Origin: Bacteroidota bacterium
Lineage (GTDB): Bacteria; Bacteroidota; Bacteroidia; 2-12-FULL-35-15
DNA length: 64,000 nt
Assembly: GCA_029237775.1 (NCBI GenBank)
Contig: JAQZBR010000001.1
Coordinates: 434,001 to 498,000, forward strand
Reading direction: 5' to 3'
Shown here: in pieces, positions 1 through 64,000 of the stretch
Layout of the letters: every line of letters starts with the position of its first letter
Numbering within the stretch: position 1 is the first letter of the stretch
Notes under the pieces: generated by a model
Databases searched by the model: none
The model's input: the letters and a program-made list of their open reading frames with translations, nothing else
Told to the model about the DNA's origin: nothing
Translations under genes and position numbers: made by a program

Positions 1-1
1 A

Positions 2-247
2 GGAGTATGTGGCAAATCATGGGAACAGAAGGAAACAATCATTGTTGAGGATGTGGAAAAATTCCCGGGCCATATCGCCTGCAGCTCCCTTTCAAAGTCC
101 GAGATCGTCCTTCCGGGCTTCAATAAAAATGGTGATGTTATGCTGGTGCTTGATGTAGATAGTGAAGTGCTTGCCACGTTTGATGACACGGATAAAATAT
201 ACCTTGAACAGCTGATGGAAATAATTACCGGATGTGTGAATTTATAA
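2..247 (+). CDS. msrC: Free methionine-(R)-sulfoxide reductase, C-terminal part (cut by window start)
   Basis: GAF-fold enzyme that reduces free methionine-R-sulfoxide in the cytoplasm, using a disulfide relay. The reading frame is open from base 2 to the TAA at 245-247; the N-terminal half lies outside the window. Visible hallmarks are the GVCG motif at the very start (resolving Cys) and FPGHIAC, whose Cys corresponds to the catalytic Cys of the fRMsr family, followed by the SEIVLP strand typical of this GAF subgroup. The short MEKFPGH start at 53 is internal and not the true start. The next gene begins at or just before this stop. Family assignment is firm because spacing and order of both Cys motifs match; the missing part prevents a check of the third Cys. 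Confidence 0.87.
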   Translation, partial: GVCGKSWEQKETIIVEDVEKFPGHIACSSLSKSEIVLPGFNKNGDVMLVLDVDSEVLATFDDTDKIYLEQLMEIITGCVNL

Positions 248-255
248 ATGTGCGG

Positions 256-2007
256 ATGTACCAACTAAAAAAATATACACAGACTGTTATAAGTAGCATT
301 AAGCTATACGCGTTGCTTTGTCTGAGCACACTCATCGCTTCCTGTGCACAGGTAGTGGCTCCGGGGGGTGGCGACAGGGATGCAACTCCACCACGGGTAG
401 TTAAGTACAAACCGGACAGCGCGCAATTAAATTTCAACTCGAAGATCATCGAGCTGAGCTTTGATGAATACATTCAGTTGAAAGATGCAAATAATCAGCT
501 CATCATTTCGCCTCCATTAGAAAAAACACCGGAAGTTAAGGTCAAAAACAAAATACTTACAATCGACCTAGGTGATGAAAAACTGAAACCCAATACAACC
601 TACTCTATCAATTTCGGGAATGCTTTACAGGATATCAATGAGAGTAATACAAAAGAAAATTTCAGTTATATCTTCTCTACCGGAAGTTTTATCGATTCCC
701 TCAAAGTAAAAGGGAAGGTTCAAAACGCCTTTGATCACAAACCCGAAAAAGGGCTTTTTGCAATTCTTTACAGTGATATGTCTGACAGCGCTATATTTAA
801 AACACAACCGGAATATTTCGCAAAAACCTCCGATGATGGAAGCTTTCAGATCAACAATGTCCGCGAAGGAAAATACAAGCTTGTTGTTATTAAGGATATC
901 AACTCCAATTACAAATACGATGGAGATGCTGAAACAATAGGCTTTACCGACAGCATCATTAATCCCGCAGAAAAGCACAATATCTTAATTGATATTTTTC
1001 AGGAGCCCGCAAAGAAAATTTTCCTGAAGAAATATATGCATCAATCTTATGGCAAAGTATTAATGGTATTCAATCAGGGTTCGGACAGCATTCGAATTAA
1101 TAATCTTACAAATACCGACAAAGGCGTTCAGGAGTTTTTTGACTTCTCGACCAATAAAGACACTCTTGTTTATTGGTTGAGAAACTATCAGAAAGATTCG
1201 ATCAAGCTTCAGATCAGTAATGGCAATGAAGTAATAGATACAATTGAATTTAAAACGATCAAACTTGAGGATGTCTTAAAATCTAAACGCAATCCTTTTA
1301 AACTATCCCTGGTAAGCAGTCCGGCAGGTAACCAGAACTTTGATCTCAACCAACCACTTAAGCTTGGGTTTTCACAACCCATTTCAAATATCAATGATTC
1401 CCGGGCGCGAATCAAAAAGGACACTACAGCAATAAATAGCTTGTATTATATGCTTAATCAGGAAGATGCTAATCAAAGCGTGACCCTTGTAAGCTGGGAT
1501 TCAACAAACATGGTAGAGGATCCTGACAAGAAAGGATCTATGATCAGTGCACCGATTGCTGACTCGCAGCTTCAGTTAAAGGAGAACACAAAGTATCAGC
1601 TTTTTGTTCCACCGGGTACATTCACTGATATTTTTGGGTTAAAAAATGACACATTAAAGATCGATTTTAAAACACGCGAACTAAAATATTATGGGAGCCT
1701 TAAGCTCACCATCGACATACGAGAAACCGAAGCTAATTACATTCTTCAGCTTCTGGATGAGAAAGAAAAGATCGTGAGGGAAGACCATATTAATAAAACG
1801 TCCACGATCAATTACACCTACCTGTATCCGAACAAGTATAGGGTAAAGCTCATTTATGATGAGAACGGAAATGCAAAATGGGATACAGGAAATTATCTAC
1901 AAAGCATTCAGCCGGAAAAAGTATTATACAATACAGAGGTGATCACTATACGATCAAACTGGGATGCTGAAATTGAATGGAAAGTAAACACTTCGAATAT
2001 GAATTGA
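256..2007 (+). CDS. Ig-like domain lipoprotein (Bacteroidetes Big_5 type)
   Basis: Predicted outer-membrane or periplasmic lipoprotein of unknown role. The N-terminus has a basic start, a hydrophobic stretch and a lipobox LIASC with Cys30 as lipidation site. The next residues (PGGGDRDATPP) and the following strand with FDEYIQL are the usual entry to a Big_5 Ig-like domain (about residues 40-140). Later comes a Ca-loop-like stretch DINSNYKYDGD, and a C-terminal module with DENGNAKWDTGNY and QPEK, both frequent in this conserved family. I chose ATG 256 because ATG 232 overlaps the msrC stop by 16 bases and adds eight residues before an already long signal peptide; 232 remains possible. Convergent with sufD across a strong hairpin. 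Confidence 0.75.
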   Translation: MYQLKKYTQTVISSIKLYALLCLSTLIASCAQVVAPGGGDRDATPPRVVKYKPDSAQLNFNSKIIELSFDEYIQLKDANNQLIISPPLEKTPEVKVKNKILTIDLGDEKLKPNTTYSINFGNALQDINESNTKENFSYIFSTGSFIDSLKVKGKVQNAFDHKPEKGLFAILYSDMSDSAIFKTQPEYFAKTSDDGSFQINNVREGKYKLVVIKDINSNYKYDGDAETIGFTDSIINPAEKHNILIDIFQEPAKKIFLKKYMHQSYGKVLMVFNQGSDSIRINNLTNTDKGVQEFFDFSTNKDTLVYWLRNYQKDSIKLQISNGNEVIDTIEFKTIKLEDVLKSKRNPFKLSLVSSPAGNQNFDLNQPLKLGFSQPISNINDSRARIKKDTTAINSLYYMLNQEDANQSVTLVSWDSTNMVEDPDKKGSMISAPIADSQLQLKENTKYQLFVPPGTFTDIFGLKNDTLKIDFKTRELKYYGSLKLTIDIRETEANYILQLLDEKEKIVREDHINKTSTINYTYLYPNKYRVKLIYDENGNAKWDTGNYLQSIQPEKVLYNTEVITIRSNWDAEIEWKVNTSNMN

Positions 2008-2056
2008 TCGAATTACTTTCTACCAATAACGAATAAATGCGAATTACGAAATTCGG
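1993..2056. repeat. Short intergenic repeat-like stretch, CGAATTACGAA class
   Basis: The end of the Ig-like gene and the 50 bases after it consist of variants of one word (TCGAATATGAAT, TCGAATTAC, AACGAATAAATG, CGAATTACGAAATTCG). The last piece is an inverted repeat (CGAATT...AATTCG). It looks like the tandem-style intergenic repeats elsewhere in this window but with its own sequence. Only one copy is seen here. Confidence 0.4.
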
Positions 2057-2100
2057 TTGCTGAAAAACGCAGCACTTTCAACTACACTGTCTTAAACAAA

Positions 2101-2127
2101 AAAGCTTCATGTCCAACATGAAGCTTT
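2101..2127. terminator. Bidirectional intrinsic terminator between Ig-like gene and sufD
   Basis: A perfect 12-bp stem (AAAGCTTCATGT with ACATGAAGCTTT, loop CCA), with an A-rich run before it and T residues after it, lies in the convergent gap. It can stop transcripts from both sides. Confidence 0.85.
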
Positions 2128-2150
2128 TATATTTAATATTTTGAATGATA

Positions 2151-3443
2151 CTAAGCAAATCTCTGAGTGATCTTCTGCTCAATATAATCACGAAGCTCTT
2201 CTATCTTAACCTTCTCCACAACTTCCGAAGCAAAAGCATGCATCAAAAGTTTTTTTGCGGAATCCTCGCTTAAGCCACGGGCACGAAGGTAAAAGATCTT
2301 GTCCTCATCGAGCTTACCCGTTGATGTTCCATGAGAACACTTCACATCATCAGCATATATCTCTAGTTGAGGTTTTGTATTTATAGTTCCGTCATCACTC
2401 AACAGGATGTTTTTGTTTGACTGGAACGCGTTGGTTTTCTGTGCATCTTTTCTAACGAAGATCTTACCATTAAAAGTAGCCGTAGATTTCTCTTCGATTA
2501 TACCCTTGTAAAGCTCATTGCTGTTACAATTTGGTTTACGGTGGTCAACCAACGTATGATTATCAACCGTCTGATGACCCTTCGTGAGATACAATCCGTT
2601 TAGATTGGATTCAATATGCTCATCATCTAAAACAATGTTTAAATTGTTTCTGATGAACATTCCGCTCAGTGTAAAGTTATTGGTTGAAAAAACGCTTTGC
2701 TTTTTCTGAAGAACCTGCGTAGTATTCAACAAATGTCCGTTTTCAGCCTCTTCCTGGATTTTGTTGTGATTTAAAACAGCGTTCTCTGCAACAAAAATTT
2801 CTGTGAGAGCATTGTTAAACACTTTTTCTGAACCATTTGCGGTTAGAAAAGATTCGATCACATTTAATTGCGCATTTTCCTCCAGGACTATTAAGTTGCG
2901 TTGATTAACGATAATGCTTTGAGCAGATGAGGACACATGAATTATGTGCACCGGAAATTCAACAACGGTGTTTCTATCTACATGAATAAACACTCCGCCT
3001 GAAGCTAGCAATGTATTCAAAGCAATAAAAGGATCCGCATTCACATCGGCATACTGTGCATAATGTTTCTGGAAAGAAGAATTTGAAGAAGCGTCTGCAA
3101 CACTCATGATCTGCAAACCGGAAATATTATTGTTGAATCTGGTGTGTTCCTCCGACAAACGTCCGTTAACGATTACGATCATGATCGCATCTTTTACAAG
3201 GCGCAGAGAAGAAATAAATGAAGACGATACGCTTACACCCGAATCTAATAAAAGGTCTCCCTTTAAAGCAAGCTCCATGTTCACATACTTGTATTCCTCA
3301 TGTTTACGCCCCGGAACTCCCTGCCTAGAAAAGGCCTCAGCAGCAAGCTCTCTGATCTTGGCATCACCGAAAAGCGAATTCTTTACGGATTCAAATCTGC
3401 TGATCAGCTTTTCTGTTGTATTTATTTTTGTAATGGTTTCCAT
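2151..3443 (-). CDS. sufD: Fe-S cluster assembly scaffold subunit SufD
   Basis: Partner of SufB and SufC in the SufBC2D scaffold that builds Fe-S clusters in the cytoplasm. The protein is 430 aa, normal for SufD, with a variable helical N-terminus and the beta-helical UPF0051 core. The diagnostic C-terminal segment DVKCSHG (Cys369, His371) and the RGLSEDSAKKLL helix are present; this His is the one implicated with the SufB Cys in cluster formation in other species. It is the last gene of the sufA-B-C-D order on this strand, 63 bases after sufC. SufS and SufE, which often follow in this phylum, are not next to it here. Start ATG at 3443 is the only reasonable one. Confidence 0.95.
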   Translation of the reverse strand: METITKINTTEKLISRFESVKNSLFGDAKIRELAAEAFSRQGVPGRKHEEYKYVNMELALKGDLLLDSGVSVSSSFISSLRLVKDAIMIVIVNGRLSEEHTRFNNNISGLQIMSVADASSNSSFQKHYAQYADVNADPFIALNTLLASGGVFIHVDRNTVVEFPVHIIHVSSSAQSIIVNQRNLIVLEENAQLNVIESFLTANGSEKVFNNALTEIFVAENAVLNHNKIQEEAENGHLLNTTQVLQKKQSVFSTNNFTLSGMFIRNNLNIVLDDEHIESNLNGLYLTKGHQTVDNHTLVDHRKPNCNSNELYKGIIEEKSTATFNGKIFVRKDAQKTNAFQSNKNILLSDDGTINTKPQLEIYADDVKCSHGTSTGKLDEDKIFYLRARGLSEDSAKKLLMHAFASEVVEKVKIEELRDYIEQKITQRFA

Positions 3444-3506
3444 TTAGGTTTTTCTAATCGTACTTTACTTGGAATAGATGCTTGGGTTAAACCGCGCATC
3501 ACAAAC

Positions 3507-4259
3507 CTATGCTCCTATTTCTGCTTTAATAAAATCATATCCTTTTTCTTCAAGCTCAAAAGCCAACTCTTTCGTTCCGGAACGAACTATTTTTCCATTG
3601 TAAAGAATATGAACAAAATCAGGAACGATATAATCCAATAAACGCTGATAGTGAGTGATCACAACTGTTGCATTATCCTTTGATTTTAATTTATTAACTC
3701 CGCCTGCAACAATACGTAATGCATCGATATCCAGTCCGCTGTCTGTTTCATCAAGGATAGCAAGCTTTGGCTGAAGCATCGCCATCTGAAAGATCTCATT
3801 TCTCTTTTTCTCTCCTCCGCTAAAACCCTCATTAACCGAGCGGTTTGCAAGCTTTACGTCAAGCTCAACCAGTTTTTGCTTTTCTTTTACCATTGCAAGG
3901 AAATCTTTTGCTTCCATCGGAGATTCCCCTTTGTATGCTCTGATCTCGTTGATAGCGGTCTTTAAGAAATTAATATTGCTTACTCCCGGGATTTCAACCG
4001 GATATTGGAATGCCAAAAACACACCTTCCCTCGCGCGGTCTTCAGGAGCCAATTCTAACAGATCTTTTCCGTTGAACAAAACTGACCCTTCAGTCACTTC
4101 ATATTCTTCGCGGCCTGCTAATACAGAAGACAATGTACTTTTTCCTGATCCATTAGGCCCCATGATCGCATGGACCTCGCCTGCTTTTATCTCGAGATTA
4201 ATTCCTTTAAGAATTTCTTTGCCGTCAATTGAGGCGTGTAAATTTTTTATTGATAACAT
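3507..4259 (-). CDS. sufC: Fe-S cluster assembly ATPase SufC
   Basis: ABC-type ATPase of the SufBC2D complex, without membrane domain. The 250-aa product starting at MLSIKNLHAS has Walker A GPNGSGKST (residues 34-42), the SGGEKKR signature helix, Walker B LAILDETDSGLD with the SufC-typical ETDSGLD, and the switch His in VVITHYQRLL. I rejected the upstream in-frame Met at 4295: the 12 extra residues would be encoded by an intergenic repeat (TTTGCGTC words), and SufC proteins begin with the ML-I-L strand. The gene sits between sufB and sufD in one operon. Confidence 0.96.
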   Translation of the reverse strand: MLSIKNLHASIDGKEILKGINLEIKAGEVHAIMGPNGSGKSTLSSVLAGREEYEVTEGSVLFNGKDLLELAPEDRAREGVFLAFQYPVEIPGVSNINFLKTAINEIRAYKGESPMEAKDFLAMVKEKQKLVELDVKLANRSVNEGFSGGEKKRNEIFQMAMLQPKLAILDETDSGLDIDALRIVAGGVNKLKSKDNATVVITHYQRLLDYIVPDFVHILYNGKIVRSGTKELAFELEEKGYDFIKAEIGA

Positions 4260-4270
4260 ATTTTTGTGTT

Positions 4271-4298
4271 TCTCGCAAAGACGCAAAGAGCGCAAAGC
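4271..4298. repeat. Dispersed GCAAAGACGCAAAGAG-type repeat inside suf operon
   Basis: The sufB-sufC gap consists of a degenerate 9-bp periodic word (CGCAAAGA, CGCAAAGAG, CGCAAAG). It is related in style to the CACTGAG/CACAGAG copies at 13319, 14738, 37812, 53631, 56014 and 58312. It is transcribed as part of the operon and lies just upstream of the sufC start. Confidence 0.6.
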
Positions 4299-4313
4299 AT
4301 ATTGATTAATTAT

Positions 4314-5765
4314 TTATCCTACACTACCTTCAAGACTTACTGCCAAAAGCTTTTGCGCTTCAACAGCAAATTCCATTGGTAATTGATTCAGTACTTCCTT
4401 GCAGTAACCGTTAACGATAAGGCCAATGGCTTTTTCATTATCGATACCACGCGACTTACAATAGAACAATTGATCTTCACCTATTTTTGAAGTTGTTGCT
4501 TCATGCTCGATGATAGCCGTTTTATCTTTGATCTCGATGTACGGGAAGGTATGAGCACCACATTTATCGCCCATCAGCAAACTATCACATTGAGAAAAGT
4601 TACGTGCATTGCTTGCGCCTTTTGCTACACGAACCAAACCTCTATAACTGTTGTTGCTGAAACCTGCAGAGATACCTTTTGAGATGATCGTGCTTCTTGT
4701 ATTTTTTCCAAGATGCATCATCTTTGTACCTGTATCTGCCTGCTGATAATTATTCGTCACGGCCACTGAATAAAATTCACCGACTGAATTATCCCCTTTT
4801 AAAATCACTGAAGGATATTTCCATGTAATTGCAGAACCTGTTTCAACCTGAGTCCAGGAGATCTTGGCATTGTCTTCAAGACAAATTCCGCGCTTTGTAA
4901 CAAAATTAAAAATTCCGCCTTTACCATTTTTGTCACCCGGATACCAGTTCTGAACAGTACTGTATTTCACTTCACCATTCTTATGAGCGATGATCTCTAC
5001 AACTGCAGCGTGTAATTGATTTTCATCGCGCATTGGAGCTGTACATCCTTCAAGGTAACTAACATACGCGCCTTCGTCAGCGATGAGCAAGGTACGCTCA
5101 AACTGTCCGGTTCCGGAAGCATTGATCCTGAAATACGTTGAAAGTTCCATGGGGCAACGAACACCTTTTGGAATATAGCAGAATGAACCATCACTGAAGA
5201 CAGCCGCATTCAATGCCGCATAAAAATTGTCTGTGTGAGGAACAACAGAGCCCATGTATTTCTTTACAAGATCAGGGTGTTCCTGAACAGCTTCACTGAA
5301 GGAACAGAAAATAATTCCTTTTTCAGAAAGTGTTTCTTTGAATGTGGTTTTAACTGAAACGCTGTCTATAACAGCATCAACCGCAATTCTGCTTTCTACT
5401 CCTGATAAACGTTTCTGTTCTTCAAGGGAGATTCCAAGTTTTTCAAATGTTTTCAAAAGCTCCGGATCTACTTCATCCAGGCTGTTTAATTTCTTTTGCT
5501 GCTTTGGAGCAGAATAATAAATGATATCCTGGAAATCCGGTTTCTTATAAGATACATGAGCCCATGTTGGCTCTTCCAATGTTTTCCAGTACGCAAAAGC
5601 CTTCAGCCTGTAATCAAGCATCCACTGAGGTTCGTTCTTCTTTTTCGAAATAAAACGAACTATATCTTCATTCAATCCTTTGGGAGCGCTATCCGATTCG
5701 ATATCAGTAACAAAACCGTACTTATAATCGCTATTAATATGCTCCTCTAATATTTCGTTAGCCAT
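4314..5765 (-). CDS. sufB: Fe-S cluster assembly scaffold subunit SufB
   Basis: Core scaffold subunit of SufBC2D. The product from MANEILEEH is 483 aa, the normal length of SufB. Conserved blocks visible are [15 protein letters not shown], the [18 protein letters not shown] segment, [23 protein letters not shown], and [19 protein letters not shown], which carries the Cys equivalent to the essential cluster-building Cys of E. coli SufB. The C-terminal [16 protein letters not shown] block is also typical. The in-frame Met at 5789 would add eight residues encoded by a GGCAGTTGGCAATT repeat and is rejected. A gap of 69 bases, filled by that repeat, separates it from sufA; the sufC gap is also repeat-filled. 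Confidence 0.96.
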
Positions 5766-5775
5766 TGTTTTTAAA

Positions 5776-5830
5776 TTGGCAGTTGGCAATTAAACAGTTG
5801 GCAATTGCTAACCGCTAATGCTAACCGCAA
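5776..5830. repeat. GGCAGTTGGCAATT-type tandem repeat in sufA-sufB gap
   Basis: The gap is made of the words TTGGCAGTTGGCAATT, CAGTTGGCAATT, GCTAACCGCTAAT and GCTAACCGC, that is, short imperfect tandem units. A read-through start would put them into the SufB N-terminus. It lies in the leader of the sufBCD part of the operon. Confidence 0.6.
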
Positions 5831-5834
5831 AAAA

Positions 5835-6161
5835 TTATACACTAAAACTCTCTCCGCATCCGCAGGTACGGCTTGCATTCGGATTATTGAATACAAATCC
5901 TTTCCCGTTCAATCCGCCTGTGTAATCCAGCTCTGTCCCTACCAGGTACAAAAAGCTTTTTTTATCCACCGCGATCTTAATCCCTTTGTCTTCAAAAACC
6001 TGATCACCGTCTTTTGGGACGTTGTCAAATTCTAATTTGTAAGAAAGTCCGGAACATCCTCCTCCGTCAACTCCTACACGAATGAATGTTCCCTCCGGAC
6101 GATTTTCATTTTTTATAAGGTCAAGCGCATGTTGCTTTGCACTCTCTGAAACTGTTATCAT
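5835..6161 (-). CDS. sufA: A-type Fe-S carrier protein (SufA/IscA/ErpA family)
   Basis: Small carrier that receives clusters from the SufBCD scaffold and passes them to apoproteins. The 108-aa protein has the three family cysteines: Cys36 in GGCSGLSY and Cys100 and Cys102 in TCGCGESF. Length and motif spacing are standard. As first gene of the suf operon it is best called SufA, though sequence alone cannot separate SufA from ErpA-like roles. The promoter and a palindrome lie 45-100 bases upstream. No signal peptide or membrane segment; cytoplasmic. Confidence 0.92.
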   Translation of the reverse strand: MITVSESAKQHALDLIKNENRPEGTFIRVGVDGGGCSGLSYKLEFDNVPKDGDQVFEDKGIKIAVDKKSFLYLVGTELDYTGGLNGKGFVFNNPNASRTCGCGESFSV

Positions 6162-6203
6162 TTTTATATCTATTTGAAAATTAAAGACTTCTGCGTTATC
6201 TTT

Positions 6204-6222
6204 ATTTAGATTGATTCTAAAT
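6204..6222. promoter_or_regulatory. Palindromic operator candidate for suf operon
   Basis: ATTTAGATTGATTCTAAAT is an inverted repeat with 7-bp arms and a 5-base centre. It sits immediately downstream of the -7 box, over the expected transcription start near 6222, where a repressor would block initiation. The form (19 bp, TTTAGA...TCTAAA) is like sites bound by iron regulators of the Fur or DtxR type. The regulator is inferred, not seen. Confidence 0.6.
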
Positions 6223-6228
6223 CTGCTA

Positions 6229-6260
6229 CAAAAATACCTAAAATAAGGTATTGCGGCAAA
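6229..6260 (-). promoter_or_regulatory. suf operon promoter (Bacteroidetes type)
   Basis: On the minus strand this reads TTTG, 20 bases, TATTTTTG. This is an exact fit to the phylum's -33 TTG and -7 TAnnTTTG boxes with normal spacing. Predicted start is near 6222, giving a leader of about 60 bases before sufA. Confidence 0.75.
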
Positions 6261-6330
6261 TATTTTAGACTAATAAAGGTTATCGGAAATGCTGACTTAT
6301 AATAACGTAATTTTAAGCAAAATAGTATCG

Positions 6331-7521
6331 ATGAAGCATATTCTTACCCTCGTCCTCAGTTTTTCATTTTTAACAGGCTTTTCACAATTCTGGCAGCAAA
6401 TTGACAACTTCCCCGGCACCGAACGGGACGATCCTGCAGGCTTCACTATCGGAAACAAGGCATATTGCGGAACGGGCCAAAAACCTTTCTTCATTTCAGC
6501 GAACGACTTCTATTCTCTTGATATGAGTACAGACACCTGGGATACTATTGCATCGTTTCCTGGCACAGAAAGACAATATTCAATGGGATTCTCGGGAAAT
6601 GGATTTGGATTTATTTTGGGCGGTTATAATGGTGCAACCTATTTTAATGATCTGTGGTGCTATACATCTTCTTCGGGGACTTGGACCTCAAAAGCCTCTT
6701 TACCCGCGGCACCAAGGATGGGCTCAGCTAGTTTTGTCATCAATGGAATTGCATACGTCATCGGAGGCAGAACTTCGGCAGCACAGTCAATCAAGGAGGT
6801 GTGGGCTTACAACATCACAAATAATTCATGGCAGCAAAAGAATAATCTGCCGGAGGCACGTTGGCGATCAGTCGCAGCGAGCCTTAACAATAAAGGATAT
6901 CTCGCGTTGGGCAGAGATGAGAACAGCCACTTTTCCAACGACTTGTATGAATATGATCCGGTGACTGATACCTGGACTCTCATCTCCAACACACCGTTTC
7001 CAGGCAGAACTTACTCTGCAATGGTCACCCAGTCAAACAATCTTATCATTCTTGCAGGTCTGGATTCATTAGGAAATAATTACAGCGATATGTGGAAAAT
7101 TGATCCATCCGACCTGAACTGGCAGCAATTACAAAGCATTCCGGCTTTCGGAAGACGCGGAGGCTATTGCTTCAGCAGTGGTTCCGCGGTCTATTTTACG
7201 ACAGGCGTCACGCAGAACGGGACCAGATTGAAAGAAACATGGAAGGTCATTAATCCGGTTTCTATAAATGAAAATACTGAAAATGATGTTTCCATTAATT
7301 GTTACCCAAATCCGGCAAACGAGAGAGTGACATTCCACCTTCCAAAGTCTGAAAAGCTATACAAAGTAAGCCTTCTGAATGCTGCAGGTGAAGCAATGCT
7401 TTCATTTTCCACTCATGATAATGAGGTGAGCATTAACACAATTATGCTTTCTGAAGGATTATATTTTTTGAGGATAGAAGGAAAAGCAGTTCATTACTCT
7501 AAGCTTTTGATTCAACACTAG
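6331..7521 (+). CDS. Secreted Kelch-repeat protein with T9SS type A sorting domain
   Basis: Predicted extracellular or cell-surface beta-propeller protein. From ATG 6331 it begins with a clear signal peptide (MKHILTLVLSFSFLTGFSQ). The body has six or so Kelch blades, each with a hydrophobic strand, a G-G pair (ILGGYN, VIGGRTS, LALGRD) and a Y/W-DTW turn (STDTWDTI, VTDTWTLI). The last 75 residues form a type A CTD: CYPNPANERVTF, a middle strand, then LSEGLYFLRIEG and a final KLLIQ strand. Such CTDs direct export by T9SS and are then cleaved. The Met at 6289 would put 14 residues before the signal peptide and is rejected. Ligand unknown. Divergent from the suf operon. Confidence 0.83.
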   Translation: MKHILTLVLSFSFLTGFSQFWQQIDNFPGTERDDPAGFTIGNKAYCGTGQKPFFISANDFYSLDMSTDTWDTIASFPGTERQYSMGFSGNGFGFILGGYNGATYFNDLWCYTSSSGTWTSKASLPAAPRMGSASFVINGIAYVIGGRTSAAQSIKEVWAYNITNNSWQQKNNLPEARWRSVAASLNNKGYLALGRDENSHFSNDLYEYDPVTDTWTLISNTPFPGRTYSAMVTQSNNLIILAGLDSLGNNYSDMWKIDPSDLNWQQLQSIPAFGRRGGYCFSSGSAVYFTTGVTQNGTRLKETWKVINPVSINENTENDVSINCYPNPANERVTFHLPKSEKLYKVSLLNAAGEAMLSFSTHDNEVSINTIMLSEGLYFLRIEGKAVHYSKLLIQH

Positions 7522-7522
7522 A

Positions 7523-7553
7523 TTCCGTTCATTCAAAAAAGATTCTAAATTTG
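7523..7553 (+). promoter_or_regulatory. Promoter of the GT2 / tandem-SDR pair
   Basis: TTC, 20 bases, TAAATTTG: an exact TAnnTTTG -7 box and a two-of-three -33 box at normal distance. It begins right after the Kelch gene stop, so the glycan genes are probably expressed independently. Confidence 0.55.
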
Positions 7554-7578
7554 TATTTTACCTAAAAGAACATTTTTA

Positions 7579-8313
7579 ATGTATTATTATAAGAAGTGGG
7601 CGATAGTTGTGCCAATGGCTAATGAGGAGGCGGATTTTAAGCCTTTCATTGAAATGGTGAATCTTGTAATCAATACGCTGAATCCAGGAAACGTATATTT
7701 CATTATTGATAAAGCATCCAAAGATCGTACGCTTGAACTTTGCCGGGAGATCTCTGCAAAGGATGCCCGATATGTGACAGTTTGGGCACCGGAAAACCGC
7801 AATGTGGTTGACGCGTATGTAAAAGGATTGAGAGTCGCGTATGAAGCCGGACACGAGATCATTATTGAAATGGATGCTGGATTATCACACGATCCTCGGG
7901 CTATTCCAATGTTTTTAAGGGTTTTGAATGAAGGGAATGAATGTGCTTTCGGAAGTCGTTTTATCAACGGAGGTTCAATGGGTGACTCACCGTTCAAACG
8001 AAGAATGCTTTCAAAAACCGGGACAGTACTTGCTAATATTCTTTTAGGAACAAAGCTTCGTGACATGACTTCGGGATACCAAGGCTTTCACAGGGATGTA
8101 GTGGCGAAGATCATTAGCCATGAATTCAAATCAAAAGCACATTTTTACCAGACAGAACTTCGTTATCTTTTACGGAAGCATCGTACATTTGAAGTGCCGA
8201 TCCATTACCAGGCGCCTTCTCCAAGGGTTTCTAAGAATGCGATCAAAAATGCCTACCAGACATTGTTTTACTATTTTTTCTTGCGCCTGAGCGGAAAAGC
8301 GAAAGAGCTTTAA
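7579..8313 (+). CDS. Family 2 glycosyltransferase, polyprenyl-phosphate hexosyltransferase-like
   Basis: Cytoplasmic GT-A enzyme that probably moves a sugar from a nucleotide donor to a polyprenyl phosphate or a glycolipid. At 244 aa it has the compact size of dolichyl-phosphate-mannose synthase-like GT2 proteins without a membrane tail. Motifs visible: IVVPMANEE at the N-terminus, KASKDRTLEL, EMDAGLSHDP (metal-binding acid about Asp99), GSRFINGGS and the acceptor-loop LRDMTSGYQGF. The Asp-x-Asp of the classic DADLSHDP motif is here MDAGLSHDP with two extra residues, a small deviation. The stop is one base before the start of the tandem-SDR gene, so the two are translated together. Substrates cannot be told. 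Confidence 0.83.
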   Translation: MYYYKKWAIVVPMANEEADFKPFIEMVNLVINTLNPGNVYFIIDKASKDRTLELCREISAKDARYVTVWAPENRNVVDAYVKGLRVAYEAGHEIIIEMDAGLSHDPRAIPMFLRVLNEGNECAFGSRFINGGSMGDSPFKRRMLSKTGTVLANILLGTKLRDMTSGYQGFHRDVVAKIISHEFKSKAHFYQTELRYLLRKHRTFEVPIHYQAPSPRVSKNAIKNAYQTLFYYFFLRLSGKAKEL

Positions 8314-8314
8314 G

Positions 8315-10345
8315 ATGAATAATAAAATAATAGTTACCGGAGCTTCCGGACATATCGGTTACCATGTTGCTGAAGAACTATTATCTCTCGGATATCAGAT
8401 CACCTTACTCACACGCAAAGAGAACAGAAACATTTCCGATCTTAAATCAAAAGGTGCGGCCGTGGTTTTTGCTGACCTGACAGATCCCTCTTCGTATAAG
8501 AATATCTTATCCAATGCTGATGTGCTTTTTCACCTTGCCTCCGAAAACACAACGGATACAAGCAATGAAGGGCAAACCATCAATAACACTTTCGGCCTGA
8601 CAAGAAAAGTGCTTAATGCTGCTATCGCAGAAAATGTTAAGACCATTATTTACACAAGCTCAGTAGTCGTTTTAGGAAGATCGTCAGACAAAAATGTTCT
8701 TATAAATGAGAAGGACAGAACATCATTCCCTGAATCGCCTTATGTAAAAGGGAAATTAATGGCTGAAGAATATTGTGACCTGTTGATCAATAAACAACAT
8801 TCAGACATCAGAAGAGTTTATCCTTCCTGGGTGATAGGCCCGAACGATCCGCGATTAACTCCTCCCCATAAGGTGGTGAAAGATTATTTTAATAAAGGAC
8901 AAAAATTTTATTTCAGTGGCGGGATTTCGATCGCACATGTTAAGGATGTCGCAAAGGCACACGTTAATGCCTGGCTGCATGGCAAGCCCGATGGTAAGTA
9001 CATTGCTGCGGGAAATAACATTACGTTCAAAGAATTCTATCAGATACTTTCGGAAATATCCGGACATAAGCCTCCGTTCTTATACATTCCGAAGTTTATC
9101 ATTCATTGGGGAGCGATCGCTGCTAAAATTATTTTGGGAAAGAAAAGCCCTGTCGCTCCGGCCTACGTGCGTTCAGTTATTGGCAAATACAGCTGGTACG
9201 ATTCATCCCGGTCAATACAAGAGATCGATTATAACATCACCCCCGTTCGACATATTCTTAAAGAAGCGGTCAATGAAACAAAAAAACGAAATGTTGGGCT
9301 GATCGATTTGTATCAAAAAAATAACCCGACACTTGTAAAAACAAATTACAAGAGTGATGACATCCTTTTGATCACCGGCTTTCCAGGCTGGCTGGGAAAC
9401 AGGATGCTGGACATATTTATGAATGGTGACCGCTTTGGTCAAAATGCAATAAACAGAAAAATAAGATTACTTGTCCAGCCACGTTTCAAAGGTTTAATTG
9501 ATCTTCCGAATAATTTTGAAATTGTTTACGGTGACATCACTGATAAAGCATCTTTATCTGCTGCACTCAAAAACGTAAAATCCATTTATCATCTTGCAGG
9601 AGTTATTTATCCAAAAAAGATCAACTCACTTTATAAGGTGAATGAGGAAGGAACAAAGAACCTTGTTGATGCATGCATTGAAAACGGGGTGAGAAGAATT
9701 CTTTTTATGAGCACTGACAGCGTTTGCGGATATGCGAAAGGAAAAAGGATCTTCGACACTAATGAACCACCTTTTCCTTACAAGAATTACGGCACATCAA
9801 AATACCTTGCCGAAAAATACCTTTTAGATAAAACGAAACAAGGCTTTATCGATGGAACTTCATTGCGCGGCTTCTGGTTTTTTGGGCCGTTCATGCCTGA
9901 CAGAAATCTAAACTTCTTCAGGATGTTTAACTGGAAGCGACAAGTTGTTTTCGGTAATGGGAAAAATTACCGGAGCATTTCACATGTCGACAATATTGTT
10001 AGTGCATTCATTGCTTCAGAAAAGAAAACGAACACCGTTGGTAAATGGTACTGGATCGGTAACAAAGACAAAGATCTAACTGTCGATCACATCTATACTG
10101 TGATCGCAGAAGGATTAGGTAAGAAATATAAACCTTTGTATATTCCGCCTTTCATTTGTGAATGCTTTAGTCTTGCAGATACAATTATTTCATGGAGCGG
10201 AACGCTAAACGCCACGCTGCATGCAGCAGGAAAGTTTCATAAGGACATTGCGGGAGACATCAGTTCAGCTGAAAAAGATTTTGGTTATTTACCGAAGGTG
10301 GGGTTTGAGGAGATAAAGGAAGAGATGAGGGATTTGGTTATTTAG
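8315..10345 (+). CDS. Fused tandem extended-SDR protein (two NAD(P)-dependent epimerase/dehydratase domains)
   Basis: Two complete extended short-chain dehydrogenase domains in one 676-aa chain. Domain 1 (about 1-325) has the nucleotide motif GASGHIG (9-15), a catalytic Ser region YTSSVVV and Tyr143-x3-Lys147. Domain 2 (about 348-676) has GFPGWLG (355-361), MSTDSV and Tyr492-x3-Lys496. Both active-site sets look intact, so this is not a decayed duplicate; the domains are only distantly alike. Members of this superfamily epimerise or reduce nucleotide sugars or 3-beta-hydroxysteroid-like lipids. The overlap-like spacing to the GT2 gene suggests that the pair supplies and transfers one sugar, or modifies a lipid-linked glycan. 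A split or fusion by assembly error is unlikely, as the linker is in frame without repeats. Confidence 0.82.
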   Translation: MNNKIIVTGASGHIGYHVAEELLSLGYQITLLTRKENRNISDLKSKGAAVVFADLTDPSSYKNILSNADVLFHLASENTTDTSNEGQTINNTFGLTRKVLNAAIAENVKTIIYTSSVVVLGRSSDKNVLINEKDRTSFPESPYVKGKLMAEEYCDLLINKQHSDIRRVYPSWVIGPNDPRLTPPHKVVKDYFNKGQKFYFSGGISIAHVKDVAKAHVNAWLHGKPDGKYIAAGNNITFKEFYQILSEISGHKPPFLYIPKFIIHWGAIAAKIILGKKSPVAPAYVRSVIGKYSWYDSSRSIQEIDYNITPVRHILKEAVNETKKRNVGLIDLYQKNNPTLVKTNYKSDDILLITGFPGWLGNRMLDIFMNGDRFGQNAINRKIRLLVQPRFKGLIDLPNNFEIVYGDITDKASLSAALKNVKSIYHLAGVIYPKKINSLYKVNEEGTKNLVDACIENGVRRILFMSTDSVCGYAKGKRIFDTNEPPFPYKNYGTSKYLAEKYLLDKTKQGFIDGTSLRGFWFFGPFMPDRNLNFFRMFNWKRQVVFGNGKNYRSISHVDNIVSAFIASEKKTNTVGKWYWIGNKDKDLTVDHIYTVIAEGLGKKYKPLYIPPFICECFSLADTIISWSGTLNATLHAAGKFHKDIAGDISSAEKDFGYLPKVGFEEIKEEMRDLVI

Positions 10346-10405
10346 TTTGTAGTTCGTGGTTTGTGGTTCGGTGAAGGGAAGCATTCATAATTTAACTTCG
10401 AACCA
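10343..10405. repeat. TAGTTCGTGG-type repeat at 3' end of tandem-SDR gene
   Basis: Words GTAGTTCGTGGTTTGTGGTTCG follow directly after the TAG stop. A matching arm CGAACCA at 10399-10405 pairs with TGGTTCG at 10364-10370. Related copies are at 28057-28324 and 55852. Confidence 0.55.
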
Positions 10406-10531
10406 TAAATCCTCTCAGGTTATAATCAGTCCCGTTAGCGAAATAGGAATCTAGGAAAAGAATAACTTAGCGTATAGTTTCAATCTTTTAAGAAAAAAGC
10501 TGAAATAGAATTAAACATGTTCGGTCCGAAG

Positions 10532-10569
10532 CGTCATTGCGAGAGAGGAACGAACGAAAGCCATCTCAT
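10532..10569. repeat. CGTCATTGCGAG...CATCTCA-type dispersed repeat
   Basis: Begins CGTCATTGCGAG and ends CCATCTCAT. A second copy in the other orientation lies at 58208-58245 (TGAGATTGCTTC...CGCAATGACG). It lies in the leader of the DUF288 gene and would be translated if the Met at 10517 were used, which argues for the start at 10595. Confidence 0.6.
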
Positions 10570-10594
10570 ACCAGAACAATTTTATAAATATAGC

Positions 10595-11608
10595 ATGTCA
10601 GAAAAAAAAGCATTGGTCATCACTTCTATCGCGAATGATCAACATCATATCCTAAAGCAATTTGCAAAAGAGTGCAAGGAGCATTCAATACCATTCATTG
10701 TGATTGGAGACACAAAATCACCGGCAACGTTTGAACTGGAAGGCTGCGACTTCTGGAGCGTTGAGAAACAGCAGACATTGCCTTTTGAACTGGCTAAGAT
10801 CACTCCTACAAAACATTATTCAAGAAAGAACCTTGGCTACCTGCTTGCAATTAAAAACGGAGCTGAACAACTGGTAGAGACAGATGATGACAACATTCCG
10901 CGCAAAGAATTCTGGCAACCAAAAACACGTGAAGTGAAAAGCTACCGCTTTGAAAATTCAGGCTGGGTGAATGTATATCATTACTTCACAAAGAACATGA
11001 TCTGGCCGCGAGGTTTTCCGCTGGAGGAACTTCAGAAAAAACAGACAGATCTTTCCACCTTAAAATACGAAGCGATTAATTGTCCCATTCAGCAAGGACT
11101 CGCAGACGAAAATCCGGATGTGGATGCTGTATATCGTTTAACTTATCCATTACCATTAAGCTTCGAAATAAAGACACAATTAGCGTTAGGCAAAAATGCC
11201 TGGAGTCCGTTCAACAGTCAGAACACACACTGGTTCAAAGAAGCATTTCCTTTAATGTATCTTCCTTCTTATTGTAGTTTCCGAATGACAGACATCTGGC
11301 GCAGCTATGTCGCGCAGCGCATTTCCTGGGAATGCGGTTGGAGTGTTTTGTATCATGAGCCGACTGTGTGGCAGGAACGAAATGAGCATAATCTAATGAA
11401 GGATTTTGAAGACGAGATCCCGGGATATTCAAATAACTTCAGGATCTGTAAAGAGCTTCAGGAGCTTAAGTTGAAACCCGGTACAGAAAACATCTTCGAT
11501 AACCTTGTTACCTGCTATCAAAAATTAATTGATATCGATGTTGTTGGGAAAGAGGAGATGACCTTACTAAAGGCTTGGATCAGCGATTTTAGGCATTTAG
11601 TTCCTTAA
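10595..11608 (+). CDS. DUF288 / STELLO-like putative glycosyltransferase
   Basis: A 337-aa cytoplasmic-type protein resembling the DUF288 family, whose plant STELLO members are Golgi proteins needed for cellulose synthase. It has the ordered blocks ALVITSIAND, IVIGDTKSP (38-43), HYSRKNLGYLLAI and ETDDDN (95-100), the last being the likely metal/nucleotide site. No signal peptide or membrane segment is seen, so bacterial members presumably act on a cytoplasmic glycan precursor; the reaction is not known. I chose ATG 10595 (MSEKKALVIT) since the longer form from 10517 would translate a dispersed repeat. The 3' end overlaps the convergent GT39-like gene by four bases. Confidence 0.72.
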   Translation: MSEKKALVITSIANDQHHILKQFAKECKEHSIPFIVIGDTKSPATFELEGCDFWSVEKQQTLPFELAKITPTKHYSRKNLGYLLAIKNGAEQLVETDDDNIPRKEFWQPKTREVKSYRFENSGWVNVYHYFTKNMIWPRGFPLEELQKKQTDLSTLKYEAINCPIQQGLADENPDVDAVYRLTYPLPLSFEIKTQLALGKNAWSPFNSQNTHWFKEAFPLMYLPSYCSFRMTDIWRSYVAQRISWECGWSVLYHEPTVWQERNEHNLMKDFEDEIPGYSNNFRICKELQELKLKPGTENIFDNLVTCYQKLIDIDVVGKEEMTLLKAWISDFRHLVP

Positions 11609-13284
11609 TACGTGATCTTAAACAACTCACACTTCTCAGTCGTACCGATCGTCTTCACAAGCTTCAACTTCTGCGGATATTTCTGATAAAAAGGAATCAA
11701 CATTCTGTGGATGGTATTGATCACACGTCCATTATTCTTTTTAGGATTCATCCGAATATTCGGTAATATAATATATTCAACTTTCTTTGCCTTCCACTCC
11801 ATCTGTACGCTATCGGCATTCGTAGTGGTTACCCAATACTGCCCGATAAATTTCTTACCATTACCGTAAATAAAAGACATGTTAGGCTTTCGCGAAAGCA
11901 CCCCTGCACTGTCGGGCAGACTGTCAGCACAATACTTGCTCATCTTCAAAAAGTTTTCCCAATCAGGCGTATAACCATAATAAATATCACCATTCAGATT
12001 CTTTTTCAACGCAGTGGTATTTTCTTTAGCGAGGATTGTCGATTTACCAACAGTGATCAGCAGCATACATACAGAAAAGATTAGGAGGAGCGTTTGTGTT
12101 GCTGCAGAACGTTTAGCAAGCTCATAAGCACCGAAATACAACACGAGAAAGATCAATGGCATTGCAATGATGATAAGCCTGTCCTGCATGTTCGCAGCCT
12201 GAATCCCGATAAAAATACCGAAGCAAAGGATCACAAAATACACTGTAGAGAAGAAAACATATTTATTCTTACGGTAACTCATGACGGCAAAGATCCCGAT
12301 CACAATAGTAGATATGTAAGATAATGCAGGTACCACTTTCGTAATGTCTGTATTCGCATTTCTCAGATTAAGAATTCGATACATATGAAGAGAGATGTAA
12401 ATATTAAAATTATCAAAGAATCTTTTGATCAATCCCGACATATCCTCGTGCCCTGCAGCCGGCCTGTAAAGCTCCTTGCGAAGAATCATTTCGAACTGAT
12501 CGGAGTCAGAAGGGCCGAAGAATGTTGTGGCAAGCGTTGTAAATAAAACCCGGAATATGATAAACGCTAACAAAGCATATACAGCCTGCTTGTATTCCTT
12601 TCTTAATAAAAAATAAAGTATAACGCCTATAATGCAAACAATAGCAATACTTTTAGAAATGGATAGCATCATAAACATAAAACCGAAAAGGAGCCACTTT
12701 TTATAATTGTTCCTGATCACCTCCATCCAGGAGTCCTTATCCTTAATTGAATCAATGATCCTGAAGGTTACGTAAAGACAGATTGCCTGCAAAAACAAAG
12801 TGAATGTTTCAGTGAAAGTCTGGCTCGCATAATAAAGTATGAAGTGATTGAAGGAGATGAACGATATCAGCGCAAATAAGACAGCATAAGGAATACGTTT
12901 ATTAAAAGCTTTGTACATGAACCATACAAAACCGATCTGACAAAGCACAGAAAAAAGCTTCATAACGATTACATTCAGGCCGAAAAATTTCACGATCAAC
13001 GAAAGCACGATTGGATATCCCGGGCCCTGATAGTAGGGAAAGACACCTTCGTGCAAAAGGCTCCAGGCGCGCTGAATATAGCTGGAATCATCACCGCCCT
13101 CTGAAACCTTTGAATCAAAAAGAAGCAATGAAAATAAAGTGGTTAAGAATAAAAGTGAATAAAACACTTTTTTATCGTGCTTTTGAAACCACTCTTCTAT
13201 CCTTACAAATAAACCCTTTTTATTAATTACGGTTTCTGCTTCCCGTTTTGCAGGACGCTGTTTCTGATGATCGTTCTTTGCCAT
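11605..13284 (-). CDS. Multi-pass membrane glycosyltransferase, GT39/ArnT-like (GT-C fold)
   Basis: Integral membrane protein of 559 aa with a charged cytoplasmic N-terminus, about ten to twelve hydrophobic segments and a soluble C-terminal domain of about 130 aa. The first extracytoplasmic loop after TM1 carries an acidic pair and the pattern GGDDSSYIQRAW...PYYQGPGYP, the usual catalytic loop of GT-C enzymes such as ArnT and protein O-mannosyltransferases, which use polyprenyl-phosphate sugars. It may use the product of the GT2 enzyme encoded nearby; that is inference from context. Convergent with the DUF288 gene and divergent from thiL. The acceptor (protein or lipid) cannot be told. Confidence 0.75.
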   Translation of the reverse strand: MAKNDHQKQRPAKREAETVINKKGLFVRIEEWFQKHDKKVFYSLLFLTTLFSLLLFDSKVSEGGDDSSYIQRAWSLLHEGVFPYYQGPGYPIVLSLIVKFFGLNVIVMKLFSVLCQIGFVWFMYKAFNKRIPYAVLFALISFISFNHFILYYASQTFTETFTLFLQAICLYVTFRIIDSIKDKDSWMEVIRNNYKKWLLFGFMFMMLSISKSIAIVCIIGVILYFLLRKEYKQAVYALLAFIIFRVLFTTLATTFFGPSDSDQFEMILRKELYRPAAGHEDMSGLIKRFFDNFNIYISLHMYRILNLRNANTDITKVVPALSYISTIVIGIFAVMSYRKNKYVFFSTVYFVILCFGIFIGIQAANMQDRLIIIAMPLIFLVLYFGAYELAKRSAATQTLLLIFSVCMLLITVGKSTILAKENTTALKKNLNGDIYYGYTPDWENFLKMSKYCADSLPDSAGVLSRKPNMSFIYGNGKKFIGQYWVTTTNADSVQMEWKAKKVEYIILPNIRMNPKKNNGRVINTIHRMLIPFYQKYPQKLKLVKTIGTTEKCELFKITY

Positions 13285-13318
13285 GTTCTGTAATTCGCTT
13301 TAAAAATATGAATTTTTT

Positions 13319-13350
13319 TACCACTGAGGCACTTAGGACGCTAAGGAAAG
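13319..13350. repeat. CACTGAGG/CACTTAGG/CGCTAAGG-type dispersed repeat
   Basis: Follows the scheme ACCACTGAGGCACTTAGGA then CGCTAAGGA: three near-copies of a 9-10 base word. Same class, other orientation, at 14738-14776 and 56014-56066. Confidence 0.65.
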
Positions 13351-13380
13351 AAAAGGTTTGTTTTAGTGAGAGCACGGGCT

Positions 13381-13422
13381 CTCATTTCGAGTATTTCGCT
13401 TTTCGCGAAGTGTATCGAGAAA
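13381..13422. repeat. TCATTTCGAGTATTTCGC-type palindromic repeat
   Basis: Core inverted repeat ATTTCGC-TTTT-CGCGAAGT inside outer arms TTTCGAG and CGAGAAA. A close copy in reverse orientation is at 55949-55990; the two agree at nearly every position over about 42 bases, although they are 42 kb apart. Confidence 0.7.
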
Positions 13423-13508
13423 GAGCGAGGGATATGAAGCTGGAAGGCTAAGAAGGTTTTACAACTAAGCCCACTTGGTTTTTACCCTACAGACACAAAA
13501 AGGAGAGG

Positions 13509-13539
13509 TTTCACGCTTCGTTGATAAACATTATCTTTG
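13509..13539 (+). promoter_or_regulatory. thiL promoter
   Basis: Exact -7 box TATCTTTG at 13532-13539, with TTTC 19 bases upstream as weak -33 box. The start codon is 16 bases after the box, so the leader is short. Confidence 0.55.
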
Positions 13540-13555
13540 CAGAAAATAATCTGAC

Positions 13556-14599
13556 ATGTTAGAAAATACAGAACGCACGGAACTAAGCACACTTGGAGAA
13601 TTCGGATTGATCAAACATCTTACACAATTTATTGAGATCGCGAATGAAAGCACTGTTAAAGGGGTTGGTGATGACGCGGCTGTAATCGATTATAAAGGAA
13701 AGAAGACTGTCGTATCGACCGACATGCTTGTAGAAGGAGTGCATTTCGACCTTGCTTACATGCCATTGAAGCATCTGGGATATAAAGCTGTATCCGTGAA
13801 TGTGTCTGATATCTATGCAATGAATGCAGTGCCACGCCAGATCACAATTTCATTAGCCATATCCAGCCGTTTTTCTGTGGAAGCAGTTGAAGAGTTATAT
13901 TCAGGAATGATGCTGGCTTGTCATAAATACAAAGTTGACATTGTAGGCGGGGATACAACATCGAGCAAAAGCGGACTGATAATAAGCATCACAGCTCTTG
14001 GCGAAGCAGAAGAAAATGATCTTGTGTACAGAACTACTGCAAAAGAAGGAGATCTTCTTTGTGTCACAGGAGATCTTGGAGCTGCATACGTTGGTTTGCA
14101 ATTGCTCGAAAGAGAAAAGAGGATCTTCATGGAAAGCCCGGGTGTACAGCCGGACTTAGAAGGGAATGATTATATCATTGAACGACAATTGAAACCTGAA
14201 GCAAGAAAGGACATTCCTGTTTTACTTCAAAAGCTGGACGTAAAACCAACAGCAATGATCGATGTGTCGGATGGGCTTGCATCTGAAATACTTCACCTTT
14301 GCACAGGTTCTGAAACCGGATGTAATCTTTACGAAGAAAAAATACCGATAGACCCTGCTGCTTATAATACAGCGAGAGAATTTAATCTCGACCCAACTGT
14401 TTGTGCATTGAGTGGTGGTGAGGATTATGAGTTACTGTTCACAATTGACCAGAGCGACTTCCCAAAGATCAAAGCGAACCCGGACATAACGGTGATCGGA
14501 CACATGACTCACAAAAAAGATGGTGTAAACCTGATCAGCAAGGCGGGAACATCGGTGGCTTTGACTGCGCAAGGCTGGGATTCCTTGCTGAAAAAGTAG
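13556..14599 (+). CDS. thiL: Thiamine-monophosphate kinase ThiL
   Basis: Phosphorylates thiamine monophosphate to the cofactor thiamine pyrophosphate, last step of the pathway, in the cytoplasm. The 347-aa protein has the GVGDDAAVI motif (36-44), the SVNVSDIYAMNA helix, VGGDTTSSKSG, the DVSDGLASEI block and ALSGGEDYELLFT near the C-terminus, all in the order of the PurM/ThiL superfamily. Length is normal. The gene stands alone between two repeat-filled gaps; no thiC, thiE or other thiamine genes are in the window. Confidence 0.95.
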   Translation: MLENTERTELSTLGEFGLIKHLTQFIEIANESTVKGVGDDAAVIDYKGKKTVVSTDMLVEGVHFDLAYMPLKHLGYKAVSVNVSDIYAMNAVPRQITISLAISSRFSVEAVEELYSGMMLACHKYKVDIVGGDTTSSKSGLIISITALGEAEENDLVYRTTAKEGDLLCVTGDLGAAYVGLQLLEREKRIFMESPGVQPDLEGNDYIIERQLKPEARKDIPVLLQKLDVKPTAMIDVSDGLASEILHLCTGSETGCNLYEEKIPIDPAAYNTAREFNLDPTVCALSGGEDYELLFTIDQSDFPKIKANPDITVIGHMTHKKDGVNLISKAGTSVALTAQGWDSLLKK

Positions 14600-14615
14600 G
14601 GTACGGATAACGAAT

Positions 14616-14642
14616 CTTTACGAAACACTCTGTTTCGTAAAG
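14616..14642. terminator. Perfect 12-bp hairpin after thiL
   Basis: CTTTACGAAACA and TGTTTCGTAAAG around loop CTC. The stem would be stable, but no T run follows (next bases are CTCGCAACCC), so it may be a processing or stabilising hairpin, or part of a repeat, rather than a classic terminator. Confidence 0.5.
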
Positions 14643-14737
14643 CTCGCAACCCTTGTTTCTGATGGAAAGTTAAAGAGTCTCCGCGGCTCTTTGCGAAACC
14701 ACCCCGCCCTCTACGGTTAAACCTTTTTTATTATTTC

Positions 14738-14776
14738 TCTCCAAACTTTGTGTCCTCAGTGCCTCAGTGGTAAAAC
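14738..14776. repeat. CACTGAGG-type dispersed repeat (reverse orientation)
   Basis: Reads as ...TTTGTGTCCTCAGTGCCTCAGTGGTAAA; its complement matches the copy at 13319 (TTTACCACTGAGGCAC). An extra partial stretch (TCTCCGCGGCTCTTTGCG) lies at 14668-14696. Confidence 0.6.
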
Positions 14777-14784
14777 TTCTCCTG

Positions 14785-14815
14785 TTGACCGGACAAAAGA
14801 AAGTGACTATCTTTA
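14785..14815 (+). promoter_or_regulatory. Promoter of the sensor kinase / regulator operon
   Basis: TTG, exactly 20 bases, TATCTTTA: seven of eight -7 positions and full -33 box. The ATG follows 18 bases later. Confidence 0.6.
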
Positions 14816-14833
14816 CGTAAACGGTTTTCCGTA

Positions 14834-17791
14834 ATGCAAAGATTAAAATCACGCCTCCTTATATTCTTTCTGATCCTCTCAGCCCTTCTTAATAAAAGTG
14901 TTGCACAATCTTATTTTTTCAAAAATTATTCTGTTGATGATGGCTTGCCATTCGTGCAGGTTTCTGCTATTTTTCAGGATTCTAAAGGCAACTTATGGAC
15001 GGGCGGCTATGGAGGCTTGAGTCGTTTTGATGGGTATAACTTCAAAAATTTTACCCCGCATGATGGTTTGCTGAATTATTCGGTGACTTCCATAACTGAA
15101 GATGACAAAGGAAATATTTGGATCGGAACGATAAATGGGATCAACAAGTATGACGGTAAAAAATTCTCCAGCTACAATACAAAGCTTGGCTTGATCAACA
15201 ATAATATTACCTGTTGCATTAAGGATTACAAAGGAGATCTCTGGTTTGGAACTTCTCAGGGATTAAGTAAACTGGAAAACGGAACTTTTATAAACTTCAC
15301 CCGACTAGATGGGCTGGTCGGTGATCACGTAAGATGTTTGTATGAGGATCATCAGCGGAATATCTGGATCGGTACGGATAACGGAATGAGTATGTATGAT
15401 GGAAAAAGCTTTAATAATTATTCCATTATGGATGGCCTTGCAGGAAATACTGTGAACGGAATCGCGCAGGATACCGTGGGGGGAATCTGGATAGCGACCT
15501 CCGAAGGATTAAGCAAATTCAAAAACAACACGTTTATTAATCACACTACTGAAGAAGGTTTATCCGACAATGACATTCACACGGTGATCTGTGATAAAAG
15601 AAATAACATCTGGATTGGAAGCTCAAAGGGAATTGCAAGGGTAAAACGATTTGAGTTTAAAAATTACGATTTAAGCACTGAGGTTAACAGCAATATCGTC
15701 AACTGTATTTATCAGGACTATGAACAAAATATCTGGATAGGAACTTTTAACGGATTGTATAAATACAGAAGCGACCTGTTTGAAGTGTACTCACAAAATG
15801 AAGGTTTAACCAACAACTTTATTTACAGTATCGTGAGGGACAAAGACAATAAACTTGTTGTTGGAACCAACGGGGGTGGTGTGTATACAGAAGGTGAAGA
15901 GCGCTTTGCAAATCTGACGATCAAAGATGGATTACCTGACCGGAAAGTCAATGCTGCATTTTCAGATGAAGGTAAACTGCTGTTAGGTACTCAGAACGGG
16001 ATCTCAGTGTATGACGGAAATAAGCTGGTCAACGAAAAAAAATATGACTCTCTTATCGGGGAATCAGTTAATGTGCTTTTTCGCGACAGCAAAAATAATC
16101 TCTGGATTGGCTCGAACGGGGCTGTTTATAAATACAGTAAAGATGCCTTCAAAAAATATGTTCCGCGCTCTTTTTCTGACAACCTGGAGGTTTGGGGGAT
16201 CCATGAAGACAAGCAGGGCAACTTATGGTTCGGAACATATCTCGGAGGTCTGTTTTTGTTTGACGGGACCGGGTTTATCGAACAGAGTAAAAGACTGGGC
16301 TTTAAAAGCGAATCTTATTTTACGATCCTTGAAGACACTGAAGGAATTCTTTATTTCTCATCATTCAATGGTGTGTATGCATTTAATCCGAAGACGAAAG
16401 TTAGCAGTAATTTCGGTAAGGACGAAGGGATCAGCTCGGAGCTTGTTTACAGTATTGCATTCAACAGCGACAAAACAGAATTATGGGCCGGTACAAATCA
16501 GGGACTAAGCAAAATTGATATTGCAGAGTTTAAGAAGACAGGGAAAAAAAGCATTACAACTTATGGCAAAGACGAAGGATTCAGCGGGGTTGAATGCAAT
16601 ACAAACGGGATCTTTAATGATTCTGACGGATCTATCTGGTTTGGCACTGTTAACGGACTGATCAAATACATTCCAGGAGAATACATTGAAAACAAAACGC
16701 TTTCTAAAATTAATATTGGTAATATCCGCTTATTCTATACGGATACGGTGCTTGCACAAAATTCGGTATTGAGTCATGACATGAATAATATTTCGTTTAA
16801 TTACAGCGGTATTTGCTTAACCAATCCGCGAAAAGTAAAGTACTCACATATCCTCGAAGGCTTTGATAAGAAATGGTCACCATCGGGTTACGAAAGAACA
16901 GTCACCTACTCCAATCTTCCTCCGGGGAAATATTCTTTTAAAGTAAAATGCACAAACAATGAAGGGGTATGGACAGAAACTCCTGCAACCTTTGCTTTCA
17001 CTATCAAAGCGCCATTCTGGAAAACGATTTGGTTCTATGTGATCCTTTCACTTGTCTGCATTTCTTTATTGATCCTTTCCATCCGTTTAAGGATCCGCGG
17101 AATACGGAATAAGGAAAGAAGAAAAACAGAAATGAATAAGAAGATCGCGAATATTGAACTGCAGGCCTTACGTGCCCAAATGAATCCGCATTTCATTTTT
17201 AATACGATGGCTTCTATTCAACATTATATATCAAATAATGACACCGATGCTGCGTTAAAGTATCTCTCAAAGTTTGCCAAGCTGATGAGGAGTATCATAG
17301 GCAATTCAAAACAGCAAATGATCCCGATCGCAGAAGAGCTTCATGCATTGAATTTATATCTTGAACTGGAGATAATGCGCTTTACAGACAAGTTTGATTA
17401 TAAAATAGAAGTTGATGAGGGAATAGATCCTAATTATGATAGAATTCCGTCCATGCTCATACAGCCTTATGTTGAAAATGCTATTATACATGGCTTGTTG
17501 CCAAAACAGGGGCATGGCAAAATTTACATACATTTACAAAAGCAGACGAATAGTATTTTGTGTACGATAGAAGATAATGGAATCGGAAGGGAACGTTCAA
17601 ACGAATTTAAGAAGAACAGAATTCAGCAACATAAATCGGTAGGAATGAGTATAACACAGGAACGACTTGACATCCTCAATTCGAGCCTTAACCAGAATCT
17701 CAATGCGCAAATCATTGATCTTTTTGAAAACGGTGAGCCCTCCGGAACACGTGTTCAGATAATGATTCCGCTTGAGACCAATGAAGATTAA
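14834..17791 (+). CDS. Two-component-propeller sensor histidine kinase, LytS/His_kinase type
   Basis: Membrane sensor kinase of 985 aa. Order: signal peptide (1-25), a long periplasmic region of two-component regulator propeller repeats (about 30-620) with many GNIWIGT and GLSKF blades, a Y_Y_Y domain (about 640-722), one membrane segment (about 730-750), a short coiled linker, then a His_kinase domain with the LytS-type motif QMNPHFIFN (phospho-acceptor His785) and an HATPase domain with YVENAIIHGL (N box near 880) and DNGIGRERS. Such propellers in this phylum commonly bind glycans or other surface ligands. No receiver or AraC domain is fused; the partner is the LytTR regulator five bases downstream. 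Ligand unknown. Confidence 0.92.
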   Translation: MQRLKSRLLIFFLILSALLNKSVAQSYFFKNYSVDDGLPFVQVSAIFQDSKGNLWTGGYGGLSRFDGYNFKNFTPHDGLLNYSVTSITEDDKGNIWIGTINGINKYDGKKFSSYNTKLGLINNNITCCIKDYKGDLWFGTSQGLSKLENGTFINFTRLDGLVGDHVRCLYEDHQRNIWIGTDNGMSMYDGKSFNNYSIMDGLAGNTVNGIAQDTVGGIWIATSEGLSKFKNNTFINHTTEEGLSDNDIHTVICDKRNNIWIGSSKGIARVKRFEFKNYDLSTEVNSNIVNCIYQDYEQNIWIGTFNGLYKYRSDLFEVYSQNEGLTNNFIYSIVRDKDNKLVVGTNGGGVYTEGEERFANLTIKDGLPDRKVNAAFSDEGKLLLGTQNGISVYDGNKLVNEKKYDSLIGESVNVLFRDSKNNLWIGSNGAVYKYSKDAFKKYVPRSFSDNLEVWGIHEDKQGNLWFGTYLGGLFLFDGTGFIEQSKRLGFKSESYFTILEDTEGILYFSSFNGVYAFNPKTKVSSNFGKDEGISSELVYSIAFNSDKTELWAGTNQGLSKIDIAEFKKTGKKSITTYGKDEGFSGVECNTNGIFNDSDGSIWFGTVNGLIKYIPGEYIENKTLSKINIGNIRLFYTDTVLAQNSVLSHDMNNISFNYSGICLTNPRKVKYSHILEGFDKKWSPSGYERTVTYSNLPPGKYSFKVKCTNNEGVWTETPATFAFTIKAPFWKTIWFYVILSLVCISLLILSIRLRIRGIRNKERRKTEMNKKIANIELQALRAQMNPHFIFNTMASIQHYISNNDTDAALKYLSKFAKLMRSIIGNSKQQMIPIAEELHALNLYLELEIMRFTDKFDYKIEVDEGIDPNYDRIPSMLIQPYVENAIIHGLLPKQGHGKIYIHLQKQTNSILCTIEDNGIGRERSNEFKKNRIQQHKSVGMSITQERLDILNSSLNQNLNAQIIDLFENGEPSGTRVQIMIPLETNED

Positions 17792-17796
17792 TTACC

Positions 17797-18564
17797 ATGA
17801 AAGAAAACACCACCATCAAAAAAGCAGTAATTGTAGATGACGAGCTTGGAGCAAGAGAATCATTATCGAAAATGCTTGAGAAGAATTGTAAGAATATACA
17901 AATCGTTGCCAAGGCTGACAACATGATGAATGCATTCATCGAGATCACTAATCATCAGCCTGACCTTGTCTTTCTTGACATTGAAATGCCTAATGGGAAT
18001 GCATTCGACCTTCTCGAAAAATTCAAGGAGATCAACTTCAATATTATTTTCGTGACAGCTTATGATCATTATGCGATAAAAGCGATCAAGTTCAGCGCGA
18101 TCGATTACATTCTTAAACCGGTTGATCCCGAAGAATTGGTAAAGGCCGTTTCAAGATTTGAAAGTCAGCACGAGAACAAAACATCACTTGATAAAAAATT
18201 CAAAACATTGCTTTCTAATGTTAAACCGGAAAACAAATTAAAAAAGGTTGGAATTCCTGATGGTGACGGATTGGTGTTCATTAATCTGGCAGACATCATC
18301 CGCTGCGATTCAGACGGCAATTATACGTACTTTCTTCTCACATCTGGGAAAAAGATCATTGTGTCCCGCACGCTTGGTGAATACGAACAAATGTTTGCAG
18401 AGGACAATTTCTTTCGGGTACATCGTTCTCACCTGATCAACCTGGAGCATGTAAAGAAATACATTAAAGGCGAAGGCGGATATGTGATCATGTCGGATAA
18501 TTCTCAGGTAGAAGTTTCGAGAAGGAATAAGAATGAGTTTCTCGAAAAGCTTTCACACCAATAA
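17797..18564 (+). CDS. LytTR-family response regulator
   Basis: DNA-binding partner of the preceding kinase, co-transcribed with a five-base gap. The receiver domain (1-125) has the acid pocket Asp14-Asp15, phospho-acceptor Asp61 in FLDIEMPNG, Thr87 and Lys107. The LytTR domain (about 150-255) has the usual FFRVHRSHLINLEHVK and the closing VEVSRRNKNEFLEKL. LytTR proteins bind pairs of short direct repeats. The target is not known; the 41-aa membrane peptide 400 bases downstream is the nearest candidate on the same strand, which is a guess from position only. Confidence 0.94.
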   Translation: MKENTTIKKAVIVDDELGARESLSKMLEKNCKNIQIVAKADNMMNAFIEITNHQPDLVFLDIEMPNGNAFDLLEKFKEINFNIIFVTAYDHYAIKAIKFSAIDYILKPVDPEELVKAVSRFESQHENKTSLDKKFKTLLSNVKPENKLKKVGIPDGDGLVFINLADIIRCDSDGNYTYFLLTSGKKIIVSRTLGEYEQMFAEDNFFRVHRSHLINLEHVKKYIKGEGGYVIMSDNSQVEVSRRNKNEFLEKLSHQ

Positions 18565-18979
18565 TCAATTATCTTGTAGGAATAACAATACTTCCGGAAG
18601 GTTCAGACCCTTTCAGGGAAATGTTCTATCCTTGAATCAAAGCCGCTTATTTTCAAAATTCACCTTCCATCCGGGTAATTCCATACCGTTTACCTCCTTT
18701 TTACCACCGTTAAATAAAGAAGCCTGCCATTTAATCATTATGGGTTTACTTGTGTGTATTTACAGCGTAATATTGTGTAGTTCATTGAAACAAAACAATA
18801 ATTAAGAATTGGAGCATTGGAGCGGGGAATTGCACTGGAAAATTAATTGGCACATGGGGATGTTGTTTAAATTAATTAGCATGAACCCGCACCGGCTCTT
18901 TTTAAATCTGAATTTCTTCTAAAATATATCTGTATGGCAACAACACTACTAATGTTTAACAATTTTAAACTTCATAGCC
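18565..18979. other. 415-base gap after the regulator gene
   Basis: No convincing gene. A 90-codon open frame that starts inside the regulator gene runs to 18805 but has the composition of non-coding DNA. No T-run hairpin or exact TAnnTTTG box was found. It may hold the regulator's target site and the leader of the small gene at 18980. Confidence 0.4.
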
Positions 18980-19105
18980 ATGGACAGAAAAGCAATTATC
19001 CGACACAGTACAAGATACCACGAAGAAGGTATCGGAACAGTAACCATTTTAATGGCGATCCTGACAGTAAGTATCATTTTTTATAGCATTTACAGTTCAA
19101 TGTAA
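18980..19105 (+). CDS. 41-aa single-pass membrane peptide, unknown
   Basis: ATG at 18980, TAA at 19103-19105. The product has a basic N-terminal part with RHSTRYHEEG followed by one hydrophobic helix (about residues 19-38) and a short polar end, the layout of small bacterial membrane peptides. Support for it as a gene: position between a two-component operon and a strong terminator-like hairpin 60 bases downstream, and coding-like codons. I do not recognise a family. The alternative overlapping frame starting at 18933 gives a basic, non-membrane product and looks less likely. Confidence 0.5.
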   Translation: MDRKAIIRHSTRYHEEGIGTVTILMAILTVSIIFYSIYSSM

Positions 19106-19163
19106 ATTTCCTTTTAAAGTTTGTTTTAGTTTGTTTGTTTAGTTTAGTTTAGTTTAAACCCGG

Positions 19164-19195
19164 AAACGGCATCTGGTTTACCACAGATGCCGTTT
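19164..19195 (+). terminator. Intrinsic terminator after the 41-aa gene
   Basis: Stem AAACGGCATCTG / CAGATGCCGTTT (12 bp, no mismatch), 8-base loop, then CTGATTTTAAT. It is preceded by a low-complexity run of TTTAG units (19128-19155). Confidence 0.7.
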
Positions 19196-19281
19196 CTGAT
19201 TTTAATCGGGATTGGTCGGGCAAAATTCCTGTTTTCGTCTAAAACATTTAACCAAATTTTTGTGTTGGCTGTACAAAGGCC

Positions 19282-19524
19282 ATGACTGTAATTTCAAGCA
19301 CGCTTATTTCAATTGAAAACGATATTTTAAAACTCAATTATTCTGAGAATACAAATCACGTTTCGTACTGCGTGGCGGATTTTTGGGGGAACGTGGTGGC
19401 CAGGGGCGGAATCGATGAACTAAAAGACCGGAAGTTGGAAATAAGTAAGCTCAGAGCAGGCGCTTATACATTTTGTTTGATAGATGGTGACTCATTAAGC
19501 ACGCAACGCTTTCAAAAAAATTAA
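19282..19524 (+). CDS. 80-aa protein resembling a stand-alone T9SS type A sorting domain
   Basis: A short cytoplasmic-looking protein without signal peptide. Its strand pattern follows the second half of type A CTDs: ILKLNYSEN, a central strand SYCVADFWGNVVARG (compare the usual YDVRGQVVLSG turn), LEISKLRAGAYTF, and the terminal RFQKN that resembles the QRFVKQ end of the T9SS protein at 20351-22075. What is missing is the PNP motif and any cargo or signal peptide, so it cannot be exported by the usual Sec then T9SS route. It could be a remnant, a regulator that mimics a CTD, or an unrelated beta-sandwich. Convergent with the hydrolase, overlapping its stop by four bases. Confidence 0.6.
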   Translation: MTVISSTLISIENDILKLNYSENTNHVSYCVADFWGNVVARGGIDELKDRKLEISKLRAGAYTFCLIDGDSLSTQRFQKN

Positions 19525-20324
19525 TAATTCTTTCTGAAACACCTGTCGGCAAAAGAACTTAGCGCTTTCAAACTTTCTACGGGTTCCTCATAAAAACACA
19601 TGTGTCCTCCTTCTTCAACCATTAGTACTGAAGGATATTTACACAGTCCCATCTGCGGATACATGGTTTCGAAATTTATTACACTGTCTTTTTTTCCTAT
19701 CACAAACAATACAGGATATTCAGCAAACTTCAGGATGAGATCTCTGCTCTTCCTTTCCTTCATACCTTCCAGGCTGTTAATGATCGATTGCTTGGAAATC
19801 TCCTGAGCAATTCGTTTAACTTTATTCACTTCCTCCTTTAGCTTGGGAAGGTTATTTGGCGCAAAAAGGGAGGTCACCACTTCACCAACATAGTGACGGT
19901 GTTCCTTTTTAACAAGGCGGATCACCTTGTCGCGCTCTTTCTTTTTTTCTTCCGAATCGGCATACGAAGTGGAGTTGAACAAAGAAATTCCACTAACATT
20001 TTCAGGAAATAATTCTGCGAAGGCGAGTGCTGCGTAGCCACCCATGGAATGTCCGGCAATCACATATCTCCTGACACCAACAGAGTCCAAAACCGCTTTC
20101 ACTGATTGGGCAAGCAGTTCCGTGCTGTGATAATAGCCTATACTGGGAGTTTTTCCGTGTCCGGGAAGGTCAATTGCTATCACCCGAAAACGTTTGCTGA
20201 GCTTTTTACTGAACTCACTCCATACTTCATGCGAGCCCAAAAAACCGTGTAACAGAACTATCACACGGCCTTTGCCTGCATCAGAATAGGCAACCTTGAT
20301 TTTTTTGAATTCAGCGTATTTCAT
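19521..20324 (-). CDS. Alpha/beta-fold hydrolase
   Basis: Cytoplasmic serine hydrolase, 267 aa. The catalytic triad is visible: Ser93 in the elbow GHSMGG, Asp213 in VIGKKDSV, His241 in EEGGHMCF; the oxyanion HG is at 26-27 (LLHGFLGS). A lysine/glutamate-rich cap (about 120-195) sits between strand 6 and helix D. It is close to the MenH/BioH-like esterase group, but substrate cannot be told. It is 26 bases after the end of a T9SS protein gene on the same strand and may share its transcript. Confidence 0.9.
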   Translation of the reverse strand: MKYAEFKKIKVAYSDAGKGRVIVLLHGFLGSHEVWSEFSKKLSKRFRVIAIDLPGHGKTPSIGYYHSTELLAQSVKAVLDSVGVRRYVIAGHSMGGYAALAFAELFPENVSGISLFNSTSYADSEEKKKERDKVIRLVKKEHRHYVGEVVTSLFAPNNLPKLKEEVNKVKRIAQEISKQSIINSLEGMKERKSRDLILKFAEYPVLFVIGKKDSVINFETMYPQMGLCKYPSVLMVEEGGHMCFYEEPVESLKALSSFADRCFRKNY

Positions 20325-20350
20325 TGGGTTAAAGCTTTACCCAAATATAA

Positions 20351-22075
20351 CTATTGTTTTACAAAACGCTGGACGGAAGTGGAATTTCCATCACTTGCTT
20401 TCAAAAGATAAAGCCCGGGGGTTAGATCTGCGATTGAAATATTAGTTTCACCTTTCGAATTGATAACCATTTTATTTAAAAGCATTCCCTGAATATTATA
20501 TAGTTCTATAAGTACGGGTTCATTGGCCATTGAAGTATATCGAATGTTGAGTGTTTCATTTGCGGGATTTGGATAAATATTAAACTTCACAGCTGCCAAT
20601 GATTCATTTGAAACACCAAGGGTGGTTGTACTGCAGCCGCAAGAAACAATGCCTGTTGAATATTTCAAACGTATAGAATCAACTCTGTCCTTCATTACCT
20701 GAACACCTGCTGCAGCTCCAAAAGTGTTATAATCCCTTCCAAATACATAAGCGAATTCAACTTCTTGTATTTCACCTGCTGCGAATTGAAACGGTCCTGT
20801 TGCAGCAAGTGCAATTCTGTCACTAGCCGGGTTGCCGGCAATAGATTCATCCCATGGGGAAAGCGCCATTCCACCATGAATACCGAAACCGGAAGGGTCA
20901 GAATCTCCTGGATACTGAAAATCGCAAGCGGTGCCAGGACCCATTCCATTACCTCCGTATGTCCACGGACTCCCATCCTTCCAGCGGCCTGACAAATAAT
21001 TATAATAATCAGGAGCAAAAACGGGATTACCACAAACAGGATGATTATCATTGTTATACTTCATAAAACGTGTCATTCCCAAATACTCGTTATCCACAAT
21101 TAAATCTCCATAACCAATACCATTTGGTGAATCGCTTGCGGCATCATCTATGAAGTTTGGGTCAAGATAAGCACCTCTTAAAAAGACTACTCCCTGAGCT
21201 CCGGGATGCTGACCATAAAACCCATCATCATTGCTGTCGCCATTATATCCGTAATAGGCGCCACGCGTAACATCACATCCAACGTAATCATCATTAGCGT
21301 TTCCGACATCAAAGTTTGTCCACTTTCCTATGAACGCATTATTTAAGCTAAAGCTGCTCTTATTTACGATCTTATAATTTACAAAAATAGAGTTCTGCAA
21401 TGAGGAATCAGGACAATTATATTCATAAACCATTGTTTGAATTTCCAACCCTATTGCGTTTCCGTTCGTGGATGTGTGAACTGCAGCCCGGTCATTATAA
21501 ACAAAGAATGCAGCCTGATCGCCTTTTATCAAAGGATAGTCTCCGGCATTCGCATCGTACATCCCATCCTGATTATAATCGAAAAACGGGGCCAACGGAG
21601 CTCCTGACAAAGGGTTCACGGCAGGCCAGGTTTGGATCGTGTTCAGTGCAAGGGAGTCAATTGAAAATCCAGCTGGCTGGCCCTCGGTTACCCAGGTATG
21701 AAACGCTTCAATATCACATCGATTTAATTTCCATACTCTATTAAAAGTCAAACCGGTTGTACTATCTGCTGCAGCAGAGGAATTCAATGGCCCCGGCCAG
21801 AAATCAACTCCGTTCTGACGGTAAGTTTGTGCGGCAATCTTTAATTGATTGCCTGCATCAATTCCACCGATCCATAAATTATCAGCATAAATTGTTCCTG
21901 CACCGCTGTTCTTCGGCACCTCGAATTGCCCGTTCATGATATCCCAGAAAAGATCTCCCGAAGCATTTACTCTTGCTTTTATATTATTAATATCGAGATA
22001 ATCACTTGCCACTCCTTGAGCAATCACTCCTGCATGCAATACCATGCTCAGAATAAAAATTGTAATTTTTTTCAT
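20351..22075 (-). CDS. Large secreted protein with T9SS type A sorting domain
   Basis: 574-aa exported protein: signal peptide (MKKITIFILSMVLHAGVIAQ), a long all-beta body of a family common in Bacteroidetes (NNIKARVNASGDLFWD near the start, a calcium-loop-like DYNQDGMYD, VGNANDDYVGCDVTRGAYYGYNGD), and a C-terminal type A CTD from about 500: YPNPANETLNIRY, YNIQGMLLNKM, LTPGLYLLKASDG, QRFVKQ. The role is not known; such proteins are surface or released proteins with metal-binding beta folds. It lies between the giant LRR gene (111-base gap, same strand) and the hydrolase. Confidence 0.83.
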   Translation of the reverse strand: MKKITIFILSMVLHAGVIAQGVASDYLDINNIKARVNASGDLFWDIMNGQFEVPKNSGAGTIYADNLWIGGIDAGNQLKIAAQTYRQNGVDFWPGPLNSSAAADSTTGLTFNRVWKLNRCDIEAFHTWVTEGQPAGFSIDSLALNTIQTWPAVNPLSGAPLAPFFDYNQDGMYDANAGDYPLIKGDQAAFFVYNDRAAVHTSTNGNAIGLEIQTMVYEYNCPDSSLQNSIFVNYKIVNKSSFSLNNAFIGKWTNFDVGNANDDYVGCDVTRGAYYGYNGDSNDDGFYGQHPGAQGVVFLRGAYLDPNFIDDAASDSPNGIGYGDLIVDNEYLGMTRFMKYNNDNHPVCGNPVFAPDYYNYLSGRWKDGSPWTYGGNGMGPGTACDFQYPGDSDPSGFGIHGGMALSPWDESIAGNPASDRIALAATGPFQFAAGEIQEVEFAYVFGRDYNTFGAAAGVQVMKDRVDSIRLKYSTGIVSCGCSTTTLGVSNESLAAVKFNIYPNPANETLNIRYTSMANEPVLIELYNIQGMLLNKMVINSKGETNISIADLTPGLYLLKASDGNSTSVQRFVKQ

Positions 22076-22186
22076 AAAAGATCATTTGCAATTAAAGGGG
22101 ACGATAAATTGTTTACGCTTTATTTTATTTATTGTAAAATTCTTTTGAATGAACCTGGATTATGGGTCAATCAAAGCTCTTGTAAT

Positions 22187-25100
22187 CTATCTGACCACCG
22201 TCACATATCCTTTTTTATTAGCTATACTTCCATCTTCAAAAATTATTCTTACAGTGTAAACATAAGTTCCTGCACCAAGCTCCTGTGTTTTCAGTGTTCC
22301 ATTCCAGGAACTGTTTCTACCTTTTGACTCATACATTTTTTCACCCGAGCGTTCATAGATCACCATTTGAAGATCCTGGATATTAGTTCCTGAAATATTG
22401 AACTCATCATTTAATCCATCGCCATTTGGCGTGAATGAATTGGGGATGTAGGCAGTATTTTTTTCTTCCACCACATTCACAAAAAGATCGGTTGTATCCA
22501 TACAGCCATGTTCATCAGTAACCGTCACCGTATAGTATTGCGACTCAGAAATAGCAACAATTGGATCCGCACAATCCGAACAGCTCAACCCATTGCCGGG
22601 ATACCATGAATACGATGATCCTCCCTCTGCATGCAACGGTGTTGCTTCTCCTGTCAGCAATGTAGCATCGAACGCAACTGCTACCGGAAGTTCATAGACT
22701 GTTACCAGAATATTCTGCCAAAGGCTACCGCAGGCATTTGATCCACTGACTGTGTACAAACTGCTTTCAACCGGAGCAACATTTATAGTTTCCGTGTGCT
22801 GTCTGTTACTCCAGGATAATTGTCGGAGATTTCCATGAGCAGAAAGATCAACATTATCACCAAAACATATATATGGATTATTGGTAACCTGGATGTATGG
22901 CAAGGCTTCAATCTGTATATAAACCCCGCTTGTGTCACTTCTGCAATCTCCGTTTGAGACATATAATTGATAATAACCACTATTCATTTCCGACAATTCG
23001 CTTAGCTGCGGGTCTTCCAATGAAGAATTAAATCCTACGGGCCCGCTCCAGTGATAACTCCAGCCGTTTATTGTAGATGCCGTCAAAAGCAATGAATCCG
23101 TAATACACAGCGTGTCCTCAACAGAAGTGATCGGTGACGTTACCGGTGGAGCAACAGTTACATTCATACTTTGAACACTTCCATTGCAACCTTCATCTGA
23201 TATTGCCTGAACGTGAATAACAGCGCTCATAGTTAAATTTTGAAGATTGAGTGTGTTTCCGATTAGAAGCAGACTGTTATTCGAATCGTACCAATTAATA
23301 TGATTACCCTCTGAAAATAAATTCAATGTCAGAGAGCTTCCGTTACATACCGAAGTATCTGAAATGACAAGTGGCTCAGGAAATGACGGGTATGCATTAG
23401 TTGTAGTATTGGTAACAACTGGCGCATTGAAATCAAAATAGATCGAGGCTGTATTATGAATTTCTGTACCGCAGCCTAATCCCGTTAAAGGCTTTATGCG
23501 ATATTGGAAATAACCTTTTGAGCTATCGGCATGCGAAGTGCTATCTGTCAAATTAATATGAGGAAACACGATCAGTAGCGCATTTCCATTCAAAACAACC
23601 TGATTGTTATGACTGTATGCCGTTGCCTGAAAGGTGGAAAGATCAAGTTGACTGTCCAGTGTGTCCTTTAGCGCGATATTGATTGCCGGAGCCGATCCGG
23701 TATTTTGAAAATGAACTGTATACGTTAGCCAGCCATCATAATTCAAAGGCACAGCTTCAGGGTATGTTTCTTTGATGTTTGGATCATGTGAATTGACAAC
23801 ATTGTAGCAAAAAACACTTGAATTATTGGTTGTATCGCGGTCAGTAGAAAAAGGACTCACATTCACACTAACACATATGTCATCTCCGTCACCTGCCGAT
23901 GGATCAACCGTAAGAAGTAATCCGAAAGCCTGTGTATTTATTATTGATCCGAAATTCGCGATTGAATAAGTAAAAACATTTGCATTAACAGTAGGCATAA
24001 GTGCACCCGGAATAATACCGCTGAAACTCACCGGGCCGTTAATTGTTACTTCCACTTGACCGCTTAAACCCGCAGCGCAATCCATGTTATACCATTGTGT
24101 CATGTCACCTGCATTTATTCGCAGCTCATGCGTCTCTCCCGGGAAAACCAAACCAATATCAACAACAGAACGTACACCAACATCAAAACCGGGCTTGCAG
24201 TTGAATCCAAAATTCACATTTGAAACTAACGGATCAATTGAAGTAAGCGTAACAAGGGAATCAATTCCGGGATTTGCACACTGAGGACTGATCGCCATTG
24301 CACTAGTATCTACACGCACTTCATATACCCCCGGCAGTTTAGTGAAATGATAAATTCCGTTTACAGCGGTATATGTCTGCCCGATAAATTGCCCCGTGCT
24401 GTCGAACAGTTCAAGTGCAATGTTGGTAAGGTCAACATCCAGGCTGTCCCTTAAACAACTGTTGTTATCATCAATGAAGGTGTATCCCACAATACCCTTG
24501 GCACCCGTGCAATTGTAAGGATTGTTGGTTGTATCGCTGGTCACACATAGCGGATGAGCAAGATCGTTAGAAGACATGACAGGAAGGTAATTCGGTAAAC
24601 AGGAATATGGATTGTTATCAATATTAAGCCATTGAAGAGAAGATGGAAACTCTTCGAAACAATGAATGTTATTATTACTGCAGCTCAACTCATACAATGA
24701 AGGCGATAAGACCGGGAGACCTGAGAGCATGTTGTTGTCACACTTCAGAGAGCTCACTGAATTCATCATTACAGGAAGTACCCAAATTGAATTGTTCGAG
24801 CAATCTATATTCGCAAGTGAAGCAGGTATAGCAGGGAGACTGTCTAAAGTGCAATTCCTGCAATCCAGGTGATATAACGTTGCCAATGAAGGCAAGTTAA
24901 TGAGAGGGTTATTAGAACATATCAGGGTTCTTAATGATCCCGGCAGAGATGGAATGTTTGATAAATAATTACCGGAACAGATCACGCTGCACAGAGAAGA
25001 TGTTAAGGCCGGAAGATTATATAATTGATTCCTTGAGCAATCCAGATAGTGCAATGATACCGAAAGAGTCGGCAGAGTGGAAATACTGTTAAAACTGCAA

Positions 25101-26005
25101 TCAAGGTGACTTAGCGATGCCGGCAATGAAGGCAGATTAGTGAGGTTATTGTTATTGCATGTAAGTGAGAATAAGGTTGAAGGCAACGCAGGAATCGCAG
25201 TCAATAAATTGTTTCCGCAGGAGAGTGTAAGCAATACATCTGGTAACTGAGGCAATGCAGTCAGCTGGTTGAAACAGCAAATCAATTCCGACAATGAATC
25301 CGGTAAAACAGGGAGACTGGTCAGGCTGTTAGTGCTGCAATCTAAGATCCTTAACAATAAAGGCAAAGCCGGCAAGGCAGATAAAAGATTATTTCTACAA
25401 TTGATCGAAATAAGTGAATCAGGTAAAGCTGGAAGACTTACTAATTGGTTTTCATAACAGTTTAAAGCGGGTATATTCGGGGGAAGAGCAGGAAGACTGT
25501 CTAATTGGTTTGTCGAACAGTCAAAAGAAGTGATAGTAAAAGGTAAAGCCGGAATACGTTTCAGAGAGTTACTGTTGCAATTAAAATTTATCAGATGTAC
25601 AGGTAATAACGGAAGGCTGTCCAATGAATTCATCGAACAGTCAAAAGAATTTAATGAATCGGGCAGCTCCATTATATAGATCAAACGGTTCACTGAACAG
25701 TTCAACGTTTTGAGCGAATCAGGTAAATTAAGGAGCGTATCAATTTTATTATTACTGCAATTCAACTCTTTCAACGAAGTGAAATATTGAATCCCCTCAA
25801 GATTACAAATAGTATCATAAGAAACATTCATTGTGATCAGGGACTTTACCTGTGTATTTGACGTATCCAGTTGATTGCCGGACATAGCACCGGGCAAATG
25901 AACATTCAACCAATTGGCGAAATGCTGGTCAGGTATAGTAACTGTCTGAGCTTTACTAAAAAAGCTTAGAACAACAAGAGCCAAAACAATCAGAATATTT
26001 TTCAT
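22187..26005 (-). CDS. Giant leucine-rich-repeat surface protein with T9SS type B (gliding-motility CTD) domain
   Basis: 1272 aa. Order: signal peptide (1-19); a capping region; twenty LRRs of exactly 20 residues (about 76-476) with consensus SLxxLxCSxNxLxxLPALPx; an SdrD-B-like carrier domain (about 510-575, GYTFIDDNNSCLRDSL); Ig-like and DUF7619-type domain (about 735-850, SHDPNIKETYP...YTVHFQNTG); further Ig-like domains; and a CHU_C/type B CTD (about 1188-1272, IPNSFTPNGDGLNDEF...VTVVR). The PALP-type 20-residue repeats resemble those of YopM/IpaH effectors more than the 23-residue type. Likely a surface adhesin. Unlike the two other type B proteins here, it has no PorP/SprF gene beside it. 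Confidence 0.88.
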   Translation of the reverse strand: MKNILIVLALVVLSFFSKAQTVTIPDQHFANWLNVHLPGAMSGNQLDTSNTQVKSLITMNVSYDTICNLEGIQYFTSLKELNCSNNKIDTLLNLPDSLKTLNCSVNRLIYIMELPDSLNSFDCSMNSLDSLPLLPVHLINFNCNSNSLKRIPALPFTITSFDCSTNQLDSLPALPPNIPALNCYENQLVSLPALPDSLISINCRNNLLSALPALPLLLRILDCSTNSLTSLPVLPDSLSELICCFNQLTALPQLPDVLLTLSCGNNLLTAIPALPSTLFSLTCNNNNLTNLPSLPASLSHLDCSFNSISTLPTLSVSLHYLDCSRNQLYNLPALTSSLCSVICSGNYLSNIPSLPGSLRTLICSNNPLINLPSLATLYHLDCRNCTLDSLPAIPASLANIDCSNNSIWVLPVMMNSVSSLKCDNNMLSGLPVLSPSLYELSCSNNNIHCFEEFPSSLQWLNIDNNPYSCLPNYLPVMSSNDLAHPLCVTSDTTNNPYNCTGAKGIVGYTFIDDNNSCLRDSLDVDLTNIALELFDSTGQFIGQTYTAVNGIYHFTKLPGVYEVRVDTSAMAISPQCANPGIDSLVTLTSIDPLVSNVNFGFNCKPGFDVGVRSVVDIGLVFPGETHELRINAGDMTQWYNMDCAAGLSGQVEVTINGPVSFSGIIPGALMPTVNANVFTYSIANFGSIINTQAFGLLLTVDPSAGDGDDICVSVNVSPFSTDRDTTNNSSVFCYNVVNSHDPNIKETYPEAVPLNYDGWLTYTVHFQNTGSAPAINIALKDTLDSQLDLSTFQATAYSHNNQVVLNGNALLIVFPHINLTDSTSHADSSKGYFQYRIKPLTGLGCGTEIHNTASIYFDFNAPVVTNTTTNAYPSFPEPLVISDTSVCNGSSLTLNLFSEGNHINWYDSNNSLLLIGNTLNLQNLTMSAVIHVQAISDEGCNGSVQSMNVTVAPPVTSPITSVEDTLCITDSLLLTASTINGWSYHWSGPVGFNSSLEDPQLSELSEMNSGYYQLYVSNGDCRSDTSGVYIQIEALPYIQVTNNPYICFGDNVDLSAHGNLRQLSWSNRQHTETINVAPVESSLYTVSGSNACGSLWQNILVTVYELPVAVAFDATLLTGEATPLHAEGGSSYSWYPGNGLSCSDCADPIVAISESQYYTVTVTDEHGCMDTTDLFVNVVEEKNTAYIPNSFTPNGDGLNDEFNISGTNIQDLQMVIYERSGEKMYESKGRNSSWNGTLKTQELGAGTYVYTVRIIFEDGSIANKKGYVTVVR
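24580..25780 (-). repeat. 60-bp coding repeat: twenty LRR units
   Basis: Within the LRR gene, 60-base units repeat about twenty times, each encoding one 20-residue LRR with a Cys and an Asn at fixed positions. Units differ clearly at the DNA level, so the array is old or diversified, not a fresh tandem expansion. Confidence 0.85.
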
Positions 26006-26508
26006 GATCTATACATTTTATTACTGAAGTAATCTGCTTCAGTCTCCTGCCGGATCTCAACATCCCCATGTTTAGCCACCGGCAGGTCGACTGTAGCATT
26101 ATTATGCATCAAATGTATTTCATCCTTCAGGCAGTATTGGACCAAGTTTTACCGAAAATATACATGTCAATGACACAAAATGTCCCGACAAAAACTCCCA
26201 AACACCTGATTCTATTGAGAAGACACCTTCCTAAACCGTACATCTCAAGCGGATTTCCAAACCTTTTCAAAAATATACATGTCTAAAGTGAGTATTCATC
26301 CTTTTCGATTTTATAAATAGCGTAAAACCAACCGGATTTCTTTTTATATTTATAAGAGGAGAGAGAAATGAAATCCTCTGTGGATTATGGAACATAAGCG
26401 TTACAGAGCCGTAACAAGTCCGGAACACAATTTAATTAACTGAATTTTTGGAATTAGGATTAAAGAAGACAAGACCACGCTCTAAACAATATTTCAATAA
26501 AAATATAC
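26006..26508. other. 503-base gap with three copies of AAAATATACATGTC
   Basis: The 14-base word AAAATATACATGTC occurs at 26155-26168, 26270-26283 and 26500-26513; the third contains the start codon of the next gene. The second is followed by TAAAGTGAG, like the gene start TAACAAAGT, as if the start region had been copied. A short hairpin ACTGAAG/CTTCAGT lies at 26023-26043. CAAATGTA at 26110-26117 could be a -7 box for the LRR gene on the minus strand. No gene seen. Confidence 0.5.
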
Positions 26509-28059
26509 ATGTCTAACAAAGTTTCCGAGCAACTTCACCGCCTGATAAAATCCCTGAGCAAGTCTGAGAAAAGGTATTTCAGCCTTTATGCATCAAGACA
26601 TACACTCGGGGATAAAAACAATTATCTGAAGCTTTTTGAAGCTATCGACAAGCAAACCGATTATGACGAAGAAGCGATCATGCATCAATTCCGGAAAGAG
26701 GCCTTCGTGAAAAAGTTCTCCATTGCAAAAGCCCGTTTGTACGATACAATTATGGACAGTCTGGATGCCTTCCATTCCAACAGTTCGATTGATGCACAGC
26801 TAAAAAAAGACCTTCATTGCGCAGAAATACTCTACAAGAAAACACTCTACGATCAATGCGCAAAACTTTTGTCGAGTGCAAAAAAAACGGCTACGCGTTT
26901 TGAGCGACATTCATCCATATTAGAGATCAGCCTTTGGGAAAAACGTTTAATAGAAACTGAGAATTATGCAGGGAAATCGGATGATGATATTGTCGCCATA
27001 CTGAAAGAAGATAATATTACCAGCGAGAAGATCAAAAACTTCAATGAGTACTGGAACATCAAAAGCCGTTTCTTCATGATCCTTAATAAACAAGGTAAAG
27101 TGAGAAATTCCGAAGAGCTTGCCAATTTTAAAAAGATCATTGATAACACATTATTGAAGGGCGAAGACAAAGCCTTATCCACAGAAACAAAATATCTTTT
27201 TCATCATATCTATAGCGCATATCATTTTGGTATCGGTGATTATGAGAAGAGCTACAACGACCTGGTAAAGAACCTGGTTGTCATCGAAAGCAATCCCGAT
27301 ATTTTCAGGGAAGAGCCGAATATCTATTTTTCTGTTCTTACCAACGCAATTTACATTGGTAGCCAGCTCAAAAAGTTTGATGAAGTATTTGCCAACCTGA
27401 AAAAGCTGCGCGCCACCTGGCAGGAGCTTGAAAATGGGAAGAATGAAGATCTTGAAGTAAAGCTTTTCTCTACTGCTATGAGCATAGAGCTCAGTATTTA
27501 TTGTCTCACCGCAGAGTTTGAAAAAGCAATTGAGCTCGCACCGAAAATAGAGGCCAAATTAAATCAGTACCCGGGAAAGTTCACGAAGCTTCGTATCGCT
27601 TCATTCTGCCTTAACATTGCAACAGCATACTTCGGCATGGAGAAATATTCAGCTGCATTAAAATGGACGAACAAGCTTCTCAACGATGTCTCAATTGAAG
27701 AAAGCCGCGATCTGCATTGCTATGCACAGATCTTAAGTCTCATTATTCACATCGAATTAAAGCATGACGACTTCATTCCGCACGCTTTTAAATCAACACA
27801 CAGATATTTAAGCACACGCAACAGGGTATATAAATTCGAGAACGTGTTCCTGGACTTTGTTGGAAAGATCCTCAAAACAAAGAACAGGGAAGAGCAAACA
27901 AAATATTACAAGCAGCTGCGATCGGAACTCACCGAGCTTGAAAAAGATCCTTTTGAAAAAGTTGTTTTTGAAAATTTCGATTTTGTTTCCTGGGTGGAGA
28001 GTAAGATCAAACGTGTTCCTTTCAGGGAGATCGTGGAAGAGAAGATCAAGGTTTCGTAG
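26509..28059 (+). CDS. Conserved helical protein, unknown function (TPR-like)
   Basis: 516-aa, all-helical, soluble protein without signal peptide. The N-terminus (EQLHRLIKSLSKSEKRYF, then KAFVKKFSIAKARLYDTIMDSL) has the look of a conserved Bacteroidetes family that I remember only as hypothetical. The rest consists of paired amphipathic helices with A-x-Y/F positions as in TPR proteins (for example AAYFGMEKYSAALKWTNKLL). No catalytic motif seen. The stop TAG is the first word of a TAGTTGGTAG repeat. A scaffold or adaptor role is plausible but not shown. Confidence 0.75.
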   Translation: MSNKVSEQLHRLIKSLSKSEKRYFSLYASRHTLGDKNNYLKLFEAIDKQTDYDEEAIMHQFRKEAFVKKFSIAKARLYDTIMDSLDAFHSNSSIDAQLKKDLHCAEILYKKTLYDQCAKLLSSAKKTATRFERHSSILEISLWEKRLIETENYAGKSDDDIVAILKEDNITSEKIKNFNEYWNIKSRFFMILNKQGKVRNSEELANFKKIIDNTLLKGEDKALSTETKYLFHHIYSAYHFGIGDYEKSYNDLVKNLVVIESNPDIFREEPNIYFSVLTNAIYIGSQLKKFDEVFANLKKLRATWQELENGKNEDLEVKLFSTAMSIELSIYCLTAEFEKAIELAPKIEAKLNQYPGKFTKLRIASFCLNIATAYFGMEKYSAALKWTNKLLNDVSIEESRDLHCYAQILSLIIHIELKHDDFIPHAFKSTHRYLSTRNRVYKFENVFLDFVGKILKTKNREEQTKYYKQLRSELTELEKDPFEKVVFENFDFVSWVESKIKRVPFREIVEEKIKVS

Positions 28060-28327
28060 TTGGTAGTTCGGAGACTGTTCACCTGTTAATTATAATGCTG
28101 CCGAAAATTTTAAATAAAATGTTCGTAGTTGGTGGTTTGTAGTTGGGAGACGGTTAGCATGGTAACTATAATGCTGCCAATATTTTCCGGTAATAACTTA
28201 AACACATTCGGTTACCCGTCTACGAACTCCGAACTAAGTACTCCCAACTTATTCTACAAATATTTCCGGTGAGAAATGAAATTCATAGGGAATCGTCTAC
28301 GAACTTCGAACTACAGACTCCCCTTCC
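28057..28327. repeat. Array of four TAGTTSGTAG-type repeat copies, two in each orientation
   Basis: Two direct copies (28057-28111 and 28123-28182) share TCGTAGTTGGT, a GAGAC-GTT block and TATAATGCTGCC. Two inverted copies follow (about 28210-28250 with GTTACCCGTCTACGAACTCC, and 28291-28324 with CGTCTACGAACTTCGAAC). Direct and inverted copies could pair over tens of bases. The first supplies the stop codon of the upstream gene, the last the final codons and stop of rlmF. Confidence 0.7.
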
Positions 28328-29250
28328 TTCATAAAAGTCCAGGCAACGATCCTGCTTTTCTTCTGTCCCTGCGACATATTGATCGTCTTCACCTTTGTAG
28401 CCTTTACTTTTTCCAGTGTTTTGTATATCGCAGGTAAATGGTGCTTATCTGAAACAAGCGTACTGAACCACAAAACATTTTTTGCAAACTCAACACTTTC
28501 AAGGATCATATAATAAATGAATGAGGCTTCACCTCCTTTGTAGATCAATTCATTGTTCTGTCCACCAAAATTCATCGAGCCATCAGCAACTCTTTTCGAA
28601 CCAAGGTTCTTATTCTTTCTTTCTGTTCCGGCTGCCGCAGCCTCTGCCGAAGTATGAAAGGGCGGGTTACAAATTACCGCGTTGTAAAATGAATCCTTTT
28701 CAATAATGTCTTTGAAGAACTTCCCCCCATCTGTTTGCAATTTACAGTCAACACCGTGAACCAACACTTTATTTGAAGTAATAATTTTCTTTGCTGAATT
28801 TATCGCGACAGGGTCAACATCAGATGCAGTAAAATGCCATCCGTATTCTTTTCTTCCTATGATAGGATAAACACAATTAGCACCAACCCCGAGATCAAGA
28901 ACAGAAACAGAATCGCCTTGAGGAATAACCCCGTTATTACTCTCCGCAAGAAGATCAGCTATGTAGTGAATGTAATCTGCCCGGCCGGGAATAGCGGGAC
29001 ACAAATAACCATCCGGAATATCCCAATAGCTGATTTCGTAAAACTGCTTGAGAAGTGCTTTATTGAGGGCTTTAACAGCTTTCGGGTCAGAAAAGTCAAT
29101 CGACTCATTCTTATATTTATTTCCCGATAGGAATTGCTGCAACTCACCCGAAACACTCACAAGCTCACGGAAATTATAAGGAGCCCTGTGTTTATTACGC
29201 GGATGAAGGTTTGTTTTTATTTCCGAATCATTACCAGAATTTTCTTTCAT
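28297..29250 (-). CDS. rlmF: 23S rRNA (adenine-1618-N6)-methyltransferase RlmF
   Basis: Methylates A1618 of 23S rRNA with S-adenosylmethionine. The 317-aa protein has the SAM motif VLDLGVGANCVYP (117-129), the acid DVDP, and the N6-adenine methylase motif NPPF (195-198) followed by the RlmF-typical HTSAEAAAAGTERKNKNLG. N-terminal HPRNKHRAPYNF is also typical. Its last residues (ESVVRSS) and stop are encoded by a dispersed TAGTTCG repeat, so the natural C-terminus has probably been replaced or extended. Forty bases upstream is pepP on the same strand. Confidence 0.95.
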   Translation of the reverse strand: MKENSGNDSEIKTNLHPRNKHRAPYNFRELVSVSGELQQFLSGNKYKNESIDFSDPKAVKALNKALLKQFYEISYWDIPDGYLCPAIPGRADYIHYIADLLAESNNGVIPQGDSVSVLDLGVGANCVYPIIGRKEYGWHFTASDVDPVAINSAKKIITSNKVLVHGVDCKLQTDGGKFFKDIIEKDSFYNAVICNPPFHTSAEAAAAGTERKNKNLGSKRVADGSMNFGGQNNELIYKGGEASFIYYMILESVEFAKNVLWFSTLVSDKHHLPAIYKTLEKVKATKVKTINMSQGQKKSRIVAWTFMKEGESVVRSS

Positions 29251-29289
29251 ATCTAACTGATAATTTTCGTTTTATTATTTTCCTGATTA

Positions 29290-30579
29290 TTACTTCGCCA
29301 TCAAGGCTTCGATCTCATCCGCTTCTAACGGGATGTTTTTCATCAGATCAACCGGACCATTCTCTGTTACAAGAATATCGTTTTCTAAACGGATACCAAG
29401 ATTTTCCTCGCGGATATAAATCCCCGGCTCGCAGGTAAATACCATTCCCGCTTCGAGCTTGCGATTGAAGTCCCCTACATCATGCACGTCAAGGCCTAAG
29501 AAATGCGAAGTGCCATGCATGAAATATTTTTTATAAGCCGGCCATTCCGGGTTTTGATTTTTGATATCATCCTCCGTGATCAAACCCAAACCAACAAGCT
29601 CTTTCTCCATTAATTTACCAACTGCTTTATGATATTCAGGAATTGTATTGCCAACGGTCAACATAGCAGTTGCAGCTTTCATAACGCGCAAAACAGCATT
29701 GTAGACCTGCTTCTGGCGTGGCGTGAATTTTCCGCTTACCGGAACACAACGGGTTAAATCACTCGCATAATTCCCATACTCCGCTGCCACATCAAGCAAG
29801 ATCACATCGCCTGCCTGGCATTCTTTATTATTATCTACATAATGCAAAACACATGCATTGAAACCTGATGCGATGATCGGACCATATGCAAATCCGCGCG
29901 AACGGTTCCTTACAAATTCGTGCACCAGCTCTGCTTCTATCTCATACTCCATAACTCCGGGCTTCACGAAGCCTAATAATCTTCTGAAACCTTTTTCTGT
30001 AATATTACATGCCTGCTGGATCAAATCAACTTCATGTTTCGACTTTATCGCACGCAGCTTATGCATGATCAATGCAGAACGCTCATATTTATGCAAAGGG
30101 AATTTCGACATGATACCTTTATTGAAACGCATTTCTGCTGTTTCTGTATCGATATGTCTTCTGCTGTGCTCGTTGCTGTTGAGATAAATGTTTTCCGCCT
30201 GAAAAATGACTGACTTGAGGAAAGACTCAAAATTACTGCTCCACATCACAGTTTTAATCCCAGACACTTTTGTCGCCTCCGTCATATTGAGCTTAGCTCC
30301 CTCCCATATAGCAATCGTTTCATTTGTTTCACGCACAAATAAAACTTCCTTATGCGAGTTTGTTTTCGCATCAGGATAGATCACTAAAAATGTTTCCTCC
30401 TGATCAACTCCTGTCAGGTAAAACAGATCTGAATTCTGAACAAAGCCCATCGAACCGTCAGCGTTTGTGGGCATAATATCATTACTCACAAACAGAGCTA
30501 TCGAATTTGGCTTCAGGCTCGCAGCAAAACGCTTACGATTCTCAATAAAGAGTGCAGGATCAATCGGAGTGTATTTCAT
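29290..30579 (-). CDS. pepP: Xaa-Pro aminopeptidase (aminopeptidase P)
   Basis: Cytoplasmic dimetal peptidase that removes an N-terminal residue before proline. The 429-aa protein has an N-terminal creatinase-like domain (about 1-165) and the M24 pita-bread domain with ordered metal ligands: Asp in LLDVAAEYGNYASDL (two Asp), His in HGTSHFLGLDVHD, Glu in CEPGIYI and Glu in RLENDIL. The second His (LDVHDVGD) is also present. First gene of a probable pepP-rlmF transcript; a -7 box is 25 bases upstream. Confidence 0.93.
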   Translation of the reverse strand: MKYTPIDPALFIENRKRFAASLKPNSIALFVSNDIMPTNADGSMGFVQNSDLFYLTGVDQEETFLVIYPDAKTNSHKEVLFVRETNETIAIWEGAKLNMTEATKVSGIKTVMWSSNFESFLKSVIFQAENIYLNSNEHSRRHIDTETAEMRFNKGIMSKFPLHKYERSALIMHKLRAIKSKHEVDLIQQACNITEKGFRRLLGFVKPGVMEYEIEAELVHEFVRNRSRGFAYGPIIASGFNACVLHYVDNNKECQAGDVILLDVAAEYGNYASDLTRCVPVSGKFTPRQKQVYNAVLRVMKAATAMLTVGNTIPEYHKAVGKLMEKELVGLGLITEDDIKNQNPEWPAYKKYFMHGTSHFLGLDVHDVGDFNRKLEAGMVFTCEPGIYIREENLGIRLENDILVTENGPVDLMKNIPLEADEIEALMAK

Positions 30580-30603
30580 TTGGAATTATTATTTATAGAA
30601 TCT

Positions 30604-30611
30604 CAAAGATA
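30604..30611 (-). promoter_or_regulatory. pepP -7 box
   Basis: CAAAGATA on the plus strand reads TATCTTTG on the minus strand, an exact TAnnTTTG. At the -33 position there is only CTGG, so strength is uncertain. Confidence 0.5.
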
Positions 30612-30645
30612 GAATTTAAATTATGTTTTACCAGCTTCTGTTATT

Positions 30646-30683
30646 AAGAACGCCTCTGCATTTTTACTTGCAGAGGCGTTCTT
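30646..30683. terminator. Intrinsic terminator, 15-bp stem
   Basis: AAGAACGCCTCTGCA pairs with TGCAGAGGCGTTCTT around an 8-base loop; eight T follow on the plus strand. It lies 15 bases after the type B protein gene (minus strand), which it most likely serves; it also insulates pepP. Confidence 0.85.
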
Positions 30684-30698
30684 TTTTTATTTTTAATA

Positions 30699-33692
30699 TT
30701 AGTGAATGATCGTGATATTTCCTTTTTTATTCACTTCATTTTTTGATTCGGCATCAGCCGGCTGATCACCGGAAACAATAAATGTCGCTTTTATAAAATA
30801 CACGAATACGCCTGAATTCAAGAGGTTACCTTTATAGATCCCGTCCCAGCAGAAGTCCGCATCTGTCGACTGGTAAACCATTTCGCCCCAGCGATCATAG
30901 ATCACGATCAGAAATTTATCCACACAATCATTCCATCCGTAAAGGCACAGCTCATCATTATAACCGTCACCATTGGGAGTGAATGCATTTGGAACTTCCA
31001 GATTACTGTTCGTTAAGCACGGGATTTCCACAACAATCTTTGTGCAGGCGCTATCAACACATCCCATCGTATCGGTTACAGTGACACAGTATGATTGCGT
31101 TTCCGGAGGAGTAACAACGGTGGTGTCGCATGTCGGACAAGCCGCGCTAACAGCAGGATTCCAGTAATAGGTATTTGAAGTATCGGAGTTTGCGGCAATT
31201 GTAGCGCTGTTACCGATCCAGATAAGCTGCGTTGAAGTAATATTGATCGCAGGCAAAGGGCGAATCAGAATAACAGCCGTGTCTTGTCCTCCGGTTTGAC
31301 AACCTGCAAGACTTGTATCATTTTGGAGTGTATAAGTAACAGTGTAATTTCCCGGTGTGCTTGATGTAAAAATGAGTTCACCTGTAGAGTCTACAAGACT
31401 CAACCCCGGAGTGGAAGTGAACACTCCGCCAGAATCAAATCCCGGCACAAGGAAAGGCAGCTGGTTAGTATCATTTGCACAAACTGTTTGATAAGCAAAC
31501 CCTAAGGTTGGAGAAGCAGGTGGATTGATTGTAATGCTTGCAACTGAGCTACCCGCAGGACCACATGCCGAAGCAGGAACAGTGTATGTTACATTAAATG
31601 TTCCGGTAGGGCTCGCAGCCAGATTAATAATTCCGGAGGATGCATTGATACTCAAACCGCCCGAAGCTGTAAAAGTACCACCCGGAGTCATACCCGGTGA
31701 CGGGTTGATCATCGGATTTGCCCCTAATTTACAAACAGGGCTCGTATAAGAAAATGCTGTTGTAGGAGTACCCAGAGGAATTGAATATACGGTCACGGTA
31801 TCTGAGATCACACAACCATTCGCATAGCTAACGGTTGCATAATAATCACCGGTTGTATCAACATATACTGTTGAAGTGTTTGCAGAATTGAACCAGGCGT
31901 ATGAGCTGACACCGGCTGATGGCGTAGCTATTGCAGAAAGCAAAGTGCTGTCACCTTCACAAAAGGTCAATGCGCCATAAGTTATATCAAGTGATGATGC
32001 AGTAACAGTAACTACCGGAGATGTTGCTGTACAGCCCCCTGCGTCTGTGACAGTGACAGAGTAGGTTCCACCCGGCACACTTACTGAATCATTACTGCTC
32101 CCTGTTGACCAGCTGATATTCGGATACAAAGAAGCAGAATCAACATAAAGGTTTGCAGTTGATCCACCACAGATCGCCAGCGGTCCAAGTATCAAAGGCG
32201 TTGGCGAAGGCCTGAAAAGAACACTGTCCGGAACAGATTTAAAACATCCATTCTTTTCTACTGTTAAATAATAAACATCGTCATCAGTGACTGTGATCGG
32301 TCCACCGGAAACACCGTTACTCCAAAAATAATTATCATAAACTGAAGCATTGGTAAGAGTGAAAACAGATGAACCGGAATTAGCACAGATCACAGATGGA
32401 GATTCGGTAATTACGGGGTTTGGGGGCGGAGTTCCTACTATGATTGGAACTGTGTATGAGATCACCGTACTCGCAGCAGGAGAACCGTCATCAGTCGCTG
32501 TTATGGAAATCGTATGAATACCCGCAAGGCCTGCGTTTGCTACGATTCTGAAAGTAATTGTGCCAACAGCACCAAGTGTCGTGTTTAAAACAGTAAAACC
32601 GGTTCCGAGGGTCGGTGCTGAAGCTGTAATCGATACGATGTTCTGGCCCGGATCTGGTCCGGTAAAGTTTAATGTATAAACAAGCGTATCAGTCGGGTCA
32701 CAAATTTTAAAACTGTCGCAGGCACTTATGTATGGAGTAAGTACAGGAGGTATATTTCCACTTGGCGCACAGGTGGAGACGTATATCGTTTTATTGTCGA
32801 GATAATCTATCCCATCATTGTTTGTATTACTTCCGGGCCCATCAAAGGCATTTCCGGCCTGATCGAACCGCCCCAGCTGAAAATAATTAAGTCCGTCACC
32901 TTTGTTAATTCCCGCAGTTGCCGGAGTGCCACCGAATCCACCGGAACCACCGGAAGCACTTCCTGTCGTCCACTGCATATCACCATAGCACAAAGCAACA
33001 TTATTTCCGTTGGGAAGGATCGGATCATTACCATCTGTAATGATCACCTGGAAATCGTTTAATAAGTCGCCTGCACTTGGATAATATCCTACGTGATCCC
33101 ATCTGACGATCATTGACGTGGGTGTAATTTTATAATGCACATAACCGCTCAAGGGGTTTTGAGTATCAACATCAGCCCAGAACGGAGCGATCATCACTGT
33201 GTCATTCGCGGTTGAAGATGTTGATCCTGCCGGAAATCCACCGGAGCTGAAGGAGAAAATACTTCCACCGAAAGAAATATTTCCGTTATTATTAATGTAA
33301 ACACTATTATAGTTAGTTCCATAAAAGCAAAAAGTAAAAGGCAATTGTATTGAGTCTGTAGATCCATCATCATTTCTATATTCCGGGGGTGAATACCCGC
33401 TAAATGGAGCTGCACTGAATGTGGCATCAAGAGGAACCATGCAATCACAAGAAGTGCTCCTTTCACCCTCTTGCAATTTTGGTTTCGAAGGTTGTAGTTT
33501 AACATCAGCATGCGCAGATTTTTGTGTGGTGCCGGTTTTATCATCCATGATGATATAATTCACTCCCTTTTTCAATTGCCCGTTAGCCTTCATGTTGTTA
33601 TAAACCTGTTGTGGCAGGAGCACTTTATTCTGTGCAAGTGCAGTAAAGGAAACAACAACTAATAAAAAAATAGTGTATAGTGTATTTTTCAT
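30699..33692 (-). CDS. NIDO-domain surface protein with T9SS type B CTD
   Basis: 997-aa secreted protein. Order: signal peptide (1-20); a nidogen-like (NIDO) domain (about 95-320) seen in YGTNYNSVYINNNGNISFGG, MIAPFWADVDT, NDFQVIITDG and GINKGDGLNYFQLGRF; then a cadherin-like and several Ig-like domains with repeated TVTDAGGC and VYSIPLGTP turns; and a type B CTD (last 95 residues: VPNAFTPNGDGYNDEL, YDRWGEMVYQS, ITIIH). NIDO is best known from animal adhesion proteins. It is 12 bases after a PorP/SprF gene on the same strand, the usual partner arrangement for type B cargo. Probable adhesin; ligand unknown. Confidence 0.88.
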   Translation of the reverse strand: MKNTLYTIFLLVVVSFTALAQNKVLLPQQVYNNMKANGQLKKGVNYIIMDDKTGTTQKSAHADVKLQPSKPKLQEGERSTSCDCMVPLDATFSAAPFSGYSPPEYRNDDGSTDSIQLPFTFCFYGTNYNSVYINNNGNISFGGSIFSFSSGGFPAGSTSSTANDTVMIAPFWADVDTQNPLSGYVHYKITPTSMIVRWDHVGYYPSAGDLLNDFQVIITDGNDPILPNGNNVALCYGDMQWTTGSASGGSGGFGGTPATAGINKGDGLNYFQLGRFDQAGNAFDGPGSNTNNDGIDYLDNKTIYVSTCAPSGNIPPVLTPYISACDSFKICDPTDTLVYTLNFTGPDPGQNIVSITASAPTLGTGFTVLNTTLGAVGTITFRIVANAGLAGIHTISITATDDGSPAASTVISYTVPIIVGTPPPNPVITESPSVICANSGSSVFTLTNASVYDNYFWSNGVSGGPITVTDDDVYYLTVEKNGCFKSVPDSVLFRPSPTPLILGPLAICGGSTANLYVDSASLYPNISWSTGSSNDSVSVPGGTYSVTVTDAGGCTATSPVVTVTASSLDITYGALTFCEGDSTLLSAIATPSAGVSSYAWFNSANTSTVYVDTTGDYYATVSYANGCVISDTVTVYSIPLGTPTTAFSYTSPVCKLGANPMINPSPGMTPGGTFTASGGLSINASSGIINLAASPTGTFNVTYTVPASACGPAGSSVASITINPPASPTLGFAYQTVCANDTNQLPFLVPGFDSGGVFTSTPGLSLVDSTGELIFTSSTPGNYTVTYTLQNDTSLAGCQTGGQDTAVILIRPLPAINITSTQLIWIGNSATIAANSDTSNTYYWNPAVSAACPTCDTTVVTPPETQSYCVTVTDTMGCVDSACTKIVVEIPCLTNSNLEVPNAFTPNGDGYNDELCLYGWNDCVDKFLIVIYDRWGEMVYQSTDADFCWDGIYKGNLLNSGVFVYFIKATFIVSGDQPADAESKNEVNKKGNITIIH

Positions 33693-33704
33693 TTTAAATT
33701 GTTC

Positions 33705-34769
33705 TTATTTTTTCTGAAAAAGGAAACGGTCTGCTGTGTTGTAACGCAAGGTGATCTCCGGCCCTCCGCGTAATGTGCTTACTTTCGAAAGTCCTGAAAC
33801 ATTAAGATCATAACTTAAACCAATTCCATATTGTCCGTATTCGAGTAAAAAGTTAATGATCGCTGCATCTTTGTTCCTGTAATAGAAACCAATTCCAATT
33901 GATGACCTCTTCACATAGCCGGTATATTTTGAATTATGTTTCAAGTAATATTTTCCCATAAAGCCCGCAAGCAATTCTTTGTGTGAGCCCTGGAAGCTAA
34001 GTAGGAAGCTTGGTGCAAGAGCAAGCTTTGTTTTTGGAATTCCAATGATCATCTTACCATGCACATTGAATTTTGAGTAAAGCTGGTCATTTGAGTTTAC
34101 AAGAAAATGCTGGGTCGGCCGTATAATGTGATACATTGAAACTCCGATGTCCGCACTCATGTGGTCATTATCACCGATAACCTTTTCCTCTTTTTCAATT
34201 CGCCATAAAATCCCTGCAGCCACATCGGGAGCAATGAAGCTATGTGCGCTGTAATCCTCACCCGGAGCGGGAGTACGATCATACGATGTCCCGTTGTACT
34301 GGTTCGAGAAAACGAATTTATTGAAGTCCACCGACCTCTGAACCACGCTTCCCTGCGCTCCGAAACTAAGCGTACTGATATCGCTTGTCTTAATATATGT
34401 AGCAAGAGAAAGATTTACCAGATTAGTTCCTAGTCCTCCGTCCCCGGCTTTGTCGCTAAAGAAAGATAATCCCGCTGCAAGTCTGCTGAATGCTTTTTTA
34501 TAAGATTTCGATCTGAAGGGATCTACCTTGTCCCAGGCACTTGCCTTTAACTTCATCTCGTAAGAAGCGCCATAGGTGCGGTAGGGAACAGTCACACTTC
34601 CCCACTGATCTTTGTAGATAATTCCCGCCCGCATTACATAGTCTGCACCCGTTAGCGCTGGATTTACGAGAGATGGGATTTCATTGAACTGGGAGAAGTG
34701 AATATCCTGAGAGAAACCTTTCAGGCTGAGCATCGTGATGCACAGAAAAATAAAAAAATGCTTTTTCAT
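33705..34769 (-). CDS. PorP/SprF-family outer-membrane protein
   Basis: 354-aa beta-barrel protein with signal peptide (MKKHFFIFLCITMLSLKGFS) and the family's first-strand motif QDIHFSQFNEIPSLVNPALTG, then alternating strands ending in YNTADRFLFQKK. In Flavobacterium the relative SprF is needed for secretion or attachment of the adhesin SprB, and paralogs are usually next to type B cargo. Here the cargo gene follows with a 12-base gap, so this is probably its dedicated partner. A candidate -7 box (TATTTTTG on the minus strand, 34834-34841) lies 65 bases upstream. Confidence 0.9.
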   Translation of the reverse strand: MKKHFFIFLCITMLSLKGFSQDIHFSQFNEIPSLVNPALTGADYVMRAGIIYKDQWGSVTVPYRTYGASYEMKLKASAWDKVDPFRSKSYKKAFSRLAAGLSFFSDKAGDGGLGTNLVNLSLATYIKTSDISTLSFGAQGSVVQRSVDFNKFVFSNQYNGTSYDRTPAPGEDYSAHSFIAPDVAAGILWRIEKEEKVIGDNDHMSADIGVSMYHIIRPTQHFLVNSNDQLYSKFNVHGKMIIGIPKTKLALAPSFLLSFQGSHKELLAGFMGKYYLKHNSKYTGYVKRSSIGIGFYYRNKDAAIINFLLEYGQYGIGLSYDLNVSGLSKVSTLRGGPEITLRYNTADRFLFQKK

Positions 34770-35111
34770 GTCGTCTGATTCAAATTCAAAACATTGTCTG
34801 CCTCAAAATACACGCAGTCATCGAGTAAACACCCAAAAATAGCATAAAAAAACACGCAAATAAATATTCAACCCCTATTATTTAGTATTCGTTCAACAGA
34901 AAACATTCACCTGAAAGGCAAAAATGCTGCATGATAAATTTGACCGGCCATTTAAAAATCTGATAATCCCCCGGTAACAGTATTAGCATTAGTCGCTATT
35001 AAAATTTTCGCCTCAAAGCGCTATCTTGAAGCCATTAAATTTCAAATACTGAATTTTTTTAGTAGGTTTGCTGGCGCAAAACACCGAAATCGATCAAACA
35101 ATCATACTATT
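34770..35111. other. 342-base divergent gap, porP and sdhC promoters
   Basis: Minus strand: -7 box TATTTTTG at 34834-34841 for porP, without a well-placed -33. Plus strand: TAGGTTTG at 35063-35070 with TTTC 19 bases upstream for sdhC. The middle (34880-35030) is AT-rich with no gene or clear palindrome. Confidence 0.5.
35040..35070 (+). promoter_or_regulatory. sdhCAB promoter
   Basis: TTTC, 19 bases, TAGGTTTG: exact -7 box and near-match -33, the same arrangement as at thiL. Start codon 42 bases downstream. Confidence 0.5.
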
Positions 35112-35795
35112 ATGAGTAACACTTCAAAAAACTTTTTGCAATCTTCTATTGGAAAAAAACTGGTTATGGGCCTTACAGGCTTATTCTTAATTTCATTCCT
35201 GGTGGTTCACTGCTTTCTTAATGCATTTATCTTTTTTAATGATGGCGGACTAATGTTCAATGTTGGCGCTATGTTCATGGCAAAAAACCCTCTGATCCGC
35301 GCAATGGAATATGTATTGTTCATCGGACTTATCTGGCATATGGTACAAGCCCTGATCCTTACAATTGAAAATAATAAGGCACGGCCCATCAACTATGCTT
35401 ACCACAATGGCTCTGCAAACAGCAAATGGTACTCCCGTTCAATGGGAATCCTCGGAACTTTATTATTACTTTTCCTGATTGTTCACCTGGCTCATTTCTG
35501 GGTAAAATCAAGATTTACAGGTCTTCCGGGAGAAGATGCAAACGGGAATGAGAATCTGTACGCAGTAATGCAGCAGGTATTCGCGATCTGGTGGGTTGTT
35601 GTAATTTATGTTACAGGATGTATCTCTCTTGCTTATCATTTGCTTCACGGCTTTCCGTCAGCATTCCAGACAATGGGATGGAATCATCCTAAATACAATC
35701 CATTGATCTTAAAAGTGGGGACAGCATTCTCTATCATTGTTCCATTGATCTTTGCATTGATGCCGATAGCAATGTTTGCAGGCTGGGTGAAATAA
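35112..35795 (+). CDS. sdhC: Succinate dehydrogenase cytochrome b558 subunit
   Basis: Membrane anchor of complex II, carrying quinone and haem. 227 aa with five hydrophobic segments, as in the single-subunit diheme type of Bacteroidetes and Gram-positives, not the SdhC+SdhD pair. Likely haem ligands are the His residues within membrane segments (VVHCFLNAF, IWHMVQAL, VHLAHFW, YHLLHGF). No SdhD gene follows, consistent with this type. Followed 35 bases later by sdhA. Confidence 0.93.
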   Translation: MSNTSKNFLQSSIGKKLVMGLTGLFLISFLVVHCFLNAFIFFNDGGLMFNVGAMFMAKNPLIRAMEYVLFIGLIWHMVQALILTIENNKARPINYAYHNGSANSKWYSRSMGILGTLLLLFLIVHLAHFWVKSRFTGLPGEDANGNENLYAVMQQVFAIWWVVVIYVTGCISLAYHLLHGFPSAFQTMGWNHPKYNPLILKVGTAFSIIVPLIFALMPIAMFAGWVK

Positions 35796-35830
35796 AAACA
35801 TTTAACAAACTGAAATCTGAATTTTAAGAT

Positions 35831-37810
35831 ATGTCAAAATTAGAATCAAAAATTCCTGAAGGAAATGTAGAGCAAAAATGGAGCAAGTATAAATCTTCCG
35901 TTGCTCTTGTAAACCCTGCCAACAAACGCAGCCTTGAGATCATCGTGGTTGGTTCCGGATTAGCAGGCTCTTCAGCTGCGGCTTCCCTTGCTGAAATGGG
36001 ATACAAAGTGAAAGTGTTCTGTTTCCAGGATTCACCTCGCAGAGCGCACTCTATTGCTGCTCAGGGAGGGATCAATGCTGCAAAGAACTACCAGAATGAT
36101 GGTGACAGCACTTACCGTTTATTCTACGATACTATCAAAGGTGGCGATTACCGTGCACGCGAAGCAAATGTTCACCGTTTGGCGGAAGTCAGCGCGAACA
36201 TCATCGATCAGTGTGTTGCACAAGGTGTGCCTCTTGCACGCGAATATGGCGGAATGCTGAGCAACCGTTCATTCGGTGGAACTCAGGTTCAGCGTACGTT
36301 TTACGCAGCCGGACAAACAGGACAGCAATTATTATTAGGAGCATACAGCGCCTTGGAAAGACAAGTCGGTTTAGGTGCAGTTGAAATGTACTCTCGTCAT
36401 GAAATGCTTGAAGTGGTTACCATTGATGGGGTTGCACGTGGGATCATCGCGCGTGATCTGATCAGCGGAAAGCTTGAGCGCCATTTCGGCCATGCAGTTT
36501 TACTATGTACAGGCGGTTACGGAAACGTATTCTACCTTTCTACAAATGCCATGGGAAGTAATGTTACCGCTGCATGGAAAGCGCATAAAAAAGGAGCATT
36601 CTTCGGAAACCCTTGCTATACTCAAATTCACCCTACATGTATCCCTGTATCGGGAGATCACCAGTCGAAGCTTACGCTGATGAGTGAATCATTACGTAAT
36701 GACGGACGTATCTGGGTTCCTAAAAAGGCCGGAGATACGCGCAAAGCAAACGAGATCCCTGAAGAAGAAAGAGATTATTATTTAGAGAGAAGATATCCTG
36801 CATTCGGAAATCTTGTTCCGCGTGACGTTGCTTCCCGTGCAGCGAAAGAGCGTTGTGATGCAGGTTTCGGAGTTGGAGCATCGAAGATGGCTGTTTACCT
36901 GGATTACAAGGCAGCGATCGATCGTTACGGAAAAACACAGGCTAAGAAATTAGGAATCGATAACCCGACTGCTGAACAGTTAAGAGTGTTCGGTAAGCAG
37001 GTTGTTGAAGAAAAATACGGAAACTTATTTGAGATGTATGAGCAGATCACAGGTGAAAACCCGTATGAAGTTCCAATGCGCATCTATCCTGCAGTTCACT
37101 ATACAATGGGCGGACTATGGGTTGATTACAACTTGATGACAACAGTACCGGGAATGTATGCTTTAGGTGAAGCTAACTTCTCTGATCACGGTGCGAACCG
37201 CCTTGGAGCTTCAGCATTGATGCAGGGATTAGCGGACGGATACTTTGTGATCCCCTACACTATCGGTGCATACCTTGCGAATGAGATCAGAACAAAAGCG
37301 ATCCCTACAGACCATGAAGCATTTGTGAAAGCTGAAAAAGAAGTTCAGGATCAGATCAACAAATTCTTCGCGATCAAAGGAACCAAATCAGTGGATCATT
37401 TCCACAAGCGCTTAGGAAAGATCATGTGGGATAAATGCGGAATGGCACGTAACGAAAAAGGGCTGATCGAAGCAATTGCAGAGATCCGCGCTTTACGCGA
37501 TGAATTCTGGAAAGATGTTCGCGTAACAGGAACAGCAGATGAGTTTAATCCTGAGCTTGAGAAAGCAGGCCGCGTTGCCGATTTCCTTGAGCTTGGAGAA
37601 TTAATGTGTATGGATGCATTGAACAGAAAAGAATCATGTGGCGGCCACTTCCGTGAAGAATACCAGACAGAAGAAGGAGAAGCAAACCGTGATGATGCGA
37701 ACTTTGCATATGTTGCTGCATGGCAGAGCACCGGAAACGGAAGCTGGGAACTGCATAAAGAAGAATTGAAGTTCGAAGCGATTAAAATTGCAGCGAGAAG
37801 CTACAAGTAA
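35831..37810 (+). CDS. sdhA: Succinate dehydrogenase / fumarate reductase flavoprotein subunit
   Basis: Oxidises succinate to fumarate in complex II. 659 aa, the larger Bacteroidetes form. FAD motif [18 protein letters not shown] (41-58), covalent-FAD His73 in [12 protein letters not shown], substrate-site [35 protein letters not shown] near residue 455 and the C-terminal helical domain are in normal order. The gap to sdhB (107 bases) is filled with a CACAGAG-type repeat, unusual within this operon. This type could in principle work in either direction; b558 quinone and genome context outside the window would decide. Confidence 0.96.
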
Positions 37811-37811
37811 T

Positions 37812-37903
37812 ACAACTCTGTGTAACTCTTTAAACTCAGTGAACTCTGTGTTAAAAGATCAAACACAGAGAACACAAAGAAAAAATGTGAGTTTCACAGA
37901 GAA
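37812..37903. repeat. CTCTGTGT/CACAGAG repeat inside sdh operon
   Basis: Left part has three CTCTGTGT-, CTCTTTAAACTCAGTG-like words; right part has ACACAGAGAACACAAAG and TTTCACAGAGAAAA. The arms CTCTGTGTT (37844-37852) and AACACAGAG (37862-37870) can form a hairpin between sdhA and sdhB. Same class as 53631 and 58312. Confidence 0.65.
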
Positions 37904-37917
37904 AAAAAATAAAATCT

Positions 37918-38676
37918 ATGAGCAGTGGTAATATGAAAATAACGCTGAAAGTATGGCGTCAGAGAAATGCAAAAACAAACGGACAACTTGCTACCTATCA
38001 GCTGAACGACATCTCTCCGGATATGTCTTTCCTTGAGATGTTCGATGTATTGAACGAACAGTTGATCGTTAAAGGTGAAGATCCTGTTGCATTTGATCAT
38101 GATTGCCGCGAGGGAATTTGCGGAGCATGCAGTATGTTTATCAATGGCCGTCCGCACGGACCGAAGAACAAAGTAACAACATGTCAGCTTCACATGCGTT
38201 CTTTCAAAGACGGTGATACTATCGTTGTTGAGCCATGGAGAGCAGCAGCATTCCCGGTGATCAAAGATTTAACTGTTGACCGTTCCGCATTTGACCGTAT
38301 CATTGCAAAAGGCGGATACATCTCTGTAAACACAGGGAACGCTCAGGATGCAAACAGTCTGCCGATCCCGAAAGTAGATGCAGACAAAGCATTTGAAGCG
38401 GCAGCTTGCATCGGTTGCGGTGCATGCGTTGCAACATGTAAAAATTCATCAGCGATGTTATTCGTTTCAGCAAAGATCTCTCAGCTTGCATTGTTACCAC
38501 AAGGGCAGGTTGAACGTGTTGCTCGTGCTAAGAACATGGTAGCTCAGATGGATGCTGAAGGATTTGGTAACTGTACCAATACCGGAGCATGCGAAGTCGA
38601 ATGCCCTAAAGGAATTTCACTGGAAAACATCGCAAGAATGAACAGAGAGTTTTATGTCGCGAATTTGAAGGATTAG
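37918..38676 (+). CDS. sdhB: Succinate dehydrogenase / fumarate reductase iron-sulfur subunit
   Basis: Electron-transfer subunit of complex II, 252 aa. A plant-type [2Fe-2S] motif [11 protein letters not shown] at the N-terminal domain and the two C-terminal cluster motifs [12 protein letters not shown] and [14 protein letters not shown] are all intact. It ends the operon; a strong terminator follows. Confidence 0.96.
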
Positions 38677-38700
38677 AATTATAATACTATTATTAATAAA

Positions 38701-38733
38701 AAAACTCCTGCTGAATGATTCAGCAGGAGTTTT
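38701..38733. terminator. Bidirectional terminator between sdhB and the PKD gene
   Basis: AAAACTCCTGCTGAA pairs with TTCAGCAGGAGTTTT, loop TGA; A run before, T run after. Serves both convergent genes. Confidence 0.88.
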
Positions 38734-38793
38734 TTTATGATTTAATTTCGAAGTTTATTAGAGTTAGTTTACAGACTTTACTCACGATTCATA

Positions 38794-41700
38794 CTACCTC
38801 AACAAATTAATATGACCTTCCTTCGTAAGCTCTTTATCAGCCCAGCTAGTAGCGCGTACTTTATAAACGTATACATCATTGTTCTGGAGTATTCCTTTGT
38901 ATAATCCGTTCCAGCCTAATTCGATGTCATTTGATTCAAACACCAGCTCACCCCATCTGTTATAGATCTGGAAACTCTTTAATTCTTTGATACCCCAACC
39001 CTTCACATAGATGATATCATTCACTCCATCACCATTCGGAGTGAACGTGGTTGGAAGATCAATGAATGTTTCAGGATGGATCTTGATATTGAAATAGTCA
39101 GTTGCATTCGTACATCCGAAGATATCTTCAGCATAAACTGAATACGTGATCTCCTCCAACGGCTGCGCTGTTGGGTTAGAACACTGCGTACAGCTTAATC
39201 CTTCGGATGGCGTCCACGTAAATAATATAGTTCCGTTCTCATTGCTGATCGGCAATGTTGCGAAATCACCTAAAACAATGGTTGTATCCCAGCTAAAGCC
39301 AGTTAAAGGCGGCACAACATATAAATATGCAGCATCTGTATTCACACATCCATTTGTGTCAGTAACAGTAAGCGAATAGCTACCCGAATTTACACCTGTC
39401 AGTGTAGGGTTATAAATTGAATCATCGTTGAATTCTATTCCCGGAGTCCAGCTGTATAAATAGTTATTTGCTGCATTGTAGTTATTGATCGAGAACTGCG
39501 CCTGATCGAATTTACAAACTGAATCACCTACAGCATCAACCACAGGCAAAGCAAGAACTGTAATGTTTTTTGTTGTTGTATCCTTACAACCAAAAGTTGA
39601 ATTCTGAGCAATTAAAGTGGTCGTGTATGTTCCCGGTGTTGCAAACAAATGGCTGAAGCCTGTCGCAGAGTTCGATGTTCCTCCATCTCCAATGTTCCAT
39701 ATAAACGAGTTACCCGTTGGCGGAGCAGATGTATTTACAAAGTTTACATTCTGTCCAAGGCACAACAAAGAATCATCCCTTGTGAAATCAGCCTTCACAT
39801 AATGGATAAAGACATTCTGCTGCACCACAACCGGACAAACATTATCTTGTCCGTAAACGGTAAGCTTCGCAACTGTCTGACCGGATGGCGGCAGAAAGTT
39901 ATAAATATGTGTAACCGGACTTATGTTATCAGAAGATGACCCATCTCCAAAATCCCATGAGTAACTTCCTACATCAAGTGTATCGAACAATGTGAAGGTA
40001 ATCGCATCTCCTTTACAGATATTGTTTGCGTTCATTGTAAAATCTCCGGATGGCCCGACAACGTTTAATACCTTTTCGACTGTATCTGTACATCCAAAGC
40101 TCGTTGTTACTACAAGTGATATTGTATGGACACCGGTGGTGAAAACGAGCGACAAGCCCGGAGCATTACTTACTCCAGCTCCCCAATCCCAGGTTGGAGT
40201 GATTGGTGAGGTGCTGGTCGATGTATTTGTAAAAATAACTTGCTGTGGATTACACAATGCAACTGCACTGTCAACATCGGTAATAAAACTTGCCACAGGA
40301 TAATCCTGAATGTTCACTGTTTGTGAGGTTGTACCTGAACAGCCGGTTGCAATCTCAGTATACGTTAGATTGATCACGTGTGAGCCGGATGTTGCAAAGG
40401 TGTGTGAGATGCTGTTTCCGGTTGCAAAGCTTCCGTCATTGAAATTCCAGTTGTAGGAAAGGCTTGAGCCCTGAGATGTAAAATCGGTTGCGCTAAGGTT
40501 TACTGATTGTCCGAGACACAAATTAGGCGCAGCTGAAATTGTACTCAGCGGAGTGTATATAGAAATAAGCTGGCTGGAAGTTCCTGCACATCCCAATGCA
40601 TTTGTAATAGTTAAAGTTGCGAGGAAACCCGGGGCTCCACCTGAGTTTGTATAAATATGTGTCGGGTTTACAGCGTTTGAATTTCCTCCGTCACCAAAGC
40701 TCCAGCTCCAGGAAGTGATGGTTGTATCTGATGTGCTGAGATTTGTAAATGACAATGTATCCGGCAAACAAATAGTATTGTCGCTTACAGTAAAACTTGG
40801 TGCAAGATTATAAACAGCAATGTTTCTTATCAGCGTATCCTTGCAGCCATTCACATCCATCACCACAAGGCCAACGGTTTGTGGCCCGGCATTGCCAAAA
40901 GAGATCGGACTGTTTGGATTGCTCGAAGTGATCGGCCGCATAGAAGGATCGCTGAAGAACCAGGTATAACCTCTGTAACATGATGGACCGACATCTATCG
41001 AAGCGCTGGCATCGTAACCATAGCTTGCTCCACCACATAAAAGACTGTCAGTGGTAAATGCCGCCACAATATTCCTGATATGAGCAATAACTGTATCCTT
41101 TGAATCAGCACATCCCGAACCACTGTTGGTTGCGGTTAAGATGATCATGTAATCACCCGAAGCAGCATATGTATGTGTGAATGTTCCGCCTGAGGTGCCA
41201 GTTGTACCATCACCGAAATCCCAGCTTAAGCTCGTTGCTGACTGACTTGTATCACGAAGCTGAATATCATAAGGAGTTGAACAATCGATCAGATAATCAA
41301 ATCCCGCGATCGGTCCTTTAACATTTATAAGATTAGGTTTTGTTACAGTTGAATAGCAACCATTGTATTCAGCAGTGAGTGTAATAGTTTGAGGTCCGGT
41401 GCTTCCGTTAAATACAAATGACGGGCTATCATCCGTAAAACAATGCGAAAGTAATTCACCGCTGGAAGAATAATGCCATGCATCAACAAGCGCGGAATCA
41501 GCAGAGAGATTGGTGAATGTGACAGTTTCTCCCGGACAGATATCCGTTTTATCGACTGAAAAATCAAGTGATACAGGCGCACCCACTTCTATACGCACAG
41601 CATAAGAAGTATCCTTACAACCTAAATTGTTGGTGATAGTAAGTATCACATCATATTGTCCGGGCGCAGCGAATGTATGCGTATGTGGCGCACCGCTAGC

Positions 41701-43155
41701 AAGCGAATTTATCGGTGATCCATCATCATAATCCCATGACCAGTTCACAATGGCTTCAGTGGATCGGCTTGAATCACTGAATGTAACTGTTAAAGGAAAA
41801 CAACCTTGCGACACATTCGGAATAAAACGCGCCCATGGCAAATGAATCATAATGGGTGAAGTGTATGTCGCGGTACAACCCGAAGCAGTAGTGATCGTTA
41901 ATGTTGTAGGAATGCTGTTATCACCAAGCTCAACATCAGCCGAATCCAAAGGAAGGTCATGAACGAAAACCGGATTCTGAATACTGTCGCCAAAACTCCA
42001 GTCCCAATCCACTACATTGCTCGATGAGATCCCGGTATACTGAACCGACAGAGGTTCATAACAAGCATACAAAGGTGTTGCGGTAAACGTAACTGTAGGA
42101 TCTTCCACAAATACAGAAATGGTAGTGTCATTAAAACAAGCACCGGAAATTGTTGTCAGGGTTATGTTATGCAATCCGGGTGTTGTAAACTGAATCTGTG
42201 GTTCAAATGAATTTTGTGAATAAGGAGAAATATAATTTGCACCTGTACCAATGTTCCAGAAGGAAGAACCGCTTGATGAAAGATTATCAATTGTAGTTAT
42301 CGGGGTGTTGATACATACAGTATCAGGAATAGTGAAGCTTGCGAGAGGCTGTCCGATACTGATATTATGCTGAACAGTTGCAGCGCAATTGTTCGTATCT
42401 GTTGCAACAAGCACTACAGGATACGTTCCGTTTGCTGTGTATGTCTGTGAAGGAGGATTCGTGCTTGTGTAAGTTGAGCCATTTCCCATGTTCCAGCTGA
42501 ATGTCAGCGGAAGTAAAGATGTGGTTGTATTTGTAAAGCTAACGGTAAAAGGAAAAGTACATGAGGAAGCTGAAGGGCTGGTAGTGAAGCCCATTACAGG
42601 CGGGTTAGACGCAGAAATAAAATCAGGATAAATGGTGGTGATATTACAGGAAGGCGAGCTTGTTGTAAGCTCCACTGATACACTGTAAATCCCCGCTGCA
42701 TATGTATGACTAACAGGGGTTCCAGAGGCACCTGCACCATCACCATAAGTCCAGTTATATGAAGTAAGCGTTATACCTGCTGGAAGAACAGTGTTCACTC
42801 CCATGTTAACATTAAGCGGAGCACAACCTTGTGTGGGGCTGGTAGCAGTCAGAACAGGACTAGGCTTCGGATAAATATTTATCGTGATGGTTCCTACGAT
42901 CGGACCGGTTGGTGTCAACCTGAATTCAACATTGTAGATCCCGGGGGTGGTGAAAGTATTGGTTGGATTCTGAAGATTCGAAGTTGCTCCATCTTTAAAA
43001 TCCCAGAACCATGTTGAAGAGCCTGATGGCGCGGTGAACTGCACCACTGCCGGGGCACAACCTGCTGTGATATCAGATGTTTGAGCGCTCGTCAACGCGG
43101 AGACCAACATTGCGAATACTAAAAATATTTTTCTGAGTGCCGTCACTGATTTCAC
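38794..43155 (-). CDS. Giant PKD-repeat adhesin with T9SS type B CTD
   Basis: 1453 aa, the largest gene in the window. Starts with GTG at 43155 (no in-frame ATG nearby), signal peptide of 24 residues, then about fourteen PKD-like Ig domains of 80-95 residues, each with a W-DFGDG or W-NFNDG strand, an H-x-Y/F strand and a V-L-x-V end, then a type B CTD (last 90 residues: LPTTFTPNGDGVNDII, YNRWGELVFES, GHINLLR). PKD arrays form stiff surface stalks. It is divergent from M43 protease-PorP-PorE-like genes, which probably serve it. It resembles SprB-like motility adhesins in design but is far shorter, so gliding is not implied. Confidence 0.9.
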   Translation of the reverse strand: MKSVTALRKIFLVFAMLVSALTSAQTSDITAGCAPAVVQFTAPSGSSTWFWDFKDGATSNLQNPTNTFTTPGIYNVEFRLTPTGPIVGTITINIYPKPSPVLTATSPTQGCAPLNVNMGVNTVLPAGITLTSYNWTYGDGAGASGTPVSHTYAAGIYSVSVELTTSSPSCNITTIYPDFISASNPPVMGFTTSPSASSCTFPFTVSFTNTTTSLLPLTFSWNMGNGSTYTSTNPPSQTYTANGTYPVVLVATDTNNCAATVQHNISIGQPLASFTIPDTVCINTPITTIDNLSSSGSSFWNIGTGANYISPYSQNSFEPQIQFTTPGLHNITLTTISGACFNDTTISVFVEDPTVTFTATPLYACYEPLSVQYTGISSSNVVDWDWSFGDSIQNPVFVHDLPLDSADVELGDNSIPTTLTITTASGCTATYTSPIMIHLPWARFIPNVSQGCFPLTVTFSDSSRSTEAIVNWSWDYDDGSPINSLASGAPHTHTFAAPGQYDVILTITNNLGCKDTSYAVRIEVGAPVSLDFSVDKTDICPGETVTFTNLSADSALVDAWHYSSSGELLSHCFTDDSPSFVFNGSTGPQTITLTAEYNGCYSTVTKPNLINVKGPIAGFDYLIDCSTPYDIQLRDTSQSATSLSWDFGDGTTGTSGGTFTHTYAASGDYMIILTATNSGSGCADSKDTVIAHIRNIVAAFTTDSLLCGGASYGYDASASIDVGPSCYRGYTWFFSDPSMRPITSSNPNSPISFGNAGPQTVGLVVMDVNGCKDTLIRNIAVYNLAPSFTVSDNTICLPDTLSFTNLSTSDTTITSWSWSFGDGGNSNAVNPTHIYTNSGGAPGFLATLTITNALGCAGTSSQLISIYTPLSTISAAPNLCLGQSVNLSATDFTSQGSSLSYNWNFNDGSFATGNSISHTFATSGSHVINLTYTEIATGCSGTTSQTVNIQDYPVASFITDVDSAVALCNPQQVIFTNTSTSTSPITPTWDWGAGVSNAPGLSLVFTTGVHTISLVVTTSFGCTDTVEKVLNVVGPSGDFTMNANNICKGDAITFTLFDTLDVGSYSWDFGDGSSSDNISPVTHIYNFLPPSGQTVAKLTVYGQDNVCPVVVQQNVFIHYVKADFTRDDSLLCLGQNVNFVNTSAPPTGNSFIWNIGDGGTSNSATGFSHLFATPGTYTTTLIAQNSTFGCKDTTTKNITVLALPVVDAVGDSVCKFDQAQFSINNYNAANNYLYSWTPGIEFNDDSIYNPTLTGVNSGSYSLTVTDTNGCVNTDAAYLYVVPPLTGFSWDTTIVLGDFATLPISNENGTILFTWTPSEGLSCTQCSNPTAQPLEEITYSVYAEDIFGCTNATDYFNIKIHPETFIDLPTTFTPNGDGVNDIIYVKGWGIKELKSFQIYNRWGELVFESNDIELGWNGLYKGILQNNDVYVYKVRATSWADKELTKEGHINLLR

Positions 43156-43163
43156 GTAAACAT

Positions 43164-43171
43164 CAAAAATA
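43164..43171 (-). promoter_or_regulatory. -7 box before the PKD gene
   Basis: Plus-strand CAAAAATA is TATTTTTG on the minus strand. It is only 9 bases before the GTG start, so the transcript would be almost leaderless, or the box is fortuitous. Confidence 0.35.
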
Positions 43172-43253
43172 GAATATTTTCCTATTGTTCATGACGGTTT
43201 TCATGTTTATTCCCAAAAAAGTTTGCTTACTTATAATACAATGCATTTTGTGC

Positions 43254-43261
43254 TAACTTTG
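43254..43261 (+). promoter_or_regulatory. -7 box before the M43 / PorP / PorE-like operon
   Basis: Exact TAACTTTG, 19 bases before the ATG at 43280. A TTTG lies 28 bases upstream, too far for normal spacing. Confidence 0.4.
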
Positions 43262-43279
43262 CTTTTTATCAATAACAAG

Positions 43280-44065
43280 ATGAAGAAGAACATTCTATTC
43301 TTAATATTATTCAGCTGTTTCAGCGGCTTCCTTGCGGCACAAACGCAGGAAAGACTGCCCTGCATTGATAAGAAATTCTCGATCATTGTTCACATCGTGA
43401 GAGATAGTGCTTCAGTAGCAGGCATTACAGAAGCCCGCATCCTTGAGAATGTAGATACTCTGAATAATAAGTTTGCTCCTATTTGTGTGTCATTTGAAGT
43501 ATGCGAATTCCGATACATCAACAATTCATATTACAACATTATTAAAAACCAGAACTGGGAAGAGATGCAGATTCTTTACAATGAAAAGAACCGCATCAAT
43601 TTATATTATGTGAACGACATTCAATCTCCGGCCGGAGCCTGCGGGTTTGCGGGACTTGGTTGCATCACCAATCTTAACGCTGAAGGTATTGTTATTAAGA
43701 AACTAGCATCATGTGTAGGTTCAACATCGAAAACTCTTGCACATGAGATGGGACATTACTTCAGCCTGGAACACACTTTCGAAGGCAGCGGGATCGAATT
43801 GGTAGACGGTTCAAATTGCTTAACAGCCGGTGATCAGATCTGCGACACACCTTCGGATCCTTTTGTTACAGGAGATGATCCTGCCAACTACGTGAATGGC
43901 AGCTGCAGGTTTATTTCCATGCTGCAGGATGCCAACGGTGATTTCTATGATCCTATGGTTGGAAATATCATGTCGTACTATCCCGACAATTGCGCATGCG
44001 GATTTACGCATGATCAATATATGAAAATGGCAAAAAAATATCTCTCACAAATCGGAATGTGGTAA
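43280..44065 (+). CDS. Secreted M43-type (pappalysin-like) zinc metalloprotease
   Basis: 261-aa exported metzincin. From ATG 43280: signal peptide (MKKNILFLILFSCFSGFLAAQ), then the catalytic helix HEMGHYFSLEH (155-165: three zinc His and Glu156) and a Met-turn NIMSYYP about 75 residues later. M43 proteases cleave surface and matrix proteins. It lacks a T9SS sorting domain, so it probably stays in the periplasm or uses another exit, unlike most M43 proteins of this phylum. The stop TAA shares its last A with the ATG of the PorP gene (TAATG), which suggests coupled translation and a role tied to that secretion module, for example in processing the adhesin. The upstream Met 43223 would precede the signal peptide by 19 residues. 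Confidence 0.88.
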   Translation: MKKNILFLILFSCFSGFLAAQTQERLPCIDKKFSIIVHIVRDSASVAGITEARILENVDTLNNKFAPICVSFEVCEFRYINNSYYNIIKNQNWEEMQILYNEKNRINLYYVNDIQSPAGACGFAGLGCITNLNAEGIVIKKLASCVGSTSKTLAHEMGHYFSLEHTFEGSGIELVDGSNCLTAGDQICDTPSDPFVTGDDPANYVNGSCRFISMLQDANGDFYDPMVGNIMSYYPDNCACGFTHDQYMKMAKKYLSQIGMW

Positions 44066-45072
44066 TGAAGAAAATTTTCTCCTCATTGATATTCGTTTTT
44101 GCTCTGAGCATTTCCTCCATTGCTCAGGATATTCATTTGTCGCAATTCTGGGCTTCCGATCATTTATTAAGTCCTGCTAAAGTAGGCGATTTTGAAGGTG
44201 ATTACAGGGTAACGGGAAATTATAGAAACCAATGGAGAGAGATCTCCGATCCTATCAGCACCTACATTATTTCATTTGATAAAGCCTTCCATTATTATTC
44301 TCATGAGATAGATGGAGGGATAATGGTTGCGAGGGATGAGTTCACCGGATTTAATCAGGTAACAACCAAAGTCCTTTTAACGGGCGGATATGGATACAAA
44401 TACAAGGGACATACATTCAGAGTAGGTATCCAACCCGGAATGGTATTCAGAAAAACTGATCTTTCTACACAAACATTTCCCGTACAGTGGGATTATGCAG
44501 GCGGAAGTTTCAACAGGGATTACGCTAACCAGGAAAGCAATCTGAGTGAGTCACAATATTTTTTCGACCTCAATCTCGGAGTTCAGTGGAATAAGAAATT
44601 CGGAAAATTGGAACCGAAAGTTGGATTCGCGATCGACCATGTGAACAGGCCAAAAGACACATACTTTAATTCACCTACCGAAAGATTAAGATCCAGAAAA
44701 GTTTTTCATGCAGAAGTGGATTATGTGCTTTCTGAAAAGATCACTATTCAGCCGAAATGGCTATGGATGTGGACAACTAACGCTAACGATATGGTGCTTG
44801 GAACTAACCTGAGATATAAGCTACCTAACAAAACTATCAGCTCTGTGTTTGCAGGTATCTATTACAGACATGGAGTGAAACGCATTCTTGATGCTGCAAT
44901 TCCGGTTGTCGGCTGCAGGTTCAAACGAATGGATCTAGGTTTCAGCTATGATGTGAATGTTTCTTCTTTAAGTGATAATGTTAAGAGAAGAAGCACATTT
45001 GAAGTTTCATTGATCTATACAGCTCCAAGCTCTAAACCTAAATTCACTGCCTTACCTTGCGACAGGTATTAA
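44065..45072 (+). CDS. PorP/SprF-family outer-membrane protein, second copy
   Basis: 335-aa beta-barrel protein, signal peptide (MKKIFSSLIFVFALSISSIA) followed by QDIHLSQFWASDHLLSPAKVGDF, the family's opening motif, and a final conserved strand region (RRSTFEVSLIYTA). It differs strongly from the copy at 33705, as expected if each serves its own cargo. A GTG at 44059 is in frame, but ATG 44065 directly before the signal peptide is better. Ten bases before the PorE-like gene. Confidence 0.9.
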   Translation: MKKIFSSLIFVFALSISSIAQDIHLSQFWASDHLLSPAKVGDFEGDYRVTGNYRNQWREISDPISTYIISFDKAFHYYSHEIDGGIMVARDEFTGFNQVTTKVLLTGGYGYKYKGHTFRVGIQPGMVFRKTDLSTQTFPVQWDYAGGSFNRDYANQESNLSESQYFFDLNLGVQWNKKFGKLEPKVGFAIDHVNRPKDTYFNSPTERLRSRKVFHAEVDYVLSEKITIQPKWLWMWTTNANDMVLGTNLRYKLPNKTISSVFAGIYYRHGVKRILDAAIPVVGCRFKRMDLGFSYDVNVSSLSDNVKRRSTFEVSLIYTAPSSKPKFTALPCDRY

Positions 45073-45082
45073 AACAGATCCT

Positions 45083-47167
45083 ATGTTGAGGTACATCTTT
45101 ATTTTTTCATTCTTCGTTGTATCATTGAAAGGCTACTCTCAGGTATCTCTTGAAATTGATGAGAAAAAAGAAGGGCAGCTGAAAAATCTCGCTAAAGAAG
45201 CTGAACGTACCGGAGAGATCTATCTTTCACTTGAATACTACAAACAGCTTGTAACGCTTGCTCCGGCCAATGTTAAGAACCAGTATAAAGTTGCTGAGCT
45301 TTACAGATATACAAGAAATTACACCGAAGCAGAAAAGTATTATGCGGAGGTTTGTAAAAACAATTCTGAAAAATATCCCGATGCTGTATTCTATTTAGCT
45401 ACCATGCAAAAAGCAAACGGTAAGCATAAAGAAGCGAAAGACCATCTTGCCAAATTTAAAAAGCTTGCAAAGGATGTAAGTGATGAGCGTTTAAAAAAAC
45501 TTTACAAAACAGAGCTTGAAGGCTGCGATCTTCCCGATCTTATGAAAGATTCTGTTCCTAAAGCAATCGTTTCAACGATGAGCTCTTCCATCAATAATCC
45601 GCACATCGATTTCTCCCCTATTCCCGTTTCAGAAAAAGAACTGATCTTCGGATCACTGCGTGAAAAGGAAGCGAAGTTCTATGACGCGAAATCTGTGGAC
45701 ACAATGAAGCTTCCGGTGCGTAAATTCTATGTCGGTGAAAAGCAGGATCAAGACTGGAAATTCAAAGGTGAGCTCGAAGGCCCCTTCAATTCTAAAGATA
45801 TAAACGTTGCCAACGGTACATTCTCGCTTGATCGTACTAAATTTTATTTTACACGATGTGAACAGAACTGGCAGTATAAAACTATCTGCAAGATTTATGT
45901 CTCGGAAAAGAAAGGCAATACGTGGTCTGAACCAATAGTAATGGATGAGCAGATCAACATGAGCGGATATACTTCCACGCATCCGACAATGGGAAGAGGC
46001 ACTAAAAAAAACCAGGAGATCCTCTACTTTGTGTCTGACAGGCCGGGTACCCGCGGAGGTTTAGACATTTGGTATTCTGAATACGATGCAAGAAAAAAAT
46101 CGTTCAAAGCCCCTAAAAATGCGGGAAGCAAGATCAACACTGTCGGCACAGAAACAACTCCATTCTATGATGTAAAAACAAAAACATTGTATTACAGTAC
46201 AGATGGAAAAGCTAATATTGGCGGACTGGATATCTTTAAAGCTGTAGGAGAACTAAATGCATGGGAACCTTCGGTGAACCTTGGCTACCCAATCAATTCA
46301 AATGCTGATGATCTTGATTTTGCTCTGAAAACTGATGCAAAAGGAGGCTTTATTGTTTCCAACCGGGTTGGCGGGCAATCATTATACAATGCAACTTGCT
46401 GCGATGATATCTATGAATTTGTTTACACGAATTTTCTTGAACTGGTGTGCATTGGAAAGGTGCTTGACAAGAAAACAAAAGATTGTATTGAGAATGCAAA
46501 GCTTAGCGTTTACATTGTAAATGGCGAAGAGAAGTATTTATCTGAAGAGATCACTGTTCCAAACTGTGATTATAAAATTCAGCTCCGCCCGGGGATGGAT
46601 TATATCATTGAAGCAGGAAAGAATGATTATTTCAATAACTCCGTGACTGTCTCTACGAAAGGAATCAAGAAATCAGATACATTGAGAAAAAACATCGAGT
46701 TAGAAAATATTCCTGCCCAGCCGATCGTAATTCCTCATCTTAACTATGAATTCAACAGCGCTCAGCTTACATTCGATTCTAAAGCTTTGCTTGATACAAC
46801 ATTGCTCGTTCTGTTAAAAAACAATCCGGATATTATTCTTGAACTTTCTTCACATACGGATAACAAAGGAACTGATGCCTATAACATGAAGCTTTCGCAG
46901 AAGCGAGCTGAAAGTGTTGTGAATTACATGGCTACGAAGGGAATTGATAAAACCAGACTAACCCCGAAAGGTTATGGTGAAACAAAGCCTGTTGTTCCAA
47001 ACGAAAATAAAGATGGAAGTGATAATCCTGAAAACCGCCAGATCAACAGAAGAACTGAATTCAAGATCATCGGAAAAATTGATCCTTCGCTGATCCGTTA
47101 TGATAATGATGAAGCTTCAGAAAAAGAACAAGAGAAACCTGAAGAAAAAAAGAGTGAGGATGAATAA
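45083..47167 (+). CDS. PorE-like TPR / beta-propeller / OmpA-domain protein
   Basis: 694-aa envelope protein: signal peptide (1-20), TPR region (about 25-150), a PD40/WD40-like beta-propeller (about 175-450, for example ILYFVSDRPGTRGGLDIWYSE), a carboxypeptidase-regulatory-like domain (about 455-545), an OmpA peptidoglycan-binding domain (about 555-665 with LSSHTDNKGTDAYN and NRRTEFKI), and a Glu/Lys tail. This is the same domain order as Porphyromonas PorE, a periplasmic T9SS protein that anchors the complex to peptidoglycan. It may be PorE itself or, more likely from its place next to PorP and an adhesin, a paralog dedicated to this module. Confidence 0.88.
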   Translation: MLRYIFIFSFFVVSLKGYSQVSLEIDEKKEGQLKNLAKEAERTGEIYLSLEYYKQLVTLAPANVKNQYKVAELYRYTRNYTEAEKYYAEVCKNNSEKYPDAVFYLATMQKANGKHKEAKDHLAKFKKLAKDVSDERLKKLYKTELEGCDLPDLMKDSVPKAIVSTMSSSINNPHIDFSPIPVSEKELIFGSLREKEAKFYDAKSVDTMKLPVRKFYVGEKQDQDWKFKGELEGPFNSKDINVANGTFSLDRTKFYFTRCEQNWQYKTICKIYVSEKKGNTWSEPIVMDEQINMSGYTSTHPTMGRGTKKNQEILYFVSDRPGTRGGLDIWYSEYDARKKSFKAPKNAGSKINTVGTETTPFYDVKTKTLYYSTDGKANIGGLDIFKAVGELNAWEPSVNLGYPINSNADDLDFALKTDAKGGFIVSNRVGGQSLYNATCCDDIYEFVYTNFLELVCIGKVLDKKTKDCIENAKLSVYIVNGEEKYLSEEITVPNCDYKIQLRPGMDYIIEAGKNDYFNNSVTVSTKGIKKSDTLRKNIELENIPAQPIVIPHLNYEFNSAQLTFDSKALLDTTLLVLLKNNPDIILELSSHTDNKGTDAYNMKLSQKRAESVVNYMATKGIDKTRLTPKGYGETKPVVPNENKDGSDNPENRQINRRTEFKIIGKIDPSLIRYDNDEASEKEQEKPEEKKSEDE

Positions 47168-47179
47168 GTAATCAGAGAA

Positions 47180-47578
47180 TTACTTTTCGACAGGAAAACC
47201 TTTTCCCTGCCATTCAGAGAACCCCTTTTCAAGATTGAATACACGTGTGAAGCCTTTCTTTTCCATGTATTCAGCGCACTCCCCGCTTCTTCCTCCCCCC
47301 GCGCAATAGATGTAATATGTTTTCTTTTTATCCAGCAGATCAATTTTCTTTTCAGCATCCTTCGCAAGAAAATCGAGCTGAGTAGCACCTTTGATGTACC
47401 CTTTGCTTTTGATCTCTTCCGTTGTTCTAAGATCAAGGATAACTGCGTTCTTATCGCTATACGCTGCAGCTTTAAAACGCTCAGCGTTTAAGTTAGTAAC
47501 AACTTTACTGTTTGACGTTTGTGAATAAGCCGTTGCAGTTACTACTAAAGTGAATACAATTAAAAAATAATTTTTCAT
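47180..47578 (-). CDS. Exported single-domain rhodanese
   Basis: 132-aa sulfurtransferase with signal peptide (MKNYFLIVFTLVVTATAYS), so periplasmic. Active-site Cys92 in YCAGGGRSGE, preceded by the LDLRTTEEIKSKG entry motif. Third gene of the sulfur operon (11 bases after the cytoplasmic rhodanese). It probably handles sulfane sulfur arriving from outside. Confidence 0.88.
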   Translation of the reverse strand: MKNYFLIVFTLVVTATAYSQTSNSKVVTNLNAERFKAAAYSDKNAVILDLRTTEEIKSKGYIKGATQLDFLAKDAEKKIDLLDKKKTYYIYCAGGGRSGECAEYMEKKGFTRVFNLEKGFSEWQGKGFPVEK

Positions 47579-47589
47579 ATCGTTCTATT

Positions 47590-47895
47590 CTATTTAAGAT
47601 TAGTCCAGGCCCCTGCATCATACACATTTGCATCAGTAAACTTACCTATTAAAAAAACCGCAGACGAACTTCTGTTTCCCGAAGCACAGCAGACTACGAT
47701 CTCCTTATTTAATTCCTTGATCAGTTCCATATTATCCGGCAGCTCTTCTAAAGGAATATTCAAGGCACCGAATACATGTGCGCTAGCAAATTCCGCTTTT
47801 GTCCGGACATCAATTATTGCAGCGCCTCTGTTAAGTGCATCAACAGCTTTTTCTTTATCACCGTCAAAACCAAACAGTTTGCTCAATAATCCCAT
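47590..47895 (-). CDS. Cytoplasmic single-domain rhodanese
   Basis: 101-aa sulfurtransferase. IDVRTKAEF entry motif and active-site loop CASGNRSS, with Cys70 as catalytic residue after another Cys69. No signal peptide. Starts two bases after the stop of the MBL-rhodanese gene, so the two are co-translated. Likely moves persulfide sulfur to or from the MBL enzyme. Confidence 0.9.
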   Translation of the reverse strand: MGLLSKLFGFDGDKEKAVDALNRGAAIIDVRTKAEFASAHVFGALNIPLEELPDNMELIKELNKEIVVCCASGNRSSSAVFLIGKFTDANVYDAGAWTNLK

Positions 47896-47897
47896 AA

Positions 47898-49289
47898 CTA
47901 AGCGGTCACCGGCTGAACAAGTTTCAGAGAAGTTTCTTTTATTTTACCCATTCCGCCAAGGACATTTGTAACTTTATCAAACCCTTTTTGTTTCATGATC
48001 GAAGCTGCCATCATTGATCTGTAGCCGCCTGCACAATGAATAAAGTAATGTTTGCCCTGATCTAGTGTATGCAATTCCTTTTGTAAGCGTGAAAGACAAA
48101 TATGCTGTGCTCCTTCGATCATCCCGCTTTCAACTTCACCCGGCTTTCTCACATCAAGTACATTTAATTGGGGTTCACTATTAATTTGTGACGCGAGCTC
48201 ATTTGCTGATATACTATGAACAGTATCAATTTTCTTTCCTGAGTTTGTCCAGGCTGTTATTCCGCCTTTTAAGAATCCGTGCACATTTTCATATCCTACA
48301 CGCGCCAGACGAAGGACAGCTTCTTTTTCTTTCCCTTCATCTGCAACAATGATCAAAGGGATATTTGCATTAATCAAAGATCCAACCCAGGGTGCATACT
48401 GTCCGTTCAGGCCAATATTAACAGCACCGGGAACAAAACCTTTCTCGAAATCATCCGGAGTTCTTACGTCCAGCACTAGAGCACCTGCTTTTATTTCAGA
48501 TTCAAATTCGTCAACAGACAAAGCCTTTGTGTTTTTATTGAGAACCTCATCTATATTGGAATATCCTTTTTTGTTAAGGCTTGCATCCAATGCAAAATAT
48601 CCCGGAGCCTCAGTCAAACCGGTAGTTACAGCCTTTACAAAATCTTCTCTTGTCATAGGCTGCATTGCATAGTTCAATTTCTTTTGTTGTCCGATAGTGG
48701 AAAATGTTTCCTTCCCTATATTTTTTCCACATGAAGAACCGGCACCATGTGCAGGATATACGATCACCTCATCAGCGAGAGGTTTTATCTTGCTGTTCAA
48801 TGAATCATACATCATCCCAGCAAGATCGTTTACAGTCAGATCACTTTTGATCGCAAGATCAGGACGTCCAACATCACCTACAAAAAGAGTATCACCGGTA
48901 AAAACAGCGTGCTCTTTTCCATTTTCATCAATCAATAAAAAACAAGAAGATTCAAGTGTATGTCCGGGCGTATGCAATACTTTTATTTTGATCTTTCCAA
49001 CTGTAAATACCTCTTCATCCTTTGCTACGTAAGTTTCGTAGTTGGTTTCAGCCGTGGGGCCATAGATGATCTTCGCTCCGGTTTGACGTGCAAGATCAAT
49101 ATGTCCTGAAACGAAATCAGCATGAAAATGGGTTTCAAATACGTATCTGATCTTGGCATTCCTTTTAGATGCAAGAGCCAGATAGGGTTCTGTATCGCGC
49201 AAAGGATCAATGATTGCAACTTCGCCTTCCGATTCGATATAATATGCTGCTTCTGCGAGGCAGGATGTATATAATTGTTCTATGTACAT
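47898..49289 (-). CDS. MBL-fold persulfide-dioxygenase-like protein with two rhodanese domains
   Basis: 463-aa fusion, as in bacterial ETHE1-like PRF proteins. MBL domain (about 1-235) has THFHADFVSGH (His54, His56, Asp58), the HTPGHTLES His and FTGDTLFVGDVGRPDL Asp, which bind the single iron of persulfide dioxygenases that oxidise glutathione persulfide or similar to sulfite. Rhodanese 1 (about 260-350) has lost the catalytic Cys (VADEGKEKEA), so it is probably structural. Rhodanese 2 (about 370-463) is active-looking (Cys419 in HCAGGYRS). First gene of a three-gene operon, divergent from a YeiH-type permease. Reaction inferred from family; the low-molecular-weight thiol of this organism is unknown. 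Confidence 0.92.
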   Translation of the reverse strand: MYIEQLYTSCLAEAAYYIESEGEVAIIDPLRDTEPYLALASKRNAKIRYVFETHFHADFVSGHIDLARQTGAKIIYGPTAETNYETYVAKDEEVFTVGKIKIKVLHTPGHTLESSCFLLIDENGKEHAVFTGDTLFVGDVGRPDLAIKSDLTVNDLAGMMYDSLNSKIKPLADEVIVYPAHGAGSSCGKNIGKETFSTIGQQKKLNYAMQPMTREDFVKAVTTGLTEAPGYFALDASLNKKGYSNIDEVLNKNTKALSVDEFESEIKAGALVLDVRTPDDFEKGFVPGAVNIGLNGQYAPWVGSLINANIPLIIVADEGKEKEAVLRLARVGYENVHGFLKGGITAWTNSGKKIDTVHSISANELASQINSEPQLNVLDVRKPGEVESGMIEGAQHICLSRLQKELHTLDQGKHYFIHCAGGYRSMMAASIMKQKGFDKVTNVLGGMGKIKETSLKLVQPVTA

Positions 49290-49344
49290 TTTAAATGATT
49301 GTATGGATTACTGTAAAAATACGAAGATTTTACGACCTTTTCAG

Positions 49345-49358
49345 ATGATCCTGATCAT
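49345..49358. promoter_or_regulatory. Crp/Fnr-like palindrome between the divergent sulfur genes
   Basis: ATGATCCTGATCAT is a perfect 14-bp palindrome. Its core TGAT-N4-ATCA equals the Fnr half-site arrangement (TTGAT-N4-ATCAA less the outer base). It lies 56 bases from the MBL gene start and 58 bases from the permease start, so one regulator could serve both directions. Confidence 0.55.
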
Positions 49359-49415
49359 AAATTCTTAATTATTTAATTACATTTAGCATCTAATAAAACA
49401 CTTAACCCACACCTT

Positions 49416-50348
49416 TTGTTTTCAAGAATAAATCTGTCGGGAGCACTATTCATTTTTTTGATCGCTCTCTGCTTCACACCATACGCATCTGCGCCCGTTG
49501 CGCTGTTTGCCGGACTTATTTTTTCTTTTCTCCTTGGAAACCCTTTCAAAGAGTATACTGCCAAAGGAACCGGGTTCTTACTTAAGGCCTGTGTAGTCGG
49601 ACTTGGGTTTGGCATTCAGGCTGATCAGGCGCTCGAAGCGGGTTCTAAAGGCGTTCTTTTTACAATTGTCACCATATTCGGAACCATAATTTTAGGGTAT
49701 CTGATCGGAAAATGGCTAAAGATCGAATCGCGTACATCTCACCTCATCTCTTGCGGCACAGCCATCTGCGGAGGCAGTGCTATTGCAGCTATCGCTCCGG
49801 TTGTCAAAGCAGAACAGAGCCAGATCTCCATGGCATTAGGCACGGTTTTCATTCTTAACGCTATCGCTCTCTTCGCATTTCCGGTGATTGGTCACCTGTT
49901 CCATCTTACACAATCGCAATTTGGAATATGGGCGGCCGTGGCTATCCACGACACAAGCTCTGTTGTGGGAGCTTCCAGCAGATACGGCCTGGAGTCTATG
50001 CAGATCGCCACAACGGTAAAACTTGCCAGAGCGCTGTGGATAATACCGGTGGTGTTCTTCTCTGCAATGGCCTTTAAAAATAAAACATCAAAGTTCACGA
50101 TCCCTTATTTTATTATACTCTTCTTTATCGCGATGATCCTGAACAGCTATATTCCTGCAATAGCGCCTATATCGAAGATCCTTACATTTCTTGCCCAAAA
50201 AGGGATCATCATAACACTATTCCTTATCGGTGCAGATATTTCTAAAGAAACACTTCGCAATGTAGGATTCAAGCCTTTTTTTCAAGGGGTATTGCTGTGG
50301 GTAATCATTTCGGTGGTTTCGCTTTTAACGGTGTTGCAAACTGTTTAA
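49416..50348 (+). CDS. YeiH-family (UPF0324/PSE) putative sulfate or sulfite exporter
   Basis: 310-aa membrane protein with about nine to ten hydrophobic helices. The family motifs LGNPFKEYT, VVGLGFGIQADQALEAG and the discontinuous-helix motifs SCGTAICGGSAIAAIAPV and AVAIHDTSSVVGAS are clear. It starts with TTG at 49416; no in-frame ATG exists between the preceding stop at 49374 and the first helix. Members of this family export sulfate or related anions; next to persulfide-oxidising genes, sulfite or sulfate export is the likely job. Confidence 0.85.
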   Translation: MFSRINLSGALFIFLIALCFTPYASAPVALFAGLIFSFLLGNPFKEYTAKGTGFLLKACVVGLGFGIQADQALEAGSKGVLFTIVTIFGTIILGYLIGKWLKIESRTSHLISCGTAICGGSAIAAIAPVVKAEQSQISMALGTVFILNAIALFAFPVIGHLFHLTQSQFGIWAAVAIHDTSSVVGASSRYGLESMQIATTVKLARALWIIPVVFFSAMAFKNKTSKFTIPYFIILFFIAMILNSYIPAIAPISKILTFLAQKGIIITLFLIGADISKETLRNVGFKPFFQGVLLWVIISVVSLLTVLQTV

Positions 50349-50558
50349 GCTTCCAAACAACATTTATCATTATATTTATTTGTATCCCCAACATCATCCG
50401 GCAGGCTAAGGATTTTCGCAAACCAGGGCAAAATGGGACGCAGATCTTTTATGATCTTTATGTTTAAGAATAAGATGGCCCTCGACCGTTATGATAAATT
50501 ATGATGTGATTATCTTATGGCTTTGCCGATAGATAATTTACTGATGAGAATCTACTTG

Positions 50559-50590
50559 CCCTCCTGCCAGTAGGGGTTAGGGGTGGTGGA
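50559..50590. repeat. CCCTCCTGCCAGTAGGGGTTAGGGGTGG-class repeat
   Basis: Begins CCCTCCTGCCAG, ends GGGGTTAGGGGTGG. A one-copy example here of a type I recall from other Bacteroidetes intergenic regions; not verified. Confidence 0.45.
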
Positions 50591-50628
50591 AAAAGACTTG
50601 ATTAATTCCTTTCGATTTTAATCAAACC

Positions 50629-50656
50629 AAAAAGACATCAATTACGATGTCTTTTT
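50629..50656. terminator. Bidirectional terminator before gcdH-like gene
   Basis: AAAAAGACATC pairs with GATGTCTTTTT, loop AATTAC. A and T runs make it usable from both sides. Confidence 0.8.
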
Positions 50657-50676
50657 TTGTTTGATAATAATTATTG

Positions 50677-51858
50677 CTATTGAAACGCACTGATTCCCGT
50701 AACATCCATTCCTGTAATGAGTAAATGGATATCATGTGTTCCTTCGTAAGTTATAACCGACTCAAGGTTCATCATGTGGCGCATGATCGGATATTCACCT
50801 GTAATACCCATTCCGCCATGGATCTGACGTGCTTCACGAGCGATCTGCAAAGCCATGTTCACATTATTACGCTTCGCCATAGAGATCTGCGCAGGTGTTG
50901 CACGGTGTTCATTTTTAAGAACTCCCAATCTCCAGGTAAGCAATTGTGCTTTTGTGATCTCTGTGATCATTTCGGCAAGCTTCTTCTGAGTAAGCTGGAA
51001 TCCACCGATCGGTTTACCGAATTGGATACGCTCTTTAGAATAACGTAAAGCTGAATCATAACAATCCATTGCAGCTCCGATAGCACCCCATGCGATGCCG
51101 TAACGCGCGCTGTTCAGACAGCCCAATGGTCCTTTCAAACCTTTTACTGTAGGGAAAATGTTTTCTTTTGGAACTTTTACATTAGCAAAAACAAGCTCAC
51201 CTGTCGCACTTGCACGCAAACTCCATTTTCCATGAGTTTCAGGGGTAGTGAATCCTTCCATTCCCCTTTCTACAACTAATCCGCGGATATCTCCGGCCTC
51301 ATCCTTTGCCCAAACCACCGCAATATCAGCAAAAGGAGCATTGGAGATCCACATTTTAGCACCATTCAATAAATAATGATCGCCTTTATCTTTGATGTTA
51401 GTGATCATTCCGGAAGGATTAGAACCGTGGTCAGGCTCTGTAAGTCCGAAACATCCCATCATATCTCCTGAAGCAAGCTTCGGAAGGTATTTTCTTTTTT
51501 GTTCTTCAGTACCGTAAGTAAAGATCGGGTACATCACAAGCGAACTCTGCACAGATGCAGTTGAACGCAATCCGCTATCGCCACGCTCAAGCTCCTGCAT
51601 GATGATCCCGTAGGAGATCTGATCTAACCCTGGTCCACCGTATTCTGCAGGAATATAAGGTCCGAAAGCACCGATCTCAGCTAAGCCTTTGATCCATTGC
51701 TTTGGAAATTTTGTGCTCTGGCAAGCTTCTTCCACGATAGGGGAAACTTCCTTCTTCACCCATGCACGAGCTGTTTCACGTATAAGTTTATGTTCATCAG
51801 TTAATAACTCATCCATCAAATAATAATCGTGAGCTTCAAATCTGTCGGTTGCCATCAA
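50677..51858 (-). CDS. gcdH: Acyl-CoA dehydrogenase, glutaryl-CoA dehydrogenase-like
   Basis: 393-aa FAD enzyme. Best fit is glutaryl-CoA dehydrogenase (lysine/tryptophan breakdown): GLRSTASVQSSLVMYPIF and GCFGLTEPDHGSNP match that subgroup, and the catalytic Glu372 in TYEGTHDIH is at its C-terminal place. The C-terminal ITGMDVTGISAFQ is also typical. Short-chain relatives cannot be fully excluded. The start may be 51858 or the next Met at 51855. A -7 box TACTTTTG (minus strand, 51882-51889) lies 24 bases upstream. No further lysine-degradation genes are nearby. Confidence 0.82.
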   Translation of the reverse strand: MMATDRFEAHDYYLMDELLTDEHKLIRETARAWVKKEVSPIVEEACQSTKFPKQWIKGLAEIGAFGPYIPAEYGGPGLDQISYGIIMQELERGDSGLRSTASVQSSLVMYPIFTYGTEEQKRKYLPKLASGDMMGCFGLTEPDHGSNPSGMITNIKDKGDHYLLNGAKMWISNAPFADIAVVWAKDEAGDIRGLVVERGMEGFTTPETHGKWSLRASATGELVFANVKVPKENIFPTVKGLKGPLGCLNSARYGIAWGAIGAAMDCYDSALRYSKERIQFGKPIGGFQLTQKKLAEMITEITKAQLLTWRLGVLKNEHRATPAQISMAKRNNVNMALQIAREARQIHGGMGITGEYPIMRHMMNLESVITYEGTHDIHLLITGMDVTGISAFQ

Positions 51859-51881
51859 TTGTTGTTTTTAAGTTTCGCGGA

Positions 51882-51889
51882 CAAAAGTA
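51882..51889 (-). promoter_or_regulatory. gcdH -7 box
   Basis: CAAAAGTA on the plus strand is TACTTTTG on the minus strand, an exact TAnnTTTG. No TTG at the expected -33 place. Confidence 0.45.
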
Positions 51890-52090
51890 ATGAAATAAAT
51901 TATAAATAATGGTTGCCGTCTACCACCCGGCCAAATCACCGTCCAGGCATAGTTATTTCAAGACTGCAAGGAGGTTTTCCCCGACAAAAAATAATGTGTA
52001 AAACATTTCCTTAAAATCGTGAAAGCCCTGAAACCTTAATTAATATTCAGCGTTACAATAAGTCGATTGTTGAAAACGTTTGTTAAAAAG

Positions 52091-52122
52091 TTTGCAATCG
52101 CCCTCTGAAAATCGTAAATTAG
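52091..52122 (+). promoter_or_regulatory. Promoter of the transglycosylase gene
   Basis: TTTG, exactly 20 bases, TAAATTAG: full -33 and seven of eight -7 positions. The TTG start codon is 37 bases downstream. Confidence 0.5.
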
Positions 52123-52158
52123 TAGGAGTACTTTTATAAAAATTAAAACTTTATCGCT

Positions 52159-53607
52159 TTGAAAAAACTACTCTTCATATCTTCCGTTTTCATTTTCAGC
52201 CTCACATTAATGGCTTTTGATTTTACCCCTAAGCCGACAGAGCCTACAGGGGATAAAAAAGCGACACCTTCAATGGCATTGGCTTCTTCAGCAACGATCG
52301 ACAGGTATATAGTCGGTTATAACAATATAGTGCCGATGAAATTCATGAATGATGAGGTTTTATTCAAAGAAGGATGGCATGAGCTTCCACAGGCGCGTTT
52401 CTGGCAGCAGATCATGAATCTGACTCCGGATTCGGCAGTAGTGAATGTCGGAAGCACCCGTCAGATACTCGATAAGATCTATATAAAACAGTGGAACAAA
52501 CAAAGCGACCTTCAACATGCATTATACAAGGACAGCGTTCGCAAATACAATAATATCCCTGACAGTGTTGGATTGTTAGTCACTACCGGAAAAAAAGATT
52601 TTTACGAGTTTAAAAAAGTAATGCCTACTATCAGCCGCTCGATTGAAGTTTTTAAAGCAAATGGTGTGGATCCTTGGTATGCACAGGCAATCCTTTTAAT
52701 TGAAAGTCCGGGTAAAAGCAACACCAAATCGTGTGTTGGTGCTAACGGCCCTTTTCAGTTAATGAAATCTGTTGCGCGCGCGCAGGGTTTAAAGGTCACT
52801 AAAACTATTGATGAACGTACAGATATTGAACGCGCTGCTTATGGTGCATCACGCTTATTGAGCCGCATTTGTATTCCTTACACACGTGCAATGCTTGATA
52901 GTGCACATGTTGCGTACAACGAAACTGATCTTTGGTTCCGCTTGCTTGTTATGCATTCATATCATGCAGGCGCAGGAAATGTGGCGGGTGTGATCCGTAA
53001 GATCAACCCAACCGAAGGCGGAATGCAGCTAATACAAAAGGTTTGGCAGACTACATACGGAGGATTCAAAAATTCTTCACAAAACTATTCTCAGTTAGTG
53101 CTTGCTGCTTTCGCGAATTTTGATGCAATCGTGATGCATTCTGATTCTGTTTACCTGATCGATGGTGACCGCATGTACAACTCTTATGCAGCTTGCAAAT
53201 GCGCTCCCTACGACAAATGCAGCTATTTAGGAAACTGTCTGGCAGAATACGAGAACGATTTAATGGAAGGTGTTATTCCTTTCGATTATTTCATTGAAAA
53301 AGTAAAATCTGTACAAACAGAACTCAGCGGATTAACTCCTGATGGCGCATTACCTTCGAGTGATGAGCGTTACAACGATATCGCATTTCAGCTTTTAAAA
53401 GCTAAAAAGACGGAAGAAGCATTCAAAATGTTCAAATTCAATGAATCCAAATACCCGGAATCATGGTCGACATACCACGGATTAGGAGAGGCTTCCCGGA
53501 TGATGGGCCAAAAAGAACAAGCTCGTGCTTATTATAAAAAGTCTTTGAAGCTTAATCCGAATAATGAGGAGAGCCTGAAGGCTATGGCGAGGCTAAATGC
53601 CAAGTAG
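52159..53607 (+). CDS. Lytic transglycosylase with C-terminal TPR
   Basis: 482-aa exported murein hydrolase that cuts the glycan strand with 1,6-anhydro product formation. It starts with TTG (52159), directly followed by KKLLFISS signal-peptide codons. The SLT domain (about 155-320) has catalytic Glu182 in LLIESPG, the following GANGPFQLMKSVA block and YHAGAGNVAGV. A TPR pair (about 405-482) closes the protein. It resembles MltD-type enzymes but without LysM. Alone on its strand, with a repeat and terminator after it. Confidence 0.85.
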   Translation: MKKLLFISSVFIFSLTLMAFDFTPKPTEPTGDKKATPSMALASSATIDRYIVGYNNIVPMKFMNDEVLFKEGWHELPQARFWQQIMNLTPDSAVVNVGSTRQILDKIYIKQWNKQSDLQHALYKDSVRKYNNIPDSVGLLVTTGKKDFYEFKKVMPTISRSIEVFKANGVDPWYAQAILLIESPGKSNTKSCVGANGPFQLMKSVARAQGLKVTKTIDERTDIERAAYGASRLLSRICIPYTRAMLDSAHVAYNETDLWFRLLVMHSYHAGAGNVAGVIRKINPTEGGMQLIQKVWQTTYGGFKNSSQNYSQLVLAAFANFDAIVMHSDSVYLIDGDRMYNSYAACKCAPYDKCSYLGNCLAEYENDLMEGVIPFDYFIEKVKSVQTELSGLTPDGALPSSDERYNDIAFQLLKAKKTEEAFKMFKFNESKYPESWSTYHGLGEASRMMGQKEQARAYYKKSLKLNPNNEESLKAMARLNAK

Positions 53608-53630
53608 AGATTACCTTCGGTGATAAAGTT

Positions 53631-53781
53631 TTACCACGGAGGAATAGAGAACACTAAGAAACACGGAGGCCTGACGAAAGTGTCAGGCTTTTCTTTTTTT
53701 AATATTGGTAAGAACTTATTTTTGTTTTTTTTGATAAGCCTTCTCTGTGAATCTCGGTGGCCTCCGCTCCTCCGTGGTAAA
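53631..53781. repeat. Inverted pair of ACCACGGAGG-type repeats around a terminator
   Basis: Copy 1 (53631-53668): TACCACGGAGG...CACTAAGAAACACGGAGG. Copy 2 (53738-53781), reverse: CTCTGTGAATCTCGGTGG...CTCCTCCGTGGTAAA. They could pair as a long arm around the terminator. Same class as 58312 and 37812. Confidence 0.65.
53669..53702 (+). terminator. Terminator of the transglycosylase gene
   Basis: GCCTGAC / GTCAGGC with a GAAAGT loop and a long T-rich tail (TTTTCTTTTTTT). Confidence 0.75.
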
Positions 53782-53847
53782 TTTTCCTTTTCCTCAATAG
53801 CCTACCCTCTTTTTTCGTAAATTAGCAATCCCAAAAAAATCCCCCTC

Positions 53848-55854
53848 TTGATCAAGAAAGAAGATATCGATAAGATTTTTGATGCCGTTCGCATTGAAGA
53901 AGTGGTTGCCGACCATGTTTCTCTAAAAAAGCGCGGTGTTAATCTTATTGGCTGCTGTCCTTTTCATAATGAGAAGACACCTTCCTTCTACGTTTCTCCC
54001 GTTAAGGGCATTTACAAGTGTTTTGGCTGTGGTAAAGGCGGTCATGCGGTAAACTTCATCATGGAGCTGGAAAAACTCAGCTATCCGGATGCATTACGTG
54101 CTCTTGCGAAGAAATACAACATTGAAATTGTTGAGAAAGAGCTTACACCTGAAGAAACACAATACCAGAGCGATAAAGAAAGCTTATTGATTGTTTCTTC
54201 TTTCGCACAGAAGCATTTCTCGGAAAACCTTTACAATACCGATGAGGGCAAATCTGTAGGATTGGGGTATTTCAAAGAAAGAGGATTACGTGAAGATATA
54301 ATTCAAAAATTCCAGCTGGGATACAGCATCAATCACCGGACAGCTTTTACAGATATTGCGGTAGCAACCGGATACAAGATGGAATATCTCGTAAAAAGCG
54401 GACTGACCATTGAATACCGAAATGATCCGGAACCCGGAACTGAACAGAATCCGAATATCGCTAAGCCGGAAGCCCGTTATGCAGACCGTTTCTGGGGTCG
54501 CGTTATGTTTCCCATCCATAACAAGAGCGGACGCGTTATTGCTTTTGGAGGAAGGACACTTCGCACAGATGCAAAAACTTCCAAATATGTAAACTCTCCG
54601 GAAACCGAGATCTATCATAAGAGTGACGTACTCTACGGGTTGTATCAATCCAAGAATGCGATCGCGAAAGAGAAGTTCTGCTTTTTAGTTGAAGGGTATC
54701 TCGATGTGATCTCGTTGCATCAGGCAGGAGTTGAAAATGTGGTGGCGAGCAGTGGAACCGCTTTAACCGGGGGCCATATCAAGGAGATCCAAAGGTTAAC
54801 GAATGATATTACCATTTCATTTGATGGTGATAAAGCTGGGATCGAAGCTACCATCAAGAGTATCGATCTTCTTTTAGAAGAAGGTATGAATGTAAAGGTT
54901 CTTCTTTTCCCTGACGGAGATGATCCGGATTCATATTCAAAGAAGGTCACCACCGATGAATTAAAAACGTTTATCAAAGAAAAAGCTCAGACCTTCATTG
55001 CTTACAAGGCGCAGATCCTCACCAAGGATACAAAGAATGATCCTTTGAAAAAGGCAGAAGCGATCGTGAGCATAGTAAAAAGCATTGCACTTATTCCTGA
55101 AGCGATCTACCGTTCTGTTTACATTCGTGAGTGCAGCCGCATCATGGAAGTTGATGAGCAGATCCTGTTAAGTGAGCTGAATAAATTCAGAAGCAAGCTT
55201 TTTAACGAAAAGAAAAACTTACCGCAGGGCGGACCAAAAACAGAATCTGTAAATCCGGAAGAGATCCTTCCTGAGACAAGAAAACAAGTCTCCGTACTTG
55301 ATCCAAGCGCGCAGGAGCTTGACATTATTCGTATTCTGATCACATACGGCAATAAGAACATTATCATTCAAAGTGAGGATGATGAAGGTAAGCCAATCGA
55401 TGTGGAAATCACAACAGGAGAGCTGATCATTCATGAGCTCCAACACGATAATATCATACTTGAGAATCTTTTATACAACGAGATCTACAATGAGATCGTA
55501 ACGCACTTCAATCATCATCACACTATTCTGGATCAGAAGCACTTCATTAACCACGAAAACCTTTCTATCTGTAAGCTTACCGTAGATATTCTTACTTCAC
55601 CTTATCAGTTATCCGATTGGGAGCAGCATGATATTTTCGTAACCTTGGAAGAGCAGATCCTCAAGACCAGCATCTACAATTCCATCTATGCCCTGAAAGC
55701 GATCAAGATCGATATTATGAAAGAAGATCTTCGTGAAAAGCTAAAGATGGCAACTTCGGAGGAAGAGATCATTACGCTTGTAACTGTAATTCGTCAGATC
55801 GAGCAAGCGAGGATATTGATCAATAAGCCTTTGGGGAGAATTATTACTAAGTAG
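53848..55854 (+). CDS. dnaG: DNA primase DnaG
   Basis: Makes RNA primers for DNA replication. 668 aa, with the N-terminal zinc-binding domain (Cys37, His40, Cys58, Cys61 in CPFHNEKTPSF and KCFGCGKGG), primase core with TOPRIM motif LVEGYLDVISLHQAG and SFDGDKAGIEA, and a long helical C-terminal helicase-interaction part. It starts with TTG at 53848 (family proteins begin MI-KE-I); no in-frame ATG fits. The final TAG belongs to a TAGTTGGGAG repeat. Confidence 0.96.
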   Translation: MIKKEDIDKIFDAVRIEEVVADHVSLKKRGVNLIGCCPFHNEKTPSFYVSPVKGIYKCFGCGKGGHAVNFIMELEKLSYPDALRALAKKYNIEIVEKELTPEETQYQSDKESLLIVSSFAQKHFSENLYNTDEGKSVGLGYFKERGLREDIIQKFQLGYSINHRTAFTDIAVATGYKMEYLVKSGLTIEYRNDPEPGTEQNPNIAKPEARYADRFWGRVMFPIHNKSGRVIAFGGRTLRTDAKTSKYVNSPETEIYHKSDVLYGLYQSKNAIAKEKFCFLVEGYLDVISLHQAGVENVVASSGTALTGGHIKEIQRLTNDITISFDGDKAGIEATIKSIDLLLEEGMNVKVLLFPDGDDPDSYSKKVTTDELKTFIKEKAQTFIAYKAQILTKDTKNDPLKKAEAIVSIVKSIALIPEAIYRSVYIRECSRIMEVDEQILLSELNKFRSKLFNEKKNLPQGGPKTESVNPEEILPETRKQVSVLDPSAQELDIIRILITYGNKNIIIQSEDDEGKPIDVEITTGELIIHELQHDNIILENLLYNEIYNEIVTHFNHHHTILDQKHFINHENLSICKLTVDILTSPYQLSDWEQHDIFVTLEEQILKTSIYNSIYALKAIKIDIMKEDLREKLKMATSEEEIITLVTVIRQIEQARILINKPLGRIITK

Positions 55855-55893
55855 TTGGGAGTAGTTAGTTGGTAGTTCGTAGACGGGTAACCC
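55852..55893. repeat. TAGTTGGGAGTAGTTAGTTGG repeat at dnaG stop
   Basis: Starts at the dnaG TAG. The right part (GTTCGTAGACGGGTAAC) equals the reversed copies near 28212-28250, about 27 kb away. Confidence 0.7.
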
Positions 55894-55948
55894 GAAGATT
55901 CTCGATTTTAAATCAGCTATCTTAAAGAGAAAGATAACGCCAGATGCC

Positions 55949-55990
55949 TTTCTCGATACATTTCGCGAAAAGCGAAATACTCGAAATGAC
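55949..55990. repeat. TCATTTCGAGTATTTCGC-type palindromic repeat (reverse)
   Basis: Complement of the copy at 13381-13422 with one to three differences. Core: ATTTCGC-GAAAA-GCGAAAT. Confidence 0.7.
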
Positions 55991-56013
55991 AACCCACAAA
56001 ACAAATTCTTAAT

Positions 56014-56066
56014 TTTTCCTTAGCACCTTAGTGTCTTAGTGCGAAGGACTCCTATGGAGTGGTAAA
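56014..56066. repeat. CTTAGCACCTTAGTGTCTTAGTG-class repeat
   Basis: Tandem CTTAGCAC, CTTAGTGT, CTTAGTGC words, then GGAGTGGTAAAA. Reverse of the 13319 copy (CACTTAGGACGCTAAGG). Confidence 0.65.
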
Positions 56067-56084
56067 ATAAGCTGTGGTAAAACT

Positions 56085-57794
56085 TTACCCATCCAGCTTC
56101 ATATCCTTCACATTCAACTGCAAAGAAACACTTCCGTTAAAAACATTTTCTTCTATCGCAAAACAGATGCTGAAAGGCTTTTTGCGCAGGACATCATCAA
56201 AATGTTTTGACTGTGAAAAGGCAATTGTGGGGAAACAAGGATCTTCATTGTCTTTGCAGTGGATATCCATTTTAAGGTGGTTATTCCCAACAATACGGAC
56301 TCCACCTTTGTCAACTAAATTTCTCGACATGAATATAGGAGCCATGTTGCCGGGCCCGAACGGAGAGAACTGATTTAAAATTCTAAAAAACTTTGGTGTG
56401 ATATCACAAAGGTCTATCTCTTCATCGATCTCGATCTCAGGAACCAGCATGTGATCCTGGATGGTAGAAGAAACAACTTCTTCAAATTTCTGCTGAAATG
56501 CTGCAAGATTCTCTAATTTGAGCGTTAATCCCGCTGCGTACTTATGTCCGCCAAACTGCTCTAAAAGATCACTACAGGCTTCAATCGCGTCATACACATC
56601 AAAATCCTTAACACTTCGTGCCGAACCTGTCGCTTTACCGTTTGACTCCGTAAGGATTATCGTAGGACGGTAATATTTCTCAATCATTCTTGAAGCAACA
56701 ATACCGACCACACCTTTGTGCCAATCACGACAAAAAAGAACAGTGCTTTTTTTGGTCGTCAGCTCGAGATTCCCTTCGATCATACTCAAAGCATGTTGGG
56801 TGATGGTTACATCAATACTTCTGCGCTCTGTATTTGTGATATTGATGTTCTTACCGTTCTCGGTAGCGGAGTCATGACTGTCAGAAATAAGCAATTCAAC
56901 AGCATTACGCCCGGTTTCTAATCTTCCGGCAGCATTAATGCGCGGTCCGATGGTAAACACCAATTCATTAATGGTAACTTCCTTTTTAATATTCGCAAGC
57001 TCCAGGATCGCTTTGATTCCCTTTCTTGGCGCCTTATTGATCTGCTTTAACCCGAAGTAGCACAGAATGCGGTTCTCACCAACAATAGGTACAAGATCGG
57101 ACGCAATTGAGATTGCGCAGAGATCGAGGTATTGTTCAAGTTCGGAAAACGGAATATTATTTCTTAAGCTGTATGCCTGCACGAGTTTAAATCCTACTCC
57201 ACAACCGCAAAGCTCATCAAACGGATACGAACAATCATTCCGCTTCGGATCAAGCACTGCAGCGGCATCGGGCAAGGTATCTCCCGGACGGTGGTGATCA
57301 CAAATGATAAAATCGATACCGCGCTCCTTTGCGTAATCAACTTTATCGATCGCCTTAATACCGCAATCCAGGGCAATGATCAGTGTGAAATTATTTTCTT
57401 TTGCAAAGTCGATACCCATGAATGAGATCCCGTATCCTTCAGCATAGCGGTCGGGAATATAGAAATCAACATGAGGATGATGTTCTTTCAGGAAAGTATA
57501 GACCAGCGAAACCGCGGTGGTCCCGTCCACATCGTAATCACCGTAAACAAGGATCTTCTCACCGCTTTTGATTGCTGTTTCCAGGCGGACAATCGCTTTG
57601 TCCATGTCCTTCATTAAAAACGGATCATGCAGATCATCAAGGGTAGGACGAAAGAATTTTTTTGCTTCATCAAAGGTTTTGATTCCGCGCTGAGCTAATA
57701 AATTCGCTAAAACCTTGTCTATTCCAAGCTCTTTTGACAGATGCTCAACGATTGTTTCCTCAGATTTTGGCTTTACCACCCACCTTTTTTCCAT
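56085..57794 (-). CDS. recJ: Single-stranded-DNA-specific exonuclease RecJ
   Basis: 5'-3' exonuclease for recombination and repair. 569 aa. DHH-superfamily motif I YGDYDVDGTTA (84-94), motif II LDCG, motif III DHH (166-168) and the DHHA1 segment with GRINAAGRL and GHKYAAGLTL are present in order. Length is normal. Divergent from the small Cys/Lys-rich gene. Confidence 0.95.
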   Translation of the reverse strand: MEKRWVVKPKSEETIVEHLSKELGIDKVLANLLAQRGIKTFDEAKKFFRPTLDDLHDPFLMKDMDKAIVRLETAIKSGEKILVYGDYDVDGTTAVSLVYTFLKEHHPHVDFYIPDRYAEGYGISFMGIDFAKENNFTLIIALDCGIKAIDKVDYAKERGIDFIICDHHRPGDTLPDAAAVLDPKRNDCSYPFDELCGCGVGFKLVQAYSLRNNIPFSELEQYLDLCAISIASDLVPIVGENRILCYFGLKQINKAPRKGIKAILELANIKKEVTINELVFTIGPRINAAGRLETGRNAVELLISDSHDSATENGKNINITNTERRSIDVTITQHALSMIEGNLELTTKKSTVLFCRDWHKGVVGIVASRMIEKYYRPTIILTESNGKATGSARSVKDFDVYDAIEACSDLLEQFGGHKYAAGLTLKLENLAAFQQKFEEVVSSTIQDHMLVPEIEIDEEIDLCDITPKFFRILNQFSPFGPGNMAPIFMSRNLVDKGGVRIVGNNHLKMDIHCKDNEDPCFPTIAFSQSKHFDDVLRKKPFSICFAIEENVFNGSVSLQLNVKDMKLDG

Positions 57795-57954
57795 ACTTAT
57801 ATATTTAGCCGCAGATTCTGATTAATATCTGAATGTTGTTTGTTCCGAATGTAAATTTACTTCAATTTGCTGAAAGCATTACTGTTGTTCATAATTTTGC
57901 TACTCTTCATAGCATTATAACATTTTTTAACGCGATTATACCCTGATTTAGGTA

Positions 57955-57985
57955 TTGTCTGCACAATCTTCCGGAGGTATATTTG
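57955..57985 (+). promoter_or_regulatory. Promoter of the 52-aa gene
   Basis: TTG, exactly 20 bases, TATATTTG (57978-57985): complete -33 and -7 boxes. ATG 58002 follows about 16 bases later. Confidence 0.65.
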
Positions 57986-58001
57986 TTGTATAGAAACGCA
58001 T

Positions 58002-58160
58002 ATGCAAACGCATCTCCATATAACACCCGCAATCACTGAAACCAGCATTACCAGCTTATGGGGTTTTTATCCTGAAGTAATGGAGATGAAGAAAAAGAAA
58101 AAGTGCTGCAAGAAATTCAAGACTGATAAGAGATGTAAGAAGTGTCCTGCGAACTCATAG
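58002..58160 (+). CDS. 52-aa Cys/Lys-rich small protein
   Basis: ATG 58002 to TAG 58158-58160. The N-terminal half is ordinary; the C-terminal half is very basic with KKKKKCCKK, then KRCKKCP (a Cys pair and a CxxC). I recall short Bacteroidetes proteins with the same CCKK...CKKCP ending, so it probably belongs to a conserved small family with a metal- or nucleic-acid-binding knuckle. It has the best promoter of any small gene here. No partner gene: recJ is divergent, and the nitrilase gene is convergent. Confidence 0.6.
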   Translation: MQTHLHITPAITETSITSLWGFYPEVMEMKKKKKCCKKFKTDKRCKKCPANS

Positions 58161-58207
58161 TCAATAGTTGATTGGGAAATTTGTTCATAGGGAGAGCGTG
58201 ACTTATA

Positions 58208-58245
58208 TGAGATTGCTTCATCGCGAAGAGCTCATCGCAATGACG
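58208..58245. repeat. CGTCATTGCGAG-class repeat (reverse)
   Basis: TGAGATTGCTTC...CGCAATGACG; complement of the class at 10532-10569. Inner part CTTCATCGCGAAGAG differs. Confidence 0.6.
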
Positions 58246-58311
58246 TTACGCAGAAAAACAAGCTTACTGAAGAGGTGACCGAATTACGGGATTGAAGTCT
58301 ATGATTCATTA

Positions 58312-58354
58312 AATTTCTCTGAGTATCTCCGTGCTCTCCGCTCCTCCGTGGTAA
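58312..58354. repeat. CTCCGTGCTCTCCGCTCCTCCGTGG-class repeat
   Basis: Ends CGCTCCTCCGTGGTAAAA, the same 3' part as 53761-53781. It lies right after the end of the nitrilase gene. Confidence 0.65.
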
Positions 58355-58361
58355 AAAAATA

Positions 58362-59138
58362 TCACTTGATCTCAAACCTATCCGCATCCTTCAACACCGG
58401 AAAAACCTTTCTGAATTCCACCAGCTCTTCATAATTCAATGTAATAGTTTTAGTGCTCTCTTCTTTCGAAGGAATATCACTGATGATCTCCCCTTTAAAG
58501 TTGATCACCGCGGAATCTCCTGAATGATAGATCTGATTGCCATCTTTACCGATCCTGTTCAGGCCGGCAACATAACATTGATTTTCTATAGCTCGCGCGA
58601 GCAACAGGGTTTTCCAGGGGTGTGATCGTCTTTCCGGCCAGTTGGCGATATAGATCAAAAGATCGAAACCTTCCGTATTGCGGCTCCAAACCGGAAAACG
58701 AAGATCGTAACAAATGAGCGGACAAATTTTCCAGCCATTGATCTCTTCAATAATTTTTTCGTGACCGGCAGCGTAATGATGATTTTCATCGCCCATGCTG
58801 AATAAATGGCGCTTATCATAAACGCTGTAAGCCCCGTCAGGATTCATCCAAATCAGCCGGTTATAAAAATTATCATTCTCTAAACAGACAAAACTCCCGG
58901 TGATGACGCAATTTTTCTCTCTCGCTTTTTCCTTCATCCATTGGACAGTCGGTCCGTTCAGGTCTTCGGCAAACTTTTCGGGCGCCATGCTAAAGCCCGT
59001 GGTGAACATCTCAGGAAGAAGGATCAAATCAGTCTTTTCGGTGATCGCGGAGATCTTTTTGGAAAACATTTCGAGATTTTCCTTCGGGTTTTCCCAGGAA
59101 AGATCCGATTGAATTAGGGTGATTGTAAGACTTTCCAT
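58362..59138 (-). CDS. Nitrilase-superfamily omega-amidase (YafV/Nit2-like)
   Basis: Hydrolyses the amide of 2-oxo acids such as 2-oxoglutaramate. 258 aa with the full catalytic triad Glu43 (LLPEMFTTGF), Lys109 (VYDKRHLF) and Cys143 (LICYDLRFPVWSRN). The region FTTGFSM and the CYDLRFP pair are typical of YafV-type omega-amidases. It follows an aminotransferase gene on the same strand (107-base gap with a repeat), and the pairing of a glutamine-using aminotransferase with an omega-amidase makes that transamination irreversible; this is a known salvage route for methionine. Confidence 0.9.
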   Translation of the reverse strand: MESLTITLIQSDLSWENPKENLEMFSKKISAITEKTDLILLPEMFTTGFSMAPEKFAEDLNGPTVQWMKEKAREKNCVITGSFVCLENDNFYNRLIWMNPDGAYSVYDKRHLFSMGDENHHYAAGHEKIIEEINGWKICPLICYDLRFPVWSRNTEGFDLLIYIANWPERRSHPWKTLLLARAIENQCYVAGLNRIGKDGNQIYHSGDSAVINFKGEIISDIPSKEESTKTITLNYEELVEFRKVFPVLKDADRFEIK

Positions 59139-59178
59139 AATGTCTATTTAATTAAAAATTCATTTACACATGCGCTCA

Positions 59179-59204
59179 GATCCTGAAACAAGTTCAGGAT
59201 GACC
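59179..59204. repeat. TCCTGAAACAAGTTCAGGA palindrome, dispersed-repeat type
   Basis: Arms TCCTGAA and TTCAGGA around ACAAG, followed by TGACC. It may act as a weak terminator after the aminotransferase gene. Only one copy here. Confidence 0.55.
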
Positions 59205-59245
59205 AGCCCACCGCTCCTGCCGAACGAGTATCAATCCGAGCAGAT

Positions 59246-60400
59246 TCAAATTTTGTTTAAAATCTCGATCGCCTTGTCGAGCGTTTCCTCTTTTTTTGCA
59301 AAACAAAAGCGCAACACTTTATTGTCCGTATTCTCATGATAAAATGCGGAAACAGGGATTGAAGCCAGACCAAATTCCTTTGTGATCTTCACTGCAAAGT
59401 CGGTATCCTTTTCCTTACTCAAAGCCTTATAATCCAGCAGCTGGAAATACGTTCCGCGTGCAGGAGTAAATGTAAATTTTGGATTTTTTATGCCGCTGAT
59501 AAAATAATCGCGCTTATCCTGATAAAACTTCCCGAGAGTGATGTAGTTATTTTTATCATGAAGGTATTCTGTTAATGCATGCTGGATTGGCGTATTAGCT
59601 GAAAACACCAGAAACTGATGCACTTTCCGGAATTCCGTCATCAGGTTTTTTGGTGCTACACAATACCCCATTTTCCAACCTGTTGTATGAAATGTCTTAC
59701 CGAATGATGAAATGATAAAACTTCTTTCGGCAAGCTTCGGGAAACGTGCAACGCTCTGATGAACGTTATTATCAAATATTATATGCTCATACACCTCATC
59801 ACTGATTATAATAATATCCGTCCCTTTCACGAGTTTTTCCAACTGTTTCATATCTTCTGCCGACATAATGCTTCCCGTAGGATTGTGAGGGGTATTAATG
59901 ATGATCATTTTTGTCCGGTGACTGATCACCTTCTTCACCTCTTCCCATTCAATGTAATAACCGGGCGCTTTCAGCTGTAAATAGATCGTCTTACCCCCAT
60001 TTAACTCAATTGCGGGCTGATAACAATCATAAGCAGGCTCGAAAATGATCACCTCATCCCCTTCGCGGACAACTGCGGTAATAGCTGTAAAAATAGCCTG
60101 CGTAGCACCCGAGGTAATTGTGATCTCGGTTTCAGAATCGTATTTGGCTTTGTAAAGATCCTCTGTTTTTTTCGCCAGAACTTCTCTCAAACCGGGCAAT
60201 CCGGGCATGGGAGCATACTGATTATGCCCTGCAGCCATGTGTTTGTTTACCAGGGAAACAAGTTCTTCATCACAATTAAAATCGGGGAAACCCTGAGACA
60301 AATTAATAGCTTTATGTTCAGCGGCAAGCTTGCTCATAACAGAGAAAATGGTCGTTCCAACTTTTGGGAGTTTGCTTAAGATCAGGTTCGGATAATTCAT
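59246..60400 (-). CDS. PLP aminotransferase, class I/II (methionine/glutamine transaminase-like)
   Basis: 384-aa fold-type I aminotransferase. PLP-binding Lys235 in SSFGKTFHTTGWKMGY, phosphate-binding SGATQAIFTA, NTPHNPTG and SDEVYEHIIFD, and the substrate Arg in RFCFAKKEETLD are present. The closest named group is YbdL/kynurenine-oxoglutarate transaminase (glutamine transaminase K), which accepts Met, Gln, aromatic acids. The neighbouring omega-amidase supports that reading. Confidence 0.88.
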   Translation of the reverse strand: MNYPNLILSKLPKVGTTIFSVMSKLAAEHKAINLSQGFPDFNCDEELVSLVNKHMAAGHNQYAPMPGLPGLREVLAKKTEDLYKAKYDSETEITITSGATQAIFTAITAVVREGDEVIIFEPAYDCYQPAIELNGGKTIYLQLKAPGYYIEWEEVKKVISHRTKMIIINTPHNPTGSIMSAEDMKQLEKLVKGTDIIIISDEVYEHIIFDNNVHQSVARFPKLAERSFIISSFGKTFHTTGWKMGYCVAPKNLMTEFRKVHQFLVFSANTPIQHALTEYLHDKNNYITLGKFYQDKRDYFISGIKNPKFTFTPARGTYFQLLDYKALSKEKDTDFAVKITKEFGLASIPVSAFYHENTDNKVLRFCFAKKEETLDKAIEILNKI

Positions 60401-60497
60401 ATTTCAAGATTTCGGTTTAAAGTTACACGTTCCCGAATAATCCCTGCTATTATTGAAAATAATTCAATTTTTACAAGGTTTAATTGCATGATTAGCT

Positions 60498-60505
60498 TAA
60501 TTTTG
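60498..60505 (+). promoter_or_regulatory. -7 box before slyD
   Basis: Exact TAATTTTG; start codon 32 bases downstream; no TTG at the -33 place. An ATTGAA-N5-TTCAAT inverted repeat lies at 60452-60468, AT-rich and of unknown value. Confidence 0.4.
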
Positions 60506-60536
60506 CGCGCAATTATTAAAAATTAAAATTATTCTA

Positions 60537-61043
60537 ATGACAATCGGACAAAACAAAGTGGTTGCGGTAAATTACACACTTAAAAATAAAAATACCGGAG
60601 AACAGGTTGAACAAACCAGCAAAGAGCATCCATTTGCATTTATTTTCGGAACAGGCGGTTTACTTCCTGATTTTGAAAGTAACCTGAACGGGAAAAAAGT
60701 TGGTGATACTTTCGATTTCTTTATCGATGCAGCAAACGGTTACGGTGTTCGCCAGGAAGACCACGTAGTTATGATCCCTATCAATGCATTTCAGGGTGAA
60801 GACGGAAAACTTGACGATGAAAATGTAAAAGTTGGGGTAACTCTTCCAATGGTTGATAACGAAGGAAACCGCATGTACGGACAGGTTCTTGAGATCAATG
60901 AGGAATTCGTGAAAATGGATTTTAACCATCCTTTGGCAGGCCAGGATCTACACTTTACAGGAGAAGTTCTTGAAGTGAGAGATGCTACTGCAGACGAGAT
61001 CGCTCATGGTCACGTTCACGGAGAACACGGTCATCACCACTAA
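60537..61043 (+). CDS. slyD: SlyD-like FKBP-type peptidyl-prolyl isomerase
   Basis: 168-aa cytoplasmic proline isomerase and chaperone. The split FKBP domain has GTGGLLPDFESNLNGKKVGD and the C-terminal QDLHFTGEVLEV strand, with the IF insert between. A His-rich tail (HGHVHGEHGHHH at the end) is a metal-binding tail as in SlyD, which in other bacteria hands nickel to hydrogenase. No nickel enzyme is in the window. Confidence 0.92.
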   Translation: MTIGQNKVVAVNYTLKNKNTGEQVEQTSKEHPFAFIFGTGGLLPDFESNLNGKKVGDTFDFFIDAANGYGVRQEDHVVMIPINAFQGEDGKLDDENVKVGVTLPMVDNEGNRMYGQVLEINEEFVKMDFNHPLAGQDLHFTGEVLEVRDATADEIAHGHVHGEHGHHH

Positions 61044-61066
61044 TATTTAGCATGCTTAAATTCACA

Positions 61067-61103
61067 AAAACAGTTGGCGTCACAAATGATTGCCAACTGT
61101 TTT
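61067..61103 (+). terminator. Hairpin after slyD
   Basis: AAAACAGTTGGC / GCCAACTGTTTT, 12-bp stem, 13-base loop, then CATTTAAC. It ends 13 bases before the GNAT gene. Confidence 0.65.
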
Positions 61104-61116
61104 CATTTAACACAAG

Positions 61117-61536
61117 ATGAAGCTTGAACTGAGACAGCCTTCGGATACTGAGTTTCAACCCATCATCGACCATATTAAAGAATATGAGCTCGATGATCGT
61201 GACCTGAAACCCGAACAGTTCCTGGCGGCATACACTGATAACGGACTCGCAGGTTTTGGAAGGCTAAAACATCATCCCGATTGCTACGAATTATGTTCAC
61301 TTGGAGTTATAACTCCTCTCCGCCATAAAGGAATCGGTAAAGCTATTGTTGCCGGGTTAATTAAACGTTGCCCCGAGGACCTTTACCTCACCTGTATCAT
61401 TCCTTCTTTTTTCGAACCCTTTGGTTTTATTACAACAGAAAATCCTCCTGAATCCATTCTGAAAAAGCTCGAGTACTGCACAAACTGTCTTTGTGTCCCC
61501 GAAAAGTATGTGGCTATGGTGCTCGAACGTCCATAA
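61117..61536 (+). CDS. GNAT-family N-acetyltransferase
   Basis: 139-aa acetyl-CoA-dependent transferase with acetyl-CoA loop RHKGIGKAIVAGLI and preceding strand ELCSLGVITPL. Short, single domain. Acceptor unknown. Confidence 0.82.
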   Translation: MKLELRQPSDTEFQPIIDHIKEYELDDRDLKPEQFLAAYTDNGLAGFGRLKHHPDCYELCSLGVITPLRHKGIGKAIVAGLIKRCPEDLYLTCIIPSFFEPFGFITTENPPESILKKLEYCTNCLCVPEKYVAMVLERP

Positions 61537-61738
61537 TTTTTTAACAACCTAGTTTACCTTCCGTTCGGTCAAAAAAATGAATTATATCGCACCGAATCCA
61601 CTAAACAATGATTAAACAATGATTAAATGAATCTTAATTAATTTTTAAAAGGTTTTAATTAACGATTAATTAATTTTTAAATCAAAAAATTCGATAATTT
61701 TGATAGTTTTGAATAGTTTTTAACATAAACGCTCTCTT
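61537..61738. other. AT-rich 202-base leader of the 61739 operon
   Basis: Contains a direct repeat TAAACAATGAT (two copies, 61601-61624 region), TAATTAATTTTTAAA twice (about 61634 and 61668), and stacked -7-like boxes TAATTTTG (61695-61702) and TAGTTTTG (61704-61711), followed by a third variant TAGTTTTT. No TTG boxes. A regulated promoter is possible. Confidence 0.4.
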
Positions 61739-62251
61739 ATGAAAAAACTTTCCCCGGAAGAATATGAACTTTTACCAATAAAAGGAAAAGGCCGAAGCTC
61801 ACATGTTTTTAATTCTATCATTAACCTCAAAGCAGGAGAAGCAGTCCTGATCGAGAGAAAAGACTGGAAAAGAAAAGCAGCCCCCGGTTCCCTCATCAAA
61901 TACATTGAGAAAAAACACAATATGAAATTCAGCTGCGGAGCTATCAACGATGGGTCCGGCTGGGCTGTAAAACGGATAGATCAGCATTCTCCTGCTCAGC
62001 AGACTTCATCTGTCTTTACCAACGAACGGCTTCAATTAAAATCCGATATTCTCATCTTCTACATCGGTCGAATGGGATTCCATAAAATAGAGCGTATAGA
62101 AGATTCTGTTAAGGCTGCAGTCAACCACTTCTGGAAGAATGATAACGTCCTGGTTAAAGAATTATTCTTCGAGATCATTAAAGGCCTTTCGGAGCAGGGT
62201 CATATTGTTATTGAAAATGAAAAGACCTATATTCCTTTAAGACGAAACTAG
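61739..62251 (+). CDS. Hypothetical protein, 170 aa
   Basis: Not recognised. Soluble, basic N-terminal half (LPIKGKGRSSHVFNSIINL, then ERKDWKRKAAPGSLIKYIEKKH) with a mixed alpha/beta look and a helical C-terminal half. No signal peptide or catalytic motif. The pattern of spaced Lys/Arg hints at nucleic-acid or phosphate binding, but that is weak. The stop is one base before the HEAT-repeat gene, so the two proteins probably act together. Confidence 0.7.
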   Translation: MKKLSPEEYELLPIKGKGRSSHVFNSIINLKAGEAVLIERKDWKRKAAPGSLIKYIEKKHNMKFSCGAINDGSGWAVKRIDQHSPAQQTSSVFTNERLQLKSDILIFYIGRMGFHKIERIEDSVKAAVNHFWKNDNVLVKELFFEIIKGLSEQGHIVIENEKTYIPLRRN

Positions 62252-62252
62252 A

Positions 62253-63011
62253 ATGGCTTTTTATGACCTGAGCAAAGAGGAAAGAGTTAAGCTGGTAGAT
62301 AAGATCAGCGGGAACATTGCTTCGGAGATTCATTCTGCAAAGCATTCACAGATTCTCGTTTATTTTTCTGATGAAGACACGTATATCCGTAAGTCGGCTT
62401 ACCTCGCCATTGGAAGACTATATAAAGCGAACGGGCACCTCCGGAGAAAAATCATTGATCTTTTAAATTTCCTTATGGATGAAGAGAACCCGAAGATTCG
62501 CCAGACAGCTGTGAATGCAGCAGGTGAGATCGGGATGATCAATTTTCCTCTCATCAGAAATATAATGAACAAAGGCCTCTTTGATGAGCATCACATTGTT
62601 CGCAACGCTGTGATAGGCTCGATCAAAAAAATGGGAGAAAAGAATCCCATTCCCACTCTTGCATTTGCAAAAGAGTACCTACACCATGATAATAAAGAAA
62701 TTCGCAGGGAGATCTGCCATGGAATTGAACTGCGCGGCAGGACTCATCCGCAGGACATTTTACCAATGCTTAAAGAATTGCAATTCGATAAAACAGCAAG
62801 GGTGAAAAATACGCTTGGACATGTGCTTGGACAAATAGCTTATAAAAAAGGCTGCCTTGAAACGGTTGTTGAAGATCTGAAAAACTGGGAGAATAAAGAG
62901 ATAGTGAGCCTCGCATTAGCTGAGATCATTGATGTTCATGATCGCTATAAAGATTTCACTATTAAAACGCAGAAAGAAGCAATCGCCTATATTAACTCTC
63001 AGGGATTTTAA
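62253..63011 (+). CDS. HEAT-repeat protein
   Basis: 252-aa soluble superhelical protein with five to six HEAT-like helix pairs (for example DEDTYIRKSAYLAIGRL, ENPKIRQTAVNAAGEIG, DEHHIVRNAVIGSIKKMG, HHDNKEIRREICHGIE). The spacing and the Arg-rich turns recall DNA alkylation repair (AlkD/AlkC) HEAT proteins, but the Trp/Asp active-site set cannot be confirmed. Translated directly after the 170-aa protein gene. Likely a binding scaffold. Confidence 0.72.
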   Translation: MAFYDLSKEERVKLVDKISGNIASEIHSAKHSQILVYFSDEDTYIRKSAYLAIGRLYKANGHLRRKIIDLLNFLMDEENPKIRQTAVNAAGEIGMINFPLIRNIMNKGLFDEHHIVRNAVIGSIKKMGEKNPIPTLAFAKEYLHHDNKEIRREICHGIELRGRTHPQDILPMLKELQFDKTARVKNTLGHVLGQIAYKKGCLETVVEDLKNWENKEIVSLALAEIIDVHDRYKDFTIKTQKEAIAYINSQGF

Positions 63012-63013
63012 TC

Positions 63014-63649
63014 TTACAGTATTCCGAACTCGTACCCTTCCGCCAGAGCCAATTCAATAAAGCGCGGCAAAGCATACTCCATATTGCGTTTAGCCTTTAT
63101 GCTATCATGAAAAACCACGATAGAACCGTTTCTGATATTATCCATTACGTTGCTTAAACATTTTTCAGGAGGGGTGTCTTTATCAAAATCACCGCTAAGT
63201 ACATCCCACATTACAATTGTATAATCAGAACGAATCTTCAGCGACTGCGAGCGCTTCAGCTTTCCGTATGGAGGCCGGAACAATGGCTTGTCGCTATGCT
63301 TTCCAATTGCGATCGTCTCCATCATCGCGTTACATTTACGGATATCCTGCATGTACTGATAAGTATCCGTGTTCCATCCGTTTAAATGATGATAAGTATG
63401 ATTGCCCACGGAATGCCCTTCCATCACTATTCGTCTGAACAATTCTGGATGATGATGAATATTTGCACCTACACAAAAAAATGTCGCTTTGATCTTTTTT
63501 TCCTTGAGTAGATCAAGAACAAAAATGGTCGCTTCGGGAACCGGGCCATCATCAAGTGTCAGGTAAAGTGTCTTGCTAGGCTTATTCGAACGCCACATGG
63601 CCTTTGGGAAAAGGAGCTTGATAAGATATGAGGGCCGGACAAGATACAT
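63014..63649 (-). CDS. Polysaccharide deacetylase (NodB/CE4 family)
   Basis: 211-aa CE4 enzyme. Catalytic Asp33 and metal Asp34 in TLDDGPVPEA, metal His pair in HSVGNHTYHH, RPPYGK motif and the later MWDVLSGDFD and FHDS segments are all present. No signal peptide is predicted, so it may be cytoplasmic or exported by an unrecognised route. Substrate may be chitooligosaccharide, peptidoglycan or another N-acetyl glycan. Convergent with the HEAT gene with a two-base gap. Confidence 0.88.
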   Translation of the reverse strand: MYLVRPSYLIKLLFPKAMWRSNKPSKTLYLTLDDGPVPEATIFVLDLLKEKKIKATFFCVGANIHHHPELFRRIVMEGHSVGNHTYHHLNGWNTDTYQYMQDIRKCNAMMETIAIGKHSDKPLFRPPYGKLKRSQSLKIRSDYTIVMWDVLSGDFDKDTPPEKCLSNVMDNIRNGSIVVFHDSIKAKRNMEYALPRFIELALAEGYEFGIL

Positions 63650-63670
63650 ATGGATCTTAAATGTATTAAA

Positions 63671-63702
63671 AAAAATCGCCCCCTGTTTTAAGCAGAGGGC
63701 GA
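63671..63702 (-). terminator. Terminator of the right-edge gene
   Basis: On the minus strand: TCGCCCTCTG, loop, CAGGGGGCGA (one mismatch), then a run of at least seven T. Directly downstream of the partial gene at 63721. Confidence 0.7.
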
Positions 63703-63720
63703 ATTATTAACATGCGTAAA

Positions 63721-63999
63721 TTATCTTCTCTTGGAAAACACCGATTCCAGCTGATATTGCTGCATCATTTGATTATAGCGATCGCTGAAATCTTTGTTCA
63801 GTTCTTTCTGCTTGAACATATCAGTAATATAAACCAGACGTTCAAGAACTTCCTGTGAACGTTCCACATCACTTCCAAATGCTGCACGTTCCTTACCTTT
63901 AAATTTATAGTAGTAAGCAATGTTTTTAGAAGCATTATCAAACAGCTTTTTAGAGATCTCATTACCTTTCGCGAAAGCATCTGCCTGATAGTAACCTAA
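63721..63999 (-). CDS. C-terminus of a probable DUF2723 (GT117-like) membrane protein, cut by window end
   Basis: Open frame of 92 codons to the window end, stop TAA at 63721-63723. All-helical, charged: the visible end has ISKKLFDNASKNIAYYYKF and ERSQEVLERLVYITDMFKQ. This looks like the C-terminal helical tail of Bacteroidetes DUF2723 proteins (large membrane proteins annotated as protein O-mannosyltransferase-like), which end with a comparable LNYYLSL...ILQELV pattern. The membrane part is outside the window, so the call is tentative. Confidence 0.55.
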   Translation of the reverse strand, partial: LGYYQADAFAKGNEISKKLFDNASKNIAYYYKFKGKERAAFGSDVERSQEVLERLVYITDMFKQKELNKDFSDRYNQMMQQYQLESVFSKRR

Positions 64000-64000
64000 A

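Follow-up and report, generated by a model that had tools for sequence, protein, structure and literature searches.

A Fur-box-type palindrome at the suf promoter of a Bacteroidota bacterium and its probable iron and heme regulon

Iron boxes in related systems

The suf operon of Escherichia coli encodes an Fe-S assembly system, carries a Fur site over its promoter and is induced in iron starvation. Several other regulators recognize palindromic operators of defined geometry: the Irr box of alphaproteobacteria (the iron control element) has the form TTTAGAA-N3-TTCTAAA, DtxR sites are TTAG...CTAA palindromes, and NarL-type sites are even-centred, with the form TACC-N8-GGTA. An Irr box can overlap the transcription start (PMC3413700).

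Within the phylum Bacteroidota, a Fur box has been published for Riemerella anatipestifer RA-YM, where it was derived as 5'-ATTTAGAATTATTCTAAAT-3' and purified Fur gel-shifted promoter fragments carrying such boxes (PMC5609570). The boxes lie at HmuR, the ferric-citrate receptor and other iron promoters, and none is listed there for suf, hemA or ctaB. In the fur mutant, the HmuY, HmuR and imelysin genes are derepressed. Expression of the suf genes increases when iron is restricted, in the wild type and the fur mutant alike. Respiratory genes that use iron are lowered by iron limitation, the listed ones also in the fur mutant (PMC5609570), so that a direct role of Fur at the respiratory genes is only putative. 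A preliminary description of the locus analysed here had considered operators of this kind little studied in the phylum, a view that needs qualification given their description in Riemerella in 2017.

Two further iron regulators are known from the phylum. Har of Porphyromonas gingivalis is a heme-responsive Fur orthologue in which CPL replaces the HxH motif and which binds hemin (PMC4222909). The MerR-like iron regulator MliR of Bizionia argentinensis is a protein whose loss lowers the expression of iron-homeostasis, cytochrome and imelysin genes (PMC9478572).

Organization of the suf promoter

The window, by which we mean the whole 64-kb stretch of DNA analysed, contains a sufABCD operon on the minus strand. 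Its first gene encodes an A-type Fe-S carrier of the SufA/IscA/ErpA type (5835–6161; NCBIfam TIGR00049, 120.7 bits) and is followed by sufB (4314–5765; NCBIfam NF008773, 907 bits), sufC (3507–4259; NCBIfam TIGR01978, 368 bits) and sufD (2151–3443; NCBIfam TIGR01981, 278 bits). The operon is driven by a minus-strand Bacteroidota promoter, TTTG-N20-TATTTTTG, at 6229–6260, with TTTG at 6257–6260, a 20-bp spacer and the -7 element TATTTTTG at 6229–6236; the assignment rests on a pattern match and on conservation of the -7 element in relatives.

The perfect palindrome ATTTAGATTGATTCTAAAT (ATTTAGA-TTGAT-TCTAAAT, 6204–6222), with 7-bp arms and a 5-base loop, begins 6 nt past the -7 element in the direction of transcription. 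We infer that the suf transcription start lies beneath it, and the palindrome is a predicted operator by its conservation, its spacing and its likeness to the R. anatipestifer box. Both the promoter and the palindrome had been recognized in the preliminary description, and both were confirmed. A divergent gene at 6289–7521 encodes a secreted, kelch-like protein whose C-terminal tail is of the sorting type; the start of this gene is 67 bp from the palindrome, which could also act on this gene.

Neither element is exceptional by composition. With nine perfect 7+5+7 palindromes in the window, the one at suf is not special by itself; 30% of dinucleotide shuffles of the 129-bp region around it hold at least one perfect palindrome with 7-bp arms and a gap of 0–12; and the promoter pattern occurs three times in the window against an expectation of 2.6. 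The significance of the suf palindrome derives from its conservation across relatives and not from rarity by chance.

Conservation of the palindrome at suf

The regions upstream of sufA were compared at 30 loci of the same genus and 79 other Bacteroidota loci. TTTAGA-N5-TCTAAA with at most one mismatch is present in all 29 same-genus regions long enough to be scored (2 of 580 shuffles) and in 41 of the 79 regions from outside the genus (4 of 1,580 shuffles). The consensus for genus and phylum is TTTAGA-W-T-N-A-W-TCTAAA; the search pattern proposed earlier, TTTAGA-N7-TCTAAA, had the wrong spacing, five bases being correct. Spacing within the genus is nearly fixed: the 17-bp core follows the end of the -7 element after 7 nt at 28 loci and after 8 nt at one (n = 29).

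Because the palindrome of the genus falls just past the expected start, the corresponding RNA could form a 7-bp stem, and the symmetry might then belong to a hairpin with which the suf mRNA begins, instead of to an operator in DNA. The positions found elsewhere make this reading scarcely credible: in the distant suf loci L067, L070, L072, L076 and L112, as at hemA and ctaB, the site lies 5' of the -7 element and is therefore not transcribed from that promoter, and there was no Rfam match.

Copies of the site at iron and heme genes

In a pattern search of the bacterium's own genome, the exact core was found only at suf. Copies with one mismatch lie 5' of hemA, between iscS and sufS, 5' of a multiheme cytochrome gene, 5' of a response-regulator gene and again 5' of the adjoining DUF4856-imelysin operon. 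There are 18 copies at this level, fewer than the 36 of the reversed control, so that bare counts of one-mismatch sites prove nothing, and the argument for a regulon rests on gene context and on exact counts across the class.

The exact symmetric form TTTAGAATNATTCTAAA occurs at 95 sites (summed from the listed counts), spread over 69 of 296 class genomes, whereas the reversed control has 0 sites. Among the neighbours in 30 inspected contexts are sufA (four), hemA (two) and heme oxygenase (two), together with FeoA, the Fe-S repair protein RIC/ScdA, HmuY, multiheme cytochromes, TonB receptors and a response regulator. Within the genus, TTTAGA-N5-TCTAAAT is commoner than its control and is found at hemA, ctaB (heme O synthase), TonB receptors, cytochromes and HmuY. 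The test originally suggested for the locus, a search for further copies beside iron or Fe-S genes, thus gave a positive outcome in the one-mismatch copies of the own genome and in the class-wide sites at iron, heme, Fe-S and cytochrome genes. To judge from these contexts, one box serves a predicted iron and heme regulon in the own genome and across the class.

Fur as the probable regulator

The own genome encodes one Fur-family protein (PF01475) and one DtxR protein. The Rrf2 family (PF02082) is without a match in this genome (G000) and in many site-bearing relatives, and an Rrf2 operator of the IscR/RirA type was rejected for the own genome on this ground. Aligned with solved Fur and PerR proteins, the Fur protein retains the HxH and CxxC motifs. 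It resembles Har in being the single Fur-family protein of a Bacteroidota species, and differs from it in keeping HDH. An Irr operator was considered because of the form of the box, which is similar to the iron control element, and because of a regulon that likewise comprises iron-using and heme genes; it was dropped because the protein is not an Irr, scoring 30.5 bits with the NCBIfam model IrrA (cut-off of 150) and 30.3 bits with Irr (cut-off of 170).

A repressor of the DtxR/MntR family would recognize sites that are likewise TTAG...CTAA palindromes, and one copy of the box lies between a DtxR gene and a TonB receptor gene (L276). The family (PF01325) is, however, absent from G004 and G034 (each 99% complete) and G024 (97%), near-complete relatives with a perfect suf site; DtxR is missing also from G005, where the suf site is intact, and the hemA and ctaB sites do not track the presence of DtxR across genomes. 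A DtxR operator is accordingly very unlikely and was rejected. Fur is present in both G004 and G034, where DtxR and Rrf2 are missing and the response regulator considered below has no close orthologue.

Of the 19 positions of the R. anatipestifer Fur box (PMC5609570), the site in the window matches 17, in keeping with the iron-box form ascribed to it from the outset. It conforms to ATTTAGAATNATTCTAAAT, the 19-bp odd-centred palindrome of the Riemerella-type Fur box, and, as with that box, copies stand in promoters of iron, heme or Fe-S genes in an organism that encodes a metal-sensing Fur. Moreover, the 19-mer of R. anatipestifer HmuR, ATTTAAAATTATTCTAAAT (PMC5609570), includes the core seen at the response-regulator gene of the own genome.

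Given the conserved suf site, the iron and heme gene contexts, the match to the Riemerella box and the retention of Fur where the other regulators are absent, we assign a probability of about 0.83 to the reading that the suf palindrome is a Fur box, at which an iron-loaded Fur dimer most likely blocks the sufABCD promoter, and that the same box marks an iron and heme regulon. Of the three families originally proposed, Fur is thus the best supported; Rrf2 is excluded in this genome for want of a gene, and DtxR is absent from some site-bearing relatives. Fur binding to promoter fragments with such a box has been demonstrated in Riemerella, and from this and the sequence comparisons we infer that Fur binds the suf site, that iron is what it senses there and which way the promoter responds. 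When iron is plentiful, the single Fur, loaded with Fe2+ and dimeric, would bind the box over the start and block the sufABCD promoter; as iron falls, it would leave the box, and Fe-S assembly would rise.

Some observations stand against the Fur reading. In R. anatipestifer, suf rises under iron restriction in the fur mutant as in the wild type, and no Fur box is listed for it (PMC5609570). A search around 30 fur genes turned up no copy of the motif, which removes fur autoregulation as a source of support. The palindrome was also not found in most of the Sphingobacteriaceae suf promoters examined.

A second palindrome over the -7 element

The preliminary description overlooked another perfect palindrome, AATACCT-AAAATA-AGGTATT (6233–6252), which spans the promoter spacer and the suf -7 element. 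Its core, ATACC-N8-GGTAT, is present upstream of suf at 11 of the 30 genus loci and 15 of the 79 others, and in none of the shuffles. Away from suf, it is close to 11 of 74 copies of the first motif, compared with 6 of 1,153 background windows. It is a candidate second operator. It has the TACC-N8-GGTA form of a NarL 7-2-7 site and accompanies imelysin and HmuY-linked promoters.

This form bears on an alternative owner of the first palindrome, an orphan NarL/LuxR-type response regulator (G000:C11:260462-261127). The first palindrome, with at most one mismatch, lies no more than about 40 bp from the start of its gene in 22 of 30 orthologues, and the gene adjoins imelysin or HmuY genes that themselves carry the site. 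Yet the suf palindrome is present in G003, G004 and G034, which have no close orthologue of the regulator, a box of this kind is bound by Riemerella Fur in vitro (PMC5609570), and the even-centred NarL-type form suits the second motif better than the Fur-type palindrome at suf. We regard binding of the suf palindrome by this protein in place of Fur as improbable. The second palindrome is itself intact or nearly so at suf in G003, G016 and G017, in which no close orthologue of the response regulator was found.

The response-regulator gene (L220:4463-5131, the same gene as above) stands beside a DUF4856-imelysin operon that has the box and two ATACC-N8-GGTAT sites. Relatives of the protein share a conserved cysteine after the KD motif of the receiver. 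At L379 and L359, a similar short cysteine-containing open reading frame adjoins the palindrome, in L379 beside the response regulator; a family search with this reading frame gave no identification.

Fur, the preferred regulator of the first palindrome, is unlikely to be the sole control of suf, since suf of Riemerella responds to iron without fur and a conserved palindrome lies on the promoter itself; a further control could act through the second palindrome. The locus resembles the suf operon of E. coli in that genes for Fe-S assembly are preceded by a promoter with a Fur site, here a predicted one, lying over it; the box sequence is different, and where E. coli has IscR and OxyR as partners, the present genome has no Rrf2 protein and a candidate second operator. 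MliR, as a Bacteroidota iron regulator touching cytochrome and imelysin genes, was checked as a possible owner of the second palindrome. The accessible part of its published account yielded no binding site (PMC9478572), and the tie is only a lead.

Upstream boxes at hemA and ctaB

At hemA, the box ends exactly 45 bp before the -7 element in 14 of 14 promoters in which that element was found, and at ctaB it ends 36–38 bp before it in 17 of 17. This placement looks more like that of an activator site. A tentative and rather doubtful extension of the Fur reading is that Bacteroidota put one Fur box to two uses: over the start it would repress suf and iron uptake, and at a fixed distance of about 37–45 bp 5' of the -7 element it would activate hemA and ctaB at plentiful iron, with the second suf operator adding a separate Fe-S or iron signal in the absence of Rrf2.

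With the Fur box itself already known from Riemerella, what the present comparison adds is its predicted extension to suf, hemA, ctaB and the whole class, the two placements and the candidate second operator. In the literature searched, which took in few subscription journals, no earlier report of suf, hemA or ctaB boxes was found. A box so far known in a single duck pathogen, at about a dozen promoters, would become a class-wide, searchable Bacteroidota iron regulon, with suf, hemA and the heme O synthase gene ctaB named as likely direct targets. The result argues against the use of the E. coli Fur consensus in Bacteroidota, and it draws attention to a candidate second suf operator in organisms without Rrf2 regulators.

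In the regions upstream of hemA (L294–L321), most members of the genus have a conserved element resembling TGACAAT-N3-ATGACAAT between the Fur box and the promoter.
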